Below are positions 1-64,000 of a stretch of DNA of 64,000 bases, in pieces. Position 1 is the first letter of the stretch, and each line of letters opens with the position of its first letter. The notes under the pieces are model-generated. The model had not been told where the DNA came from. It ran no database searches and worked only from the letters and a program-made list of their open reading frames with translations. The position numbers were made by a program, and so were the translations under genes. Source of the stretch: Solidesulfovibrio magneticus RS-1 (GTDB taxonomy: Bacteria; Desulfobacterota; Desulfovibrionia; Desulfovibrionales; Desulfovibrionaceae); NCBI RefSeq assembly GCF_000010665.1, contig NC_012796.1, forward strand, positions 1,674,001 to 1,738,000. The letters are read 5' to 3'.

Positions 1-414
1 CTGTGGTTTCTGGCTCGCGACAAGGCCAACCACGGCTTCAGGGACCGCCGGGGTGAGGTGCTTTTCATCGACGCCCGCAAGCTCGGTCATCTGGTTGACC
101 GCACCCGTCGGGAGTTCTCGGCCGAGGACATCGCCAAGATAGCTGGCACCTACCACGCATGGCGCGGTGAGAAGGACACGGGTGAATATGAGGACGTGCC
201 CGGCTTCTGCAAGGCAGCTTCGTTGGAGGAGATCAAGGGCCATGGCTATGTGCTGACGCCGGGGCGCTATGTCGGGGCCGAGGTCGTGGATGATGACGAC
301 ACGCCCTTTGAGGAGCGATTTGTCGCGCTCAAGGAGAGGCTGGAGGGGCAGTTTGTCGATGCGGAGAGGTTGACTGCGACGATTCGGGTACGGTTAGGGC
401 TTTTAGATGTCTAG
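1..414 (+). CDS. hsdM: Type I restriction-modification methyltransferase subunit HsdM, C-terminal fragment
   Basis: The reading frame is open from the first base of the window and stops with TAG at 412-414, so only the last 137 residues are seen. The tail has the typical HsdM ending, including the segment [19 protein letters not shown] and a closing helical region ([19 protein letters not shown]) used for contact with HsdS. The catalytic NPPF motif lies upstream of the window. The next gene, hsdS, starts inside the last 8 bases, so the two are translationally coupled. HsdM is the N6-adenine methyltransferase subunit of the M2S modification complex. The family call follows from these tail motifs plus the hsdS and hsdR neighbours. 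Confidence 0.85.
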
Positions 415-1690
415 GCATCCAGTAGTTCACACTCCAGTAGAAGCGTCTGAGTGGGCAGTCCGGCGAAGATGGTTTTGCCTCGCTGAGCTTGCTGACGGTA
501 TTTTTGATTGTCCTCATTCAACGCCAGAGCTTACTGCAGATGGACCATTCCTTGTCAGATCGCAAGACATACGCACTGGTTTCGTAGATATTTCTAAGCT
601 CGCACATGTTGCAGAAAAAACTTTTCTTGACAGGGTGTCTAAGGCTACTCCTGAGGAGGGGGACATACTCTACAGCAGAGAGGGTACATATTTTGGCATA
701 GCTGCCGAGATTCCAAAAGGACTTAGAGTTTGCCTGGGGCAGCGCATGGTTCTCATTAGGCCAAAACGGTCAAGGTTGGCTTCTCGTTTTTTAAGATACT
801 GGCTTAATTCTGGAATATTATCGCGGCATTTGCATGGTTTTCGGGATGGCACTGTCGCAGAACGCCTTAATATGCCGACAATCCGAGCCATCCCTGTTCC
901 GGATTTTCCCTTGAAAGAACAACAAGCCATCGCCGCCATCCTCGGCTCCCTCGACGACAAAATCGACCTGAACCGCCGCATTAACGAAACCCTTGAAGCC
1001 ATGGCCCGGGCGATCTTCAAGGATTGGTTCGTGGACTTCGGCCCTACGCGAGCCAAGATGGAAGGCCGCGCCCCCTACCTCGCCCAGGAGATTTGGAATT
1101 TGTTCCCGGATGCGCTGGATGACGAGGGGAAGCCAGTGGGGTGGGAATACAGGCCGGTCGGAGATTTCGCTGAATTACGTGGTGGGAAACAGCTTGAGAA
1201 GGAAAAAATTGCTGCGTGTGGTGCCATCCCTGTCTTTGGAGGCGCAGGCATAATGGGCTACACAGATAGTTACAATGCCGATGGATTTGTGATAGCTGTA
1301 GGAAGGGTTGGAGCTTATTGTGGGCAATTTTTCGCACACCGCGGACGTGCCTGGATAAATAACAACGCATCCTTAATTCGTCAACGCGACCAATGTAATG
1401 GTGAATGGCTTTATTGTGCGCTTCGACATGCAGATATCGATGTCATAAAAAAAGGGGCAGCACAGCCTTTTGTTTCAAACACCGACGTGGCGAACTTGCC
1501 TATCATTTGGCCGGGACATGCTACTCTTTCCACATTGAGTAAGATTTTGGTTCCTTTGATGGTGAAAGCCGAACACAATAACGCCGAGATCGACAGCCTC
1601 GCCCAAACCCGCGACTTCCTTCTTCCCAAGCTCATGTCCGGCGAAATCCGCGTCAAGGACGCCGAGAAAGCCGTGGGGGCCGTGCTCTGA
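407..1690 (+). CDS. hsdS: Type I restriction-modification specificity subunit HsdS
   Basis: 427 residues, normal for HsdS, which recognises the bipartite target and holds the complex together. There are two variable target-recognition domains (about residues 15-165 and 245-375), each followed by a conserved helical spacer; the central one starts [19 protein letters not shown] near residue 169 and the C-terminal one contains [17 protein letters not shown]. The conserved spacers are GC-rich like the neighbours, while both recognition domains (about 410-900 and 1190-1560) are clearly AT-richer. This mosaic base composition is what domain swapping between strains would leave. It overlaps hsdM by 8 bases and the following gene by one base (TGATGA). 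Confidence 0.93.
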
Positions 1691-2424
1691 TGAAGGTCCT
1701 CTTTCTCGACGAGTCCGGCGACCACAACCTGTCCGTGATCGACCCGCAGTACCCCATGTTCGTCCTGGGCGGCGTGATCATGGGAAAATCCTATGCCGAG
1801 GGAGCGCTGGCCCAGGCCTTGGCGGAGTTCAAGCAAGAGATGTTCGGGCGAACGGACATCGTCTTGCACACCGCTGACATCACCAGGAACCGTAACGGAT
1901 TCGAGGAGCTAAAGAATTCATCCTTCCGGGCAAAGTTCTACACCGGCCTGAACGCCTTGCTCCGTCAGCTAGATTTCTCAGTTGTCGCTTGCGCCATCCA
2001 TAAGGACCAGCACCTCAGCCGCTACGGCGTCGCCGCCCTGGACCCGTACCTGCTCAGTCTCGACGTGCTGGTGGAGAGGTTTTGCTTTGATGTCGGCCGG
2101 GTGAGCGGGGGAGGGCTGATCGTGGCTGAAAAACGAGACTCGACCCTGGATCGCCAGCTTGACCTTGCTTGGTTGAACCTCAAAATCCAAGGCACGCGGT
2201 TCGTCCAGGCCCATGACATCGAGGACCGCATCTTGGGACTCAATCTCCGCGCCAAGAAGGACAACATCGCCGGCCTTCAATTGGCCGATCTGGTAGTTTC
2301 GCCCATAGGTCGCCACGTCTTGGGCAAGCCGGATAAAGAAGACTGGTTCATCGTTCAGGAAAAATTCAGACGAAACCGACGAGGCGTCATCGAGGGGTAC
2401 GGGCTTGTGACCTTGCCCAAATAA
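1690..2424 (+). CDS. DUF3800 domain protein embedded in the hsd operon
   Basis: 244 residues. It opens with [13 protein letters not shown], the acidic DESGD start that marks DUF3800 proteins, and has the family's late motif LQLADLVVSPIGRH near residue 196. DUF3800 proteins are predicted RNase-H-like enzymes of unknown role, often found in mobile and defence islands. The start overlaps the hsdS stop by one base, so it is expressed with the modification genes, and hsdR follows after 112 bp. A role in restriction is possible from position but nothing in the sequence proves it. The N-terminal acidic cluster and length argue for an intact protein. Confidence 0.85.
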   Translation: MKVLFLDESGDHNLSVIDPQYPMFVLGGVIMGKSYAEGALAQALAEFKQEMFGRTDIVLHTADITRNRNGFEELKNSSFRAKFYTGLNALLRQLDFSVVACAIHKDQHLSRYGVAALDPYLLSLDVLVERFCFDVGRVSGGGLIVAEKRDSTLDRQLDLAWLNLKIQGTRFVQAHDIEDRILGLNLRAKKDNIAGLQLADLVVSPIGRHVLGKPDKEDWFIVQEKFRRNRRGVIEGYGLVTLPK

Positions 2425-2536
2425 AAAGGGGCCAGCCCCCGCTACGCAGTGACCAACCCACAGTTGGTAAATCAGACAGCGGGGGGAATTAGTCAAGGCC
2501 AAAATTTCGATTTCGGAAAGAATCAGGGGAGGGGCC
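2425..2536. promoter_or_regulatory. Intercistronic hairpin between the DUF3800 gene and hsdR
   Basis: The 112-bp gap contains a nested inverted repeat: CCCCCGCT near 2436 pairs with AGCGGGGG near 2479, enclosing CCAAC/GTTGG. It lies before the strong ribosome site AGGGGAGG of hsdR. Such a structure could lower HsdR synthesis relative to the modification subunits, which is a useful order of expression for a restriction system; this role is inferred. Confidence 0.4.
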
Positions 2537-5500
2537 ATGGCTTTTATCTCCGAAGCAGACGTCGAGGGCGTCCTGCTCGAAACGCTGGGCAGCCTCGGCT
2601 ACGCCGCCACCTCAGACCTCCAAATCGGCCCTGACGGCCATGCCCCGGAGCGTGAGGCGTACTCAGACGTCTTCCTTCAAAAACGTCTGGAAGCCGCTGT
2701 GGAGGCCCTTAATCCTCATATCCCGGCCGAGGCCCGGCACGACGCCATCCGGGCGCTGATCGCCACCGAATTCCCTAATCTGACCGAAGAGAACCGCCGC
2801 CTCCATCGCATGATGGTCGAAGGTGTGGACGTCGAGTTCCCCCGAGACGACGGCTCCATTGCCGGCGACAAAGTGCGCCTGATCGACTTTGACACCCCGG
2901 ATAACAACGACTGGCTGGCGGTCAACCAGTTCACGGTGATTGAAGGAAAGATCAACCGCCGCCCCGATGTGGTGGTCTTCGTCAACGGTCTGCCACTTGG
3001 CGTCATCGAACTCAAGAACCCCGGCACCGAGAACGCCGACCTGGAAGCCGCCTTCAACCAGTTGCAAACCTACAAGACCCAGGTCACGTCCCTTTTCCGC
3101 ACCAATGCCGTCCTCGTTACCTCCGATGGCCTCCAAGCCCGCATCGGCTCCCTGACGGCCAACCAGGAACGGTTCATGCCCTGGCGCACCACGGACGGGA
3201 AAGAGGTCGCCAAGAAAGGACTGCCCGAACTCCACGTGCTTATCGAGGGGGTCTTTGAGAAGCGCCGGTTCCTGGACCTGATCCGCGACTTCACCGTCTT
3301 CGGTGAAACCGGCTCCGGCATTGCCAAGATCATCGCCGGCTACCACCAGTACCATGCCGTGCGCCATGCCGTGGCCCATACCGTCAAGGCGGCCGCGCCC
3401 AAGGGTGACCGTCGGGCAGGAGTCATCTGGCATACCCAGGGCTCGGGAAAAAGCCTGCTCATGGCTTTTTACGCCGGCCAGTTGGTGCGATGTCCTGAAC
3501 TCGAAAACCCGACCATCGTGGTCATCACCGACCGCAACGATCTCGACGACCAGTTGTTCAACACCTTCTCCATGTGCCGTGACCTCATCCGGCAGACGCC
3601 CATCCAGGCAACGAACCGCGAGGATTTGCGCAAGGCCCTCAACCGTGCGTCCGGTGGCGTCATCTTCACGACCATCCAAAAATTCACACCCGAGAAGGGC
3701 GACTCGGAATACCCCTTGCTCACCGACCGGCGCAACGTGGTGGTCATCGCTGACGAAGCCCACCGGAGCCAGTACGGGTTCAAAGCCAAGGTGGCCCAAA
3801 AGACCGGGGAGATCGCCTACGGATTCGCCAAATACCTGCGGGATGGCCTGCCCAATGCCTCCTTCATCGGCTTCACCGGGACGCCCATTGAAAAAGACGA
3901 CGTGAACACCCCGGCGGTCTTCGGTCACTACATTGACATTTACGACATCAGCCGCGCCGTCGAGGACGGAGCCACGGTGCCGCTCTATTATGAAAGCCGT
4001 CTTGCCCGGATCGAACTCTCCGCCGAGGAAAAGCCCAAGATCGACGAAGAAATCGAAGAGTTGACCGAGGACGACGCCGTCAGCGAGCAAGAGGCATTGA
4101 AGCGGAAGTGGGCCACGGTCGAAGCCCTGGTGGGCGCTGAAAAACGGCTCAAGCTCATCGCCCAGGACCTTGTTCGGCATTTCGAGGATCGGGTGGCGGC
4201 CATGGACGGCAAGGCCATGGTGGTCTGTATGAGCCGCCGCATCTGTGTCGCCCTTTACAACGAAATAGTGGCCCTACGGCCGGCGTGGCACAGCGATGAT
4301 GACAATGAGGGCGTGGTCAAAGTCGTCATGACCGGTTCCGCGTCCGACCCGGCGGACTGGCAACCCCATGTCGGCAACAAAGCCCGACGAGAATTGCTGG
4401 CCAAACGGGCCAAGGCTCCGAAGGACACGCTGAAGTTGGTGCTCGTCCGCGACATGTGGCTGACAGGCTTTGACGCCCCATCCATGCACACCATGTACGT
4501 CGACAAGCCCATGAAGGGCCACGGCCTCATGCAGGCCATTGCCCGGGTCAACCGGGTTTTTCGTGACAAGCCGGCCGGGCTCGTCGTTGATTACATTGGC
4601 ATCGGGCAGAGCCTCAAAAACGCCCTGGGGCAGTACTCAGCTTCCGACAGGAGCCAGGCAGGCATTGACGAAGGAAAGGCCGTCGCCGTCATGATGGAGA
4701 AATTTGAAATCGTGACCGCGATGTTCCATGGGTTCGATTACCAGCGAGCCATGACCGGGACCGCCCATGACCGGCTCATGGTCATGGCCGAGGCCCTGGA
4801 TTGGATTCTGGAACAGCAGCATAAGGCCGCCGAGAAGGAAACCGACGACGGCAAGAAGAAAGAAGCCCATCGTCGTTTTCAGGATGCCGTGCTGGCTCTG
4901 TCCAAGGCGTTCGCCCTGGCCGCAGCCAGTGATGAGGCGCGGTCCATACGAGACGAGGTCGCCTTCTTCCAAACCATCCGCGCCGCGTTGACCAAGACCG
5001 GCATCGGAGGAGGAAAAACCACGGCTGAGCGTGAGTTTGCGGTCCAGCAACTCATCAACCGGGCCGTGGCTTCGACCGAGATCGTGGACATCCTCGCCGC
5101 CGCCGGCTTGAATACACCGGATATTTCCATCCTGTCGGATGAGTTCCTGGTCGAAGTGCAGCAGATGGAGAAGAAGAACCTCGCCCTGGAGGCGCTGAAA
5201 AAGCTCCTGAATGGCGAAATTCACTCCCGCACCCGGACCAACGTGGTCGAAACCAAGAAATTCTCCGAGCGCCTGGAGAAAGCCATTGCCCGGTACCACA
5301 CCAACGCCGTCAGCACCGTCGAGGTCATCCAGGAGTTGATCAACCTCGCCAAGGACATTCGGGAGGCTCGGCTTCGCGGTGAGGCACTTGGGCTGTCCCA
5401 GGACGAGATCGCTTTCTATGATGCCCTGGCCGAGAACCAAAGCGCTGTAGATGTCATGGGGGACGCATCCTTGCGGGTCATCGCCCATGAGCTATTGACC

Positions 5501-5677
5501 AGCCTCAAGGGTAGCATCACCGTCGATTGGGCACACCGGGAAAGCGCCCGTGCCAGGATGCGAGTGCTGGTGAAGCGGATTCTTAAGCGGCATGGCTACC
5601 CGCCCGACCTCCAGGACGCAGCCATCCAGGTGGTCCTACAGCAAGCGGAGGCGTTGTCGGCGCAGTGGGCCGCCTGA
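2537..5677 (+). CDS. hsdR: Type I restriction endonuclease/translocase subunit HsdR
   Basis: 1046 residues, a normal HsdR length. The N-terminal PD-(D/E)xK nuclease core is visible around residues 140-165 (PDVVVF followed by GVIELKNP). The SF2 motor follows: Walker [12 protein letters not shown] near residue 298, motif [11 protein letters not shown] near 402, motif [13 protein letters not shown] near 445 and motif [12 protein letters not shown] near 666. The last 250 residues form the helical domain that docks on HsdM. The start ATG has AGGGGAGG 5 bases upstream. HsdR translocates and cuts unmodified DNA together with the upstream HsdM/HsdS. All key motifs are present, so the enzyme looks intact. 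Confidence 0.96.
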
Positions 5678-5782
5678 TTCCAGCAGCAGCAAAATAATCT
5701 TTCCCCCTTTTACCCGTGACCAACTCCTTGGCCCAGGATACCCTTCTGGCAAATTCCTCAATGCCACCAGGAGGGTCACCCA

Positions 5783-6004
5783 ATGAACCTTGGAGACGAC
5801 CAATTACTTGACCTGAAGGATGAGCTTGCAGCCGCCTTTCGTCCCATGGAGAACTTGTTCAAGGTCATGGGCAGCGCGTCCGTAGGCGAGGGCGGTGAGA
5901 CGGCTCGGCTCTGCTCGGAAATCGGCTTGGAACTGGCCCGGAGCTTTCGAATCAAGCTCGACGCCGCCCTGGAAAGATTGACGGCCGAGACACGCCGGTC
6001 CTGA
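5783..6004 (+). CDS. Small hypothetical protein downstream of hsdR
   Basis: 73 residues, preceded by a good ribosome site (AGGAGGGT, 8 bases before ATG). The protein is predicted to be largely helical (DLKDELAAAFRPMENLF, then LCSEIGLELARSFRIKLDAALERLTAE) with a mid-protein Gly/Ser linker. I do not recognise a family. It is 105 bp downstream of hsdR and in the same direction, so it may share its transcript. The strong ribosome site and GC-rich codon use support a real gene; no function can be assigned. Confidence 0.6.
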   Translation: MNLGDDQLLDLKDELAAAFRPMENLFKVMGSASVGEGGETARLCSEIGLELARSFRIKLDAALERLTAETRRS

Positions 6005-6508
6005 CGTTGCTCGAGATCGCCCCGGCATAGTAACCCCGCCGCTTTCGCTGACAGACTAATTCGACTGTAAAGCACTAATTTCATACGAAATAACGCTGTA
6101 TCACGTGCGTGGCAATCTGAACCACCCTGCCAACACCGAAGACCAGCCCTCCTGATTATTGCCTCCACCGCAACCGTGACGAGCATATTGGGTGCCCCAG
6201 TACCGGGCCAGCCAGCAGTGGCCTGTTCAACGCCGTGCCTTGGTCCGCAGACTGGCCCTCCAGAACATTACAAAAAATTAATCTAAGACCAGAGGGCACT
6301 GTCCCGGCCTAGTAAAAAGATGATGACAGTATCACACTGATCGATAAAAGTAATGAGCTCGTCTACAACTCTAGTTGTCTGCCTTGAGCAAGGCGAGGAA
6401 TTGCCTATTTTTGGCGTGATGCTTAGAAGTATTTCGCAGGACGGAGACGGCCGCTCCAACACGCGATTGGCAGAAGCAACGAATGCACACCTCAACAAAG
6501 GAATAATT
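6005..6508. other. Gap of about 500 bp without a convincing gene
   Basis: AT-richer than the flanks, with no open frame that has a plausible ribosome site. A short inverted repeat (GCCTTG/CAAGGC near 6381-6394) lies upstream of the next small gene. I see no tRNA, CRISPR repeat or insertion-sequence end here. It probably contains the promoter of the gene at 6509. Confidence 0.5.
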
Positions 6509-6727
6509 ATGTCGACAACCCCTGAAGATTTTTCTCATTTGACCTTTGAGCTTAAGATGGCATTAGCCGAAGCGGTTCACAACTACGTCGCGAAAAGCAA
6601 ACTCCCGTTAGATTCAGTAGTCAGCCTCAATATGGCAGCAAAAGTTGAAGCAGACCATTATGACACGGGTGATTTCGACGCTTTTTGCGACTTTTTTGCA
6701 GCGCTTAACGTCAATATCGCTCTGTAA
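6509..6727 (+). CDS. Small hypothetical protein
   Basis: 72 residues starting at the ATG at 6509, which has an AAAGGA ribosome site 6 bases upstream; a longer in-frame reading from 6353 lacks such a site and has non-coding-like composition. The protein begins MSTTPEDFSHLTFELKMALA and is acidic and helical, ending in ADHYDTGDFDAFCDFFAALN. No family recognised. The size and acidity are reminiscent of phage-type inhibitors, but that is only a size argument. It sits in a run of three small genes between hsdR and the replication gene. Confidence 0.55.
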   Translation: MSTTPEDFSHLTFELKMALAEAVHNYVAKSKLPLDSVVSLNMAAKVEADHYDTGDFDAFCDFFAALNVNIAL

Positions 6728-6830
6728 AATCGGTGAATACATGCCATGTGGAGTGTTTGTTTGCCAGATGACACTCCAGTGACTGGCTATGTGATGACAA
6801 TGATTGGCAATTAGATTCGAGAAAGAAGAA

Positions 6831-7013
6831 ATGAAGACTATCATGGAACTTGCCGCCGAGACGCAGGCGGCCATTGAGGCGATGAAGAACAAATGTAAAC
6901 CGACCTGCTCTCCTCAGGACCGTGATTCCTGCCGCTGTTGCTGGAATCTTGAAATCGAACTTGAGCGCCTCATGCGCCTTTACCACGGAGTCAAGGACGC
7001 AACTGGGCGTTAA
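6831..7013 (+). CDS. Small Cys-rich hypothetical protein
   Basis: 60 residues from the ATG at 6831, preceded by a purine-rich GAAAGAAG ribosome site. Residues 23-40 carry five cysteines in the arrangement NKCKPTCSPQDRDSCRCCWN, a spacing that could bind a zinc ion or an iron-sulfur cluster; the flanks are helical (MELAAETQAAIEAMKN and LEIELERLMRLYHG). A TTG start at 6804 would add nine residues but has a poorer context. A clear terminator follows at 7024. No family recognised. Confidence 0.6.
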   Translation: MKTIMELAAETQAAIEAMKNKCKPTCSPQDRDSCRCCWNLEIELERLMRLYHGVKDATGR

Positions 7014-7023
7014 CCTGTGCCCC

Positions 7024-7062
7024 GGGCACCTCCTACGCCAGGGGGGTGCCCCTTTTCTTTTT
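7024..7062 (+). terminator. Rho-independent terminator
   Basis: GGGCACC (7024-7030) pairs with GGTGCCC (7045-7051), followed directly by a T-rich tract to 7062. It closes the run of small genes ending at 7013. Confidence 0.8.
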
Positions 7063-7605
7063 GCACAATACGCACGGCGACAAGGCTTTCAACCAAGGAC
7101 AGAACATGCGAGCCGAGGCCTCATGCCAGATAAAGGGCAAGCCCAACGACCAGCGAAAACGCCGCTCCACCTAGCCTTATGCGACAGGGGGACTTCGACG
7201 CCGCCGGCTCCGCCCAGTATCCAGGCGCGTATAATGGACGCTCACAGCCACAGACAGGAGACGCCCCGCAAAGCCTGGCAGGCCCAAAAAAAGCACTTGA
7301 CCCAATGGCTTGACTTCTGTTTGTGCAATGCTCATTATTTCACTTGAAACGACTTTTGCAAGGAGGTGGGCCTCGTAAAAAACGGACGAGAATTGTATTT
7401 GTAGCTGACAAGAATTGATTTTTCTCTCCTCCCACCTGCATTAGCCCCTGAATCCTCGCCAATCGTCCCGCACAAGCAGGCCAAAACACGTTGGCTGAGG
7501 ATTTTTGTTGTCTTCAACGCGACGTCCGACGTTTTTCAAATAGGCGGACGGTGCAGGATTCTTGTGGTGGTTCACGAGCCCATGTGTGCTACCTGGAGAA
7601 AAATC
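7063..7605. other. 540-bp leader region before the replication gene
   Basis: No open frame with a convincing start. It contains a promoter-like pair at 7310-7338 and, downstream of it, a ribosome-site-like AAGGAGGTGGG near 7359 whose AGGTGGG can pair with CCCACCT near 7432, so the leader may fold. The tiny frame starting at that GTG encodes only 12 codons. What regulates it is unknown. Confidence 0.45.
7310..7338 (+). promoter_or_regulatory. Candidate sigma70-type promoter for the primase gene
   Basis: TTGACT at 7310-7315 and CATTAT at 7333-7338 are separated by exactly 17 bases. Transcription would start near 7345 and leave a 5' leader of about 260 nt before the gene at 7606. Confidence 0.5.
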
Positions 7606-10596
7606 ATGAACGGGCAAATCGATTATTACGGGCTGTTTAAGTCCATCTTCCGTGGCCGGGACGACGTTGTCCCCAAGCACTTCACAACTGCCGGCACGAA
7701 CGGCAAAACCGGGCGCTCAGGCTACGCGCCAATTTGCAACAACTTCTGGAAAACAGGCATTTGCCCCAAGGCTTCAGGTGATAAGACCGCCTGCGACAAG
7801 TGTTCCTCCCGCGACTACGTCCCCTTGTCCGACGCGCTGCTCCAGGGGCATTTCGAGGGCAAGCACATCCTCGGTGTTTATCCCTTGCTCCCGGACGGGA
7901 CATGCTGGTTCGTCGCCGCCGACTTCGATGACCACAGTGGCGACCGCAATCCCCTCGCTGATGTCCTGGCCTATGCCGAAGCCCTGACCACGGCAGGGCT
8001 CACCCCCTACGTCCTGCGCTCGAAGTCCGGCAAGGGCTTCCACGTCTACTTATTCTTCGCAGCCCCTGTGCCTGCCTGGAAAGCTCGCCGTGTCGCCTTC
8101 TCTTTGCTTCAGGAGGCGGGGCTTGTCGGTGAAGACGTGTCGGTTAATAGCTTCGACCGTCTGTTCCCGAACCAGGATGAACTCAGCCCTACGAAGCCGC
8201 TGGGGAACCTGATCGGACTGCCCTATCAAGGTGAAGCATCCAAATTCGGCCACACCCTGCTCCTGGACCCTGCATCTGACTACACGACGGCTTTCACCGA
8301 ACAACTGGCCGTGCTCACTTCGCTCATCCGCGCTAGCGAAGCCGACCTCGACACCATCATCGCGGCCCGGGGCTTGGCCAAGGATGCTCCCAAGGTGGCG
8401 ACTCCCTCAGCCCTCGGTGGTGCTGTCCCTGCGACGACAAAACCGATCCAGGTACCGGCCTTGATTCCTGAGACAAAACGCAACGACACCCTGTTCCGGG
8501 TGGCGGCTTCCTTACATGCAAAAGGTTTGTCGGATCAGGCCATCCGCGAAGCCCTGCTGGCTGAAAATGCCGCCAAGTGTGTGCCGCCCCTGGACACGCA
8601 AGAGGTCGAAGACATCGTCCAGAACGTGACCGCCCGCTATGCCAAAGGAGTCTCGGCGGCTGTCGCAGTGCCTGGAGCGCTGGCTTCTTTGGATGCGACA
8701 ATGACCGCTGCGTCGGGTAATGCCGCCCCTACCCAACTGCCCACTATTCACTCCATGCTCCCCGATGCGCCGGTATCCGCCAATGCCGTTGTGCCCGGGA
8801 AAATGAACCTCAGCCTTCATGACGGGATTGCGGCGTGGGTCGATAACGGAAAAGGCCAAGCCGGGTTTAAGCACGTCTTTCCCGTTGCCATCGTCCTCGT
8901 CGAACGTTTGAAATGCGTCCACACCGGCAAGGAGCAGGTTAAGCTGGCGTGGCACATGGACGATGCTTGGCATTTTCAGATTGTCGACCGCAAAGTCATC
9001 GCCGACACGCGTGATATCGTTTCATTGGCAAGCTACGGACTCCCTATTACTAGCGAGCACAAGGAGTTCCTCGTCAAGTATCTCTCGGCATACGACTTTG
9101 TAAACCGCCGATGCATCCCGTTAATTCAAGTTAGCAGTCGTTTTGGCTGGCAAGACGGCAACGAATCCTTTCTCTGGGGCCGCAACCTCATCACACAAGA
9201 TGGAATGTTGTCCGCCGCCGCGATCAATACCAAAAACGGCCCATCAGCCATCGGAGCCGCCACTATCGTCTTCCGTGGCAGTGACGACGGGGATGAACAG
9301 GTGGCGGACGGTTTTGTCTGCTCAGGTTCGTTAACGGGTTGGCTCGCCACAGCCAATCGCGCCATCGTCCATCCTATCCCCTTCGTCGTCATGCTGGCTT
9401 CATTCGCGCCGCCGCTGCTGACCTTGATCGGTGCGAGCAACTTCGTCGTCGAAACAGCGGGCATCACCTCCACGGGCAAGACCTCGACCCAACGTTTGGC
9501 CGCTTCGGTCTGGGGCTGTCCCGACGAACGTGCTGAAGCGTCCGTATTGCACACCTGGGATACCACACGCATCTGGGTCGAGCGCACCGGTGGCCTGCTC
9601 AATGGTCTCCCCTTGATCCTCGACGACACCAAGCGTGTCTTCTCGAGCCTGCCGCAGAAAGAAGCACGTGCTCTGGTGAATGCCGTGGTCTACGCCTACG
9701 CATCAGGGAAAGGCCGTGGCCGTGGAAGTGTCCAGGGAACACAACGCACCGGATCATTCCGCTCTGTCTTGATCTCGTCGGGTGAGGAGCCCTGCACCGG
9801 GGCCAGCACACAACATGGCGGCGCTCGTGCTCGCGTCCTTTCGCTCTGGGGAGCACCGTTTGGCTCAGCTCCGCAACCGGATTTGGTCAAGGATGTGAAC
9901 GTGACCGTGATGGCAAACTACGGCTTCGCCGGGCCTTATCTGGTCCGCCATCTGCTGATGCACCGCGCCTACTGGGCTGTGTGGAAGGAGGAGTTCCAGC
10001 AGCTTCAAGGGTTCTATGCGACCCTGGCCGAGGGCAATAACGTGGCCGGCCGTTTGGCTGAAATCTTCGCCGTCCTTGAGTTCACCGCCCTTCGTCTGCT
10101 GGAGGCACTTCCGGGGCTGGTCCTTCCACGACCGACCCGGGAGGTCTTGCGGGGTATTTGGGATGCGACAGTTGCCGACGCCGCCCAAGATGCCGACCGT
10201 GCCCTGGCCGCCCTGCGTGATGTAGCGGAATGGGCCATTGCCAACCAGCAGAAGTTCTACGGCCGCCATAAGTCCGATAGTACTGGACACCCGATTGAGC
10301 CCCATGGCGGCTTTGTTGGGCGCTTTGACGCCGGTGATTCCTTTACTTATATATCCTTCCTGCGCAAGCCGTTATGTGACCTCCTTGAGAAGTTTGGGCA
10401 CGATGTCTCGGCCACTGTCCGTGTCTGGTCCGAGCGCGGTTGGCTCCTGGCCGATTCAAAAGGTCGAAACCAGCGCCAAGTTCGCATAAACGGGACAAAG
10501 CCCGCTGCCTACTGCATCAAACGCGCCGCCCTTGAAACCGAAGTGGGCATGGACTTCCGTCCCGATCAAGAACCGCCAAATCCGTTCGGCTCCTAG
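7606..10596 (+). CDS. Primase-type (TOTE/AEP-like) and DUF927 ATPase fusion, element replication protein
   Basis: 996 residues from the ATG at 7606 (TGGAGA 6 bases upstream). The N-terminal part matches archaeo-eukaryotic-type primases: a zinc-like cluster C44, C53, C63, C66, the metal-binding AADFDD (D106, D108) and SGKGFHVYLFF with H146. A helical linker (about 240-330) follows, then a DUF927-type helicase/ATPase region (about 390-690) with a P-loop-like STGKTSTQR near residue 624 and LPLILDDTKRV as a Walker B-like stretch. Such fusions drive replication of phage satellites and integrative elements. It is flanked downstream by repeated 8-bp motifs that could be its origin. Naming it TOTE-like is a fold-level judgement; the DUF927 part is the surer assignment. 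Confidence 0.85.
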   Translation: MNGQIDYYGLFKSIFRGRDDVVPKHFTTAGTNGKTGRSGYAPICNNFWKTGICPKASGDKTACDKCSSRDYVPLSDALLQGHFEGKHILGVYPLLPDGTCWFVAADFDDHSGDRNPLADVLAYAEALTTAGLTPYVLRSKSGKGFHVYLFFAAPVPAWKARRVAFSLLQEAGLVGEDVSVNSFDRLFPNQDELSPTKPLGNLIGLPYQGEASKFGHTLLLDPASDYTTAFTEQLAVLTSLIRASEADLDTIIAARGLAKDAPKVATPSALGGAVPATTKPIQVPALIPETKRNDTLFRVAASLHAKGLSDQAIREALLAENAAKCVPPLDTQEVEDIVQNVTARYAKGVSAAVAVPGALASLDATMTAASGNAAPTQLPTIHSMLPDAPVSANAVVPGKMNLSLHDGIAAWVDNGKGQAGFKHVFPVAIVLVERLKCVHTGKEQVKLAWHMDDAWHFQIVDRKVIADTRDIVSLASYGLPITSEHKEFLVKYLSAYDFVNRRCIPLIQVSSRFGWQDGNESFLWGRNLITQDGMLSAAAINTKNGPSAIGAATIVFRGSDDGDEQVADGFVCSGSLTGWLATANRAIVHPIPFVVMLASFAPPLLTLIGASNFVVETAGITSTGKTSTQRLAASVWGCPDERAEASVLHTWDTTRIWVERTGGLLNGLPLILDDTKRVFSSLPQKEARALVNAVVYAYASGKGRGRGSVQGTQRTGSFRSVLISSGEEPCTGASTQHGGARARVLSLWGAPFGSAPQPDLVKDVNVTVMANYGFAGPYLVRHLLMHRAYWAVWKEEFQQLQGFYATLAEGNNVAGRLAEIFAVLEFTALRLLEALPGLVLPRPTREVLRGIWDATVADAAQDADRALAALRDVAEWAIANQQKFYGRHKSDSTGHPIEPHGGFVGRFDAGDSFTYISFLRKPLCDLLEKFGHDVSATVRVWSERGWLLADSKGRNQRQVRINGTKPAAYCIKRAALETEVGMDFRPDQEPPNPFGS

Positions 10597-11060
10597 TCCA
10601 GGTTTGCTATTCTAAGTGGGTTGTCCTGAGGGTTTTGGGGCTCTCAGGACAGCCTCAGTACAAAAAAATCTAATAATTTTATACAGTTAAATGATTTTGT
10701 ACTGAGAAAATCGTGTACTGAGCACCCAGCATACCCTCCCCTGGAAGGGTGGCACCGCGCCCGGCCCCACCGAATAAAAACAGTTTTTGGGGGAGACCCC
10801 CGGGGGCCTCAGTCTCAGTACCTTTTGAGATAAAATATTGAAATTATTTAAAAAAAGTGTACTGAGCGCGTCCTGAGGGGTCAGTACACCACAGGGAGGG
10901 CCACTTCCGATGTATAAAAAATTATTTAAATCATATCTCTACTTACATGGCAGTCGAAAAACGACCTGTTCGGTGCGATATCTATTCAAAGTTTCCGATA
11001 GATATTCATGAACGACAATATTTTACTATATTATCAAAAAATTCGTGACAAGTTATTTTG
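10597..11060. other. AT-rich intergenic segment with repeated 8-bp motifs
   Basis: No gene is seen. The segment is strongly AT-rich in patches (10662-10700, 10830-10858, 10910-11060) and separates the replication gene from the RNA candidate. It starts with an inverted repeat GTCCTGAG/CTCAGGAC (10623-10650) and then holds the GTACTGAG motif set listed separately. AT-rich DNA plus short repeats behind a primase/helicase gene is the layout of a replication origin; this is inferred. Confidence 0.5.
10654..10887. repeat. Iteron-like GTACTGAG motifs (candidate origin)
   Basis: The 8-mer GTACTGAG or its reverse complement CTCAGTAC occurs exactly at 10654, 10699, 10715, 10814 and 10859, and as a 7-base match (TCAGTAC) at 10881. 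Five full copies in 230 bp, in both orientations and in AT-rich DNA, are far more than chance. They lie just behind the primase/ATPase gene. A role as binding sites for the replication initiator or for a regulator is inferred. Confidence 0.55.
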
Positions 11061-11099
11061 TAACATTTGGCAAAACCAGTCCATAAGTTGGTCGTGTGT

Positions 11100-11900
11100 G
11101 CCTTGAAGTCTCGACAGTCCAGTTCCGATGTTAGTTCGGATGGCTTTGCTGCCCAAGCAAAACCAAGGCTAAAAAACCTCACCTTCTCCGTGGATATCAC
11201 GCTGCGTCGTCCTCATCGAACGCGGATGCCGGAGAAGTGCATACTCGTCACGGAGCGATCCGGGCGGGGGAGTTGCTGATGCCGAAGCACTGGCCCGTAG
11301 TCCATCAATTGGACGAAACCGCTGGCCCATACGTCGACGAAAACCCGGCCGTTTGAAGTCCGTGGCTCACAAGCCTCAAGGGACGCCACCGAAGGGAATG
11401 GTGCGAACCCTGACGTATGCGGCGATTAGGTGCGGGACGGCGCTGACGTGACTGTCGATATGACCAAGGAAAGTCTCCCTGTCTTGCTCTTATATTAAGA
11501 CGCAAAGGCGTGAGGGCCTGAGACATCGAGATGGCTGCGTATCTGTAAGGGATACACCGGAGTGACGCTTCTAAATGCTAAAATCCTGCAAATAAAAAAA
11601 TTACGAGCTTTTTGAATACAAATTATAGTAAAATTAGTTCAAAACCACCGCAGATTGCGGACAATACATCATCTTTAGTGCTTTTTGCTATAAAATCAAA
11701 CCTCAAATGCGTCACTCCGGCGTCGCTGGATGCGGGAAAACCGCCTGTCCAGTGGCAAACGGGGGTCGGTACTGGCAACAGTCCTTCCTATCGTAAGGCC
11801 TCATCGCCGTCGCTCCTACCGGGGCCTCGGCAATGGGGCTGGGACTGTTTTCAACAGGGATTGTCCGGCTTCGGCTGGAGCAATCCCTTTTCCTTTTTTT
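11100..11900 (+). ncRNA. Candidate large structured RNA of about 800 nt, unknown class
   Basis: There is no coding frame, yet the region contains many complementary segments: TCCGA/TCGGA (11124/11136), CTTCTCCG/CGGAGAAG (11183/11230), GTCCA/TGGAC (11300/11310), CATACGTC/GACGTATG (11328/11412) with AGGG..CACC/GGTG..CCCT nested inside, GTCTC/GAGAC (11473/11520) enclosing GTCTT/AAGAC, a 12-bp long-range pair (11557-11568 with 11709-11720), CTGGA-GCGG/CCGC-TCCAG (11726-11752) and CAGTCC-AGGCC/GGCCT-GGACTG (about 11779-11847). It ends at a strong terminator on the plus strand. The size and mobile-element location resemble the large phage RNAs GOLLD and ROOL, but I cannot assign it to any known class. 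The 5' end is a guess. Confidence 0.5.
11857..11900 (+). terminator. Strong rho-independent terminator ending the RNA candidate
   Basis: GGGATTG (11857-11863) pairs with CAATCCC (11881-11887) with a further inner helix around a GGCTTCGGCT apex, followed by TTTTCCTTTTTTT. No protein gene lies within 1.2 kb upstream, so this terminator implies a non-coding transcript. Confidence 0.85.
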
Positions 11901-11993
11901 CATAGCTGGACCGGCGTCCGAAACCGTGACCACTCCGGCTGGGCCAGGGTATCCTTACTCCATTTATTCCATTTTAAACGGGAGGATGCCAAC

Positions 11994-12374
11994 ATGGACG
12001 ACAACCGGAACCTGATTTTCTCTTACACCCGCGCCCAGGCCATCGAGGACGGCGTCTTGATCGACGTGACCGCCCAAGCGAAGGAGGCCGGCTTCAAAAT
12101 CCACACCGTCGTCACCGACAACCTGTTCCACACCTACATCGCGCCGCCGGCTGGCCTGGAAGGCGAGGGGCAAAGTGTTTTCGGGCGGCTCCACGATCTC
12201 TTCATGGTCCTGCGAACGGCCATCCTCGGCAAATCCGCTACGGATTACCTCGAACTTGACGTTCTTTTCCTGATGGCACCCGGTCGCCGCGAGCGTGTTC
12301 GGATCATCACTGTCGTCGGTCCTGGTGATGACGGCGAACCGGTCATGACCTGCATGCTGGAAGGCGACGATTAG
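11994..12374 (+). CDS. DUF6573 family protein
   Basis: 126 residues from the ATG at 11994, which has GGGAGGATG upstream. The opening NLIFSYTRAQAIEDGVLIDVT is the signature of DUF6573, a family of small proteins of unknown function carried by plasmids and integrative elements. It is acidic and predicted alpha/beta, ending GDDGEPVMTCMLEGDD. An upstream in-frame extension overlaps the terminator at 11857-11900 and is therefore unlikely to be translated. It supports the mobile-element nature of the region. Confidence 0.8.
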   Translation: MDDNRNLIFSYTRAQAIEDGVLIDVTAQAKEAGFKIHTVVTDNLFHTYIAPPAGLEGEGQSVFGRLHDLFMVLRTAILGKSATDYLELDVLFLMAPGRRERVRIITVVGPGDDGEPVMTCMLEGDD

Positions 12375-12759
12375 CTCGGCTGGTCCTATGGGTGGGGTCT
12401 TCTCCTGTGCAGGGCAGCGGTCGCTATTTTCAAAATGATAGCGAGGGCCAGGCTCCCTTTGGGGGTGCCTTTTTCCCGGATCCCTTTTGGGGACGCCCCT
12501 TCCAGGCCCCCGGAGCCCCCTATACTCCCCATTCCTGGGGTTTTGAGGGCTTCCCCGGGGTTTTCTGTCCCCCAGACCCAAAAGCCCCGGAAATCGCATC
12601 CTCGGCCCAAAGCCGCTTTTTCAGGGAGAATAAGTTCGCAGTCACATGGTCCAACCTGCTGATTTTGCGTGAAAAACGCTAGGTTTGTGCGCTTTTTTGA
12701 CAGAATTCTGCTGTTATTACAGATATTTAATACAAAACAACTACAAGAAGGAGTTCGCC
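12375..12759. other. 385-bp gap with GC-rich low-complexity DNA and a possible promoter
   Basis: The left part (about 12450-12600) is rich in CCCC/GGGG runs with no supported gene; open frames here have no ribosome site. The right part turns AT-rich and contains a consensus -35 hexamer TTGACA at 12697-12702 upstream of the AbrB-like gene, though no good -10 box sits at the ideal distance. Confidence 0.4.
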
Positions 12760-13119
12760 ATGGCCAAGAAGCCCGAAGCCACCGAGACTGAATCCACAAG
12801 AATCGAATCTCGATATCAACCCGGCCTGCTGCGCCAATGCATCTCCGAAAACCTCTCGGCAGACTCCATGATGGAGCGGCTGGGCATCCTGCACAAGCAG
12901 ACCTTGCGCAAGCACTTGCTCCGACTCATGGCCGAGGACAAAACCTTCTACGACATTGAAGGCCTCTTCCTGCGTGGCAGCAACCTCCCCAAGGTCAATC
13001 CCAAGGGTAGGCTGACGCTGAACCTGCGCGGCATCATCATCGCCGGCCAGGAGGTACGCGAAGGTGACGTCTTTCAGGTCCAGATCGAGGAAGACCGCAT
13101 CGTCATCACCCGAGGATAA
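12760..13119 (+). CDS. Small regulator with AbrB/SpoVT-like C-terminus
   Basis: 119 residues; ATG at 12760 with AAGAAGGAG 7 bases upstream. Residues 20-65 form a helical segment (LLRQCISENLSADSMMERLG then QTLRKHLLRLM) resembling a helix-turn-helix. The C-terminal 45 residues, from NPKGRLTLNLRGI to GDVFQVQIEEDRIVITRG, fit the swapped-hairpin AbrB fold, which binds DNA as a dimer. The combination suggests an element-borne transcription factor. A terminator follows at 13132. Targets are unknown; the nearby recombinases are candidates. Confidence 0.6.
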   Translation: MAKKPEATETESTRIESRYQPGLLRQCISENLSADSMMERLGILHKQTLRKHLLRLMAEDKTFYDIEGLFLRGSNLPKVNPKGRLTLNLRGIIIAGQEVREGDVFQVQIEEDRIVITRG

Positions 13120-13131
13120 CCCGCAACCGAG

Positions 13132-13166
13132 GGGTCCAGCCGCAAGGCATGGACCCTTCTCTCTTT
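13132..13166 (+). terminator. Rho-independent terminator after the AbrB-like gene
   Basis: GGGTCCA (13132-13138) pairs with TGGACCC (13150-13156), followed by TTCTCTCTTT. A second near-perfect hairpin (GCCGCTT..AAGCGGC, about 13216-13240) lies further on without a T tract. Confidence 0.7.
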
Positions 13167-13382
13167 CGGAGCATCCCGCCGCCGGCAAGCCCGGTGCAAA
13201 CGATGCCATTCCCAAAGCCGCTTTCTTCTCAAGAAGCGGCATTGGGCCAGGATTTCTCCAAAAGGCTATTAGCTTCAACGAGATACATGGAGTTGGGCCA
13301 CCGGCCAAGCTCCCAGTGCCATTTTCAAAGATCGGTTTGATCCTTTCCCAAAGAAAAACATGCTTTCCAGGAGGTTGAAGCC

Positions 13383-13940
13383 ATGAAGGTCCAGCCCTTT
13401 ACCGAATTGCGCCACGTGCGCAGCATCAAGCGACTTTTGGTCGACAGCCCAAGGGACAAGCTCCTGTTTGTCATGGGCGTCAACTCCGGCTTGCGGGTTC
13501 AAGACCTGCTGGCTCTCCATGTCGCCGCCGTGCGAGGCTTGAAGCTCGGTGACCGCATCTCCATCCAGGAGAAGAAAACCGGCAAGCCCAACGTGCTCAT
13601 CGCCAACAAGGAAATTTTGGCGGCCCTTGAGGAGTACTTCGCCATCGCACAGCCCGAGGACAGGCACTACCTGTTCAAAAGCCGCAAGACTGCGAACTCG
13701 CCCCTGACAACTCTGTCCGTCACCAAGAAGGTGAAGTCCTGGGCCGCCGCCATCAACCTCAAAGGCAACTTTGGCGCGCATACCCTGCGCAAGACCTGGA
13801 CCTACCACCAGCGCCGTGAATTCGGCGTCTCCTGGGAGGTCTTGGCCAAGCGGCTGAACCATTCCAGCCCATCCGTGACTCGGCGCTACCTCGGAATTCA
13901 AGACGAGGAGGTGGAACAGGTGCTCATGAATGCTCTGTAA
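13383..13940 (+). CDS. Short tyrosine recombinase (catalytic domain only)
   Basis: 185 residues, against 300-400 for a full integrase; only the catalytic domain is present. The active-site set can be traced: R38 (SGLRVQ), K65 in the beta-hairpin, H133 and R136 (AHTLRKT), H160 (LNHSS) and Y169 (RRYLGI). The start ATG has AGGAGG 7 bases before it. The arm-binding and core-binding N-terminal domains are missing, as in small recombinases of some plasmids and elements that act on dimer resolution or inversion. Because all catalytic residues are kept it does not look like decay. A terminator follows at 13969. Confidence 0.85.
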   Translation: MKVQPFTELRHVRSIKRLLVDSPRDKLLFVMGVNSGLRVQDLLALHVAAVRGLKLGDRISIQEKKTGKPNVLIANKEILAALEEYFAIAQPEDRHYLFKSRKTANSPLTTLSVTKKVKSWAAAINLKGNFGAHTLRKTWTYHQRREFGVSWEVLAKRLNHSSPSVTRRYLGIQDEEVEQVLMNAL

Positions 13941-13968
13941 CCATCTATCATAAAATGGTTTATCGAGC

Positions 13969-14016
13969 GTGGGTCGCTTTGGCGACAACCCTTCGTCAGG
14001 GCGGCCCACTTTTTTT
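13969..14016 (+). terminator. Rho-independent terminator after the short recombinase
   Basis: GTGGGTCGC (13969-13977) pairs, with one mismatch, with GCGGCCCAC (14001-14009), followed by a run of seven T. It ends the transcript of the recombinase at 13383. Confidence 0.75.
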
Positions 14017-14264
14017 CAGCCGGTGCTCTTCATCGGTAAACAGATTCTCCTTAACCTGCCTATATGCCGTGAGAAATGGCTGCTAGTGACACGAAAATAA
14101 TTTTTGTACGAAGCAAAATATCGCTTTCTATATGATTGAGCCTAGCAGGAGAGAGCCTCACAAAGTGTTGCAGGGTAAACGAGGCAACTTGAAGACGGCT
14201 AACTTACTGCAATATAAGACAACTTTGGATGCGCTGGGCATTAAGCTCGTGTAGTGTCTGGCCC
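14017..14264. other. AT-rich spacer upstream of the excisionase-like gene
   Basis: About 250 bp without an open frame, AT-rich around 14095-14140 (TTTTTGTACG, then TCTATATGATT). It probably holds the promoter for the excisionase-integrase pair and possibly excisionase binding sites, but no repeated motif stands out. Confidence 0.4.
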
Positions 14265-14486
14265 ATGTCGGTCGGGCCATTTTTAACACCAGCGAAAGCT
14301 GCCGAGTATTGCGGGTACAGCGCCCGACGATTCCGCACGCTCTCCAGGGAATTTTGCATCCCGAAGTATGGCCCGCATCAAAATAGATTTTGTGTCTCCG
14401 ATCTTGAACGGTTTATGAAGTCGCCGTCAACCTTTTTGGATGGTGCGACGGAGGAAGCCAGGACGCCTTTGAAGTTGGAGGTTTAG
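14265..14486 (+). CDS. Excisionase-like small helix-turn-helix protein
   Basis: 73 residues from the ATG at 14265. The sequence FLTPAKAAEYCGYSARRFRTL followed by YGPHQNRFCVSDLERFM is the winged-helix pattern of MerR-like excisionases (helix-turn-helix, then a wing with a conserved aromatic before the last helix). It ends 4 bp before the integrase start, the usual xis-int arrangement, so it probably controls the direction of recombination at tRNA-Pro. An in-frame start 12 codons upstream lacks a ribosome site. No strong ribosome site is seen before 14265 either, so the exact start is uncertain. Confidence 0.7.
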   Translation: MSVGPFLTPAKAAEYCGYSARRFRTLSREFCIPKYGPHQNRFCVSDLERFMKSPSTFLDGATEEARTPLKLEV

Positions 14487-14490
14487 GGTT

Positions 14491-15537
14491 ATGTCGGTCC
14501 ATAAGAGAAGCAACAACGGCACCTATTACGTGGCCTACCGTGACGGCAACGGCCGCCAGCATACTCGATCCTTTGGGAAGGGACGGGACGGGAAGCGTGA
14601 AGCCGAGAAGTTCGATGAGCAGGTCAAGGCCCACAAGGTAATCGAAGTTCCTTTGGAGCCTGCCCCGCCTACCTCTGGGAAAAAGATTTTTCTTGATGAA
14701 CTGTCCCAGATGTACATCAACGCCAAGAAAGCGGAGGGAAAGTCAATCCGCCGGCTCAAAGAGCTTGCCGTCATCCTCGAACGGCACATCATTCCCGCCT
14801 TCGCTCAACGCCCAGTTGAGCAGATACGCTTCGACGAAATCATCAGCCTTGTCGGAAAGGTCTATGCGAAACGCTCGCCCGTGACGCGGGGCCGGTATCT
14901 CGCATACCTCAAGACCGTCTTCCAGTTCGGCGTGGACAACGAGTTGATCGAAAAGAACCCGCTGCGCCGCTGGAAGAAGCCCAAGGAGCGTCCCCGTGAC
15001 ACCAGACTCACCGTCACCGACTTGAACAAGATCAAGGCCGCAGCAGAGCCTCATTTGGCCTGGGCTATCGAGGTCGCCTGGAACCTCGGCGTGCGGACAG
15101 GACCATCGGAGCTGCTTGCTTTAAAGTGGAGCGATGTGGACTGGGAAAACCAGACGGTCACCGTCTATGCTACCAAGACCAAGACCCGCAGGATCATACC
15201 CATCTCTGACGAGTTCCTTGCGCGGCTTCGGGAAGTGAAGGAGGCCGCCCAGTCGCCCTTCATAGTCGAATACCAAGGGCGGCCGGTGAAGCAGATCAGC
15301 CGGGCCATGAGGACGGCGTGTCGGCGGGCCGGGATCACCTACCCCGTGGTCCTGTACGACGTCCGGCACCTATTCGCGACGACCCTCCTGCGGGAAGGCG
15401 GCGATTTGTCTGCGGTGAGCAATCTGATGGGGCATTCCTCGATCCAGATGACCGCGAACAACTACTACCACCTGCTGGGCGATGAAAAACGCAGGACTAT
15501 CGCTAAGTTGCCGCGACTGGAGCAAGATGCCCGCTGA
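14491..15537 (+). CDS. int: Tyrosine-type site-specific integrase
   Basis: 348 residues with the full integrase layout: N-terminal arm-type binding (1-50, basic), SAM-like core-binding domain (about 65-160) and catalytic domain (about 170-340). Catalytic residues are R202 (GVRTGPSE), the beta-hairpin K229/K231, R292, H315 (MGHSS) and the nucleophile Y325 or Y326. The usual first His of the HxxR box is a tyrosine (YDVRH, Y289), a tolerated variation in this family. The gene points at tRNA-Pro, 180 bp away, so it is the likely enzyme for island integration. Confidence 0.95.
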   Translation: MSVHKRSNNGTYYVAYRDGNGRQHTRSFGKGRDGKREAEKFDEQVKAHKVIEVPLEPAPPTSGKKIFLDELSQMYINAKKAEGKSIRRLKELAVILERHIIPAFAQRPVEQIRFDEIISLVGKVYAKRSPVTRGRYLAYLKTVFQFGVDNELIEKNPLRRWKKPKERPRDTRLTVTDLNKIKAAAEPHLAWAIEVAWNLGVRTGPSELLALKWSDVDWENQTVTVYATKTKTRRIIPISDEFLARLREVKEAAQSPFIVEYQGRPVKQISRAMRTACRRAGITYPVVLYDVRHLFATTLLREGGDLSAVSNLMGHSSIQMTANNYYHLLGDEKRRTIAKLPRLEQDAR

Positions 15538-15670
15538 ACCCGTCTCACATGGGACGCAGTGGGGCGAACAGCATCCTGTCAAAAGTTAGCAGCATCCCTG
15601 CCAAATGTTATCTCACTTTTCACGAGGAAAAGCGGGCGGTTGGCCAAAAGGTTATCCAGCCAGGTTATCC

Positions 15671-15708
15671 AAAAGCGAAAGGGGACAGGAACCAATGTCC
15701 TATCCCCT
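15671..15708 (-). terminator. Terminator downstream of tRNA-Pro
   Basis: Read on the minus strand, GGGGATAGGA pairs with TCCTGTCCCC around a short loop and is followed by TTTCGCTTTT. It lies 10 bp after the tRNA 3' end. Because the island attaches here, this terminator is probably carried by the element and restores termination of the tRNA transcript. Confidence 0.7.
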
Positions 15709-15717
15709 TGAAATAAT

Positions 15718-15760
15718 TGGTCGGGGCGAGGTGATTTGAACACCCGGCATCCTGCTCCCA
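15718..15760. other. Presumed attachment site (att) in the tRNA-Pro 3' half
   Basis: tRNA-targeted integrases recombine in the T-arm/acceptor or anticodon part and restore the tRNA with an identical copy. The tRNA is intact and its 3' end borders the integrase side, so one att copy should lie here. The second copy was not found in the window, consistent with an island that continues to the left. Exact limits are unknown. Confidence 0.5.
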
Positions 15761-15794
15761 AAGCAGGCGCGCTACCAGTCTGCGCCACGCCCCG
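15718..15794 (-). tRNA. tRNA-Pro(UGG)
   Basis: On the minus strand the 77-nt cloverleaf is complete: acceptor CGGGGCG/CGCCCCG with discriminator A and encoded CCA, D arm GCGCAGACTGGTAGCGCG, anticodon stem CCTGC/GCAGG with loop TTTGGGA (anticodon TGG, proline), and T arm CGGGTGTTCAAATCACCTC-like with the TTCAAAT loop. The encoded CCA end at 15718 faces the integrase gene, which marks this tRNA as the island integration target. Confidence 0.95.
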
Positions 15795-15938
15795 ACGAAG
15801 AGGGTTCTCGTTACTGCAACTCTCCGCCCAAGGCAAGCAGGCATCCAGCCTGGACTCTCGATTTTCGGCGGCTGTCGGCGATGGCCGCCGTCACGGGGTG
15901 ACAGGAACGCTGCTCGCGTTGCCCGCACCCCCGGCACG

Positions 15939-16955
15939 CTAGGGCAGCCCCACGCCGGCAATGGCCGCGCCGCAAGCGCCGCAATGCCCATCCACCGTGC
16001 GCGCCGCGGCCAGCCCCATACCTTGACGCTCCATCAGCCGCTCGCCGCAGCCGGGACAGTAGGTGGTGCTGCGGGCCGCGTCGTGGACGTTGCCCACATA
16101 CACATAGCGCAGCCCGGCCTCGCGGCCAATGTCCCAGGCCAGGGCCAGGGTGCGCGTGGGGGTGGGGGGCCGGTCGCGCATGGCGAAATCGGGATGGAAG
16201 CGCGAGATGTGCCAGGGCGTGTCCGGTCCAAGCTCCTTGACCAGAAAATCGGCCAGCTCGCGCAGTTCCTCGGGCGTGTCGTTGAGGCCCGGGATGATCA
16301 GCGTGGTCACCTCCAGCCACCAGCCCAGCTTGCGGATGGTGACGAGGTTTTGCAGCACCGGCCGCAGCCGTGCGCCGCAGACGCGGTGGTAGAAGTCGTC
16401 CCGCATGGCCTTGAGGTCGATGTTGGCCGCGTCGATGCGCCCGGCCAGGGCGTCCAGACAGGCCCGGCTCATGAAGCCGTTGGAAACCATGATGTTTTTG
16501 AGGCCCTTGGCCTGGGCCAGCTCGGCCGTCTCGGCCATGAGCTCGTAAAACACCGTGGGTTCGGAGTAGGTGTAGGACACCGAGGCCGCGCCGCTGCGTT
16601 TGGCGGCTGCCGCCAGTCCGGCCGGATCGACGGTCTCGCCGGCAATGGCCTTGCCCTGGCGCGGGGGCTGGGACAGGCCGGCGTTCTGGCAAAAGGCGCA
16701 GGACAGGTTGCAGCCCATGGTCCCGAAGGAAAAGGTCGTCGTGCCCGGCAGGAAATGGTAGAGCGGCTTTTTTTCCACCGGATCGAGGTTCACCGCCGCC
16801 ACCCGATCATGGACCAGGGTGAAAAGCGCGCCATCCCGATTCTCGCGCACCCCGCACAATCCGCGCCGGCCGGGGGCTATGCGGCAGAAATGGGAACACA
16901 GCCGGCAGGATACGCGGCCGTCGGGCAGGGCTTTCCACAGCGCGGCGGGATGCAT
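15939..16955 (-). CDS. amrS: AmmeMemoRadiSam system radical SAM enzyme
   Basis: 338 residues starting at the ATG at 16955 (AAGGAAGG upstream); a further 31 in-frame residues upstream look non-coding. It has a Cys-rich N-terminus (C17, C20, C24, C34), the radical SAM cluster motif C82-x3-C86-x2-C89 (GCNLSCAFC), a DIDLK-like beta strand (ANIDLKAM), and a C-terminal CPGCGE..HCGACG zinc-like pair. This matches AmrS, formerly annotated as a pyruvate-formate-lyase-activating-like protein. The family usually travels with MEMO1 and AMMECR1 domain genes; neither is visible nearby. The substrate of the system is not established. Confidence 0.88.
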   Translation of the reverse strand: MHPAALWKALPDGRVSCRLCSHFCRIAPGRRGLCGVRENRDGALFTLVHDRVAAVNLDPVEKKPLYHFLPGTTTFSFGTMGCNLSCAFCQNAGLSQPPRQGKAIAGETVDPAGLAAAAKRSGAASVSYTYSEPTVFYELMAETAELAQAKGLKNIMVSNGFMSRACLDALAGRIDAANIDLKAMRDDFYHRVCGARLRPVLQNLVTIRKLGWWLEVTTLIIPGLNDTPEELRELADFLVKELGPDTPWHISRFHPDFAMRDRPPTPTRTLALAWDIGREAGLRYVYVGNVHDAARSTTYCPGCGERLMERQGMGLAAARTVDGHCGACGAAIAGVGLP

Positions 16956-17166
16956 GGCGACCTTCCTTGCTTGACGTTGGCGGCGTTGGAGCGGCGGCGG
17001 CACGGCATACGCTCTTGAAACTGGCGGAGATTGGGCAATATACAGCATGTTTGCCGCGTTTTGTCACGCCGTGAATGCCTCGCGGCGCTCTTGTCGGCTG
17101 ACCTGGGGGAGCGGCAGACGGGCTACGGGAGTTTCCCCGCCCGCCTTGGGGGCGACGGCAATGCCC

Positions 17167-17832
17167 TCAGGAGCCGTTGCCGGCGGCCGGAGGAACTTGG
17201 CCCTGGGGCTGGCCGGCCTGATTCCACTGGTTCCAGGGATTGCCCTGGTTGCCGGGGCCGCCGGGGTGCCCTTGGGGCGGCTGGCCGCCCTGGCCGGGGC
17301 CGCCGGGGTGTTGCCCCTGGCCCGGCTGGCCGTATTGTCCGTATTGCCCGGGTTGGCCTTGCCGACCGGGCGGTTGTTGGCCTTGCTGGCCGGGCTGTTG
17401 GCCGCCGGGACGGCCGGATTGTCCCGGTTGCCCTTGTTGGCCTTGCTGGCCGTAGGGGCCGGGGGGCATGCCGATTTGCGGATAGATGTAGAACGGGCCG
17501 GCCTGGGACTGGCCCTGGTCCTTTTTGGGGCGCGGGCCGACCTGCATGGTGACGTTGCCGTCATCGTCGCGGCCGAGCTTGCCGTGGTCGATGGTGCCGA
17601 TGCGCGTATCGCGCCGGGGGGCGTCGTCGCGGTCCCAGTCGCTGGGGGACGGCGGCTCGGGCGGCGGGCCGTAGGCCGGGGACTGGCCGGACGGGCCGGG
17701 ACCGCCGTCAGCCAGGGCCGGGCAGGGCAGGGCGAGGGCCAGGGCGGCGGCCAGGAGCATCGCCAGGGTTCGGCCCGGGACCGCGTTCCCTTGAACTCCG
17801 TCGGCAAAGCGGCTAGCATGGCGCGTTTTCAT
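17167..17832 (-). CDS. Exported Gly/Gln/Pro-rich low-complexity protein (collagen-like)
   Basis: 221 residues. A hydrophobic stretch (MLLAAALALALPCPALA) ending near residue 41 is a signal peptide, preceded by a 24-residue basic extension. After an Asp/Pro-rich spacer and the segment IGTIDHGKLGRDDDGNVTM, the last 100 residues are built of Gly-Gln/Pro-Gly triplet-like units (GQQGQQGQPGQ, GQPGQYGQYGQPGQ) resembling a collagen-like or glue-like repeat. The ATG at 17832 is only 30 bp from the divergent purM start, so an internal start at 17760 is also possible. No enzyme motif; a surface or matrix role is only a guess. Confidence 0.65.
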   Translation of the reverse strand: MKTRHASRFADGVQGNAVPGRTLAMLLAAALALALPCPALADGGPGPSGQSPAYGPPPEPPSPSDWDRDDAPRRDTRIGTIDHGKLGRDDDGNVTMQVGPRPKKDQGQSQAGPFYIYPQIGMPPGPYGQQGQQGQPGQSGRPGGQQPGQQGQQPPGRQGQPGQYGQYGQPGQGQHPGGPGQGGQPPQGHPGGPGNQGNPWNQWNQAGQPQGQVPPAAGNGS

Positions 17833-17861
17833 ACGGCATTTCCCCCAAGGAGCGACCCATC

Positions 17862-18923
17862 ATGGCCGACAGAGCGGCAGCCTACAAGGCGGCGGGCGTC
17901 GACATCGACGCCGGCAATACCCTGGTTTCGCGCATCAAGTCCCTTGTGGCCGGCACGTACGGCAAGGGCGTCCTTTCGGATATCGGCGGTTTCGGCGGGC
18001 TTTTCAAGCTCGACACCGAGACCTGCGCGGAACCGGTGCTGGTCTCCGGCACCGACGGGGTGGGCACCAAGCTCAAGCTCGCCCATGAGTTCGCCAAGCA
18101 CGATACCATCGGTATCGACCTTGTGGCCATGTGTGTCAACGACATCCTGGTGCAGGGCGCGAAGCCCCTTTTCTTCCTCGACTACTTCGCCACCGGCAAG
18201 CTGTCCGTGGGGCTGGCCGAGCAGGTCATCACCGGCATCGCGGGTGGCTGCAAAGAGGCCGGCTGCGCGCTTTTGGGCGGTGAGACGGCCGAGATGCCCG
18301 GTTTTTATGCTGACGAGGAATACGACCTGGCCGGCTTTTGCGTGGGGCTGGTGGACTATCCCAAGATCGTGGACGGCTCGTCCATCGGCGTTGGCGACGT
18401 GGTCATCGGCATCAACTCGTCCGGGCCGCACTCCAACGGCTATTCGCTGATCCGCAAGATTTTCGCCGCTTCTGGGCTTACGGGCAGCGATCCCCTGCCC
18501 AATTCCACCCAGACCATGGCCGAGGCGCTGCTCGCCCCCACCCGCATCTACGTCAAGACCGTGCTCAACTTGCTGCGCGATTTCGAGATTCGCGGCATGG
18601 TCCACATCACGGGCGGCGGCTTCTACGACAACGTCAACCGCGTCCTGCCCAAGGGCGTGGCCGCCAACATCCGTTTCGGCTCCTGGCATGTGCCGCCGGT
18701 GTTCGACTGGCTCAAGGCCCAGGGCAACCTGACCTGGCCGGAGATGCTTCAAATCTTCAACTGCGGTGTGGGGTACATGCTCGTTGTGGCCCCGGAGATC
18801 GCCGACGACGTGATGCAGCGGTTAAAGGCCCTTGGCGAGTACGCCCGGGTCATCGGCCGCATCGACATCCGCAAGGACGGGGCCGAGCAGGTTGAGGTCG
18901 TCTTCCCGGACGGCGAAGCCTAG
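17862..18923 (+). CDS. purM: Phosphoribosylformylglycinamidine cyclo-ligase
   Basis: 353 residues, standard for PurM (AIR synthetase), which closes the imidazole ring in step 5 of purine synthesis using ATP. Visible family motifs are LVSGTDGVGTKLKLA near residue 60, GIDLVAMCVNDILVQGAKPLFFLDY near 85, LLGGETAEMPGFY near 137 and HITGGGFYDNVNRVLP near 247. AAGGAGCGACCC precedes the ATG. It stands alone here, next to no other pur gene, and is followed by an AT-rich hairpin terminator. Confidence 0.97.
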   Translation: MADRAAAYKAAGVDIDAGNTLVSRIKSLVAGTYGKGVLSDIGGFGGLFKLDTETCAEPVLVSGTDGVGTKLKLAHEFAKHDTIGIDLVAMCVNDILVQGAKPLFFLDYFATGKLSVGLAEQVITGIAGGCKEAGCALLGGETAEMPGFYADEEYDLAGFCVGLVDYPKIVDGSSIGVGDVVIGINSSGPHSNGYSLIRKIFAASGLTGSDPLPNSTQTMAEALLAPTRIYVKTVLNLLRDFEIRGMVHITGGGFYDNVNRVLPKGVAANIRFGSWHVPPVFDWLKAQGNLTWPEMLQIFNCGVGYMLVVAPEIADDVMQRLKALGEYARVIGRIDIRKDGAEQVEVVFPDGEA

Positions 18924-18971
18924 GTAGTGTCCAGGAACGGCGCAGGAACAGCCTAAAACCAGGAGTTTTTA

Positions 18972-18991
18972 AAAAATACGCTCGTATTTTT
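18972..18991 (+). terminator. AT-rich hairpin after purM
   Basis: AAAAATACG (18972-18980) and CGTATTTTT (18983-18991) form a perfect inverted repeat ending in T residues, about 50 bp after the purM stop. Confidence 0.55.
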
Positions 18992-19034
18992 GAGGGACGT
19001 TAAGCCTAGAACGGGCTTCTCCCGAAACGCCGAT

Positions 19035-19091
19035 GCCGCCCCTGGCGCGCCCCGGAAATCTCCGGTCCGCGCCAGGGGCGGCGTTTCTTTT
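19035..19091 (+). terminator. 15-bp-stem rho-independent terminator
   Basis: GCCGCCCCTGGCGCG (19035-19049) pairs perfectly with CGCGCCAGGGGCGGC (19068-19082), followed by GTTTCTTTT. It is an unusually strong terminator on the plus strand, probably a second stop for the purM transcript. Confidence 0.75.
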
Positions 19092-19224
19092 GGGGCTTGC
19101 GTCCTTGGCGGAATCCTGGCCGTGGGCGACGGGAGTTCCCGTCAAGCGCCATCCAAACGGTTTCTTTGGCTTCCCGGCCGACAGAGCACCAATCACCGCC
19201 GAACCCCCTTTCACTTTTCCATTC

Positions 19225-19261
19225 GGGGGGTCCGGGGGCCTCAGGCCCCCGGCCGCCGGAG
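19225..19261. repeat. Dispersed palindromic gene-end repeat, copy A (interrupted)
   Basis: Contains the palindrome CCGGGGGCCTCAGGCCCCCGG inside GGGGGGTCC...CCGCCGGAG. Copies B (48383-48420) and C (55038-55110) share this core. In B and C the sequence after GCCGGAG continues GGC(C/A)(T/C)TC and runs into the 3' end of a minus-strand gene; here the continuation (GGCATCTTCCCC) is found only at 20417, on the other side of the IS110 element. Confidence 0.6.
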
Positions 19262-19295
19262 CAACGGTGTTCTGAGTCAACCGATAATCAGGGAT

Positions 19296-20416
<1,121 letters not shown>

Positions 20417-20428
20417 GGCATCTTCCCC

Positions 20429-21739
20429 TTATTCTTCCTCTTTATCCCTCAATCCGTCTCTATCCCCCAAGTACGGATTGAAATACCCGAATTTCAACCA
20501 TGGGCAGGACTTGCGCAGGCGTTTGCGGAAGTGGGCCAGCCCCATGGAGGCCTGGCGGGCGGGATCGGCCAGGACGCCGCTTGCGGTCGCCACCTGCATG
20601 TAGAGTTCGGGATCGAGATTGAGGTTGCGCAGCTGGATGAAGTCCACCTTGTGGGTATCGACCAGTTCGGTGAGCGCGGCCAGTTCGGCCTCGGTGTCCG
20701 TGACGCCGGGGAAGAAGAGGTAGTTGAGCGACACGAAGAGTCCGCCGGCCTTGGCCCGGGCGATGGACTGGCGCACGTCGGCGAAGGCGTAGCCCTGGGG
20801 GCGGTAGTAGGCTTCGTAGAGGGCCGGTTCAGCGCTGGACAGGCTCACGCGAATCGACGACCCGCCGGCGGCGGCGAAGGTCTCCACGGCGTCGGGCAGG
20901 CTGGCGTTGGTGTTGATGTTGACCGTGCCCTGGCCGCCGGACTGGCGAAAGCGCGTGACGGCCTCGCCGATGACCTTGGCTTCGGTGAGCGGTTCGCCTT
21001 CGCAGCCCTGGCCAAAGGAGAAGACGGGGCGCTTTTCGCGGCGGCCGTGTTCGGTCATGACCTCGACGATTTCCTGGGCCGTGGGGCGAAAGCGGATGCG
21101 CGTCTGGGTCGAGGGGAAGCCGGAGTCCGGGTCCTGGAGGGACAGGCAGCCGATGCAGCGGGCGTTGCAGGCCCGGGAGGTGGGCAGGGGCGCTTCGAAG
21201 CGGCCCAGGGCCAGGTTTCGGGCGGCCGGGCAGCAGGAGGTGAGCGCGCAGCCCGAGAGGTGCTCGATGAGGCGGTTTTTGGGGAACTTGCGGCGCAGGG
21301 CCTGGGCGCCTTTCATGATGCGGTCGCGGGGGATGCCGGTGAAAATCTGGCGCGGGTCGTTGTCGACCTTGGCCGCGCAGACGTAGAAGCGGTCGCCGCT
21401 AAACCCCACCGCGCCGTAGGCGAACAGGGGCAGGGTCGGCGCGCCGTCGCGGGCGGCGTAGGCGGCGGTGGCCGAGAGCGTGTAGCCTGGGCTGACGAAG
21501 GCGGCCACGGCGCGTTCGTCCATGTGTTCGATTTCGCCGGAATCGGGATCAAAGCCCAGGGCGTCGCGGCCGGGCAGCAGGAAGAGTTCGGACTCCGGGG
21601 GCAGGGCGATGATTTCGTCGGGCCTGGGCGGTTCCAGGCGGTCGCCCCGGCGCACGAGCATTTCCAGGTCCGGGTGGTCGTAGATGTTGCCGTCGTCGTC
21701 GGCAAAGACGAGTTTGGGGCGGGGCTTGTGTTCGGCCAT
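20429..21739 (-). CDS. Radical SAM protein of unknown substrate
   Basis: 436 residues. The [4Fe-4S]-SAM motif is C191-x3-C195-x2-C198 (ACNARCIGCLS), preceded by another cysteine group C164, C169, C170 (SGCALTSCC) that could hold a second cluster. The glycine-rich strand SFGQGCEGEPL (GGE-like) and the strand VNINTNAS fit the TIM-barrel fold. The N-terminal 150 residues are not radical SAM and begin with FADDDGNIYDHPDLEML. The gene ends in an acidic tail 13 bp from the inferred IS110 right end. GGGGACCTCC-like ribosome context precedes the ATG. The reaction is unknown. Confidence 0.85.
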   Translation of the reverse strand: MAEHKPRPKLVFADDDGNIYDHPDLEMLVRRGDRLEPPRPDEIIALPPESELFLLPGRDALGFDPDSGEIEHMDERAVAAFVSPGYTLSATAAYAARDGAPTLPLFAYGAVGFSGDRFYVCAAKVDNDPRQIFTGIPRDRIMKGAQALRRKFPKNRLIEHLSGCALTSCCPAARNLALGRFEAPLPTSRACNARCIGCLSLQDPDSGFPSTQTRIRFRPTAQEIVEVMTEHGRREKRPVFSFGQGCEGEPLTEAKVIGEAVTRFRQSGGQGTVNINTNASLPDAVETFAAAGGSSIRVSLSSAEPALYEAYYRPQGYAFADVRQSIARAKAGGLFVSLNYLFFPGVTDTEAELAALTELVDTHKVDFIQLRNLNLDPELYMQVATASGVLADPARQASMGLAHFRKRLRKSCPWLKFGYFNPYLGDRDGLRDKEEE

Positions 21740-21761
21740 GGGGACCTCCTTGCGCGAACGC

Positions 21762-21792
21762 CAAAAGGCGGAACCGCTTTCGCGGTTCCGCC
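21762..21792 (-). terminator. Terminator of the rplM-rpsI operon
   Basis: GGCGGAACCGC and GCGGTTCCGCC (21767-21777/21782-21792) form a perfect 11-bp stem with a four-base loop, followed on the minus strand by TTTTGG. It lies 30 bp after the rpsI stop. Confidence 0.8.
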
Positions 21793-21820
21793 TCGAATCG
21801 TCCTGTAATCGCCGCGTGGA

Positions 21821-22213
21821 TTAACGCTTCGAGTACTGGAAGCGGGCGCGGGCGCCGCGCTGGCCGTACTTTTTGCGTTCCTTTTCGCGGGAGTCGCGGG
21901 TGAGCAGGCCGGCCTTCTTGAGAACGCCGCGCAGCTCGGGGTCCAGGATGCACAGGGCCCGGGAGATGCCGTGGCGCACGGCTTCGGCCTGGCCGGTCAT
22001 GCCGCCGCCGGCAACGTTGACCTTGACGTCCAGACGGCCTTCCAGCTTGGTCAGGGCCAGGGCCTGGCGCACGATGGCCAGCAGGGTGGGCCGGGGGAAG
22101 TACTCTTCGAAGGGCCGGTCGTTGACGAGGATGCGGCCATTGCCTTTGTAGAGGCGGGTGCGGGCCACGGCGGATTTGCGGCGGCCTGTTCCGTAGTAAA
22201 ATTCGTCGCTCAT
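21821..22213 (-). CDS. rpsI: 30S ribosomal protein S9
   Basis: 130 residues, the usual S9 length. It begins [21 protein letters not shown], includes [19 protein letters not shown] and ends with the conserved [11 protein letters not shown] tail that reaches the P-site tRNA. It follows rplM by 24 bp in the standard L13-S9 operon. Confidence 0.98.
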
Positions 22214-22237
22214 TGGTGCGTTCTCCGGGATGCCGGG

Positions 22238-22666
22238 TTAGACGTCCAGGGTTTCGGGCTTCTGGGCCTCGTGGGGGTGGGCTTCACCGGCGTAGATCTT
22301 CAGCTTCTTGAGCATGGCCCGACCGAGACGGTTTTTGGGCAGCATGCCGCGCACGGCCTTGCGAATGACGTCTTCCGGCTTTTTGGCCAGCATGTCGCGC
22401 AGGGAAGTTTCCTTCAGGCCGCCGATCCATCCGGAGTGGCGGTAGTATTTCTTCTGGTCCAGCTTGCGTCCGGTGGTCAGCACCTTGGCGGCGTTGACCA
22501 CGATGATGCAGTCGCCGGTATCCATATGCGGGGCGAACTCCACCTTGTGCTTGCCGCGCAGGCGAACGGCCACGGCGGAAGCGAGGCGGCCGAGGATCTT
22601 GTCCGAGGCGTCGACCACGAACCAATTGCGGGTAATATCTGTGGGCTTCGGGCTAAACGTTTTCAT
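22238..22666 (-). CDS. rplM: 50S ribosomal protein L13
   Basis: 142 residues. Family landmarks are [16 protein letters not shown] near the start, [33 protein letters not shown] and the late [28 protein letters not shown] precedes the ATG. It is the first gene of the L13-S9 operon and has its own promoter candidate just upstream. Confidence 0.98.
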
Positions 22667-22698
22667 GGCGGCTCCTCTGATGTGCTCGAAAGACGAAT

Positions 22699-22727
22699 CC
22701 TGTATTCCCGGGGCGCGCGGTTGTCAA
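22699..22727 (-). promoter_or_regulatory. rplM: Candidate promoter of rplM-rpsI
   Basis: Minus-strand TTGACA (22727-22722) and TACAGG (22704-22699) are separated by 17 bases, a consensus -35 box with a fair -10 box, 33 bp before the rplM start. Confidence 0.6.
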
Positions 22728-22946
22728 CTGGAATTTTCGTCCGGCCCGGTCCGGGCGGCGCGCCCAAAGCCCCTGTCGGCGTTGGTCTGGGGCTATTTTG
22801 GGGGGACGGCGGAGGCGTAAATTTAGCGCATTTGGAACCCGAAGACAACACGGCGTGTTTGGCGTAGTCTGCCCAAAAGGGCGAGGCCCTTTGTACGCAG
22901 GAGCGGGGCTCGTCCGGGGCCGGCCGCCGTGATCCAAGGAGCAGGC

Positions 22947-24206
22947 ATGGTCAGCGTGCGCAAGGGGCTTTTGCAGTTTCTGTTTGCCGGGTCGTTCATG
23001 AAGCGCTGGAACGACAAGCACCGCAGCATGGATCTGGTGGAGGTGGACAAACAGGCCCATAAGATGATGGTGGCCTGGATGCTCTATGAGCTGAATTCCG
23101 AAGGCCTGTCCGAACCCGACAAGCTGGCGCTGGGCCTGGAAATCGTCGAGGGCGGGCTTTTCGAATACCTCTACCGGCTGGTCATCACCGACATCAAGCC
23201 GCCGGTCTTCTATAAGATCAAGGCCAACCCGGCCCACTACCGCCAGCTCACCGACTGGGTGCTGGACCAGCTCGAACCGCGCGTGCGCGAACTGGGCGAA
23301 GGCTTGTGGCAACGGCTGACAACCTATCTGGCCGTGCCGGAGGGCGACTCCCCGGCCCGGCGCATCCTCGACGCCGCCCACCTCTACGCCAGCGGCTGGG
23401 AATATTCCTTAATAAAGCGCGACAACCCCTGGGACGACGAACTCCTCGACATCGAGTCGTCCTTTACTGGTGGTCTGGCCCGGTTTGCCGACCTGCGCGG
23501 CGTGACCGACCTGGCCGACGGGCTTTTTGCTGGCAAAAAAACGCCGCTTGGGCATTTCGGCCGGCTGCTCGGGCAGTTGCGCTTCCAGACCCGCTGGTCC
23601 CAGACGCCGCGCATCCCGGAAACCTCGGTCCTGGGCCACATGTTCCTGGTGGCGGCCTACGGCTATTTCTTCAGCCTGGCCGTGGGGGCTTGTCCGGCCA
23701 GACGCCTCAACAATTTCTTCGCCGGCCTGGTCCACGACATGCCGGAACTTTTAACCCGCGACATCATCTCGCCGGTCAAGCAGTCGGTGAGCACCCTTGG
23801 CGACATGATCAAGGAATATGAAGAGCGCGAACTGGAGCGGCGGGTGTTTTCGGTGCTGAAAAACGGCGGCTATGCCGGGCTGGCCGACCGGCTGTCCTAT
23901 CTGCTCGGCATGGAAGTGGGGTCGGAATTTTATGAGACCATCCGCGACGAGGGCGGCAGCGCCGTGCGGGTGACACCGGCCGATCTGGACGGGCGCTGCA
24001 ACCTCGACGCCTTTGATCCGAAAGACGGCGAGCTGCTCAAGGTCTGCGATTCCTTGGCCGCCTTCATCGAGGCCTACACGGCGCTTAGAAACGGTATCAC
24101 TTCCGATCAGCTCCAGCAGGCTGTCTGGCGGCTTCGCAACAAATATTCCTCCGTGGTGCTGTTTGGCCGGGTGCACATCGGGGCGCTTTTGGCGGATTTT
24201 GACTGA
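22947..24206 (+). CDS. HD-domain hydrolase
   Basis: 419 residues from the ATG at 22947, chosen because AAGGAG lies 7 bases upstream; a GTG 18 bases earlier has no site. The metal-binding HD pair is in FFAGLVHDMPELLTRDI (around residue 265), with an upstream metal His in SVLGHMFLVAAYGYFF and a late Asp in LLKVCDSLAAFIEAY. This matches the HD_3/YfbR-like nucleotidase group, though it is about twice the usual length of 200 residues because of an N-terminal extension (KQAHKMMVAWMLYELNSEG). The substrate cannot be told from sequence. Confidence 0.8.
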   Translation: MVSVRKGLLQFLFAGSFMKRWNDKHRSMDLVEVDKQAHKMMVAWMLYELNSEGLSEPDKLALGLEIVEGGLFEYLYRLVITDIKPPVFYKIKANPAHYRQLTDWVLDQLEPRVRELGEGLWQRLTTYLAVPEGDSPARRILDAAHLYASGWEYSLIKRDNPWDDELLDIESSFTGGLARFADLRGVTDLADGLFAGKKTPLGHFGRLLGQLRFQTRWSQTPRIPETSVLGHMFLVAAYGYFFSLAVGACPARRLNNFFAGLVHDMPELLTRDIISPVKQSVSTLGDMIKEYEERELERRVFSVLKNGGYAGLADRLSYLLGMEVGSEFYETIRDEGGSAVRVTPADLDGRCNLDAFDPKDGELLKVCDSLAAFIEAYTALRNGITSDQLQQAVWRLRNKYSSVVLFGRVHIGALLADFD

Positions 24207-24271
24207 ACGGGACTAGGCAAACCGGCGCGGCTCAGGCTACATTGCGGCTTTCCACGCCATCGGAGACGACC

Positions 24272-24760
24272 ATGCTACGCAAACGCGCCTTTGACGCCTT
24301 GCGCACCGACGTGCTTGCCGTCGATGCCGCCGAGCCCCTGGAGACCGTGGCCGACAAACTGTCGCGCCACCTGGAAAAAAGTCCGGACCTCGACGCCGCC
24401 GTGGTCATGCGGGCCGGCCGGTTCGTGGGCATCGTCAGCCTGCGCACGCTGTTGTCGGACCTAAACGACTGCGCCCTGGACGCCAGCCTGCGCGAGAGCC
24501 TGGGCGACGACGATTTCGAGGATACCTACCGTCTGGCCTGCCGCCGCTGCATGACCAGAAAGGCGGCCGAGGCGGCCCGGCGCGACATCCCCAAGGTCGC
24601 GCCGTCGGACTCCCTGCATCTCGTCCTGGACGCCATGATCAAGGCCGACAGCCGGTTTGCCGTGGTGTTGGAAGGAGACAAACTCCTGGGGCTGGTGCCC
24701 TTGGGCGAGATCTTCCGCGAGATGCGCCGGGAGTGCACGCCCCTGGCTGCGCGTCCCTGA
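24272..24760 (+). CDS. CBS-pair domain protein
   Basis: 162 residues from the ATG at 24272 (CGGAGACG upstream). Two CBS motifs are seen: residues 1-60 (VLAVDAAEPLETVADKLS, then AAVVMRAGRFVGIVSLRTLL) and 88-150 (DIPKVAPSDSLHLVLDAMI, then FAVVLEGDKLLGLVPLGEIF). CBS pairs bind adenosine nucleotides and usually regulate a partner; here no catalytic domain is attached. It lies 65 bp after the HD-domain gene and may be cotranscribed with it. Confidence 0.85.
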   Translation: MLRKRAFDALRTDVLAVDAAEPLETVADKLSRHLEKSPDLDAAVVMRAGRFVGIVSLRTLLSDLNDCALDASLRESLGDDDFEDTYRLACRRCMTRKAAEAARRDIPKVAPSDSLHLVLDAMIKADSRFAVVLEGDKLLGLVPLGEIFREMRRECTPLAARP

Positions 24761-25230
24761 GACCGGCGGAGACAGGTCCGGCCGATCCGGCTTAATTCCC
24801 TCGCTTCCACAGAGGCCTTTGCCGCTGCACTGCGGCGTACGCGGCCTTGCACCGCTGCCTTCCCCCCCGGAGCCCGTGGGCTGGGCACGGCTTGCCGCAC
24901 TGCGGCAAGCCGGTCGTGGCCCGGGATTGCTGCGGCCCCAGGGCGGCGTCGGCCGAGACGTTTGTCGCTCCCGGCCGTGTCTGACTGTCTTCGCCGCCGA
25001 CGGCGCATTGGCCGACCGAAAAGCCTTGGCGAAAAGCCTTTGCGCCTTATATTGATATTGAGTCGCCTTATCAGGACCGGGTGCGGTTCGGGTACGGGCG
25101 ACGCGCGTCCATCTCTTCAGTCGCCGACAACGCGCGCTGGGAGGGCGCGGTCACGGACACGCGAGCCCTCCGGACCGGCCTTTTCGATAAGAACTGGGCC
25201 CCCGGCCACCCTCTACCGGAGGAGTATGCC
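24761..25230. other. 470-bp gap upstream of guaD
   Basis: GC-rich, no supported gene. It contains a perfect 10-bp hairpin GGCTTGCCGC/GCGGCAAGCC near 24889-24911 without a T tract, and an AT-rich patch (CCTTATATTGATATTGAG near 25045) that may be part of the guaD promoter. I compared it by eye with purine riboswitch consensus and saw no match. Confidence 0.5.
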
Positions 25231-26640
25231 ATGACGGGCGGTCATTGCGCGATACGCGGCACGTTTTTCGATTTTCTGGACGATCCCTGGAAGCACGTCG
25301 GGCAGGAACAGGACGCCGCCCGATTTATTGCCGACGGCCTGCTCGTCGTAAAGGACGGGCGCATCGAGGATTTCGGCCCGTTTACGGAGGTCTCGGCCCG
25401 GCGTCCCGGCCTGGAGGTGACCCATCTGCCCGGCCGTATCCTCATGCCGGGTTTTATCGACGGCCACATCCACTTCCCTCAGACCCGGGTGCTCGGGGCC
25501 TACGGCAACCAGCTTCTGGACTGGCTGCAAAATTCCATCTTCCTGGAAGAGCTCAAGTACAACGACCGGGACTACGCCAGCCAGGCGGCCGAGCACTTTT
25601 TCACGGCCCTTTTGGCCGGCGGCACCACCACCTGCCAGGCCTTCACCACCTCAAGCCCTGTCTCCACCGAGGTTTTTTTCGAGGAGGCGGCCAAGCGCAA
25701 CATGCGCGTCATCTCGGGGCTTACCGGCATCGACCGTTTCGCCCCGCCCGAGGTGGTCATCAGCCCGGACGACTTCTATAAGGAATCCAAGCGGCTCATT
25801 GAGCGTTACCACCGCCGGGGCCGCAATCTCTACGCCATCACCCCGCGTTTCGCCGTGGGCTGCACCGACGCCATGATGGATCGCTGCCGCCAGCTCAAGG
25901 AGGAACACCCCGACTGCTGGATCAACACCCATATATCCGAAAATCCCAGCGAAATCCGCACCGCCCGGGAACATTACCCGGACTGCCCGGACTACACGAG
26001 CGTCCACGAAAAGCATGGCCTGCTCGGCCCCAAGTTCACCGCCGGCCACGGGGTGTGGCTGTCCGGCGACGAGATGCGGCGCTTTTCCAAGGCCGGCGCG
26101 GCCATCAGCTTCTGTCCCCTGTCCAACCTCTTTCTTGGCAGCGGCCTGTTCCGCCTCGGCCGGGCCAAGGACCCCGACCATCCGGTGCGGCTGTCCGTAG
26201 GCAGCGACATGGGCGGCGGCAACGCGTTCAGTCTCGTGCGGGTGCTGGAGGAGGCCTACAAGGTCGGCATGTGCAACAACACCATGCTCGACGGCTCGGT
26301 CAATCCCCGGGAGCAAGACCTGGCCGAGGCCGAGCGCAACAAGCTCTCGCCCTACCGGGCCTTTTATCTGGCCACGCTGGGCGGGGCGAACTCGCTGTAT
26401 CTCGACGACATCCTCGGCAATTTCGAGCCGGGCAAGGAAGCCGACTTCGTGGCCCTGGACTGGAACGCCGGCCAGGCGGCCATGGCCTGGCATCAGTCCC
26501 TGGCGGTGGGTGACGGCGGGCCGGAAACCATGGAGCAGGCCGCCAAGCTGCTTTTTGGCATCATGGCCGTTGGCGACGACCGCAACGTGGACGAGACCTG
26601 GGTGGCCGGCCGCCGGCTTTACAAGAAGGCCGCCGGCTAA
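25231..26640 (+). CDS. guaD: Guanine deaminase
   Basis: 469 residues from the ATG at 25231 (GGAGGAG 7 bases upstream); the open frame extends 50 codons further up without a ribosome site. It belongs to the amidohydrolase family: H79 and H81 in FIDGHIHFPQTR, the Zn/catalytic His-Glu in NTHISENPSEI, the His in TAGHGVWLS and the Asp in VGSDMGGGN. The guanine-specific stretches FPQTRVLGAYGNQLLDWL and CLSNLFLGSGLFRL-like (CPLSNLFLGSGLFRL) are present. It converts guanine to xanthine. A hairpin terminator follows. Confidence 0.95.
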   Translation: MTGGHCAIRGTFFDFLDDPWKHVGQEQDAARFIADGLLVVKDGRIEDFGPFTEVSARRPGLEVTHLPGRILMPGFIDGHIHFPQTRVLGAYGNQLLDWLQNSIFLEELKYNDRDYASQAAEHFFTALLAGGTTTCQAFTTSSPVSTEVFFEEAAKRNMRVISGLTGIDRFAPPEVVISPDDFYKESKRLIERYHRRGRNLYAITPRFAVGCTDAMMDRCRQLKEEHPDCWINTHISENPSEIRTAREHYPDCPDYTSVHEKHGLLGPKFTAGHGVWLSGDEMRRFSKAGAAISFCPLSNLFLGSGLFRLGRAKDPDHPVRLSVGSDMGGGNAFSLVRVLEEAYKVGMCNNTMLDGSVNPREQDLAEAERNKLSPYRAFYLATLGGANSLYLDDILGNFEPGKEADFVALDWNAGQAAMAWHQSLAVGDGGPETMEQAAKLLFGIMAVGDDRNVDETWVAGRRLYKKAAG

Positions 26641-26649
26641 TGCCGGATG

Positions 26650-26674
26650 TAAAACATAACGAAGTTATGTTTTA
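26650..26674 (+). terminator. guaD: Hairpin terminator after guaD
   Basis: TAAAACATAAC and GTTATGTTTTA (26650-26660/26664-26674) form an 11-bp perfect stem with loop GAA, ending in four T residues, 10 bp after the guaD stop. Confidence 0.6.
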
Positions 26675-26807
26675 ACAAGAAACGCATAGATGACGCTGTT
26701 GTTCCTTTTGCCGGGTTCACTTGAGCAATGGAATCGGAATACGCCGGCTAAGCCGGAGCGCCCGGGCCGCTTGCCAACCGGGCGGCCCGGGCCTTAAGGA
26801 GGCGCAC

Positions 26808-27467
26808 ATGGCCCCTGCAATGCTTGATATGCGGGTTTCGGGAGCCTCGGCCATCATCGTGCACCATGTCCCGGCCGCCCATCGGGACTGGTTCATGGGC
26901 TGGCAGGCCGAGGTCACGGCGGAAATCCAAGGGTTTCCCGGCTACCGGCGCACCGACGTCTACCCGCCCCCCGGCGACCAGGGCGGCGACTTCGTGGCCG
27001 CCCTCCATTTCGAGGACGAGGCCTCGTTGCAGGCCTGGCTTGATTCGCCCAAGCGGGCCAGGCGGGTGGCCCAGCTGCGGGAGAAGACCGGGGAGTTCGA
27101 CCTGCGCCTGGTCCCGGGCGGCTTCGCCCCCTGGTTTTCGGATTGCGCCGCCGGGCCGGGCCAGGCTCCCCCGGCCTGGAAAACGGCCCTGGTGGTGCTG
27201 CTGGGGCTGTACCCCACGGTGATGCTGCTGTCGCTTTTCCCCGGGGCCTACACCCAGGGGCTGGGACTGGCCGTGGCCATGCTCATCGGCAATGCGCTGA
27301 GCGTCGCCGCCCTCCAGTGGGGCGTCATGCCCGTGCTCAATGTCGTAAGCGCCCCCTGGCTCAAGGCCGACCCGGCCAAAAGCCCCTGGCTGGCCCATGG
27401 CGGGCTGGCCGTTGTCCTGGCGCTCTTGGCCGGCCTGTGCTGGCTCTTTCGCCAGGTGACGGGCTAG
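26808..27467 (+). CDS. ABM-domain membrane protein
   Basis: 219 residues from the ATG at 26808 (AAGGAGG 6 bases upstream). Residues 8-110 have the ferredoxin-like antibiotic-biosynthesis-monooxygenase pattern (SAIIVHHVPAAHRDWFMGWQ, FPGYRRTDVYPP, FVAALHFEDEASLQAWLDS). After a Pro-rich linker come three predicted membrane helices: ALVVLLGLYPTVMLLSLF, LGLAVAMLIGNALSVAAL and GLAVVLALLAGLCWLF. This domain order is that of COG3224 proteins, whose substrate is unknown. It stands alone between guaD and another membrane protein. Confidence 0.8.
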   Translation: MAPAMLDMRVSGASAIIVHHVPAAHRDWFMGWQAEVTAEIQGFPGYRRTDVYPPPGDQGGDFVAALHFEDEASLQAWLDSPKRARRVAQLREKTGEFDLRLVPGGFAPWFSDCAAGPGQAPPAWKTALVVLLGLYPTVMLLSLFPGAYTQGLGLAVAMLIGNALSVAALQWGVMPVLNVVSAPWLKADPAKSPWLAHGGLAVVLALLAGLCWLFRQVTG

Positions 27468-27698
27468 GCCGCCCCGGCCTCGTGTCGCGTCCACGACAGG
27501 CATAGGGGAGTCTCGCCGGCAACAGTCTAAAACCACGGTTTTTTTGACAAAGGGTATCCCCTTTTCAAGAGCCCCGACACCAGCCCGCGCCGACGCGAAA
27601 CGCGACGCACTTGTGACGCGGGAGTTGTATTTTTCCGCAAAACCGGCATGTTCTCCCAAGGCCGGCCCTAGGCCGCGAGTCGCCATCGGAGGACGGAC

Positions 27699-28211
27699 AT
27701 GCCCATCGACAAAGCCAGGGTCAAGGAACGCTTCGTCCAGGAGACCAAGGACTACCTCATGCTCTTTGTCTATCTGGCCGCGTTTCTCGGCTCGTTTACC
27801 ATTTACAAACGCCTGGTCCTGCAAGAGCATAACCTCTCCTACTACCACTACGGCTATTCCCTGTTTGAGGCGGCCATCCTGGCCAAGGTCATTCTCCTTG
27901 GCGACTGGCTGGGCCTGGGCAAGCGCAAGCCTCGCGGACCGCTCATTCTCGCCGCCTTGCGTCAGACCTTGTTGTGCAGCTTGTTGGTCATCGTCTTTTC
28001 CCTTGTGGAAAAGATCGTGGACGGGCTGCTCCACGGACATGGCCTATCCTGGGGGATTGATGCCGTCCTGGACATGAAAAAACAGGAAGTGCTGGCCAAC
28101 TTCCTGATCCTCTATGTGACCCTGATCCCGCTTTTCGCCGTGCGCCAGCTGGAAAAAGCCCTGGGGCCGGGGCGGCTGTTCGCGCTGTTTTTCAAGGGCA
28201 AGGCCGACTGA
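27699..28211 (+). CDS. Integral membrane protein of unknown function
   Basis: 170 residues with CGGAGGACGG before the ATG. Four hydrophobic helices can be placed near residues 22-40, 55-70, 88-108 and 133-150 (for example YLMLFVYLAAFLGSFTIY and LANFLILYVTLIPLFAV), with a short basic tail. No domain recognised. An AACAGTCTAAAACCA motif about 180 bp upstream resembles one downstream of purM. Confidence 0.75.
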   Translation: MPIDKARVKERFVQETKDYLMLFVYLAAFLGSFTIYKRLVLQEHNLSYYHYGYSLFEAAILAKVILLGDWLGLGKRKPRGPLILAALRQTLLCSLLVIVFSLVEKIVDGLLHGHGLSWGIDAVLDMKKQEVLANFLILYVTLIPLFAVRQLEKALGPGRLFALFFKGKAD

Positions 28212-28622
28212 CGCCGACCGGGAGCGTGGCGGCCAAGGCCGGGGCGATGCCGGTTGCCGCCATCCCCCGGCCACCCCCACGGCGTCGCACTCCCGGCCGC
28301 CACGGGGCCATAACCTTTGGCGTTTCGCCGTGGCGTCGCGAGTCCGGGACGCCGTCCATCGTCGTTGCTTCGCTCCAACGCTCCCCACTTCCGTTTTTTC
28401 CTATGCCGGAATCAGGCTTTTGCTGATTCCATCGCCGCGTCCTTTCTGATCAATCCCCGGTATCCTGACAGTTGCAGGCAGGCTTGCCCCTTTCTCGCCG
28501 ACGCGACGCGTCAGGCGTTAGCCGTGGAGGGCTTGGGCTGGGGCAACGCTTCCTGCGGCGACATCGGGACGAGGCGTGTCGATGGCGGTATCGGGCAGTC
28601 AACAACCGGAGAAGGGGGACCC
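28212..28622. other. 411-bp gap upstream of the GlpT-type transporter
   Basis: No supported gene. It contains a hairpin GGAATCAG/CTGATTCC (about 28410-28432) and otherwise GC-rich unremarkable DNA. An in-frame open extension of the transporter gene from 28317 lacks a ribosome site and has shadow-like composition. Confidence 0.5.
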
Positions 28623-29999
28623 ATGATCGGCTTTTTCAAACCGGCGGAGCATATCGAGCGCTTGCCGCAAGACAAGCATGGGGCGCACTACAAGGCCCTG
28701 CGCTGGCAGATTTTCCTGAGCATCTTTTTCGGCTACGCCGCCTATTATCTGGTGCGAAAGAATATTTCCTTGGCCGTGCCCGATCTGCTCAAGCTTGGCT
28801 TCACCAAGACCGACATGGGCTTTGTCATGAGCGCCGGGGCCATCTCCTACGGCATCGCCAAGTTCGTCATGGGCATGGTTTCGGACAGGTCCAACCCGCG
28901 CTATTTCTTTTCCGCCGGCCTGCTCCTGTCCGGCGGCGTCATGCTGTTCATGGGCTTTAGCCCCTGGGCCGTGTCCTCGGTGGCCATCATGTACGCCTTG
29001 CAGTTCGTCAACGGCTGGGTCCAGGGCATGGGCTGGCCGCCGTGCGGCCGTACCATGGTCCACTGGTGGTCCACCCACGAGCGGGGCAAGATCGTTTCGG
29101 TCTGGAACGTGGCCCATAATCTGGGCGGCGGCCTGGTGGCCAACCTGGCCGTGTGGGGCGTGGGCTACTTCAACGAATGGCAGGCCAAGCTCTACGTGCC
29201 GGCCGGCGTGGCCGTGGGCATCGCCGTGCTGCTCCTTATTACCATGCGCGACACGCCCCAGTCCTGCGGCCTGCCGCCCATTGAGGAGCACAACAACGAC
29301 TATCCGCCGAGCTACAGCGAAGATCAGGAATTGGAGATGACCACCAAGGAGATCTTCGTCAAATACATCCTGCCCAACAAGTATCTCTGGTACATCGCCA
29401 TCGCCAACATCTTCGTCTACTTCATCCGCTACGGCGTCCTGGACTGGGCGCCCACCTACCTGCGCGAGGTCAAGGGCTTCGACTTCAAGCAGGCCGGCCT
29501 GGCCTATTCCCTCTACGAGTACGCGGCCATCCCGGGCACCATCCTGTGCGGCTGGATTTCCGACCAGTACTTCAAGAGCCGCCGCGCCCCGGCCGGCATC
29601 CTGTTCATGGTCCCCACCGTCCTGGCCGTGGCCTTCTACTGGCTCAACAAGTCCGGTTCCGCCGCCATTGACAGCTGGGCGCTTCTGGCCATCGGCTTTT
29701 TCGTCTACGGCCCGGTCATGCTGATTGGCCTGCACGCCCTGGATCTGGTGCCCAAAAAGGCCGCCGGCACCGCCGCCGGCCTCACCGGCCTGTTCGGCTA
29801 CGTGCTGGGCACCGTGGTCGCCAACTGGGTGACCGGCTGGGTCATCCAGCACTACGGCTGGGACTGGTATTTCGGACTCATGCTCATCGCCGGCGTGTTG
29901 GCTATCCTGGCCATAGCCATGACCTGGGGGCACGGCGCGACCAGCGAGAAGCGCGACGATAACGGCAACGGGGCCAGCCCCGAAGCCGCCAAGAGCTGA
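28623..29999 (+). CDS. glpT: Glycerol-3-phosphate/organophosphate:phosphate antiporter (GlpT type)
   Basis: 458 residues from the ATG at 28623, with GAAGGGGGAC upstream. It is a 12-helix MFS transporter with the GlpT/UhpT landmarks: YAAYYLVRKNISLAVPDL in helix 1 with the substrate-binding Arg, GWVQGMGWPPCGRTMVHWW, a WNVAHNLGGGL helix and the second Arg in FVYFIRYGVLDWAPTYL. It exchanges glycerol-3-phosphate (or a related sugar phosphate) for phosphate in the inner membrane. GlpT is also the usual entry route for fosfomycin, of interest given fosX 5 kb away. A strong terminator follows. Confidence 0.88.
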   Translation: MIGFFKPAEHIERLPQDKHGAHYKALRWQIFLSIFFGYAAYYLVRKNISLAVPDLLKLGFTKTDMGFVMSAGAISYGIAKFVMGMVSDRSNPRYFFSAGLLLSGGVMLFMGFSPWAVSSVAIMYALQFVNGWVQGMGWPPCGRTMVHWWSTHERGKIVSVWNVAHNLGGGLVANLAVWGVGYFNEWQAKLYVPAGVAVGIAVLLLITMRDTPQSCGLPPIEEHNNDYPPSYSEDQELEMTTKEIFVKYILPNKYLWYIAIANIFVYFIRYGVLDWAPTYLREVKGFDFKQAGLAYSLYEYAAIPGTILCGWISDQYFKSRRAPAGILFMVPTVLAVAFYWLNKSGSAAIDSWALLAIGFFVYGPVMLIGLHALDLVPKKAAGTAAGLTGLFGYVLGTVVANWVTGWVIQHYGWDWYFGLMLIAGVLAILAIAMTWGHGATSEKRDDNGNGASPEAAKS

Positions 30000-30102
30000 G
30001 TCGAGCGCCCGCGTCGCCCATATAAGGCGCGGGCATCCTCATAACTGTCAGCGGCGGGGGGACTGCTCCCCGCTGGCAAGTCCGCGGCCCCTCCCGCGGC
30101 AA

Positions 30103-30137
30103 GGGGCCTGAATGGCGGTTCAGGCCCCTTTTATTTT
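30103..30137 (+). terminator. glpT: Rho-independent terminator after glpT
   Basis: GGGGCCTGAA (30103-30112) and TTCAGGCCCC (30119-30128) form a perfect 10-bp stem followed by TTTTATTTT. Confidence 0.88.
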
Positions 30138-30625
30138 GTCGATGCAGGTGCAGGCGTGGCGGCGGAGGCGACGCTGCGTGATGCGTCTGCTTGGCGTGAG
30201 CATGAAGCAAATGGGCCGTCTGCTGAGGAAGACTCTATTTGTTTCTTATTGCTCTGAATTAATTTGCTTTATGGCGATAAAACTACCTGCTCTCGGACGA
30301 AATCAATCCTCGCTGGGACATTTCCGGTTCTCCAGAGTTTATCCAAAATCCAGGTTGTCCGGGGCAGGAGAATCTATTTCAGCGTTATCCGGCAGATAAT
30401 TTCTGACACAGAGTCGCTCTATCCCCATTCATGTAATATCTCGAGAGTTAACGAGAATATTCTCCGTTTCAGAACCAGCTTTTCGGGGGGATTACCCTGG
30501 CGGTGTAAAGAGCTGTCTCGGCCCTAGTAGCTCCTACTAGCCAAAACGCGGGAGACCTCAATTTCCGTCCTGGCTAGGCCGTTTCATGACCGAGTTTATT
30601 ATTTAAAAAAATTATTTCAAAGTAA
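30138..30625. other. Gap of about 490 bp becoming AT-rich, upstream of the caspase-like gene
   Basis: No supported gene. Base composition drops from the GC-rich core level towards the AT-rich islet that follows. A palindrome CTAGTAG/CTACTAG lies near 30524-30540. This transition probably marks the left border of a horizontally acquired islet; no direct repeats marking the ends were found by eye. Confidence 0.45.
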
Positions 30626-31587
30626 ATGGACTCGGGCGGGAAAAGGATGGTTTCCTTTACTAAGTGCGTTAAGACCGGTAAAAGCGTATATCTTTTATAC
30701 GGGGATGCTATGGAAGCAGGACCACAAAGCCGAAAAATAGATTTTAGTTTCAATACGGTTTATGTAATAGAATCTTTTAAAGATGGCGAAAAAAAGTGTG
30801 GCAAAGAACTCTACGAAGATACTCTTCGCTGGCAAAGTATAAGAAACAGAAGCTTTAAAAGTTGCTATAATGATATTTCCTCATTCAGAGAGCTTGAGAA
30901 AACATTCTTTGAGATTAGATCAGAGGTGCGAAAAGGGATGTGTCCTGTTTTACATTTTGATATGCATGGAGACAAAGAAGGAGTGTCTTTGAAAAACGGA
31001 GACCACGTTGATTGGCCGTATCTGAATGGTGTCTTTCAAGATATTAACATTAAATTGAAAAATAATTTATTTGTAACAATGGGTACATGTCATGGCGCAA
31101 ATGTTGTTAAATCGTATGTAGTAACACAGCCTGCTTGTATGCTTGGATTTCTTGGTTTTAGTAAAAAATAACTGCTGGGTTCTCATCGAATTTTTTTAGT
31201 GATTTTTATCAGAGACTGTTCAAAAGTCAGTCCGTTGATGCCGCAGTTGATAATCAAGAGCTACGAAATGAATGTTGTAAATATGGACTTCTTTTGTTGA
31301 ATTGCACGGGATTGTTTATGCAGGCGTATGGTGAATATATTAATTGTTATTATAAATCAAGAAAAGTCATAGATAGGAGGAAAGAAAAAATTCGTGCTAT
31401 GGCGATTGCTCAGGGGAAGCCGCCGCCAAGTGGAAAGATCATAAAGAAAATGCTGAGTCAAAAGAAAGAACACTTCGAGAAGAGAAAAGATAAATTCTTT
31501 ATGATTGATCGCTTTCCTGAAAATTCGGAACGGTTTCCTCTCTCTTATGCCGATTTTCTAGCGTATCATTCAGGAATCTCTCTGTGA
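30626..31587 (+). pseudogene. Caspase/CHAT-like putative protease, split by a -1 frameshift
   Basis: The first frame (30626-31171, 181 residues) has a clan-CD-like His-Cys pair: LHFDMHGDKEGVSL (H114) and VTMGTCHGANV (C155). It stops at TAA directly after a run of six A (31163-31168). Reading one base back gives ATA at 31168 and an open frame of 139 codons to 31587 that continues the expected fold (SNFFSDFYQRLF, then a helical, very basic tail). So this is one gene of about 320 codons with a -1 shift: either decayed, a sequencing error in the A run, or programmed frameshifting. The islet is strikingly AT-rich. Similar proteases occur in abortive-infection systems; that function is inferred. 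The start codon has no clear ribosome site. Confidence 0.65.
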
Positions 31588-31815
31588 TTTGGGGCTGGGG
31601 CGAAGCCCAGATAGGCCGAAGGCTGTAGCCGGTCGTCCTTCACTCGACGCATCTTGTTCCTGCTCCACCGTGTTCGTCCCCGTCGCGTCTGCCCCGCGTC
31701 TGGCGCAAAACCCCCTTTTGCGCTAGGGTTTCGGGCAGCGGACGGCGTGGTCCGGCAGGGCGGCAGCCCGTCCGACATCCCCGAACACTCCCGGCCCGGC
31801 AGGGCGAGGATGGCC

Positions 31816-32742
31816 ATGAGACGACCATTTTGGCTGCTTGTCGCCGCCGTGCTGCTGTGCCTGGCTTACGGCTGTTCGGGCGATGACGGCGGCTACGTCG
31901 ATTTTTCCAAGCCGACCCCGGCCGGCGTCCAGGGCGGCGACAAGGCAGCCGCCGGCCAGCGGCCCTTGCGGCTGGCCGTGGCCTCGGTCAGCTCGCCGGG
32001 CGAAACCATCAAGTCCCTGCGGACCATCGCCGAGGCCCTGTCGCGCCGCACCGGTCGCCAGATCGTCCTTGTGCAGCGCAAGACCTATGCCGAGGTCAAT
32101 CTGCTTCTGGCCAATGACGACGCGGACATCGCCTTCGTGTCCACCGGCGCCTACAGCGCCTATCGCGGCCAAGCCCCCATCGACGTGCTGGTCATGACCG
32201 AATTCCAGGGTTCGGCCACCTACGACGCCCAGCTCATCGTGCCCGCCGACAGCCCGGCCCGAAGCCTTGAGGATCTGCAGGGCAAGGTCTTCGCCTTCAC
32301 CGACCCCTTGAGCTTTTCCGGCCACATGGCCGTCATGGACGCCTTGCGCCGCCTGGGTTCCTCCCCGGAACGCCATTTCAGCCGTTACTTCTACACCTCC
32401 AGCCACGACCGGGCCATCCAGGCCGTGGCCAGCCGCATCGCCGACGGGGCCTCCATCGACAACCAGATTCTCGACGTGGCCATCCAGAAGATGCCGGAGC
32501 TGGCGAACAAAGTCCGGGTCGTCGCCACCTTGGGGGTCAATCCGTCCGGGCCGGTGGTGGCGGCGGCCGGGCTGGACCCCAGGCTCAAGGACGCCCTGCG
32601 CGACATCTTTTTGGACCTGCACCGGGACCCGGCCCAGGCCGAGGCCTTGCGAACCCTGGCCATCAGCCGGTTCACGCCGCCGGTCCCCGGGGCCTATGAC
32701 GCGCTTCGGGCGCTGTATGACCGCATCGGCGGGTTTTTATGA
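31816..32742 (+). CDS. PhnD-like periplasmic substrate-binding lipoprotein
   Basis: 308 residues from the ATG at 31816, which has GAGG at a proper distance; an ATG at 31810 is too close to it. The signal sequence ends in the lipobox LAYGC, so C20 should be lipidated. Residues 50-290 fit the type 2 periplasmic binding fold of PhnD proteins (RLAVASVSSPGETIKSL, DADIAFVSTGAYSAYRG, GKVFAFTDPLSFSGHMA, IADGASIDNQILDV). The stop overlaps the kinase start (ATGA), and no ABC transporter is nearby, so it probably works as the sensor partner of the kinase and not in uptake. Confidence 0.85.
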   Translation: MRRPFWLLVAAVLLCLAYGCSGDDGGYVDFSKPTPAGVQGGDKAAAGQRPLRLAVASVSSPGETIKSLRTIAEALSRRTGRQIVLVQRKTYAEVNLLLANDDADIAFVSTGAYSAYRGQAPIDVLVMTEFQGSATYDAQLIVPADSPARSLEDLQGKVFAFTDPLSFSGHMAVMDALRRLGSSPERHFSRYFYTSSHDRAIQAVASRIADGASIDNQILDVAIQKMPELANKVRVVATLGVNPSGPVVAAAGLDPRLKDALRDIFLDLHRDPAQAEALRTLAISRFTPPVPGAYDALRALYDRIGGFL

Positions 32743-34187
32743 AGTGGTGGCGCACGGCGAGCTTTTATTTCCGCATCAACGTCGTCATCGTCAGCAGCGT
32801 GCTGCTGTTAAGCGTCGCCCTCAGCGGCGTGGTCTTCGTCCACAACCGGACGCTGCTGGAAAAGGAACTGGACAAGCGGGGCGCGGAGATCGGCAATTCC
32901 ATCGCCGCCATGGGCAGCGAAAGCATCATTCTCGACGAGCGCTTCGTCCTGCACGAGATCGCGGCCAAGGCCCGGCGGGGCAGCGACGACATCCGCTACA
33001 TCATGATCGTCGATTACGCCGGGGAGATCCTGGCCCACACTTTTGGCGACGGCTTCCCGGCCGGCCTGCCCCTGGAGCTGCCGCCGGGTCTGCCCCGGTC
33101 GAACGCGGCTACGGGAGAGCCGGGCGGCGAGGCGGCCTATGCGGTGACGCGCTATCGCAGCAACGAGGGTCCCTTTCGCGAAGTGGTCGTGCCGGTGGAA
33201 CGCGGCGCGGTGGGCTATGTCCGGGTAGGGCTGACCGAGCAGGACATGCGCCACATCCTCGAACAAAACATCAAGAACTTCTCGCTCATCACCCTGGTCG
33301 TCTGCCTGCTGGCCGCCGTGGTGGCCACGCGCCTAGCCTACCGCATCGTGCATCCCATCGATCAGTTGGCCCAGGCTGCGGGCCAGATACGCCAGGGCAA
33401 CTACGGCGTGCGCATCCCCCCCGACGATCAGGCCGAGGTCGGGCGGCTGGCCTCGGCCTTTAACGACATGGCCGCTACGCTGACGCGCAAGGACGACGAG
33501 AACGAACATCTGCTGACCGCCCTGCGCGACAAGGACGCCCGGCATGTCCGGCTGCTGCAAAAGGTCCTTAGCGTCCAGGAGGATGAGCGCAAGCGCATCT
33601 CCCGGGAACTGCACGACGAGGCCGGCCAGTCCCTGGCCTCGCTTTTAGCCTATCTCCAGCTGCTTATGGCCGGCGAGGTGACAAGCAGCCAGCGCGAGGC
33701 CATCGGCCAGCTCAAGAGCCTGGTGGTGGAGATCCTGGGCGGCCTGCGCAAGATGGCCGTGGAGCTGCGCCCCCCGGCCCTGGACGACCTGGGGCTGGTG
33801 CCGGCCATGGCCAAGTACGTCGATGGTTTTGCCTTGCAGCGCGACCTGACGGCGATTTTTGCGCCCGAAGACGACAATCCCGAGCTCGACCCGGCCGTAG
33901 CCCTGGCCCTTTACCGCATCCTCCAGGAAAGCCTCACCAACGTGGCCCGCCATGCCGAGGCCAAGGCCGTGCGCGTGGAGCTGGCCGCCGAGGGCGGGGA
34001 CATCGCCCTCACCGTCAGTGACGACGGCCGGGGCTTTGATGCCGCCGCCTTGCCGGCCGGCGAGGAAAGCTTGGGCATCTACGGCATGATGGAACGGGCC
34101 GAGCTTTTGGGCGGGACGTTTCAGATGACATCCCGCCCCGGCCAGGGAACGACGGTGCGCGTGGCCTTGCCGCGCCGACTGGGATAA
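32739..34187 (+). CDS. NarX-type sensor histidine kinase
   Basis: 482 residues. Membrane helices near 14-34 and 180-203 flank a periplasmic domain of about 145 residues; then a HAMP linker (IVHPIDQLAQAAGQIRQGNY), the HisKA_3 dimerisation box with the phospho-His in RISRELHDEAGQSLASL (near residue 290) and a HATPase with QESLTNVARHAEAK, DDGRGFD and GTTVRVALP. The start overlaps the upstream binding-protein gene by 4 bases. The arrangement suggests that the lipoprotein presents a ligand to the periplasmic domain. The ligand may be a phosphonate, judged from the PhnD-like partner and fosX. Confidence 0.93.
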   Translation: MKWWRTASFYFRINVVIVSSVLLLSVALSGVVFVHNRTLLEKELDKRGAEIGNSIAAMGSESIILDERFVLHEIAAKARRGSDDIRYIMIVDYAGEILAHTFGDGFPAGLPLELPPGLPRSNAATGEPGGEAAYAVTRYRSNEGPFREVVVPVERGAVGYVRVGLTEQDMRHILEQNIKNFSLITLVVCLLAAVVATRLAYRIVHPIDQLAQAAGQIRQGNYGVRIPPDDQAEVGRLASAFNDMAATLTRKDDENEHLLTALRDKDARHVRLLQKVLSVQEDERKRISRELHDEAGQSLASLLAYLQLLMAGEVTSSQREAIGQLKSLVVEILGGLRKMAVELRPPALDDLGLVPAMAKYVDGFALQRDLTAIFAPEDDNPELDPAVALALYRILQESLTNVARHAEAKAVRVELAAEGGDIALTVSDDGRGFDAAALPAGEESLGIYGMMERAELLGGTFQMTSRPGQGTTVRVALPRRLG

Positions 34188-34196
34188 GGAGAGGCA

Positions 34197-34859
34197 ATGG
34201 CGACGACCCGCATCATCTTGGCCGACGACCACACCGTGCTGCGCACGGGGTTGAGGCTGCTTATCGACAACCAGCCCGATTTCACGGTGGTGGGCGAGGC
34301 CGCCGACGGCGAGGCCCTGCTGGCCCTGGTGGAGCGCGTCCCGGCCGAGGTGCTGGTGCTCGACCTGTCCATGCCGCGCGTAAGCGGCCTGGAGTGTATC
34401 AAGGAACTGAAAAGCCGGGGACAGGAGATCAAGATTCTGGTCCTGACCATGCACGGCCGGGAATACGTCAAGGAGGCCATGGCCGCCGGGGCTCTGGGCT
34501 ATATCGAGAAGCAGGCCCTGGACAGCGAACTGTTCGTGGCCATCCGCACCGTGGCCTCGGGCCGGCGCTACATGAGCCCGGACAACGCCGAGGTGCTCCT
34601 GGACCAGCTCCTTTCACCCACGCCCCAGGCCGCCTCCCCGGACCCCTACGCCGTGCTGACCGCCCGGGAGCGCGAGGTCTTAAAACTCCTCGTGCGCGGC
34701 CACACCCTGACCCAGATCGCCGGACTGTTGCATTTAAGCGTCAAGACCATCGACACCCACAAGACCCATGTGATGGAAAAGCTGAACCTGACCCACAAAA
34801 GCCAGCTCGTGGACTACGCCCTGCGCCACGGCTTGCTCGCCCGGCGGGGCGGGGCATGA
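34197..34859 (+). CDS. NarL/FixJ-family response regulator
   Basis: 220 residues. Receiver domain with acidic pocket D10 D11 and phospho-acceptor D56 (VLVLDLSMPR), then a LuxR-type helix-turn-helix (LTAREREVLKLLVRGHTL..IAGLLHLSVKTIDTHKTHVM) near residues 148-205. It starts 9 bp after the kinase and is its obvious partner. The next gene, fosX, lies 64 bp downstream in the same direction and is a candidate target. Confidence 0.94.
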   Translation: MATTRIILADDHTVLRTGLRLLIDNQPDFTVVGEAADGEALLALVERVPAEVLVLDLSMPRVSGLECIKELKSRGQEIKILVLTMHGREYVKEAMAAGALGYIEKQALDSELFVAIRTVASGRRYMSPDNAEVLLDQLLSPTPQAASPDPYAVLTAREREVLKLLVRGHTLTQIAGLLHLSVKTIDTHKTHVMEKLNLTHKSQLVDYALRHGLLARRGGA

Positions 34860-34923
34860 AGGCCATGGGCAAGCGAAGCGGCCTGGCCGTCTCCCCAGCC
34901 TGCGGCGTTGGGAGAACGGACCC

Positions 34924-35388
34924 ATGATTACGGGCCTTAGCCACATCACGTTTATCTGCCGCGACCTCGACCGCATGGAAGCCGTGCTGACCGGCGTCCT
35001 GGGGGCGCGGCGGGTCTACGACAGCGGCGAGGCCACGTTTTCCCTGTCCCGGGAGCGGTTTTATCTGGTCGGCGGGGAGGGTGACGACGGGCTGTGGCTG
35101 GCGGTCATGGAAGGCGAGCCCCTGGCCGAGCCGACCTACAACCACGTGGCCTTTGCCGTGGACGAAGCGGACTTCGAGGCCTGTCTGGCCCGCGTCCAGG
35201 CCCTGGGACTGACCTTTCGCCCGCCGCGCCTCCGGGTGGCCGGTGAGGGCCGGTCGCTATATTTTTACGACCACGACAACCATCTTTTCGAACTGCATAC
35301 CGGAACCTTGCCGGAGCGGCTGGCCCGCTACCGCCAGGGACGCGCCGCCGCCCCGGCCCCAACGCCCGACAACCCCGAAACCCCGTAA
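34924..35388 (+). CDS. fosX: FosX-type fosfomycin hydrolase
   Basis: 154 residues of the vicinal-oxygen-chelate family. It starts ITGLSHITFICRDLDRM and has the three metal ligands H7, H74 (YNHVAFAV) and E122 (NHLFELHTG). E44 in LSRERFYL is the general base typical of FosX, which hydrolyses the epoxide with water, unlike FosA/FosB, which need thiols. Length is slightly over the usual 133-140 residues because of a Pro-rich tail. It follows the two-component genes and precedes sdaA by 8 bp. Environmental FosX proteins may act on natural phosphonate epoxides; resistance in this organism is not shown. Confidence 0.9.
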   Translation: MITGLSHITFICRDLDRMEAVLTGVLGARRVYDSGEATFSLSRERFYLVGGEGDDGLWLAVMEGEPLAEPTYNHVAFAVDEADFEACLARVQALGLTFRPPRLRVAGEGRSLYFYDHDNHLFELHTGTLPERLARYRQGRAAAPAPTPDNPETP

Positions 35389-35396
35389 GGACCGTC

Positions 35397-36776
<1,380 letters not shown>

Positions 36777-36798
36777 CGCCGCGACCCTTGGGCGGCGT

Positions 36799-36826
36799 CC
36801 GGGGAACACGAACACGTGTTCCCCGG
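36799..36826. terminator. 12-bp palindrome between convergent genes
   Basis: CCGGGGAACACG and CGTGTTCCCCGG (36799-36810/36815-36826) are perfectly complementary with a four-base loop, between the ends of sdaA and the convergent gene at 36900. There is no T tract, so it may be a bidirectional pause site. Confidence 0.45.
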
Positions 36827-36899
36827 GCCATGGCCCAGCCAAGCGGGACTCGGCGGAAACAAGCTCCCGTCTTTATCAGAGCCGCCGTAGGCGTGCCGT

Positions 36900-37592
36900 T
36901 TAACTCGGCAGCATGTCCCGGGCCGTCGCCAGCACGGCCGAGTTGGTGAAATCGTCGCAACAGCCCACGGCCCGAACGGCCGTCTCGGCCATGGCCGCGG
37001 CAAAAGCCGCGCCGTTCGGGCCGTAGCGCTCGCCAAGATCCCATCGCAGGGTTTCACACAGGTAGTGGACGCATCGCGGCGACTTGGCCAGATACAAGGT
37101 GCAGCCGGTCTCGGTCAGATACGGGCAATAGCGCTCCGCATGTCGCGCGCCGGCCTGTCGCGCGTTGTCGTCCTCGGCGCGTTGCAGGCGGGAGAGCGCG
37201 CCCGCCAGTTCCATGGACAGGCTGGTTGGCCGGTAGAGCAGGTAGTCCGAGGGCGTGAACACGTCGCAGTGGCGGGCGTTGCAGCAGCCCACGGGCGGCC
37301 GGGCGCAGTCGTCGCGGCAGTAGTCCTTGGTGGCGGCGTTCTGGATGCGGTCGATCTGGCGGGTGTAGAGGGTGTAGCCGATGACGGCCCGGCGAAGGGG
37401 CGCGCCCAGCCGGCCGAGATAGGCGCTTAATCGGGCCACATGATGCCTGGCTAGTTCGTCGGAGAGGAAAGGGCGTGAGGTGGCGCAAAAACAGTCGAGG
37501 TCATCGTTTACGGCCGCATCGCTTCTGGTTGAAAGCGTGTCGAGCCATGATGCGATCCGCATTATTGCCTCATCTTGTAAGAAATGCTTCAT
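36900..37592 (-). CDS. Cys-rich protein of unknown function
   Basis: 230 residues from the ATG at 37592 (MKHFLQDEAIMRI), with an alternative ATG at 37607. It has about a dozen cysteines in spaced groups: DYCRDDCARPPVGCCNARHC, then YCPYLTETGCTLY and PRCVHYLCETL, then AVGCCDDF. The spacing recalls YkgJ-type CxxCxxCC proteins that may bind zinc or an iron-sulfur cluster, but it is not a clear match. It is a lone minus-strand gene. No function assigned. Confidence 0.65.
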   Translation of the reverse strand: MKHFLQDEAIMRIASWLDTLSTRSDAAVNDDLDCFCATSRPFLSDELARHHVARLSAYLGRLGAPLRRAVIGYTLYTRQIDRIQNAATKDYCRDDCARPPVGCCNARHCDVFTPSDYLLYRPTSLSMELAGALSRLQRAEDDNARQAGARHAERYCPYLTETGCTLYLAKSPRCVHYLCETLRWDLGERYGPNGAAFAAAMAETAVRAVGCCDDFTNSAVLATARDMLPS

Positions 37593-37607
37593 ATTTTCAT
37601 AGTGCAT

Positions 37608-37943
37608 AATAAAGGCTGAGAGTCGTTTTCGTAATTTATTGTGCCTCGATGTTGCGAGGCCTGCAAGAGGATAAGTTTGTTATTAGCAAGGGTGAAAATT
37701 TTATTTCTGTCCATTTTGCGGCTATCCAGCGTCGATGAATTTCGTTACGCGCGCGTTGTGATGAAAAGAAGCAGCTGTCGACCATGAGAAACGGCCAACG
37801 CCGGACGCCCCTGGGAATAGAGCATCCGGCGTTGACGGATTGGGAGGACTGGCGCGACGGGGCTTTCGTGTCGCGACCTGGAAGAACGCCTAGTGCGTTC
37901 CCTTCTCAACTCTATAATATATTTGCTTTTAAGGCACAGTAGA
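37608..37943. other. 336-bp gap, AT-rich with an inverted repeat
   Basis: AT-rich DNA around 37615-37740 is probably the promoter of the Cys-rich gene. An inverted repeat AACGCCGGA/TCCGGCGTT (about 37799 and 37831) and the AT-rich stretch 37910-37930 lie at the end of the cobalamin operon and may stop its transcript. A 53-codon open frame on the plus strand here has no ribosome site. Confidence 0.45.
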
Positions 37944-38657
37944 CTACCGTCGCCCCCGCTTGATGAGGCACAGCGACAGGTAGTGGGGCCGCTCGGGGGC
38001 GTTGTCCAGATCGCGCTCCACGGCCTCGCCGTCATGGCCCAGGCAGGTGACGAAGGTCGTGCCACGGGCTAGGCCCAAGCCGGCCAGCAAGGCGCGAAGC
38101 CGGGGGAAGCTTTTGTAGGCCTTTAAGATGACGGCGTTGTCGGCCGTTTCCAGGGCGGCCGCCAGCCGGCCGTCGTCGTCGATGCCCGAAGCCACCAGCA
38201 GGTTTTCGCCGGCCTCGACCAGCACCTGGCCGGTGCGGGCCGCCGCCGCCTGAAACGAGGTGATGCCGGGCACGATGTCCACGGCAAGGCCGGGCACAAG
38301 ATCGCGCAGGCGCGGGAGCACGTAGCCAAAGGTGCTGTAGAGCAGCGGATCACCCAGGGTAATAAAGGCCGCGTCGCGTCCGGCCGCCAGCACGGCGGCC
38401 ATGGCCGCGGCGTTTTTCGCCCAGGCCGCGTCCAGGGCGACTTGATCGCGGGTCATGGGAAAGGGCAGGCGGGTAAGGCTCCGGCTGGCCGGCAGGTGGG
38501 GGGCGACGATGGCCTCGGCGATGGAATAGTCGTTCTTGCTCGACGAGGCGGCAAAGACCGCGTCCACCGCGCCAAGAACGCGCACGGCCCTAAGCGTCAC
38601 CAGTTCCGGGTCGCCGGGGCCGACGCCGATGCCGTAGAGCGTGCCCGGGCGGGTCAT
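37944..38657 (-). CDS. cobI: Precorrin-2 C20-methyltransferase (cobalt-precorrin-2 type)
   Basis: 237 residues of the tetrapyrrole methylase family. It starts GTLYGIGVGPGDPELVTLRAV, has the ITLGDPLLYSTFGYVL segment and the VPGITSFQAAAAR loop that bind S-adenosylmethionine, all typical of CobI/CbiL. It adds the C20 methyl group in corrin ring synthesis. It is the last gene of the operon and overlaps the upstream binding-protein stop (ATGA). In an anaerobe the cobalt-bound form of the substrate is expected. Confidence 0.9.
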   Translation of the reverse strand: MTRPGTLYGIGVGPGDPELVTLRAVRVLGAVDAVFAASSSKNDYSIAEAIVAPHLPASRSLTRLPFPMTRDQVALDAAWAKNAAAMAAVLAAGRDAAFITLGDPLLYSTFGYVLPRLRDLVPGLAVDIVPGITSFQAAAARTGQVLVEAGENLLVASGIDDDGRLAAALETADNAVILKAYKSFPRLRALLAGLGLARGTTFVTCLGHDGEAVERDLDNAPERPHYLSLCLIKRGRR

Positions 38658-39580
38658 GACGGCCTCCCGGACAGCAGCCCGGCCAGGGTTTCCACGGCCG
38701 TCACGCTTCCCGGGCCGGGCCGGGAGAACAGCGCTTCGTCCACCACAAAGGCCCGGCCGTTTTGCACGCAGGGCAGCGTGGCGTACTCGGGCCGCTCGGC
38801 CATGGGCCGGGCTTCGGGGTTCATGGGGCCGCGCTGGGTGAGGCAGACGTCCGGGGCCAGACGCAGCAGTTCTTCGTCTGATAAACGCACGATTTTGTCC
38901 TTTGTCGCCACGGCGTTGATTCCGCCGGCTGTGGCGATCACGGCCGCCGCCATGGAGGCGTTTCCGGCAGCGAGCAGGCTGCCCGAGCGCACTTCGAAAA
39001 AGACCCTGGGCGGCGGGCCGTCCGGCCTTTTAACGGCAAGCAGGCGGTTGGTCAGGGCCTGGCGCAGGTTGCGCGCGGCGGTTTCGTCGCCGCACAAGAC
39101 GCCGATGCGGTCGATGGCGGAAAAAAGCGTGGAAAAATCCGAAACGGCAAAGACTGTCGTGGGAATGCCCAGGCCGGCCAGACGCGCGGCCGATTCCCGG
39201 GCCTCGCCCCGGCCGTCCATTTGCAGCACGAGATCCGGGCGCACGGCCAGGACGCGTTCGATGTTGGGGCGCATGTGGGTGCCGATGACCGGCAAATCCG
39301 GCTTGCCGCCCGGGGCTGGGTCGGCCTCGGTGCGGGCCACGATGCGGTCGGTAAGCCCCATGCCGGCCAGGATGTCCACGAACGCGCCGTAAAGCGGCAC
39401 GACGCGCCGGGCCGGAGCGGGCAGGGCGACGGTGTTGCCCAGGTCGTCGACGATGGCCGGGCCTTGGCTATGGGCCGCAGCGGCCGTAAGCAGACCGGCC
39501 AGCAGGCAGGCCGCCGCCGGCAGCCAAGGCCTGGGGCGCGCCGGTCTGGGGATGGGCAATGACGATGATGTCGGTTTCAT
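38654..39580 (-). CDS. Cobalamin/iron-siderophore-type ABC substrate-binding protein
   Basis: 308 residues from the ATG at 39580 (CGAGGA upstream). Residues 18-34 are a signal peptide (LPAAACLLAGLLTAAAAHS). The clamp-type fold is visible: IVDDLGNTVALPAPARRVVPLYG, then PDLPVIGTHMRPNIERVLAVRPDLVL, and a second lobe ending AFVVDEALFSRPGPG. It should feed the permease/ATPase pair just upstream. The first 113 bases overlap the 3' end of the ATPase gene in another frame, an unusually long overlap. Ligand is probably a cobamide or its precursor, from the operon. Confidence 0.85.
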   Translation of the reverse strand: MKPTSSSLPIPRPARPRPWLPAAACLLAGLLTAAAAHSQGPAIVDDLGNTVALPAPARRVVPLYGAFVDILAGMGLTDRIVARTEADPAPGGKPDLPVIGTHMRPNIERVLAVRPDLVLQMDGRGEARESAARLAGLGIPTTVFAVSDFSTLFSAIDRIGVLCGDETAARNLRQALTNRLLAVKRPDGPPPRVFFEVRSGSLLAAGNASMAAAVIATAGGINAVATKDKIVRLSDEELLRLAPDVCLTQRGPMNPEARPMAERPEYATLPCVQNGRAFVVDEALFSRPGPGSVTAVETLAGLLSGRPS

Positions 39581-40280
39581 AAATCCTCGAAAGGGTTTGC
39601 TGCGTAAAAACCTCGGCCGTGGGGCCGTCGGCCTCGATGCGGCCATCTTTGAGAAAAACCAGCCGCCCACAGAACAGCGCGGCCAGATTGATGTCGTGCA
39701 GGGCGGCCAGGATGGTGACCCCGGCCGCGTTTCGGGCGGCAAGCAAGCGGTAGAGGTCCATCTTGCGGGCAATGTCCAGGCTGGCCGAGGCTTCGTCCAG
39801 GAGCAAAATGCCGCTTTCCTGGGCCAGGGCCCGGGCGGCTAGCACCCGCTGGAACTCGCCGCCGGACAGCTCGTGAAGGCGTCTGTCGGCCAGTTCGCCT
39901 AGGCCCACGGCCTCCATGGCCGCCTCGGCCGCCCGGTGGTCGTCCGGGCCGTAGCCGCCCAGAAATCCGAGATACGGGTAACGCCCCATGAGCACCACCG
40001 AGCGTACGGCCAGCTCCCCGGCGTTTTCCCCGCGCTGGGGCACGGCGGCCACAAGCCTGGCCCGCTGCCGGTCGGTGAGTTCGGCCAGATCGCGCCCGGC
40101 CAGGGCCACCGTGCCGTCGCCGGGCGAAAGCACCCCGGACAAGGCCAGGAACAGGGTGGTCTTGCCCGCGCCGTTGGGGCCAAGGACGGCGACCATTTCG
40201 CCGGCGGCCACGTCCAGGTCAAGGCCGCCAAGGACGGCCCGGCCCCGGTAGCCGCTGGTCAGGTTGCGGCAGCGGATCAC
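39468..40280 (-). CDS. ABC transporter ATP-binding protein (BtuD/FecE type)
   Basis: 270 residues from a GTG at 40280 whose last bases form the stop of the permease gene (GTGA), so the two are coupled. Walker A GPNGAGKTT is at residues 34-42, the signature LSGGEFQRVLAARAL near 135 and Walker B ILLLDEASASLD follows, then the H-loop AALHDIN. The C-terminal 40 residues after YETDIIVIAHPQTGAPQ are Ala/Gly-rich and unusual; they are the part that overlaps the binding-protein gene. It powers import together with the permease. Confidence 0.92.
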   Translation of the reverse strand: MIRCRNLTSGYRGRAVLGGLDLDVAAGEMVAVLGPNGAGKTTLFLALSGVLSPGDGTVALAGRDLAELTDRQRARLVAAVPQRGENAGELAVRSVVLMGRYPYLGFLGGYGPDDHRAAEAAMEAVGLGELADRRLHELSGGEFQRVLAARALAQESGILLLDEASASLDIARKMDLYRLLAARNAAGVTILAALHDINLAALFCGRLVFLKDGRIEADGPTAEVFTQQTLSRIYETDIIVIAHPQTGAPQALAAGGGLPAGRSAYGRCGP

Positions 40281-41323
40281 GCCCGTCCTCCGCGCCCGGT
40301 CAGGAGCAGGAAGCAGAAAAACGGCCCGCCGAGCAGGGCGGTCACCACGCCGACCGGCAACTCCGCGCCGTCGGGCAGGATGACCCGGGCCAAGACGTCG
40401 GCGGCGCACAATAGCGCTCCGCCGGCCAGGGCGGCCTGGGGCACCAGCGACCCGTGTTCGCCGCCGTAAAGCCGCCGGCAGGCATGGGGGGCGATAAGCC
40501 CCACAAAGCCGATGACCCCGGAGACGGCCACGGCCCCGGCGGTTAAAAGGCTGGCCGCCCCAAGCAGGGCCAGCCGCGACCGGCCGGCGGCCACGCCGAG
40601 CTGCCGGGCCTGGCGTTCACCCAGGAGCAAAATGTCCAGTTCGCGAAGGAAAAGCCCCACGCCGGCCAGGCCAAGCAGCAGACAGGGGAGGAAAAGCGCC
40701 AGTTCGGCTCGGCCCTTGCCCTGAAATCCGCCCATGATCCAAAAAACAATGCCGGCCACGGATTCCTCGTTGAGCGCCTTGACCAGTGACAGCAGGGCGG
40801 ACAGGAAGGTGGCCGCCACGATGCCGGACAGGACCACGGTCTCGCGCCGCAGCCCGCCGGCCAGCCGGGACAGGGCCAGGACCGCGACCAGGGTCGCGCC
40901 GCCGCCGAGCAGGGCGCAGGCCGGAGTGGCCAGCGTCGATCCCAGGGCCGCGCCAAGGCCCAGCGTCAGGGACAAGGCCGCGCCAAAGGCCGAGCCGCCC
41001 GAGACGCCCAGGGTAAAGGGATCGGCCAGGGGATTTCGCAACACGCCCTGGAAGGCCGCGCCGGCCACGGCCAGGGCCGCGCCCACGCCGTAGGCCAAAA
41101 GCCCGCGCGTCAGCCGCAGTTCCATGACCACCGTGGGCAGGGCCGGATCGGCCGGAGCCGGGACGGCCAGGCCGGCCGCCCGGGACAGCACGGCGAGCAC
41201 GTCCCCCGGGGCGGCCGGATAGGCCCCGGCCAGACAGGCGGCGCTGAGCGCGGCCAGCCCGGCCAGGACAAGGGGCAGGGTCCGCTTCAGGACCCCGCCC
41301 CGGGGGAAGGCGTGTGGCGGCAT
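40277..41323 (-). CDS. ABC transporter permease, FecCD/BtuC family
   Basis: 348 residues with about ten membrane helices. FecCD landmarks are VVMELRLTRGLLAYGVGAALAVAG, then FQGVLRNPLADPFTLGVSGG, AFGAALSLTLG and the late VSGVIGFVGLIAPHACRRLYG. Its ATG shares one base with the cbiK stop. It belongs to the cobalamin-riboswitch operon, so a corrinoid substrate is likely, although the family also carries iron-siderophores and haem. Confidence 0.92.
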   Translation of the reverse strand: MPPHAFPRGGVLKRTLPLVLAGLAALSAACLAGAYPAAPGDVLAVLSRAAGLAVPAPADPALPTVVMELRLTRGLLAYGVGAALAVAGAAFQGVLRNPLADPFTLGVSGGSAFGAALSLTLGLGAALGSTLATPACALLGGGATLVAVLALSRLAGGLRRETVVLSGIVAATFLSALLSLVKALNEESVAGIVFWIMGGFQGKGRAELALFLPCLLLGLAGVGLFLRELDILLLGERQARQLGVAAGRSRLALLGAASLLTAGAVAVSGVIGFVGLIAPHACRRLYGGEHGSLVPQAALAGGALLCAADVLARVILPDGAELPVGVVTALLGGPFFCFLLLTGRGGRA

Positions 41324-42225
41324 TATTTCCCGGGCAGGGCGTCGAAGGTTGTCTTGAGGTGTTCAATCCAGATGTCGGCCACGCCGCCATGCTCGGCCGC
41401 GCCGGTCAGCACGGCCTTGGTCTCCACGCCGGCGGCGGCCAGCGTCGAGGCCAGTGAGTCCTTCTCCTTGCCGGCCATGTCGTTTCGGGCATGGTCGCCG
41501 GCCACGGCGAAAAGCGGCATGAGCCAGGCTTTCTTGACGTTTTTGGCCTTGAGTTCGGCCACCACGTCGTCAAAGGAGGGCGTGCCTTCCACGGTGGCGA
41601 CAAAGGCGTTCTTGTCCAGCCGCCACAGGCTGTACTGCAGAGCCGGATAGGCCATGTTGGCGGGATGTTCCGTGCCGTGGCCGACGAAAATGACGGCTTC
41701 GCCGGGCTTGCGGTCCTTGGGCGCGGCCTCAAGCAGCGCGGCGGCGGCCTTGGCGAAATCCTCGGCTGCAAACAACAGCGGCGCGGTCACCTCGACCCGG
41801 GACAGGCCCTTGGGCATACGCGAGAACGCGGCCGCCGTGCGCACGAGGTCGTGGTACTCGCTGCCCGGGACGGTTTGCAGGGAGAAAAGCGCCACGTCGG
41901 TGACGCCCTGATCGGGCAAGGCGGCCAGGGCCTCGGCCGGGGAGGGCACGCGTTTGCCGTCCTTGGCCAGCTTGGCCCGGATCATGGCGGCGGTGTAGCA
42001 CAGGCTCACGGGCACGCCGGGATAGGCGGCCTTGACCCGGGCCACCATCTTTTCGATGGCCGGGGCGGCTTCGGGCACGGTGGTGCCAAAGGCGGCGACG
42101 ACAATGGCTTTTTTCGGTTCCTTCCTGGCGTCGTGGCCGGCGGAAGCCGGGGCGGCCAGGGCCAGGACCAGGAACAGGGATAGGACGAGGCGCGCCAGCT
42201 GCGTAAGACGAGTCAGGCCAATCAT
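41323..42225 (-). CDS. cbiK: Exported sirohydrochlorin cobaltochelatase, CbiK type
   Basis: 300 residues from the ATG at 42225 (GGAGG 9 bases upstream). It has a signal peptide (LVLSLFLVLALAAPASAG), so it should be periplasmic like the CbiK-P enzyme known from Desulfovibrio vulgaris. The chelatase fold is clear: KKAIVVAAFGTTVPEAAPAIE, FSLQTVPGSEYHDLV, the metal-binding His in VIFVGHGTEHPANMAYPAL and a late AGDHARNDMAG. Known enzymes insert cobalt (or iron) into sirohydrochlorin; why one is exported is unresolved, and a haem- or cobalt-transport role has been proposed. It is the first gene behind the cobalamin riboswitch. Confidence 0.92.
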   Translation of the reverse strand: MIGLTRLTQLARLVLSLFLVLALAAPASAGHDARKEPKKAIVVAAFGTTVPEAAPAIEKMVARVKAAYPGVPVSLCYTAAMIRAKLAKDGKRVPSPAEALAALPDQGVTDVALFSLQTVPGSEYHDLVRTAAAFSRMPKGLSRVEVTAPLLFAAEDFAKAAAALLEAAPKDRKPGEAVIFVGHGTEHPANMAYPALQYSLWRLDKNAFVATVEGTPSFDDVVAELKAKNVKKAWLMPLFAVAGDHARNDMAGKEKDSLASTLAAAGVETKAVLTGAAEHGGVADIWIEHLKTTFDALPGK

Positions 42226-42340
42226 GACAGGTAACCTCCACGGAAATGGAGGGCTCTTGAGGATAGCGGACGGGAGACGAAAAAGCGCCCGAAGCCGCGT
42301 CCCGGCCGGCAAAAGCCCTCGTTGCCGGCGGGATGTGCCA

Positions 42341-42505
42341 GAACCCGGGCAGGTCTTCCGGCTTGTTCCATCGGCCCCGGCCTTCCCGAGAAGTGCTTCC
42401 CAGTGGCGCGCGTGGAGGCCGACCTTTGCGTGGAACTGACGGCGGCGGGACCGCTCCCGATTTGAACGGGATTCCCTATTAAGCCCGTGAGGGCGCCCAG
42501 GTCGA
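42341..42505 (-). promoter_or_regulatory. Cobalamin riboswitch
   Basis: On the minus strand the conserved core elements occur in order: AATAGGGAATCCCG with AAATCGGGAGCGGTCCCGCC (P3-P6 core), then GCGCCACTGGGAAGCA, GAAGGCCGGGGCCGATG and the 3' box GGAAGACCTGCC, with the outer stem formed by CTGGGC/GCCCGG. This is the B12-box riboswitch. Downstream, the hairpin GCCGGCAA/TTGCCGGC and a TTTTT run (about 42280-42330) may be the expression platform. It should shut down cbiK, the ABC genes and cobI when cobalamin is plentiful. Confidence 0.93.
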
Positions 42506-42538
42506 TTTCCGGGGAGGTAGCCGGGGGGCGGCCGCCTG

Positions 42539-42901
42539 TCAAGGCGCGGGGGTGGGCGCAGGGTTGGGCTTGATGAAGCCGCGCTTGATAAATATGTCGT
42601 AATCGGCTTTTTTGGTGAAAAGCGTGGGAATTTTGAGCGTTTCGAGATTCTGCATGAGGATTTGGACGGTACCCTTGTTGGCCTTGGGATTCATGACCAC
42701 GATGGCCACGTCCTTGGCCATGGCCAGCCGCTCGGCCACGTCCCAGGCGGCGGTTTCGGGCGCGCCGCCGTTGACCTTGTAGGCGTCCACGCCGACCTCG
42801 ATGACGGCGGCCCGGGCCGGTCCGGCCAGCCAGGCCAGGCAGACGAGCGCCAGGGCGAGGCAGCCGCCCAAAAGGCGGGCATGTCTGGACAGGCTGGTCA
42901 T
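42539..42901 (-). CDS. Small exported protein, possibly ExbD/TolR-like periplasmic fold
   Basis: 120 residues from the ATG at 42901. The N-terminus has a signal-like helix (LLGGCLALALVCLAWLAGPARA). The rest, from AAVIEVGVDAYKVNGG through VAIVVMNPKANKGTVQILMQNLETL, recalls the periplasmic domain of ExbD/TolR, but there is no ExbB partner, so the likeness may be fortuitous. It ends in a Pro-rich tail. It lies upstream of the riboswitch and is thus not part of the B12 operon. The ribosome site is weak. Confidence 0.6.
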   Translation of the reverse strand: MTSLSRHARLLGGCLALALVCLAWLAGPARAAVIEVGVDAYKVNGGAPETAAWDVAERLAMAKDVAIVVMNPKANKGTVQILMQNLETLKIPTLFTKKADYDIFIKRGFIKPNPAPTPAP

Positions 42902-42947
42902 TTGGGCGTAAGGAATTTTTTCACAAAAACATTTCTGGGGGTTCGCC

Positions 42948-43061
42948 GTGAAATTTGATTTCGCCGGGCTTATCGTGCTGTTCGGGTTTGCGACCATTTT
43001 TATTTCCCTGCTGCTGATCAAGTCCCAGCAGGCCAACAAGCCCAAGGATCAGGACTGGTAG
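42948..43061 (+). CDS. Small single-helix membrane protein
   Basis: 37 residues starting with GTG at 42948 (GGGGG 7 bases upstream) and ending TAG at 43059-43061. It has one strongly hydrophobic helix (FAGLIVLFGFATIFISLLLI) followed by a polar tail (KSQQANKPKDQDW). A rho-independent terminator lies 28 bp after the stop, which supports a real transcript. It is divergent from the exported protein at 42539-42901, 46 bp away. No function known. Confidence 0.55.
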   Translation: MKFDFAGLIVLFGFATIFISLLLIKSQQANKPKDQDW

Positions 43062-43088
43062 AGCGGCCATTGGCTAGGCTTTTATGAA

Positions 43089-43121
43089 GCGGCGGGCGGC
43101 GTTGGCCGACCGCCGCTTTTT
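43089..43121 (+). terminator. Rho-independent terminator after the small membrane protein
   Basis: GCGGCGG (43089-43095) pairs with CCGCCGC (43110-43116), with GGC/GCC inside, followed by TTTTT. Confidence 0.75.
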
Positions 43122-43258
43122 GTTGGGCCGTTTTCTTGCTCGGTAAGCCTCCGGGCGGCGTTGCGTTCCATCCGCCTAGGCGACCCCAGGCGCTTCAATG
43201 GCCCTGAGCGGACAGCCTGCCGGCCGCTAGGGCCTTCCCGGCCCGCTTGGCGCAGTGC

Positions 43259-43678
43259 CTACTTGAGCGAGCCTATCTTGCCGAATTTATTGGATTCCGC
43301 CCGATAGAAAACGTTTTCGATGACCTTGTCGTTGCCGACGTCCTTGTAGTCGATGCGCACGGGCGAGCCGTCTTCTTTGACCTTACGGAAGAAGTCGGCG
43401 ATGTTTTTGAATTTATCCGAGCGCAGTCCGGGATCGACGACAAAGAATCCCTGGCTGGTGACGATGGTCAGGACGTTTTTCGTTTCCTGCACTTCCTCGA
43501 CCAGGGCCGTGGTTTTCTTGTACTTCACCGCCAGGCTGTCCTCGGTGATGAAGTCCATGACGTAGTAGGCGGCGACGATAAAGAGCAGAAAGGAAACGAG
43601 CAGGAGCACTTTTCCTTTGTTGACGGCAAAGTCGCCGATGAATTGCCGCAGGCGATCCAGTTTTGTCTTGTCGATCAT
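43259..43678 (-). CDS. Membrane-anchored hypothetical protein
   Basis: 139 residues from the ATG at 43678, with CGAGGCGC upstream; a longer open frame to 43987 is not supported by a ribosome site. A cytoplasmic stretch (MIDKTKLDRLRQFIGDFAVNKG) is followed by one membrane helix (KVLLLVSFLLFIVAAYYVM) and an extracytoplasmic domain of about 95 residues with the motif VTSQGFFVVDPGLRSDKF. No family recognised. It stands alone between small genes. Confidence 0.65.
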   Translation of the reverse strand: MIDKTKLDRLRQFIGDFAVNKGKVLLLVSFLLFIVAAYYVMDFITEDSLAVKYKKTTALVEEVQETKNVLTIVTSQGFFVVDPGLRSDKFKNIADFFRKVKEDGSPVRIDYKDVGNDKVIENVFYRAESNKFGKIGSLK

Positions 43679-44029
43679 AGCGCCTCGTTGCGCCGGCGGG
43701 CCGGGTGGGCCGCCGGGCGGGTGGTCGCCCAGGGCTATACCATCGTTGCGCCGTGGAAAAAAGGGGGGGATTTGGGGGCATGCCGGCCGGACCGGCGCGC
43801 CCTCCCTCGACTTCGGGCCGGCAGGCCGGTCGTTGGCCACAGATGGTGCACGTCGCATCCTCAAAAAAGCGACAGCGGTGTTTGTGGAACAAGAGCACGA
43901 AAAATAAAAGTTTTTCGTAAGTTCCAGCGCATTTTCCAAGGGACGCGCCACCCGCCGCCTCAACGCGGCGGCAGCCTCGCAGACCATGATGGACGCGAAG
44001 CTGCCGCTGGTTGGTCCCCAGACTGGAAC

Positions 44030-44617
44030 CTAGGCTTCGATTTTCGTGCCGAGCAGGTCCAGGAACTGGCGCATCCACTGGGGATGGGCCGGCCAGGCCG
44101 GGCCGGTGACGATGTTGCCGCTGGTCACGGCGTTGGTGAAGGTCTCGTTGGGGCCGACGTAAGTGGCTCCGGCCCGTTCGATGTCGGGCTGCACCGCCGG
44201 GTAGGCCATGCACTGGCAGCCGGCGATAACGTCGGCCGCAACCAGCACCTGCTGTCCGTGGCACACGGCGGCGATGGGCTTTTTGGCCGCGCCGAAATGT
44301 TTGACGATCTCGATGACCCGGGGATTTAAACGGATGTATTCCGGAGCGCGTCCGCCGGGTACGACCAAGCCGTCGAAGGCGGCCGGGTCCACGGCGTCGA
44401 AGTCGAAATTGAGGGCGAAATTGTGGCCGGGCTTTTCGCTGTAGGTCTGGTCGCCCTCGAAATCGTGCACCGCCGTGCGTACGGTCTCGCCGGCCTTCTT
44501 GCCCGGGCACACGGCTTTGACGTCGTGGCCGACCATGAGCAGCATCTGGAAGGGGACCATCACTTCATAGTCCTCGACATAGTCGCCGACGAGCATGAGA
44601 ATTTTTTTGACCGCCAT
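44030..44617 (-). CDS. DJ-1/PfpI family protein
   Basis: 195 residues from the ATG at 44617, with an AAGGAG ribosome site upstream. It has the class-I glutamine-amidotransferase-like fold of DJ-1/PfpI: MLVGDYVEDYEVMVPFQ carrying the conserved Glu, PGGRAPEYIRLNPRVIEIV, and the nucleophile elbow IAAVCHGQQVL with the catalytic Cys followed by His. Related proteins are proteases, glyoxalases or deglycases; which one cannot be told. It lies next to a small Cys-rich lipoprotein gene on the same strand. Confidence 0.9.
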   Translation of the reverse strand: MAVKKILMLVGDYVEDYEVMVPFQMLLMVGHDVKAVCPGKKAGETVRTAVHDFEGDQTYSEKPGHNFALNFDFDAVDPAAFDGLVVPGGRAPEYIRLNPRVIEIVKHFGAAKKPIAAVCHGQQVLVAADVIAGCQCMAYPAVQPDIERAGATYVGPNETFTNAVTSGNIVTGPAWPAHPQWMRQFLDLLGTKIEA

Positions 44618-44670
44618 GGTGTACTCCTTGTCTCTGGGGTTTCGCCGCCAGACGCGGCGTTTGGCCGATC

Positions 44671-45012
44671 CTACTTGGCGCAGTTGCAGCGGTAGAACTT
44701 GCGGTTGCAAAAATCCATACACCGGTCCTTTTCGGCCTTGATCTTGGCCAGACAGGCCGGACCGGCTCCGGTTTCCAGAGAGGCCGCCCGGTCCTTGCAG
44801 GCGGCGTAGCAGCCTTCCATGTTCTCGTAATAGTCCGTGACCACGGCCTGGTAGACCTGGCAGACCTTGGCCGCGCAGGCGGCGTCGGCCCCGGCCGCGC
44901 CCTGGCTGCAACCGGCGGCGAATTCCTGGGGCGTCATGATGGGCTGGACCTTGGAACAGCCGGCCAGGGCTAGTCCGGCAAAAAGGCACAGGGCAATGAT
45001 GTGGCGGTGCAT
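44671..45012 (-). CDS. Small Cys-rich lipoprotein
   Basis: 113 residues from the ATG at 45012 (AAGGAG 5 bases upstream). Residues 1-19 are a lipoprotein signal with lipobox LALAGC, so C19 is the likely lipid anchor. The mature part has eleven more cysteines at fairly regular spacing (SQGAAGADAACAAKVCQVY, GCYAACKD, KDRCMDFCNRKFYRCNCAK), which suggests disulfide-rich or metal-binding structure. No known family recognised. Confidence 0.75.
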   Translation of the reverse strand: MHRHIIALCLFAGLALAGCSKVQPIMTPQEFAAGCSQGAAGADAACAAKVCQVYQAVVTDYYENMEGCYAACKDRAASLETGAGPACLAKIKAEKDRCMDFCNRKFYRCNCAK

Positions 45013-45287
45013 GGAGGCTCCTTGGTCGCGCCCGGCCGGGCGCGGGGATTGGTTCACAGCATTATCCCCAAGCCGGGCCGGTGACAAGCGGGCGCGGGCA
45101 AACCCAGGCCCGGACGACGCCGGATGCGGCCGCCCGCCAAGGCAGCCCTCGCAGTGCCCCAATGCCCTGTCGATGCCAAAGGCAACTGACCGGTTGCGGG
45201 AGCAGTCGCTTCATCCGAAGGCCCTTGCCGCCGGACCCCAAGCTTTCTACAATCCCGGACAACATACCGTGACAGGGACGCAACATT

Positions 45288-47867
45288 TTGGCGCACGACC
45301 CGCCCCATGACGACGCCGGCCGGGGCGTGCCGCCGCTGCTGCCCTGGCAGCCCTGCCTTTTGGCCTATGGCGGCGGCATCCTGGGCGTGGAATATCTGCT
45401 GCCGGCGCTTCTCGGCCTGGCCTTGCTCGCCCTGTTCCTGGGCGGTTTGTCACCGCGTGTCGGCCCTTTGAAGCGCGCTGGTCCTGGCTTAAGGCCAACG
45501 GGCACCAAACAAATCGTTGCTTTGAAAAAAGCGCTCGAATTGGTGAAAGGGCGCGGCATGAGGCCGGGTCTGCCGGCCCTGGTCGCCGCCTTTGCCCTGG
45601 GACTTGGCGCGGGCTGGCTGGCCCTGCCGGCAACGCCTGACGCGCCGCCGTGCCTGGCCGCCAAAGCCGTCACCGCCGTGGGGCGCGTCGTCAGCGTCGA
45701 TCCCCGGCCGGGGCGTCGTCTGGCCCTGGTCCTGGACGAGGTGCGCCTGACCGGCCAGGACTGCGCCAATGCTCCGCTGCCCGGCCGGTTGGCCGTCACC
45801 TTCGACCACCCCGACCTGACGCCCGTTCCCGGCGACGTCCTGGCCGCGACCGGCCGCATCCGCCCGACCGCCGGCTTCGCCAACCCCGGAACCACCGACT
45901 TCGCCTTCCTGCGCCGCCTGGAGGGTATTTTTTTTCGCGCCTACGCCAAGGGCGGGCGCGGCGACCTCACGCGCCTGGCCACCAGCGACAACCCCTTGGC
46001 TCTCTGGCGGCAGGCTCTGCGCGACCGGGTGGCCGCTGCCCTGGCCCCGCCGTCCGCCGTCTCGCCCGCCACTTCGCTGGACGACAGCGCCGCCTTAGCC
46101 GGTCGGGCCATGGTGGCGGCTCTGCTTTTCGACGACAAGTCCGGCTTCGCCGAAACCGACCTTGAGCTGGTGCGCCGGGCCTCCCTGGCCCACACCCTGG
46201 CCCTGTCCGGCATGAACGTGGCCTATGTCGTGGGGCTGGCCGCCGCGCTGGTGCTGGCCGTCGGGCGTCTTATGCCCCGCATCTATCTGCGCCTGCCGCG
46301 TCCAAAGCTCATCGTCCTGGCCGCCGCGCCGTTGGTCGTGGCCTACTGTTGGATCGGCGGCGGCTCGCCGTCGCTTGTGCGCGCCGCGCTCATGTTCGCC
46401 GCTTTCGGCGTCATGCTGCTTACGGGGCGTGACAAGGCCCTGTTCGACGGTCTGTTCCTGGCCCTGGCCGCCTTTCTGATCGTCTCGCCGCTGGCCGCCT
46501 ACAGCGCCAGCCTCCAGCTCTCGGCCCTGGCCGTGGCCGGCATTGCCCTGTTCTGGCCGCCCTTTGCCCGGGCGATTTCCCGCATTCCGGGCCAAGGCAC
46601 GCTTCTGCGAACCCTCCTCGTCGGCGGCCTGGGCATCCTCTGGACGAGCCTTGCCGCCGAGGCCGCCGTGTTGCCGCTCATTGCCCGGCTTTTCGGCGAC
46701 TTCGCCTTCGCGCCCTGGATCAATCTGGTGTGGCTGCCCATCCTCGGCTGCCTGGTCATGCCGCTGGTCCTGTGCGGCGCGGCGGCGGCCGCCGTTCCCG
46801 GACTTGGTGCCCTCGCCCACACGCTGCTGACGGCCGGGGCCGACTGCTGCGCCTGGCTCATGCGTGGTCTGGCCGCCCTGGATGCCCAGGGCCTGCTGAC
46901 AGCCCGGGCCGTGCTGCGCCCCTCGGCCCCGGAGCTGCTGGGCTGCTACGGCCTGCTCGCCGCTCTGGCCCTGGCCGTGGCCTCCAAGAGGCCGCTGCCA
47001 AAAGCCGCCCTGGCCGTGAGCCTGCTGCTGCTGACCGGCCCGAGTCTGACACGCGGGCTTGAGGTGTTTTCCCAGGAGGTCGCCGTCACCGTCCTGGACG
47101 TGGGCCAGGGGCAGGCCGTGGCCGTGGCCTTGCCCGGCGGCCAAAGGCTCCTCATCGACGCCGGGGGCCTTTTCGGCTCCTTCGACGTCGGCCGGGCCGT
47201 GGTCGGGGCCTATCTCACCGACGGCCGTCCGCCGCGCCTGGATATGGTCATCGCCAGCCATCCCCACAGCGACCACGTCAAAGGCTACGTCTCGCTCCTG
47301 GACCGCTTCGCCATCGGAACCTATCTTGACAACGGCGGCGTGCCCGAAGGCGAACTCGGCCCGGCCTTGGCCGAAGTTTTCGCCCGCCGCCATATCCCGA
47401 CCCGGTCCCTTGCCGCCGGCGACAGCCTCAATCTCGGCAGCGGCCTCGCCCTCGACGTCCTCCACCCCGGCCCGGATGTCGATCTTTCCCACAACAACGG
47501 TTCGCTCATCCTGCGACTGACCCGAAACGGCCACGGTCTGGCCCTGTTCCCCGGCGACGCCGAAACCGCCGTGCTGCGAAAACTCGCCGCCACCGGCTGC
47601 AACCTGCAAGCCGACGTCCTCATCCTGCCCCACCACGGCTCCAGTTCCAGCCTGTCGCGCCGCTTCTATGCGGCCGTGGCCCCGAAGATCGCCATCGCCA
47701 GCTGCGGCGACGCCGGCCACTATCCTTCGGCCAAGGTCGTCGAGGCGCTGGCGCGATTGGGTTGTCCGGTCCTGGCCACCAAGGACAACGGCGCAATCAC
47801 CGTGCGACTGGACGGCGACGGGCAAGTCGTCGGCCCGGAAACGGTACGCCAGGGCGTCTTCCCATGA
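45288..47867 (+). CDS. comEC: ComEC/Rec2-type DNA uptake channel
   Basis: 859 residues, starting at a TTG at 45288 with AGGGA upstream (the start is uncertain; no ATG is in frame nearby). An N-terminal DUF4131-like region (about 1-230) leads into the multi-helix Competence domain with LAHTLALSGMNVAYVVGLAAA near residue 305. A metallo-beta-lactamase-like domain closes the protein (VTVLDVGQGQAVAVALPGG, then IASHPHSDHVKGYVSLL near residue 655, and LILPHHGSS). ComEC carries single-stranded DNA across the inner membrane in natural transformation. All three domains appear complete. Confidence 0.93.
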   Translation: MAHDPPHDDAGRGVPPLLPWQPCLLAYGGGILGVEYLLPALLGLALLALFLGGLSPRVGPLKRAGPGLRPTGTKQIVALKKALELVKGRGMRPGLPALVAAFALGLGAGWLALPATPDAPPCLAAKAVTAVGRVVSVDPRPGRRLALVLDEVRLTGQDCANAPLPGRLAVTFDHPDLTPVPGDVLAATGRIRPTAGFANPGTTDFAFLRRLEGIFFRAYAKGGRGDLTRLATSDNPLALWRQALRDRVAAALAPPSAVSPATSLDDSAALAGRAMVAALLFDDKSGFAETDLELVRRASLAHTLALSGMNVAYVVGLAAALVLAVGRLMPRIYLRLPRPKLIVLAAAPLVVAYCWIGGGSPSLVRAALMFAAFGVMLLTGRDKALFDGLFLALAAFLIVSPLAAYSASLQLSALAVAGIALFWPPFARAISRIPGQGTLLRTLLVGGLGILWTSLAAEAAVLPLIARLFGDFAFAPWINLVWLPILGCLVMPLVLCGAAAAAVPGLGALAHTLLTAGADCCAWLMRGLAALDAQGLLTARAVLRPSAPELLGCYGLLAALALAVASKRPLPKAALAVSLLLLTGPSLTRGLEVFSQEVAVTVLDVGQGQAVAVALPGGQRLLIDAGGLFGSFDVGRAVVGAYLTDGRPPRLDMVIASHPHSDHVKGYVSLLDRFAIGTYLDNGGVPEGELGPALAEVFARRHIPTRSLAAGDSLNLGSGLALDVLHPGPDVDLSHNNGSLILRLTRNGHGLALFPGDAETAVLRKLAATGCNLQADVLILPHHGSSSSLSRRFYAAVAPKIAIASCGDAGHYPSAKVVEALARLGCPVLATKDNGAITVRLDGDGQVVGPETVRQGVFP

Positions 47868-47890
47868 GGCGCTGGGCGCTGCCCAGACCC

Positions 47891-47982
47891 GGCAGGGCTC
47901 TGCCCTGCACCCGCCAGGGCTTTGCCCTGGACCCACCAGGGCTTTGCCCTGGACCCACCGGGGGGATAATCCCCCCGGACCC
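47891..47982 (+). repeat. Tandem hairpin repeats, four units
   Basis: Three 22-bp units (47891-47912, 47913-47934, 47935-47956) share the form CCAGGGCTTTGCCCTGGACCC, each a small hairpin (CAGGGC/GCCCTG) plus ACCC; units two and three are nearly identical. A fourth unit of 26 bp (47957-47982) has a different hairpin, CCGGGGGGATAATCCCCCCGG, with the same ending. A similar hairpin (GGGGGGGATGATCCCCCCC) occurs near 53720. Confidence 0.75.
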
Positions 47983-48063
47983 CCTGACTGTCTGTGGCGG
48001 GCGGAGAGGCGACAAGCGGGTGGAGATGTTTGGCGCGAAAGGCGCTTGGCGGCTGCGCCGCGT

Positions 48064-48112
48064 GGGTCGCTGGAATATTCGGGGCTCGACGCCCCGGATA
48101 TTCCAGCGACCC
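48064..48112. repeat. Palindrome 1: 22-bp arms, 5-bp loop
   Basis: Left arm 48064-48085 begins GGGTCGCTGGAATATTC and the right arm 48091-48112 is its reverse complement with a single mismatch (a G-T pair in RNA). The loop is TCGAC. Confidence 0.85.
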
Positions 48113-48189
48113 GGTTCGCCAGGGGTTGCCCGGCACGAGCAACCGCGGAGCCTGATGGACATAAATTCTATCCCTCAGGCTCCAAGAAT

Positions 48190-48247
48190 GCGAAGCGGGC
48201 TGTTATCGGCGCGAGGCTTTGATCGCGCCGATAACAGCCCGCTTCGC
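48190..48247. repeat. Palindrome 2: 25-bp perfect arms, 8-bp loop
   Basis: Left arm 48190-48214 begins GCGAAGCGGGCTGTTATC; right arm 48223-48247 is its exact reverse complement. There is no T tract, so it is not an ordinary terminator. Confidence 0.9.
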
Positions 48248-48255
48248 TGGCGAGT

Positions 48256-48322
48256 TGGCGTCTGTAATTTTGGGGTTCTCCGGGCGGCTTCCGCCCGGAG
48301 AACCCCAAAATTACAGACGCCA
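48256..48322. repeat. Palindrome 3: 32-bp perfect arms, 3-bp loop
   Basis: Left arm 48256-48287 begins TGGCGTCTGTAATTTTGG; right arm 48291-48322 is its exact reverse complement, with only CTT between them. A 32-bp uninterrupted hairpin is exceptional in a bacterial chromosome. Confidence 0.92.
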
Positions 48323-48382
48323 TATACTCTCGGGCCTGCCGCCCGCCGACTTCAGTTCCACCTGACCGTCCGCTCCAGGTCA

Positions 48383-48420
48383 GGGGTCCGGGGGGCTGAG
48401 CCCCCCGGCCGCCGGAGGCC
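48383..48420. repeat. Dispersed palindromic gene-end repeat, copy B
   Basis: GGGGTCC, then the palindrome CCGGGGGGCTGAGCCCCCCGG, then CCGCCGGAGGCC. It lies just behind the 3' end of hynC (minus strand), the same position and polarity as copy C behind the LysM gene and copy A behind the radical SAM gene. Confidence 0.7.
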
Positions 48421-48447
48421 TCTTCCTTCTTCGCTCCTCGCCTACGC

Positions 48448-48942
48448 CTACGCCTTCGGCGTGGCGATGCCACCTGCCTCGGCGAGTTCTTTGAGCGCGA
48501 TGTCGAGCATGGCCGGTAGCCGGTCGGCGACGATGTCGGTGAGTTCGATGCTCATGTTCTTGAAATCGTAGGGTTCCATGCCGATGACCACGGTTTCGGG
48601 GCGTTTGCCGACGAGTTCGCAGTAGATGAGGGTATCGACGAGGTCGGACTGGTGCATGGAATCTTTGAAGGCCAGGGATTTGCGCAGATCATCGCCGGTG
48701 AACCGGTAGATGGTGCCGGGCTGGTCGCCGCCGAGCACGGCGTCGAGGACGATGCAGTAGTCGCTGTCCATGAGCGGCTGCATGAGCCGCATGCCGAGGT
48801 TGCCGCCGTCCATGAGGGTGACGTTGTCGGAGAAATCGTAGGTTTCCAGCAGGCGTTCCACGGCGCGCACGCCGACGCCTTCGTCGGCGTAGAGGATGTT
48901 GCCGACGCCGAGGATGAGGATTTTGCGGCTGGAGTCGGTCAT
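48448..48942 (-). CDS. hynC: [NiFe] hydrogenase maturation protease
   Basis: 164 residues from the ATG at 48942 (AAGGAGCACCC upstream). It is a HybD/HyaD-type endopeptidase: ILGVGNILYADEGVGVRAVE holds the nickel-sensing Glu, VTLMDGGNLGMRLMQPL the Asp and MSIELTDIV follows late; a His (KDSMHQSDLV) completes the set. It should cut the C-terminal tail from the large subunit encoded directly upstream once nickel is in place. The three hyn genes share one strand and are closely spaced. Confidence 0.94.
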   Translation of the reverse strand: MTDSSRKILILGVGNILYADEGVGVRAVERLLETYDFSDNVTLMDGGNLGMRLMQPLMDSDYCIVLDAVLGGDQPGTIYRFTGDDLRKSLAFKDSMHQSDLVDTLIYCELVGKRPETVVIGMEPYDFKNMSIELTDIVADRLPAMLDIALKELAEAGGIATPKA

Positions 48943-49011
48943 GGGTGCTCCTTGAAAAAGGGAGAACCCGGCCGGGGCCGGGTTCTCCAAGGATAGGCTT
49001 GGGGTTGCGGG

Positions 49012-50706
49012 TTAGACAACCTTGAACTTGAGGATTTCGTTGGTCTCGGGTTCGATGACGTGCACGCCGCAGGCGATGCAGGGATCGAAGGCGTGGACCG
49101 TGCGCAGGATTTCGACGGGGCGCTTGGGATCGGCGATGGGGGTGCCGATGAGCGCTTCCTCGACCGGGCTCTTGTCGCCCGCGGCGCCGCGGGGTCCGAG
49201 GTTCCAGGTGGAGGGCACGACAAGCTGGAAGTTGTCGATCTTCTTGTCCTTGATGCGAATCCAGTGGGACAGCGCGCCGCGAGGGGCGTCGCACAGGCCC
49301 ACGCCCTTGGATTCGCCGGGCATTTCCCACTTGGCGCACAAGGTGTTGTCCTTGGCGGAGCTGTCGGCGAATTCCTTGATCCAGGTTTCCATCTTGGCGG
49401 CGACGATGGCGGTCTCGATGCCGCGGGCGGCGGTGCGGCCCAGGGTCGAGTGCAGGGCCGTGGCCGGGACGGAGAGCTTGGTCAGGACGGTGTCGATGAT
49501 CTTCTTGAACTCGGGCTGTCCCTTGGCGTAGGCCAGGAAACACCGGGCCAGGGGACCGACTTCCATGGCCTTGCCCTTGTAGCGGGGGGCCTTCATCCAG
49601 GAGTAGTGGTCCTTGTCGTCGAGCTTGGTGTACTTGGGATCGGTGACGCCGTCGTAGGGATGCAGGCCGTCGGCGCCGGGCTTGTACCAGGAGTACTTGA
49701 CGTCTTCGTAGATGGCGCCGAGATCGACCTTGTCCACCTTGCCGAGGTCGCGGTTCATGATGACGCCGGCCGGGAAGAACGACGACTCCATGTGCTTTTC
49801 GGGGGTGCTTTCGTCGGTGGCGAACTCGCCGAAGGCCATATAGTTGGTGCAGCCGCCGATGCCGCCCCAATCCTTGTAGAAGCCGGCCACGGCCAGCAGA
49901 TCGGGGATGTAGACGTCATTGACGAACTTGCAGACTTCCTGGGTCAGCGACAGGTAGTTGGCCAGGGCGTCCTTGGACATGGCGTTGTAGTTGGAGCAAC
50001 CGCCCACGACGGTGAACTGGGTGTGGGGGTTCTTGCCGCCGAGGATGGCCATGGCGCTGGCCGCCTTGACCTGCATGTGCAGGGCTTCCAGGTAGTGGGC
50101 GGTGGCGATGAGATCGACTTCGGGCGGCAGGTAGTAGGCTTTGTGGCCGCCGAGGAAGTAGGCGTTGGTGAAGATGCCGAGCTGGCCGGTTTCCACGAAG
50201 GCTTTCAGTTTGTCCTGAACGGCCTTGAGGCTCTCGGCGGAGTTGCCGGGGCGGGCCGGGGCGATGGTTTCGGCCAGCTTGGCGGCCTTGACCGGATCGG
50301 CCTTCAGCGCGTTGGTCACGTCCACCCAGTCCAGGGCGTGGAGGTGATAGAAGTGGACCAGGTGGTCATGGAGATACTGGGAGGCCATGACCAGGTTGCG
50401 CATCATGCGGGCGTTGGCCGGGATGTTGACCTTGACGGCGTCGTCGACGCAGCGGGTCGAGGCCAGGCCGTGCACGTAGGTGCACACGCCGCAGGCGCGC
50501 TGGGTGAAGTGCTGGGCGTCGCGGGGATCGCGGCCCTTGAGGATGATTTCCAGACCGCGGAAGAGCTGCGAGGAGCTCCACGCGTCTTTCACTTTGCCGT
50601 TTTCCACTTCGACCATGATCCGCAAGTGACCTTCGATGCGGGTGATGGGATCGACCACAAGGGGGCCGGTGAAGGTCGATTGCGGCGTGGGATTCGTCTC
50701 AGCCAT
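49012..50706 (-). CDS. hynA: Periplasmic [NiFe] hydrogenase large subunit
   Basis: 564 residues. The Ni-Fe site cysteines are C72 and C75 (RACGVCTYVHGLAS) and C543 and C546 (DPCIACGVH). Cleavage after H549 would remove the last 15 residues (VIEPETNEILKFKVV), the job of the adjacent protease. Other landmarks are RIEGHLRIMVEVENG near residue 23 and RGLEIILKGRDPRDAQ near 50. There is a cysteine at the position used for selenocysteine in [NiFeSe] enzymes, so this is the plain [NiFe] form. It has no export signal and is exported with the small subunit. Confidence 0.97.
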   Translation of the reverse strand: MAETNPTPQSTFTGPLVVDPITRIEGHLRIMVEVENGKVKDAWSSSQLFRGLEIILKGRDPRDAQHFTQRACGVCTYVHGLASTRCVDDAVKVNIPANARMMRNLVMASQYLHDHLVHFYHLHALDWVDVTNALKADPVKAAKLAETIAPARPGNSAESLKAVQDKLKAFVETGQLGIFTNAYFLGGHKAYYLPPEVDLIATAHYLEALHMQVKAASAMAILGGKNPHTQFTVVGGCSNYNAMSKDALANYLSLTQEVCKFVNDVYIPDLLAVAGFYKDWGGIGGCTNYMAFGEFATDESTPEKHMESSFFPAGVIMNRDLGKVDKVDLGAIYEDVKYSWYKPGADGLHPYDGVTDPKYTKLDDKDHYSWMKAPRYKGKAMEVGPLARCFLAYAKGQPEFKKIIDTVLTKLSVPATALHSTLGRTAARGIETAIVAAKMETWIKEFADSSAKDNTLCAKWEMPGESKGVGLCDAPRGALSHWIRIKDKKIDNFQLVVPSTWNLGPRGAAGDKSPVEEALIGTPIADPKRPVEILRTVHAFDPCIACGVHVIEPETNEILKFKVV

Positions 50707-50776
50707 ATGCTTCCTCCGTCACGAAAACGTTCGGTGCTGGTGTGTTGTCCGGTGGTCCCTTTGCCGAAGCCGGGGA

Positions 50777-51721
50777 TTAGCCCTGCTCGTAGAAGGGGGT
50801 CATGGTGTCCCAGAAGTCCGGCTCGCTGCAGCCGATGCAGGGGTGGCCGGCCTTGACGGGCCAGTTGACCTGGTTGAACAGGACCTTGGGGCAGTTGTTG
50901 TAGGTGACCGGACCCTTGCAGCCGAGTTCGTAGAGGCAGTAGCCCTTTTTCGCTTCCTCGGAATCGAAGGAGGGGGCGAATTCGGAGGCCTCGAAGTGCT
51001 TTAAGCGTTCACAGTTGTCGTGGACGAGCTCGCCGAAGAAGATCTTCGGGCGGCCGTTGGAATCGAGCTCGGGGATGCCCTTTTCCAGGACATGGACCAC
51101 GGCGCCGATGAAATTGATGGGGTTGGGCGGGCAGCCGGCGATGTTGATGGTGGCCAGGCCGGTGGCCTCGGTGACGCTGATGGACTGGCTCGGGTTGGGC
51201 TTGGCCTTCTGGATGCCGCCGTAGGCGGCGCAGGTGCCGATGCAGATGACGCCCTTGGCCTTGGGGGCCAGCTTCTTGGTGGTGGCGAGCATCGGATGGC
51301 CGGAGACCATGCCCCAGTTGCCGCCGTCGATGGTGGGCAAGCCGCCCTCGACCACGAGGTAGAAGCCGTCGGGGGATTCCACGGCCTTGTGCAGCGCGTC
51401 CTCGGCGGCGTCGCCGGCGGCGGCCATGATGGTCTCCTGGTAGTCCAGGGAGATGGTGTCCAGGATCAGCGAATCAATGAACGGTTTGATGGTGCGCAAC
51501 GCCGCTTCGGTGCAACCGGTGCACTCGGCGTTGTGCAGCCACACGACGGACGGCCGGCGTTTGGCCGTCAGCGCCTGCGCTACCTTGGGCGCGAACGCGG
51601 GACCCATGCCCATGGCCGCGGCCACGGCGGCGCAGAATTTCATGAAGTCGCGGCGGGAGACGCCGTTTCGCTCAAGCCGTTTTTCCGCATCATCCCTGCC
51701 AAGACCCACGGAAAAGTTCAT
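50777..51721 (-). CDS. hynB: Periplasmic [NiFe] hydrogenase small subunit
   Basis: 314 residues from the ATG at 51721 (AGGACG upstream; the open frame extends 67 codons further without a good site). A twin-arginine signal is clear: [18 protein letters not shown] with R23 R24. The proximal cluster begins [16 protein letters not shown], and later come [19 protein letters not shown], and the medial/distal cluster cysteines in [16 protein letters not shown] and [14 protein letters not shown]. It carries three iron-sulfur clusters that pass electrons from the large subunit to periplasmic cytochromes c3. Confidence 0.97.
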
Positions 51722-52053
51722 AAACGTCCTCCTTGGTTTTACGAAGGGGCACGACCCCGACGACTGATGGAGGCGTCCAGGCCGTGTTGCATCGTTCCCT
51801 CGCTTCGGCGCCTGCCGGGCGCGACGGCCAAGCCGCGCCGTCCGGACTGGCGGCATATGCCTATGCCGCTGCCTAGTTAGTGTTCCCTTTGGCAGTTCAT
51901 CACGAAATGGTTGTGACGTCAATGGGGAATGGTAAATTTTTCACGTGATTCGAGGGTGTTACGAGGCTAGTGCCCTGGAAGAAGTTCTGGATATGAATCT
52001 AAAAATTATGGCCCTTATGTGCTATTGTTTTGTGAAAAGTATCTCGTGTTTCT
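51722..52053. promoter_or_regulatory. 332-bp upstream region of the hydrogenase operon
   Basis: The right part (about 51880-52050) is AT-rich compared with the neighbours and is the only place for the hyn promoter, since the gene at 52054 points the same way and ends here. A minus-strand TTGACG near 51918 is a possible -35 box but the -10 partner is poor. No sigma54 motif recognised. Confidence 0.45.
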
Positions 52054-52920
52054 TCAGCGTACGGCTTTCACAAGGCCGCGGATGTCGGCCAGCGGCAGGT
52101 TTTCGCCGCGCGCCAGCCGGGCCAGCAGGATCAACTCCGGCCGGTATTCGAAGTGCATGAGATCGAACTCCGACCACTTGCCGCCCCAGATGAAGCCCTC
52201 GGCTTCGAAGGCCGTGACAATGGCAACCGGGAAGGCCTGGCGCGTGGCCAGCATGTTCGTGCCACGCGGCAGGTTGCGCCAGTACGGGTTGCCCTTGGGG
52301 CTGACGTCCACGGCGGCGGCAAAGGCATGCACGGACAGCCTGCGCGTGCCGGCGATGACCCGCCAGACCACGCCGCCAGAAGCCGGCAGCAGGTGCCGGC
52401 GCAAGGACGGATCGGCGGCGACAAGCCGGTCGAGCCTGGCCGTGGCCCGGGCAAAGGCGTCGGCCGCGCCGTAGCGCGTGTTAAAGGCCATGGTCTGGCC
52501 CAGGAACGAGACAGGGCGGCAGTTGGCCGTCACCTGCTGCTTGTCGTGGCCGTAAAGCGCCAGGAACATGGGCTCGACGCGCCTCCGTCCCGGGGAAAAA
52601 CCCTGGGCCGGCTCGGCCGTCACCGGCCCCAGGGGATAGGGTTCGGCCAGCATGTCCTTGATGTCGGGATGATCGAGCAATTCCTCGGGCGATTTGGCCC
52701 GGCCGTCGTCATAGGCCAGCCGCGTGCCGTCGTTGAGCACGACCGTGGCCCGGCCGGCCGGATCGACCTCGGTGGCGGTCATAAGGCCCGGGTAGGCGGT
52801 GGCCAGGACGGCCAGATCGCGGGCAGCCTTGGCGGAAAGGGGCTGGGCCGAGGCCGGGACGGCCAGGGCGGCAAAGAGCAGCGCGGCGAGCCAGAAGGCG
52901 CGCGAAGGGCGAATGGACAT
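52054..52920 (-). CDS. Exported M15-family peptidase (D-Ala-D-Ala carboxypeptidase-like)
   Basis: 288 residues from the ATG at 52920, with GGAGACC upstream. A signal peptide (FWLAALLFAALAVPASAQ) ends near residue 26. The zinc site of M15 peptidases can be traced: H198 and D205 in LSVHAFAAAVDVSPKGNPYW and H256 in FDLMHFEYR, with a likely catalytic Glu or Asp just before. The N-terminal 130 residues are not part of the catalytic fold. It should trim peptidoglycan peptides or a similar amide in the periplasm. Confidence 0.85.
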   Translation of the reverse strand: MSIRPSRAFWLAALLFAALAVPASAQPLSAKAARDLAVLATAYPGLMTATEVDPAGRATVVLNDGTRLAYDDGRAKSPEELLDHPDIKDMLAEPYPLGPVTAEPAQGFSPGRRRVEPMFLALYGHDKQQVTANCRPVSFLGQTMAFNTRYGAADAFARATARLDRLVAADPSLRRHLLPASGGVVWRVIAGTRRLSVHAFAAAVDVSPKGNPYWRNLPRGTNMLATRQAFPVAIVTAFEAEGFIWGGKWSEFDLMHFEYRPELILLARLARGENLPLADIRGLVKAVR

Positions 52921-53003
52921 GGCGGGTCTCCTCACGTTTGGGGCAGGCATACGGCTGCCCGGCGCGGAAGGAAAGCCCTAACTGTTGGGCAGGCCGGCGG
53001 CCG

Positions 53004-53573
53004 TCAGCCGGTTTTTTTGCGGCAAAAAAGCGACAGCAGCCAACGCACCCGGGCACACACCGGCGCTTCGGCGGCCAGGGCCGCCTCGGGGCAGTCGAGC
53101 AGTTCCGGGCGCAGGCGCAGCACGGAGCGCACGGCCAGTTCGGCTCCGTAGCCGGTGAGTCCGGCGCACTGGGCTATGTGGGCGCTTGGGTCGTTTTTCA
53201 CATGCTTGGTCAGCACCCGGCAGCACGACGACTTATGGCGTTCGGTGAAGGCCTGATGGACGGCGGCGGACTCCAGGCGCACGCCGGCCCGGGAGGCGGC
53301 ATGGTCGCCCCGGGCGCACAGGACGCCGATGGCGGCGCAGGCTCCGGCTATGGCCCCGCACAGGCAGCCCTGGTCGCCCAGGCCGGCGGTCAGCCCGGCG
53401 GCCATGCCCACGGCCTGGTCCTCGCTTAGGGGCGAGCCGAAGGTTTCGTTGACGGCCACCAGGATGGCCTCGGCGCACAGGAGCTTGCGGTGGGTGAAGA
53501 GCTTGGACGCCTTGTCGGCCACGCCAAGGGCCAGGGCGTCGATACGGGCGGTGTCGGAAAACGGCGCGTTCAT
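53004..53573 (-). CDS. C_GCAxxG_C_C family redox protein
   Basis: 189 residues. Cysteines follow the family pattern: C33 (KLLCAEAILVAVNETFG), C70 and C72 with GDQGCLCGAIAGACAAIG, then the paired SSCCRVL and later QCAGLTGYGA. Such proteins are thought to be redox-active or metal-binding and often accompany electron-transfer genes in anaerobes. It ends with a basic tail (LLSLFCRKKTG). It lies between an exported peptidase and a rhodanese on the same strand. Confidence 0.82.
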   Translation of the reverse strand: MNAPFSDTARIDALALGVADKASKLFTHRKLLCAEAILVAVNETFGSPLSEDQAVGMAAGLTAGLGDQGCLCGAIAGACAAIGVLCARGDHAASRAGVRLESAAVHQAFTERHKSSCCRVLTKHVKNDPSAHIAQCAGLTGYGAELAVRSVLRLRPELLDCPEAALAAEAPVCARVRWLLSLFCRKKTG

Positions 53574-53773
53574 GGTTTCTTCTACCGGTTGCGGGCGGTG
53601 TGGACAAGCAAGGGGGTGGTCGGCCGAAGGAGGGGGGCTGTGCCTGCCGCTGCTTTTCCCGGGACTCCCGGCTGGCCGCGGGGGTTGAACCCCTGGAACA
53701 TCCCCTGGGCAGGGGGGCCGGGGGGGATGATCCCCCCCGGTGGGGCGCGGGGCAACGCCCCGCATTGCCTTCC
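53574..53773. repeat. GC-rich hairpins downstream of the rhodanese gene
   Basis: The 200-bp gap contains GGGGTTGAACCCC (near 53683), CCGGGGGGGATGATCCCCCCCGG (near 53719) and GCGGGGCAACGCCCCGC-type (near 53747) hairpins in a row. The middle one is closely related to the fourth tandem unit at 47957, so these belong to the same dispersed hairpin stock. Confidence 0.65.
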
Positions 53774-54289
53774 CTACTGCACGGCTTCGACGGGATAGGC
53801 CGCGCCCTTCCAGGCGAAGATGCCGCCGGGGTAGCGCACGACGTTTTTGTAGCCGAGCTTTTGGGCCCAGACCGCGCCGTTGTGGCTGCGGGTGCATTTG
53901 ACGAAGCCGCAGTAGACCACGATGGTCTTGTTCTTGTCCGGGCCGAGCAGCTTTTCGTAGTCGGCCTCGGTCTTGCCGCCGGTTTCCTTGGCGTCCCAGG
54001 CGGCCATGTCGGGAATGGGGAAGACGAAGTTGACCGCGCCGGGCACGTGTTCCTTTTTGAAGCTGTCCTCGAAGGGCATGGTGTCGACGATGACCATGGG
54101 CTTTTTCTCGTCCATCCACTTCTTGAGTTCCTCGGTGGTCACCAGACCGTAGCCGGCCTTCTGGGTGTCGCGCACGAGTTTGACGGCTTCTTTTTCCTTG
54201 GCGGTCTCGTCCTCGAATTTGTCGGCCAGGGCGGGAGCGGCCAGGGCCAGGACGGCGGCCAGGGCCAGGATCAGTTTGCAGGCGCGCAT
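53774..54289 (-). CDS. Exported rhodanese-like protein (internal start)
   Basis: 171 residues from the ATG at 54289, which has AAGGAGTC 5 bases upstream and is followed directly by a signal peptide (LILALAAVLALAAPALA). This is the picture of an independent gene start, though the upstream frame runs into it without a stop. The rhodanese domain shows VTTEELKKWMDEKKPMVIVDTM and the active-site loop VVYCGFVKCTRSHNGA with two cysteines, in place of the usual CxxGxR loop. It should act on sulfane sulfur in the periplasm. Confidence 0.7.
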   Translation of the reverse strand: MRACKLILALAAVLALAAPALADKFEDETAKEKEAVKLVRDTQKAGYGLVTTEELKKWMDEKKPMVIVDTMPFEDSFKKEHVPGAVNFVFPIPDMAAWDAKETGGKTEADYEKLLGPDKNKTIVVYCGFVKCTRSHNGAVWAQKLGYKNVVRYPGGIFAWKGAAYPVEAVQ

Positions 54290-54772
54290 GAAGACTCCTT
54301 GGGGGTTGTGGGTTGGCGAAGAGGGCGGGCGGTCGCGGCCGGCCCGCCAGGCCAGGCAGTAGGCGACCCCGGCCAGCATGACGAGGTCACGCCAAAGCGT
54401 CGGCCACAGGCCGTGGTACACTTGGCCCTCGACGTCGCCCGGGCCGTAGCAGCCGCAGTCGATGTCCAGGCCCTGGCGGATGGCGTTGACGATGACGGCG
54501 ACGAAGAGCAGCAGCAGCCCGCCGATGACGGCCAGGCCGCCGGGGAGGTCGAAAAGCAGCAGCAATCCGCCGACGATCTCCAGCACCGGCATGGCGGCGG
54601 CCACGGGTTTGACGAGGTCGGTGGGCAGCACGGCGAAGGCCTTGATGGTCAGGACAAAGGACCGCTGGTCGGCCAGCTTGAGCGCGCCGGCCACGATGAA
54701 GGCCAGGGCCAGGGCGGCGCGAACGGTCCGGTACGTCCACAGCGAAATGAGAAGGGCGGCGATATGTCGCAT
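53774..54772 (-). CDS. MauE/DoxX-like membrane protein fused in frame to an exported rhodanese
   Basis: 332 residues from the ATG at 54772. Residues 1-150 have four membrane helices (AALALAFIVAGALKLAD, VLEIVGGLLLLFDLPGG, LAVIGGLLLLFVAVIVNAI and VMLAGVAYCLAWRA) with the DIDCGCYGPG motif of MauE-type thiol-redox membrane proteins. There is no stop before the downstream rhodanese, whose own signal peptide becomes an internal helix. So the gene may make a fusion, or the two parts may be separately started (see the entry at 53774-54289). The combination suggests sulfur or thiol transfer across the membrane. Confidence 0.6.
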   Translation of the reverse strand: MRHIAALLISLWTYRTVRAALALAFIVAGALKLADQRSFVLTIKAFAVLPTDLVKPVAAAMPVLEIVGGLLLLFDLPGGLAVIGGLLLLFVAVIVNAIRQGLDIDCGCYGPGDVEGQVYHGLWPTLWRDLVMLAGVAYCLAWRAGRDRPPSSPTHNPQGVFMRACKLILALAAVLALAAPALADKFEDETAKEKEAVKLVRDTQKAGYGLVTTEELKKWMDEKKPMVIVDTMPFEDSFKKEHVPGAVNFVFPIPDMAAWDAKETGGKTEADYEKLLGPDKNKTIVVYCGFVKCTRSHNGAVWAQKLGYKNVVRYPGGIFAWKGAAYPVEAVQ

Positions 54773-54910
54773 ATCGGTCAACCGTCGGGAGAATTTAATT
54801 CCAACGGCTTACCATGCCGCGGCGGCAGCGACAAATACGGAAGTCCGATGCCTTTTCCAGCAACGCATCGGCAAACGTGATGCGTCCGTTTGACTGGGGT
54901 CCTCTCCAAA

Positions 54911-54945
54911 CAAGATCGGCCGATCCTGTGGACCGGCCGATCTTG
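54911..54945. repeat. 12-bp palindrome upstream of the MauE-rhodanese gene
   Basis: CAAGATCGGCCG (54911-54922) and CGGCCGATCTTG (54934-54945) are perfectly complementary with an 11-bp spacer that can extend the stem (TCC/GGA). It lies about 140 bp before the gene start at 54772; a regulatory or terminator role is unknown. Confidence 0.6.
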
Positions 54946-55037
54946 CGAGGCGCGTATTCGCGCGGCTAAACGCTTGTATAGTGATGTCGCCGCCGCCCCG
55001 CCCAGACGACCCAGCCCCTTTAACAATTTCTTCGAGT

Positions 55038-55110
55038 GGGGGGTCCGGGGGCCTCAGGCCCCCGGCGGAGAGGTCCAGGAGAGGCAGCGCCTCTCCTGGC
55101 CGCCGGAGGC
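55038..55110. repeat. Dispersed palindromic gene-end repeat, copy C (with extra module)
   Basis: The same GGGGGGTCC and palindrome as copy A, but a second hairpin module (CCAGGAGAGGCAGCGCCTCTCCTGG-type, 55075-55099) is inserted before the shared CCGCCGGAGG end. It lies directly behind the LysM gene, whose stop is at 55119. The CCCCTTT segment 25 bp upstream of the core is also shared with copy A. Confidence 0.7.
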
Positions 55111-55118
55111 ACTCTTTT

Positions 55119-56099
55119 CTACTGCGCCGGAGGCGTGACGACTTCGATTTCCTCGCCTTTTTGTTCCGGCTTGGGCGCGTCTTTCTTGACCGGGATGCGC
55201 AGCACCGTGCCCGGGCGGATGTTGTCGGGTTCGATGTCGGGGTTGGCGGCGATGACGTCGCGGGAGCGCGCGCCGTGGGCGTTGGCCACCTTGGACAGGA
55301 TTTCGCCTTCCTTGACGGTGTACTCGATGTACTGCCCGGGCGGCAGCGGGGCGGCAGGCTTTTTGGCGGGCTTGTCGCCGCTTTTGCCCGGCAGTTTGAT
55401 GGTGGCGTCGGCCTTGAGGTTTTTGTCGGTCAGTCCCGGGTTGGCGGCCTCGATGGCGGCGACGGTCGTGCCCTGGGTCTTGGCGATGCGTTCCAGGCTG
55501 TCGCCTTTCTTGACGCGGTAGCTGCCGCCTCCCGAGGCCGGGGCGGCGGCTTCGGCCGGGGCCTTGGCGGTCTGGCCCAGGCTCGGCTGGGTCTTGGCCG
55601 AGGCTTCGGTCAGGGGAGCGTAGAAATAGAACACGCGGCCGGCGTTGCCGCCAAGGTCGCGGCGGTGGCCGATAAAGACCGCGCCGGGCCAGTTCCAGGT
55701 GGAGACTTCATAGGGGTGGCCGGTGGCGTCGGTCTTGCGCCGGGTGGAATCGGGCGGGCCGTATTTGGCGACCAGGCCTTTTTCCAGGGCCTCGGAGGCT
55801 CCGGGGGCGTCGTAGCCGATCTCGGCGTGGTAGAACTGGTCCTTGAAAAAGGAATAGGTAACGTTTCGAAGCGGCATGCCGCCGAGTTCTTTTTTCTCGC
55901 CGGCCCGTTCGCCGTGGACGATGTCGCCGTCGCGGTCGATGGGCTTGAGGTCGGCCAGGGACGAGGCCGGCGCGCCCCAGGCCACACCCCGGAAGTCGGC
56001 GGGTTTCTTGTCGGGTTCGGCGGCCGGGGCCGGGCCGGCGGCCAGGGCGATGGACAAGGCCAGGGGCGCGAGCAGCGCGGCAAGGCGTCTGATGGGCAT
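55119..56099 (-). CDS. Exported protein with two LysM domains
   Basis: 326 residues. A signal peptide (LLAPLALSIALAAGPAPAA) is followed by a domain of about 150 residues (DFRGVAWGAPASSLADLK to RVFYFYAPLTEASA) that I do not recognise, then two LysM modules: SYRVKKGDSLERIAKTQGTT and EYTVKEGEILSKVANAHGAR. LysM binds peptidoglycan, so the protein should be cell-wall associated. It lies 50 bp downstream of motB on the same strand. Confidence 0.85.
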   Translation of the reverse strand: MPIRRLAALLAPLALSIALAAGPAPAAEPDKKPADFRGVAWGAPASSLADLKPIDRDGDIVHGERAGEKKELGGMPLRNVTYSFFKDQFYHAEIGYDAPGASEALEKGLVAKYGPPDSTRRKTDATGHPYEVSTWNWPGAVFIGHRRDLGGNAGRVFYFYAPLTEASAKTQPSLGQTAKAPAEAAAPASGGGSYRVKKGDSLERIAKTQGTTVAAIEAANPGLTDKNLKADATIKLPGKSGDKPAKKPAAPLPPGQYIEYTVKEGEILSKVANAHGARSRDVIAANPDIEPDNIRPGTVLRIPVKKDAPKPEQKGEEIEVVTPPAQ

Positions 56100-56151
56100 G
56101 AGACTTCGGTCCTCCGTGTTGTGCTGCCCCAGTCTACGCCAGGGCGGCGCG

Positions 56152-56904
56152 TCAGTACAGCACTTGGGAAGCGGCGGCGTCGGGGCGGTGGAAGTAGAAT
56201 TCCACCCGGCGGTTGGCGGCAGCTGCCTCGGGGTTGGTTTCGGGCATGAGCGGCCGGGAGTCGCCGTAAGCCACGGCCCGGACGCGGCTGGCCTGGATGC
56301 CGCCGCCGGCGATGACAGCCCGGGCGGCGGCGGCGGCCCGGGCGCCGGAGAGCTCCCAGTTGGAGGCGAAATGCCCCTTGGCCGCCTCGGCGGCGTCGGC
56401 GTGGCCCCGGATGATGAGGAAGACGTTGTAGGTTTTCATGACGTCCACCACTTCGGCCATGAGCTTTTTGGCCTGCTCGGTCAGTTCGGCCGAACCGGGG
56501 GCAAAAAGCATCCCATTTTGCAGGCGCAACAACACGCCCACGTCGTCGGAGCTGATGCCGCTGCTGTTCTTGAGGAACGGGTCTTCAGTGATGATTTTTT
56601 TGAAGCGCATGGCGATGGTGTAGCGCATGGCGTCGTCGCGGTTGAGCGCGGCGGCGCGTTGGCGCTCCGTGGCATCGGGGGAGAAAAGCGCGCCCTGGGC
56701 CGGCTTGGGCTCGTCCTTGAAATACTGTTCAAGCTGCTTGAGCGTAGCCGGCGGCACCATGTTGATGATCCACATGAGCAGGAAAAAGGCCATCATGGCC
56801 GTGACAAAGTCGGCGTAGGCCACTTTCCAGCTTGATCCGTGGGCCTTGGGGAAGCCCGGAAGCTTGGGCGGTTTTCGCGGCGAGGATTTTGGGGCGGCGG
56901 CCAT
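56152..56904 (-). CDS. motB: Flagellar motor stator protein MotB
   Basis: 250 residues. One membrane helix near the N-terminus, KVAYADFVTAMMAFFLLMWI, contains the ion-binding D32; an OmpA-like peptidoglycan-binding domain follows (FLIIRGHADAAEAAKGHFAS, LSGARAAAAARAVI, NRRVEFYFHR). Together with MotA it forms the ion-driven stator. It starts 3 bp after motA, the usual motAB coupling. The Met/Phe-rich helix suggests a proton-type motor, but the ion cannot be fixed from sequence. Confidence 0.95.
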   Translation of the reverse strand: MAAAPKSSPRKPPKLPGFPKAHGSSWKVAYADFVTAMMAFFLLMWIINMVPPATLKQLEQYFKDEPKPAQGALFSPDATERQRAAALNRDDAMRYTIAMRFKKIITEDPFLKNSSGISSDDVGVLLRLQNGMLFAPGSAELTEQAKKLMAEVVDVMKTYNVFLIIRGHADAAEAAKGHFASNWELSGARAAAAARAVIAGGGIQASRVRAVAYGDSRPLMPETNPEAAAANRRVEFYFHRPDAAASQVLY

Positions 56905-56907
56905 GAA

Positions 56908-57753
56908 CTAGCCCTTGAGCTGGCCTTCGAGGTCGGCGAAGTTCGGGCGCAGGGCCTCGGGGATGGCCCGGCGGCCGTATTCCACGGCGATAAGCGGCGT
57001 GGCTCCCCGGGCCGCGCCGGCGATGACCGCCCGGATGACCGAGAAATAGGTCTGGCGCTCCATGGCCTGGTTTTCCAGGTTGCCGGCCAGGGGGCCGACG
57101 AATCCGTAACACAGGAGCACGCCGAGGAAGGTGCCGACCAGGGCCGCGCCGATGCTGTGGCCGAGCACTTCCGGCGGCTGGCTGATCTTGCCCATGGTGA
57201 GCACTACGCCCAGGACGGCGGCCACGATGCCCAGGCCGGGCAGGGATTCGGCCACTTTGCCGAGATTGTGGGCCGGGCTTGATGCCTGCAGATGGATGGC
57301 AGCCAGATCGAGGTCCATGAGCTGTTCGAGTTCCTGGGCGTCGCCGCTGACCAGATAGACGCGCATGGTGTCGCAGATAAAGGCCAGGGCGGCCTTGTCC
57401 TTGGACAGCAGGGTGGCCTTGGCGAAAATGGGGCTGGTTTCCGGGTGTTCGATGTCGCCTTCGATGCTCATGAGGCCTTCGCGGCGGATCTTGCCCAAAA
57501 GCCGGGCCAGGCAGGCGAGGGCTTCGAGGTAGTGGTCGCGGCCGATGTGGGCCGGGAACAGGGCCTTGGGCAGACCTTTGACGATGAGCGTCAAGGCGTT
57601 GCGGGTTGAACCCACCAGCATGGCCCCCAGGGCCGCGCCAATGATGATGACCCACTCGGCGGGCTGGACGAGCACTGCAAAGACGCCGCCTTCCATCAAA
57701 TAGCCCAGGCATACCGAGGCGATGACGACCAGCAGGCCGACCATGACGATCAT
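56908..57753 (-). CDS. motA: Flagellar motor stator protein MotA
   Basis: 281 residues, typical of the long MotA class. Four membrane helices: IVMVGLLVVIASVCLGYLMEG, WVIIIGAALGAMLVGS, LGIVAAVLGVVLTMGKI and GAALVGTFLGVLLCYGFV. The large cytoplasmic loop carries the charged residues that meet FliG, and the Pro pair GKISQPPEVLG is conserved. It overlaps the upstream gene by 4 bases (ATGA) and is followed by motB. Confidence 0.95.
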   Translation of the reverse strand: MIVMVGLLVVIASVCLGYLMEGGVFAVLVQPAEWVIIIGAALGAMLVGSTRNALTLIVKGLPKALFPAHIGRDHYLEALACLARLLGKIRREGLMSIEGDIEHPETSPIFAKATLLSKDKAALAFICDTMRVYLVSGDAQELEQLMDLDLAAIHLQASSPAHNLGKVAESLPGLGIVAAVLGVVLTMGKISQPPEVLGHSIGAALVGTFLGVLLCYGFVGPLAGNLENQAMERQTYFSVIRAVIAGAARGATPLIAVEYGRRAIPEALRPNFADLEGQLKG

Positions 57754-58343
57754 AGGGAAGCGTCCTTTGGGACAATCGGCGCGTCGGCCGAAAGCGCAGG
57801 CTCCTCCAGGAGCCGGTCGAGGTGGAGTCCCGGCCCGGCCACCGGGGCGGGGCGGGCGGTGGCCCGGGCCAGGGCGTCGAGCCAGGCGGCCAGGTCCGGG
57901 GAGCCAAAACGGCTGACGTTAACAAAGTCGATGGCCTTGTCAAAGGGACAGCCGCGTCCCTGGCGTGTGAGACGCAGGCCGGCGGACAGGACGCCTGGGG
58001 AGGACCGAAGCCGGGCCACGGCGGCATGGTAAAAAAGGGAGAGGAGTTCGCCCTCGGCCTCGGGGCGGCATTCGCGAAGAGTCAGGTAGACGAGCCAGGC
58101 CGGCGCGGCGGCCAGGACGGCCAGGGCGCTTTCCGGCGCGGCCAGTTCGACCCCCAGGCCAATGGAGGAGGCGTCAAGGAGCGTTAGGCGGCAGCCGTCG
58201 CGCCGGGAGGCGGCCGGGCGGCCCAGGGCGGGCACGGACAACCGGGCCGGGGCCGGATCGGCGGCCGGCCATAGGGCAAAGGCGGCCAGGGCGTCGCCCG
58301 GCGGGCGCACCCGCAACTCGGCCCGTCGCTCCTGTGCGTCCAT
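57750..58343 (-). CDS. PilZ-like hypothetical protein upstream of motA
   Basis: 197 residues from the ATG at 58343, which follows GAGGGAGGACG. The opening QERRAELRVRPP resembles the RxxxR start of PilZ domains and CRLTLLDASSIGLGVEL resembles their D/NxSxxG box, so it may bind cyclic di-GMP, though the match is partial. It overlaps motA by 4 bases, which supports a motility-control role. The C-terminal 60 residues are not assigned. Confidence 0.65.
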   Translation of the reverse strand: MDAQERRAELRVRPPGDALAAFALWPAADPAPARLSVPALGRPAASRRDGCRLTLLDASSIGLGVELAAPESALAVLAAAPAWLVYLTLRECRPEAEGELLSLFYHAAVARLRSSPGVLSAGLRLTRQGRGCPFDKAIDFVNVSRFGSPDLAAWLDALARATARPAPVAGPGLHLDRLLEEPALSADAPIVPKDASL

Positions 58344-58380
58344 GTCGTCCTCCCTCGCTGAGTTTTTCTTGCCGTCCCTT

Positions 58381-58420
58381 GGCGGGAAAGTCAAAAGCCG
58401 CGCCCTTTGACTTTCCCGCC
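58381..58420. repeat. 15-bp palindrome between divergent motA-operon and metX
   Basis: GGCGGGAAAGTCAAA (58381-58395) and TTTGACTTTCCCGCC (58406-58420) are exactly complementary with a 10-bp spacer. It lies between the divergent start codons at 58343 and 58453, so it sits in or next to both promoters; an operator or an attenuating hairpin are both possible. Confidence 0.7.
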
Positions 58421-58452
58421 TGGGCTGGTAGGAGACTGGGCACGAGGCTTTC

Positions 58453-59646
58453 ATGAGCGAATACATCGAACATTCCCCATCGGGAACCAGCGTCGGCCGG
58501 GTGGAAAAGCGGTTTTTCACGGTCGCCGAGGCCGACAGCCCGCTGACGGTCGAGTCCGGGCGCGCCCTGGGGCCGGTGGTCCTGGCCTACGAGACCTGCG
58601 GCCAGTTAAACGAACGGGCCGACAACGCCGTGCTCGTGCTCCATGCGCTCACCGGCGATTCCCACGCCGCCGGCTACTACGAGCCCGGCGACGCCAAGCC
58701 CGGCTGGTGGGATCTCATGATCGGCCCGGGCAAACCCATCGACACCGACCGCTACTACGTCATCTGCTCCAACGTCATCGGCGGCTGCATGGGGTCCACG
58801 GGGCCTTCCTCCCTTGATCCGGCCACGGGTCAGCCCTACGGCCTGACCTTTCCGGTCATCACCATCGGCGACATGGTGCGGGCGCAAAAGCGGCTGGTCG
58901 AACACCTGGGCGTGACGAAACTCTTAAGCGTGGTCGGCGGTTCCATGGGCGGGATGCAGGCGCTGGAATGGTCGGTGCGCTACCCGGACATGGTGCGCAC
59001 GGCCGTGCCCCTGGCCACCACCACCAAGCATTCGGCCCTGGCCATCGCCTTTAACGAAGTGGCCCGGCAAGCCATCATGGCCGACCCCAACTGGAACGGC
59101 GGCAACTATTACGACGGCGTGCCGCCGGCCCATGGCCTGGCCGTTGGCCGCATGATCGGCCACATCACTTATCTGTCCGACGAAGCCATGCGCCAGAAGT
59201 TCGACCGCCGGCTCCAGGACCGCTGCGAGAACTCCTTTGTCCTGGAGGAGCCGGACTTCCAGGTGGAATCCTACCTGCGCTACCAGGGCCAGAAGTTCGT
59301 GGACCGCTTCGACGCCAATTCCTTTCTCTACATCACCAAGGCGGCGGACTATTTCAATCTGGAGGCCAGCCACGGCTGCGGCTCGGCCGTGGCCGCCTTC
59401 GCCAAGGCCAAGTGCCGCTATCTGGTGGCTTCATTCTCCTCGGACTGGCTCTATCCCACCTACCAGTCCCGCAGCATGGTCCAGGCCATGAAGAAAAACG
59501 GCCTGGACGTGAGCTTCGTGGAGCTGGAGGCCAAGTGGGGGCACGACGCCTTTTTGCTGCCCAACGCCCGCCTTTCGGGCATGATCGCCCGCTTCCTGGA
59601 CCGGGCTTTGGTCGACGCCGCCAAGGAGGACGCCCGTGCGCTATGA
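58453..59646 (+). CDS. metX: Homoserine O-acetyltransferase
   Basis: 397 residues, alpha/beta hydrolase fold. Nucleophile S164 lies in VVGGSMGGMQALEW; the late KWGHDAFLLPN carries the catalytic His, and an Asp precedes in the FVELEAKW region. Substrate-recognition segments NVIGGCMGSTGPSSLDP and YETCGQLNERADNAVLVLHALTGDSHAAG are typical of MetX. It acetylates homoserine for methionine synthesis. GAGG lies 6 bases before the ATG. It overlaps metW by 11 bases. Confidence 0.96.
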   Translation: MSEYIEHSPSGTSVGRVEKRFFTVAEADSPLTVESGRALGPVVLAYETCGQLNERADNAVLVLHALTGDSHAAGYYEPGDAKPGWWDLMIGPGKPIDTDRYYVICSNVIGGCMGSTGPSSLDPATGQPYGLTFPVITIGDMVRAQKRLVEHLGVTKLLSVVGGSMGGMQALEWSVRYPDMVRTAVPLATTTKHSALAIAFNEVARQAIMADPNWNGGNYYDGVPPAHGLAVGRMIGHITYLSDEAMRQKFDRRLQDRCENSFVLEEPDFQVESYLRYQGQKFVDRFDANSFLYITKAADYFNLEASHGCGSAVAAFAKAKCRYLVASFSSDWLYPTYQSRSMVQAMKKNGLDVSFVELEAKWGHDAFLLPNARLSGMIARFLDRALVDAAKEDARAL

Positions 59647-60241
59647 CCTGTCCATCATCGCCTCCTGGATCGAGCCCGGCTCGAAAGTCCTGGACCTCGG
59701 CTGCGGCTCGGGCGATCTGCTCCACATCCTGTCCGTGGACAAGGGCGTGCGCGGCACGGGCATCGAGCGGGAAGAGGGCAAGGTCAGCCAGGGCATCGAG
59801 AAGGGGCTTTCCGTCCTGCACGGGGACATCAACGAGGAAGTGGCCGACTATCCCGACGGCCATTTTGACTACGTGATCCTCTCCCAGACCTTGCAGCAGG
59901 TCTACGAGCCGGCCCGGCTCATCCGGGAGATGCTGCGGGTGGGCAAGCGCGGCATCGTGAGCTTTCCCAATTTCGCCTATTACCGCATCCGGGGGCAGCT
60001 GCTGTTTCGCGGCCGGGCCCCGGTGTCCCGGGAGCTGCCCTACGAGTGGTATGACACCCCCAATATCCGGGTCATCACCATCCGGGATTTCCGGCGGTTT
60101 TGCCGCAAGGAAGGCTTTGCCATCGAACGCGAGACAGCGGTGAGCACGCCGCACCACCACGAGAAGGGCGCGGTGGTGACGTTTTTGCCGAACCTGCTGG
60201 CCACCTACGGCATGTTCCTGCTGTCCCGGCGGGGGGCGTAG
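59636..60241 (+). CDS. metW: Methionine biosynthesis protein MetW
   Basis: 201 residues. A SAM-binding methyltransferase-like fold: KVLDLGCGSGDLLHIL near residue 18, GTGIEREEGKVSQGIEKGLSVL and DYVILSQTLQQVYEPARLIREML. MetW accompanies MetX in many bacteria and is needed for its full activity. The coding regions overlap by 11 bases in different frames, so translation is coupled. Confidence 0.95.
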   Translation: MRYDLSIIASWIEPGSKVLDLGCGSGDLLHILSVDKGVRGTGIEREEGKVSQGIEKGLSVLHGDINEEVADYPDGHFDYVILSQTLQQVYEPARLIREMLRVGKRGIVSFPNFAYYRIRGQLLFRGRAPVSRELPYEWYDTPNIRVITIRDFRRFCRKEGFAIERETAVSTPHHHEKGAVVTFLPNLLATYGMFLLSRRGA

Positions 60242-60324
60242 GGCTGGGGTCTGGCTGGAGTTCCGATGGCAGGCGGGGGCAAAATCCGTTGCCGCGCCGC
60301 TTCGCCATCGGATAGGATGTGGGC

Positions 60325-61002
60325 ATGGACGGTTTTATCCCAATGCTGGACATCCTGCCGCAGGCCCAGCGCCGGCTGTGGCCGGAACTCGACGCCACCC
60401 CCGGGCAGTTCACCCTCTACGGCGGCACGGCCTTGGCCCTGCGTCTGGGGCACCGCATCTCTGTCGATTTCGACTTTTTTTCCAACGAGCCTTTTGACCC
60501 CAGGCTGCTCGTCCGGGACGTGCCGTATTTGCAAGACGCCGAACAGGTGCAGGTCGCGGCCAACACCCTGACCTGCCGGGTGGATCGCGGCGGGCCGGTG
60601 CTGGTTTCGTTTTTTGGCGCACTTGGTCTCGGACAGGTCGCGCCGAGGCTGCAGGTCCTGGGCCGCAAGGTCTGGGCCGCTTCCCTGGCGGACATCGCCG
60701 GAACCAAGGTCGCGGTGGTGCAGCAACGGGCCGAGGCCAAGGACTACCGCGACATCGACGCCTTGCTGCGCCATGGACTCGACTTGGCCACGGCCCTGGC
60801 GGCCGGCCGGGTCGTGTACGGCGCAAGCTTCAATCCCCTGATTTCGCTTAAGGCGCTCAGCTATTTCGACGATGTGCCGACCTTGCCGGAGGACGTGCGC
60901 GCACGTTTGCGCGCCGCCGTGGCCGGCGTGGACCCTGGTCGGCTGCCGGTGCTCGCGCCTTTCAAGCCAAGGCCTGGGCCCGAGTCGGAGTCCCGCCCAT
61001 GA
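60325..61002 (+). CDS. AbiEii-like nucleotidyltransferase
   Basis: 225 residues from the ATG at 60325, with AGGA 8 bases upstream; a GTG at 60319 is an alternative. The DNA polymerase beta-like nucleotidyltransferase core is seen in LYGGTALALRLGHRISVDFDFFS, with D48 and D50 as metal-binding residues, then VWAASLADIAGTKVAVVQQR and KDYRDIDALL. This is the DUF1814/AbiEii group, whose members are toxins of abortive-infection pairs. The next gene overlaps by 4 bases, as expected for a toxin-antitoxin-like pair. Confidence 0.82.
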   Translation: MDGFIPMLDILPQAQRRLWPELDATPGQFTLYGGTALALRLGHRISVDFDFFSNEPFDPRLLVRDVPYLQDAEQVQVAANTLTCRVDRGGPVLVSFFGALGLGQVAPRLQVLGRKVWAASLADIAGTKVAVVQQRAEAKDYRDIDALLRHGLDLATALAAGRVVYGASFNPLISLKALSYFDDVPTLPEDVRARLRAAVAGVDPGRLPVLAPFKPRPGPESESRP

Positions 61003-61370
61003 AACCGCTGCCTGAAACTCCGGAATTGCTGGAGGTGGCCCGGCGCGTGGTCTGGTTCAAGGAGCCGGCCGAGGCCCTGGCCGATCCCACACATTTCCTG
61101 GCCCATGTCATGACCTATGGCGGCATCGAGGATTTGCGCCGTCTGGAAGGGCTGGTCGGGCCGCGGGAATACCGCGAGGCCCTGGATAACGCTCCGCCAG
61201 GCGTTTTTGACGCCCGCTCCTGGGCCTATTGGCATTTGCGCTACGGGCGGTGTCCCGCGCCGCCCCTGCCGACCCGGGGCGGGCGGTTTCTCGCCGAACC
61301 GGCCGCGTCCGAGTCCGGTTGCGGCCCGGACGGCACGCCCGTTCCGACCGGGACGGCCTCAGGCGAGTAA
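60999..61370 (+). CDS. Partner protein of the AbiEii-like nucleotidyltransferase
   Basis: 123 residues; ATG overlaps the upstream stop (ATGA). The segment LLEVARRVVWFKEPAEALADP, followed by HFLAHVMTYGGIEDLRRLEG and AYWHLRYGR, is a pattern I associate with small proteins beside AbiEii-like enzymes. The C-terminal 35 residues are Pro/Gly-rich and probably disordered. An antitoxin role is inferred from the overlap and order; the usual AbiEi winged-helix antitoxin is not what is seen here. Confidence 0.68.
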   Translation: MKPLPETPELLEVARRVVWFKEPAEALADPTHFLAHVMTYGGIEDLRRLEGLVGPREYREALDNAPPGVFDARSWAYWHLRYGRCPAPPLPTRGGRFLAEPAASESGCGPDGTPVPTGTASGE

Positions 61371-61597
61371 CGCCTCTTATAACACATAAAGACAGTTGTG
61401 TTGTGGAAATAGACAATTGAATCAATATGTTGTTTGCCATGTGCTTTTGCTTGGGAAATGGCATTGGCATAACGCGACCGGACGGCGGCGGGGTGTGCCT
61501 TGTCGGCTTTGCCCCAGGCCAGGAGACAGGATAATCCCTCGGCGTCGCCGCAAAGAGCCGCGCTCCCGCCGACAACACACGCGGCATGCGACGCAAA

Positions 61598-61629
61598 ACG
61601 CGCCCGCTGTCTTCTGACGGCGGGCGCGT
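61598..61629. terminator. Terminator between convergent abiEii pair and fdhE
   Basis: ACGCGCCCGC (61598-61607) pairs with GCGGGCGCGT (61620-61629). It is followed by CGTTTTC on the plus strand and TTTTGCG on the minus strand, so it may stop transcripts from both sides. Confidence 0.65.
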
Positions 61630-61654
61630 TCGTTTTCAGGCGGGTGAGGCGGGC

Positions 61655-62560
61655 TTACGCTTCGAACTGGTTCCAGGGGGTGGCGCAGATCGGCTCGTAG
61701 CCCCGCTCCCGGGCGGCGGCGTCGAGATAGGCCAGGGCCGGTCCCAGACTGTCGGGATCAAAGGCCAGGTCGCTGTCCACCCGGTTGGTCACCACGAAAT
61801 AGCGGCGGCAGGTGTGGCAGGCATGGATGCGCTCGCGCTGCCGGCCCTCGGGCACGAAGAGTTCCAGCTTCTCATGATCGCCTTCGCCGCAGCTCGGGCA
61901 GACCAGGCGGGGGAAGCGCCACAGATGGCCGCACAGCAAACAGTGCAGCAGCAGCCGCCCGGCCTTGGCGATGAGAAATTCCGTGGGTTCGGACTGCTCC
62001 TTGAGCAGGCCCAGGTCCGGGCCGGAGCCGCACACCGGGCAGTGGTTCTTGCGCCACAGCGCGTCGTCGGCCAGGGCAGCGATGCGCGCCGCCTCGGCCC
62101 GCAGCACCGTGGCGACGATTTCCTGGGTCAGAAACAGCAGCGTCTCCGGACGCAGGCCCAGTTCCATGCCGAGCGTCAGGAAATCCTCGGCCGCGTCGGT
62201 GAAAAAGGCGGCGACCAGGGCCCCGGCCAGGCGCGGCCCCTGGGCCAGCAACTGGCCAAGGGCGGCGGTTTCCCGGGACAGGGCCGGAAAGATATTGCCC
62301 ATGGCCGGCAGCAGCTTTTCGGCGGCGGCCAGGAATCCCGGCACGAGCACGGCCGGATCGACATTGGCCAGAAGCGTTTCCCCGGCGGCAAGGCGCTCGG
62401 GGTCGTAGGCCACCTCGAAAAGCCCCTGGGGCAGTCCGGCGGCTATTTCACGGCGCACCCGGGCCAGGGCGACGAACGGTTCGGCCAGGGCCTGGGCCTC
62501 GGCCGCCGGCGGCATGTCGGGCACATCGAGCTGGGGGGCGTGGGGAATGCGCATGCGCAT
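61655..62560 (-). CDS. fdhE: Formate dehydrogenase accessory protein FdhE
   Basis: 301 residues from the ATG at 62560, with GAGG 9 bases upstream. It has the FdhE rubredoxin-like metal sites: NHCPVCGSGPDLG, HCLLCGHLWRFPRLVCPSCGEGD and HACHTCRRYF, four CxxC pairs in the last 130 residues. FdhE is needed for active formate dehydrogenase, probably in handling the metal or cofactor. It lies downstream of fdhB on the same strand. Confidence 0.93.
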   Translation of the reverse strand: MRMRIPHAPQLDVPDMPPAAEAQALAEPFVALARVRREIAAGLPQGLFEVAYDPERLAAGETLLANVDPAVLVPGFLAAAEKLLPAMGNIFPALSRETAALGQLLAQGPRLAGALVAAFFTDAAEDFLTLGMELGLRPETLLFLTQEIVATVLRAEAARIAALADDALWRKNHCPVCGSGPDLGLLKEQSEPTEFLIAKAGRLLLHCLLCGHLWRFPRLVCPSCGEGDHEKLELFVPEGRQRERIHACHTCRRYFVVTNRVDSDLAFDPDSLGPALAYLDAAARERGYEPICATPWNQFEA

Positions 62561-62691
62561 GAAGGCAACCTCGGGAAAAAGTGACAAGTGCTTGAGGGTA
62601 GGCGAAAGCGCTCGCCCTCAAAAGGCGGAACGGCCCGGACGCCACTGGCAGATGGCGGACGGGCCGGTCCGCGGGAACACGAACGGCGGCG

Positions 62692-63420
62692 TTATCCGCG
62701 AAGGCGCGAGGCGGGACGGGCCATCATGGCCAGGAAGGCCTGCCTGGTCATGGGGTTCATCTGCTCCCGGCGTTCGGCGAATTCATGGTACAACTTGCGC
62801 GGTTCGGTGATGAGGTAGATCACCGCGAGGTAGTCTTCATCGAGAAGGGTCGCCTCGGGGTGGGTCTTTTTCACTTTCTCCAGGGTTCTGCGGGCCAGGG
62901 CCAGCATGTCGGCCCGTTCGCCGATGCTCATGGAGCCGGTGCAGCAGGTCTTGACGCAGGCGGGCTTCATGCCGGCGCGCTGGCGGTCGATGCACCAGTC
63001 GCACTTGCTGAGCAGCCCGGTGGCCTCGTTGCGCACGGGGATGCCGTAGGGGCACACGTCGCGCACTTCCCGGGCCTGATCAATAGTCAGCTGCTTGGTT
63101 TTGTCGGTGTAGAGCACGGCTCCCGTGGCCTCGTCCTGGACAACGGCCCCGGGCACGTAGGCGTCGGCGGCGTCCTTGCAGGGCGGCTGCAGACAATGGC
63201 GGCACTGGTCCGGGAAAAACAGCCATTTGATCTTGCCGTCGATCTTGTGTTCGTTAAACCGCACGATCTTATAGTTGTAGGGCGTAAAATCGGGCGGGTT
63301 CTGGTGCGTGCCGCGTTGCAGCGTGGGCACGGCCTGATGCTGGTGCCATTCCTTGCAGGCCACCTGGCAACCCCGGCAGGCCGTGCAACGTGAAGTATCA
63401 ATGAAAAACGCCTTGGGCAT
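62692..63420 (-). CDS. fdhB: Formate dehydrogenase iron-sulfur subunit
   Basis: 242 residues. Four [4Fe-4S] cysteine groups can be traced: SRCTACRGCQVACKEWH, DQCRHCLQPPCKDAADAY, VCPYGIPVR and SKCDWCIDRQRAGMKPACVKTC. The long insert with NPPDFTPYNYKIVRFNEH is typical of periplasmic Desulfovibrio-type FdhB. No membrane helix is present, so it belongs to a soluble FdhAB enzyme, exported with the catalytic subunit by the twin-arginine route. The gene lies 58 bp downstream of fdhA. Confidence 0.94.
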   Translation of the reverse strand: MPKAFFIDTSRCTACRGCQVACKEWHQHQAVPTLQRGTHQNPPDFTPYNYKIVRFNEHKIDGKIKWLFFPDQCRHCLQPPCKDAADAYVPGAVVQDEATGAVLYTDKTKQLTIDQAREVRDVCPYGIPVRNEATGLLSKCDWCIDRQRAGMKPACVKTCCTGSMSIGERADMLALARRTLEKVKKTHPEATLLDEDYLAVIYLITEPRKLYHEFAERREQMNPMTRQAFLAMMARPASRLRG

Positions 63421-63478
63421 GGCGGACTCCCCTTCATAAGTCGCGGCCGGGAGCGCTTACTCCCGGCCGCGATGCGCG

Positions 63479-64000
63479 TTAGCGTTGCAGTTCCGTCACC
63501 TTGTCGGCCTTGCGCAGATTGCACAGGCAGGCCTTGTACTCGGGGATGCGGGTGTTGGGGTCGGCCACGGAAACCGTCAGACGGTTGGTAGCGTCGCCGC
63601 AGCCCGGGGTGGTCCAGCCGAAGCAGAACGGCATCCCGATCAGGTGAAGGGTTTTGCCCTGCACAAAAAGCGGCGTCATGCGCACCGTGACCATGGCCAC
63701 GGCCTCGACCTTGCCCCGCAGGGTCTCAATGATGATGACATCACCATTTTTGACGCCTTTTTCCTTGGCCAGCTCCTGGCTGATCTCCACATAGAGCTGG
63801 GGTTCGGCTTCGAGCAGGGCCGGGGTGTTGCGGGTGTCGCCGCCGCCGCACCAGTGTTCGGTGAGGCTGTAGGTGGTGAGCACGATGGGGAAGCGCGGAT
63901 CGCCGTTTTTGGCTAGGGCGTCGATGTCGCTTTCCGCCACCTTCATGCAGGGGTTGCTCATCTGCTTGGAGAAGGGGTTGACGGTAATGGGCGTTTCCGC
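63479..64000 (-). CDS. fdhA: Formate dehydrogenase catalytic subunit, C-terminal fragment
   Basis: The frame is open to the right edge of the window; 173 residues of the C-terminal molybdopterin dinucleotide-binding domain are seen. Landmarks are FPIVLTTYSLTEHWCGGGDTRNTP, PQLYVEISQELAKEKGVKNGD and LHLIGMPFCFGWTTPGCGDATNRLT. These match FdhA of Desulfovibrio-type enzymes, which oxidise formate or reduce CO2 with tungsten or molybdenum and a selenocysteine or cysteine. The metal ligand lies outside the window. Confidence 0.93.
   Translation of the reverse strand, partial: AETPITVNPFSKQMSNPCMKVAESDIDALAKNGDPRFPIVLTTYSLTEHWCGGGDTRNTPALLEAEPQLYVEISQELAKEKGVKNGDVIIIETLRGKVEAVAMVTVRMTPLFVQGKTLHLIGMPFCFGWTTPGCGDATNRLTVSVADPNTRIPEYKACLCNLRKADKVTELQR

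Follow-up and report, generated by a model that had tools for sequence, protein, structure and literature searches.

The window analysed here, a stretch of 64,000 nucleotides from Solidesulfovibrio magneticus RS-1, appears to carry a free-standing non-coding RNA gene that is built on the core of a group II ribozyme and belongs, together with a small conserved gene (F0), a recombinase and an integrase, to a module of integrative elements. We have moderate confidence in this explanation taken as a whole, including the mechanism it proposes, in which the RNA branches and serves the maintenance of the element. Descent of the RNA from a group II ribozyme is, in itself, very probable. The RNA contains no protein gene, does not interrupt one, and returns at a constant position in a family of mobile elements of sulfate-reducing bacteria, which suggests that the ribozyme has been kept for a job other than the ordinary spread of introns.

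Layout of the RNA gene

The RNA lies in a gap of about 1.4 kb, devoid of any credible gene, between a TOTE-type primase gene and a DUF6573 gene. The original prediction described 11100-11900 as a large structured RNA without a credible gene, adjoining the replication gene of a mobile element, and this description is borne out. Indeed, the only open reading frames of at least 80 amino acids that overlap 11100-11900 encode 97 (11612-11905) and 214 amino acids (11730-12374), and the latter extends into the DUF6573 gene. The nearest upstream gene on the plus strand has its end at 10596, which leaves about 1.3 kb to the terminator (at least 1.2 kb had been claimed) and 0.5 kb to the 5' junction. 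The RNA is laid out as follows.

11077-11901, plus strand: whole RNA gene, with closing helix, six group II-like domains, 3' hairpin and terminator (homology and structure; predicted transcript ends)
11077-11082, plus strand: 5' strand (CAGTCC) of the proposed closing helix P0 (by eye; analogous helices in the subfamilies)
11090-11094, plus strand: IBS1-like stretch GGTCG, potential partner of TGGCC at 11323-11327 (suggestive only)
11096-11100, plus strand: 5' junction GTGTG (comparison of loci)
11101-11469, plus strand: domain I, with basal helix 11101-11105/11465-11469 (CCTTG/CAAGG; subfamily structures and comparison of loci)
11323-11327, plus strand: EBS1-like stretch TGGCC (suggestive only)
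11470-11533, plus strand: domain II, with GTCTC 11473-11477 facing GAGAC 11520-11524 (position relative to subfamily helices; window pairs by eye)
11539-11555, plus strand: domain III hairpin, within the conserved motif GGCTGCGTATCTGTAAGGGATAC (comparison of homologues)
11557-11720, plus strand: domain IV, with a 12-bp stem (11557-11568/11709-11720) and an A+T-rich loop without open reading frame (ORF list, repeat scan, subfamily structure)
11724-11754, plus strand: domain V, with a CGC triad (G-U at the second pair), stems of 8 and 4 bp, a 2-nt bulge and a GAAAA loop
11759-11794, plus strand: domain VI, with basal stem ACGG/TCGT and a bulged A at 11790
11798-11839, plus strand: hairpin P7, 3' of domain VI (fold; analogous to helix 27 of subfamily B and helix 29 of subfamily A)
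11842-11847, plus strand: 3' strand (GGACTG) of the proposed closing helix P0 (by eye)
11857-11901, plus strand: terminator, hairpin 11857-11887 and T-rich tail (fold and terminator scan)

The complementary pairings listed in the original prediction are all present in the sequence. Domain V is the hairpin formed by CTGGA-GCGG/CCGC-TCCAG, and the 12-bp pair joining 11557 and 11709 is the stem of domain IV, which an inverted-repeat scan of the window also returned (15 nt, 93%). A terminator-like hairpin with a T-rich tail is present where the plus-strand terminator had been predicted. A mechanical terminator scan lists part of 11857-11901, in a background of 10 such sites per 6 kb for 7.0 expected. 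The candidate terminator is better supported by the hairpins with a T-tract that also lie 3' of the RNA in subfamilies A (helix 30) and B (helix 28).

Homologues, fold and probable kinship with group II ribozymes

A DNA search of 198 related genomes gave matches in nine, this genome included. A nearly full-length copy of the window RNA (92% identity) is present in one relative (G010), and two copies of the 3' half (90 and 89%) lie at contig ends in another (G005). The remaining matches are short (23-38 nt), and the same layout recurs around several of them. Three loci of the homologue comparison (L004, L009 and L012) began as such short matches near domain V; L010 is a 23-nt match only. A scan for the domain III motif, which misses subfamily B, returned six stretches from the genome collection (four from Solidesulfovibrio aerotolerans, one from Desulfovibrio sp. 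DV and one, L068, from Aeromonas cavernicola) and one from the viral collection (L074). L068 and L074 look like coding DNA by eye and were rejected as family members. No report of this RNA was found among open-licence papers.

Read on the plus strand, 11050-11905 gives a better fold than its shuffled versions (z of -5.65, none of 20 shuffles as good), and so does the minus strand (z of -3.72, again none of 20). The fold is considered to go beyond chance because homologues carry compensatory changes. Two subfamilies were aligned separately, with near-identical sequences omitted (9 of 11 members for A, 10 of 11 for B). They share a common plan: a closing helix, a long domain I, domains II and III, a long-looped domain IV, domain V, a domain VI that has a bulged A, a further hairpin, the closing strand and the terminator. 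The helices analogous to P0 lie at alignment positions 9-22/803-816 and 14-20/775-781 in A and B, respectively.

In support of the covariation expected by the original prediction, two-sided changes are seen at 50 of 222 pairs in subfamily A and 50 of 221 in subfamily B, for 28.9 and 29.7 in shuffles; none of 500 shuffles reaches either value, with the reservation that kinship of the sequences alone can lift pair counts above shuffles. Slid versions of the two structures give only 3-10 pairs with a two-sided change, a comparison biased in favour of the true structures, which were derived from the same alignments. The fraction of paired alignment cells is 97.6% (A) and 95.6% (B). Further pair types do not rise above shuffles (64 and 279 of 500 shuffles reach the observed value in A and B), and no two-sided change occurs in the closing helix of either subfamily. 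In the 35 loci scored, domain I has one of four basal helices, CCTTG/CAAGG, CTTTG/CAAAG, CCGTG/CACGG or CCTTA/TAAGG; the search demanded a complementary partner, which was found at a similar position each time. The conclusion that 11077-11901 encodes a conserved, structured plus-strand RNA with its own predicted terminator holds on these comparisons.

The idea that this RNA fits no known class has to be given up: its fold is that of a group II ribozyme, with six ordered domains, a domain V and a domain VI with a bulged A. The six domains follow each other from I to VI in both subfamilies and were mapped onto the window by homology, partly by eye. The Rfam search that had been proposed gave a divided answer. 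The window RNA has no hit at the Rfam cut-offs, and no group II model matches it even at E≤5, yet relatives match RF00029 (group II intron). Seven of ten related loci scanned do so: L014 scores 40.9 bits, over the cut-off of 40 bits, L003 39.9, L011 38.7 and four others 28-33. The matches to animal microRNA and baculovirus families that appear below threshold in the window were judged to be chance. In this genome, RF00029 matches seven times at E≤10, always below the cut-off, and all seven are members of the RNA family. Matches were found in 10 of the 14 genomes of the genus, over the cut-off in two; in one of these (G008) the score is due to ordinary introns with a reverse transcriptase. The Rfam models of domains I-IV gave no match at E≤1 in the ten related loci. 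A hit to a known intron had been named as evidence against the candidate RNA, and this is half the case: relatives match RF00029, but the RNA is no typical mobile intron.

Domain V was also searched with a pattern derived from this RNA family (the GC of the triad, the inner stem, a 2-nt bulge and a GNAA loop). It has a single match on the two strands of the window, at 11724-11754, and none in 20 mononucleotide shuffles. A model of domains V-VI trained on 20 family members (R1) gave 43 matches in 45 chosen sources, with the triad AGC in 30 and CGC in 13. Among 36 distinct rows, 94.4% of the 432 domain V cells are paired and two-sided changes occur at 9 of 12 pairs, in an alignment fitted to the model, which leans toward pairing. 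The outer two pairs, at the site of the triad, are lost in 11 and 12 of the 36 rows.

Because the domain VI pairs supplied to R1 sat in the wrong columns, R1 was not counted as evidence for the pairing of domain VI, which was assessed separately. The strand that follows the bulged A finds its full 4-bp pairing upstream in 26 of 33 rows, versus 293 of 952 mismatched rows (31%). This test used 33 of the 43 matches, eight near-identical ones, L202 and L130 being omitted. Of the seven misses, two (L117 and L017) stem from the anchor choosing a later motif. An automatic stem search on the 43 matches chooses other stems in some rows.

Eleven loci with weaker R1 matches were translated. Five of them carry RVT_1 (L202, L218, L211, L203 and L206), and the group II maturase domain GIIM is over its cut-off in four of these five; in the other six, the longest frame is something else. 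Thus, training on these RNAs yields a model that picks up true group II introns. For the intron of L022/L026, R1 reported no match at E≤0.001.

The element around the RNA

The genes that accompany the RNA in the window are the following.

7564-10596, plus strand: TOTE-type primase with DUF927 (family F8), the replication gene of the element
11994-12374, plus strand: DUF6573 gene (family F11)
12760-13119, plus strand: F0, a small conserved gene without Pfam match, the constant neighbour of the RNA
13383-13940, plus strand: F2, a small tyrosine recombinase (Phage_integrase)
14491-15537, plus strand: F1, an integrase

The window was compared with 17 loci reached via the RNA. In these 18 loci the order is an upstream gene of family F3, F7 or F8 (11, 4 and 3 loci), the RNA, F0, F2 and F1. 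F0 was called in 16 loci, F2 in 14 and F1 in 15; both F0 and F2 of the window are present, although longer wrong frames masked them in the first family comparison. The original prediction had pointed to homologous regions next to DUF6573 or DUF927 genes. Homologues do exist, but the DUF927-type primase accompanies only 3 of 18 loci, and DUF6573, also found in only 3 of 18, was rejected as a partner of the RNA. The steady neighbours are instead F0, the small recombinase and the integrase. The F3 protein of L059 has Prim-Pol and Replicase domains, and some F3 genes are in the opposite orientation; F7 has no Pfam match, and any role given to it would be a guess. Subfamily A is found with all three upstream families, which indicates that the RNA travels with F0, F2 and F1 and not with one replicase.

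R1 detects 13 copies of the RNA in this genome, all upstream of F0. Because loci reached through the RNA are a biased set, F0 was also searched on its own throughout the 14 genomes of the genus. This gave 47 hits above 100 bits, two of them at contig ends, and the RNA lies upstream of 39 of the 45 scorable genes, in one case about 2.4 kb away. It is absent upstream of the other six (G001:C17:64293, G003:C42, G011:C4:9836, G001:C11:51521, G003:C1:611593 and G001:C8:161635), of which G003:C42 has only 2.2 kb of contig upstream. Two of the 41 RNA matches in the genus are not among the 39 linked to F0: one is at a contig end (G007:C34) and the other is an isolated remnant without F0 (G004:2452522). 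No RNA was found within about 6 kb of the seven distant F0 homologues of this genome.

R1 was run on 348 genomes of the class, and the 41 matches of the genus fall in 10 of its 14 genomes. Outside the genus, there are eight matches of at least 50 bits, in seven genomes from four other genera of the family; all eight lie 0.35-1.05 kb upstream of F0, and R1 had been trained on none of them. Matches that fall short of 50 bits are more widespread and also occur in six genomes of other families (395 genomes of the phylum sampled). Seen from the other side, only 8 of 30 F0 genes outside the genus (E≤1e-20) have an R1 match beside them.

Other features of these loci were noted. Between the primase gene and the RNA, 10654-10889 contains several direct and inverted copies of GTACTGAG/CTCAGTAC; these iteron-like repeats are a candidate origin and are apparently not conserved in the G010 copy. 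A motif of the AGATATT type (GATATT type) occurs at 10993 and about 12720, upstream of the RNA and of F0. It is found upstream of the RNA in 7 of 16 loci and of F0 in 4 of 16 (chance values of 0.08 and 0.03). It is thus not general, and may in some elements act as a promoter or operator common to the RNA and F0. The G+C-rich non-coding stretch 12516-12623, after the DUF6573 gene, has 71-81% matches near the RNAs of L002, L003, L008 and L014. F4 genes, as in L059, encode a conserved protein of about 300 amino acids without Pfam match, upstream of F3 in 10 of 18 loci. A tRNA-Pro (15718-15794) was rejected as attachment site: no exact repeat of 16 nt links it to another place in the window, and a tRNA is present in 3 of 20 big loci. 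To the left of the element, 58-5677 holds frames which by eye resemble a type I restriction-modification system, and a cobalamin riboswitch (90 bits) lies on the minus strand at 42331-42515.

Possible function and comparison with known systems

The RNA is probably catalytically active. The triad and the putative branch-site A are largely kept, and the 3' splice consensus is not. The 5' consensus of group II introns is GUGYG. The RNA begins with GTGTG in the window and in L005, and with GGGNG in the other 33 of the 35 loci scored (two of 37 were unscored). An AY at the expected 3' end of an intron is found in only 3 of 33 rows. The candidate pairing GGTCG/TGGCC (IBS1/EBS1) exists in the window, and its first pair fails in subfamily B and in L152.

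The RNA might be an ordinary group II intron without open reading frame that still splices, unaided or with host factors, within a short non-coding transcript, and whose precise loss is hard. The branch-site A, the triad and the domain order are consistent with this, as are the GTGTG 5' end and possible EBS1-IBS1 pairing of the window; moreover, in the part of the Zimmerly and Semper review drawn on here (PMC4424553), C.te.I1, an ORF-less intron from a genome without related intron-encoded protein, is reported to self-splice robustly. However, the scarcity of the 3' AY speaks against splicing, the flanks pair together, with a hairpin and a terminator after them, and the ORF list of the window shows no interrupted gene. 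We consider this reading unlikely.

A scaffold or regulatory RNA without catalysis, acting in packaging, copy number or the control of F0 or the integrase, in which the group II fold was kept and the chemistry lost, is still less probable. It would suit an element-bound RNA with its own terminator, which has lost the outer pairs of domain V in about a third of the rows and has no 3' splice consensus, but an AGC or CGC triad and the bulged A persist across diverged subfamilies. It is highly improbable that the RNA is a decayed, functionless intron or a DNA-only feature such as an origin or a recombination site: the lack of an intron-encoded protein and of a reverse transcriptase in this genome, the scores mostly below the Rfam cut-off and the isolated remnant in a relative would fit, but this reading appears largely contradicted by covariation, with 95.6-97.6% of cells still paired and many two-sided changes, and the RNA is conserved beside F0 in five genera.

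The explanation we favour is that of a branching RNA of the element. The RNA would be transcribed alone from its own gene and would then fold into a core with domains I-VI in the usual order, without intron-encoded protein, closed by the terminal helix and followed by a hairpin and the terminator. Domain V would hold the catalytic metals, and the bulged A of domain VI (11790) would attack the 5' junction at 11096. The product would be a branched RNA that retains the 3' hairpin and terminator tail, and joining of the flanks would not be what selection acts on. This branched RNA may serve the maintenance or control of the element, perhaps bound to F0.

Branching without exon ligation is a tentative proposal, drawn from the pattern of conservation: the 5' junction region, domain V and the bulged A persist, the 3' consensus is lost, and the flanks are paired and followed by a terminator, which points to selection for branching and not for exon joining. 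The linkage with F0 and the recombinases, whatever the kind of replicase, argues for a role in element maintenance or control. Several observations go against this explanation: the window has no Rfam hit, the two outer pairs of domain V fail in 11 and 12 of the 36 rows, GGGNG replaces GUGYG at the 5' end outside the subfamily of the window, some F0 elements lack the RNA, and the closing helix shows no two-sided change.

Large RNAs such as GOLLD, ROOL and HEARO, with which the candidate had been compared, have a similar size and mobile-element setting, but none of them has an Rfam match in the window. Mobile group II introns with a reverse transcriptase (L022 in G008, L202 in G348) have a related domain V-VI, and R1 matches L202, among others. 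Such introns have a reverse transcriptase frame, whereas domain IV of the present RNA has no open reading frame. Neither TIGR04416 nor RVT_1 matches anything in this genome at E≤0.001. Among the genomes of the genus, TIGR04416 passes its cut-off in just two, G002 and G008; six others have matches that stay under it. The ordinary introns with a reverse transcriptase are L022, L031, L037 and L042 in G008, where they are four nearly identical copies, two within 2 kb, and L026 in G002.

ORF-less introns are called rare in bacteria in the consulted part of the 2015 review by Zimmerly and Semper (PMC4424553). Those it describes, such as C.te.I1, likewise have a group II core without intron-encoded protein, in a genome without a related one. 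The present RNA differs in that its copies are numerous, lie outside genes as fixed parts of a single element family, and have a closing helix and a terminator but no conserved 3' AY.

The nearest in kind is the CP group II RNA (PMC8637638). As far as the portion of that paper used here goes, this RNA stands alone, is about 900 nt long and has group II domains but no intron-encoded protein; it has no known role, often resides on plasmids and often has a protein gene nearby. It shares with the present RNA the free-standing state, the group II domains and the lack of an intron-encoded protein. The partner gene and the hosts differ, and the order of the domains is D5-D6-D1-D2-D3-D4 in the CP RNA, as given there, versus D1 to D6 here, with V-VI lying 3' of I-IV. 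The present RNA may, still tentatively, represent a new class: a free-standing group II-derived ribozyme gene in canonical order that has become fixed as a core part of integrative elements across several genera within one family. It would carry out only the branching step, with the branched RNA employed in the life cycle of the element and no reverse transcriptase. With 13 copies in this genome and 41 matches spread over 10 of the 14 genomes of the genus, most of them under the Rfam cut-off, this family offers a way to test whether group II ribozymes can last and be selected independently of retromobility, and it adds an unpermuted case to that of the CP group II RNA.
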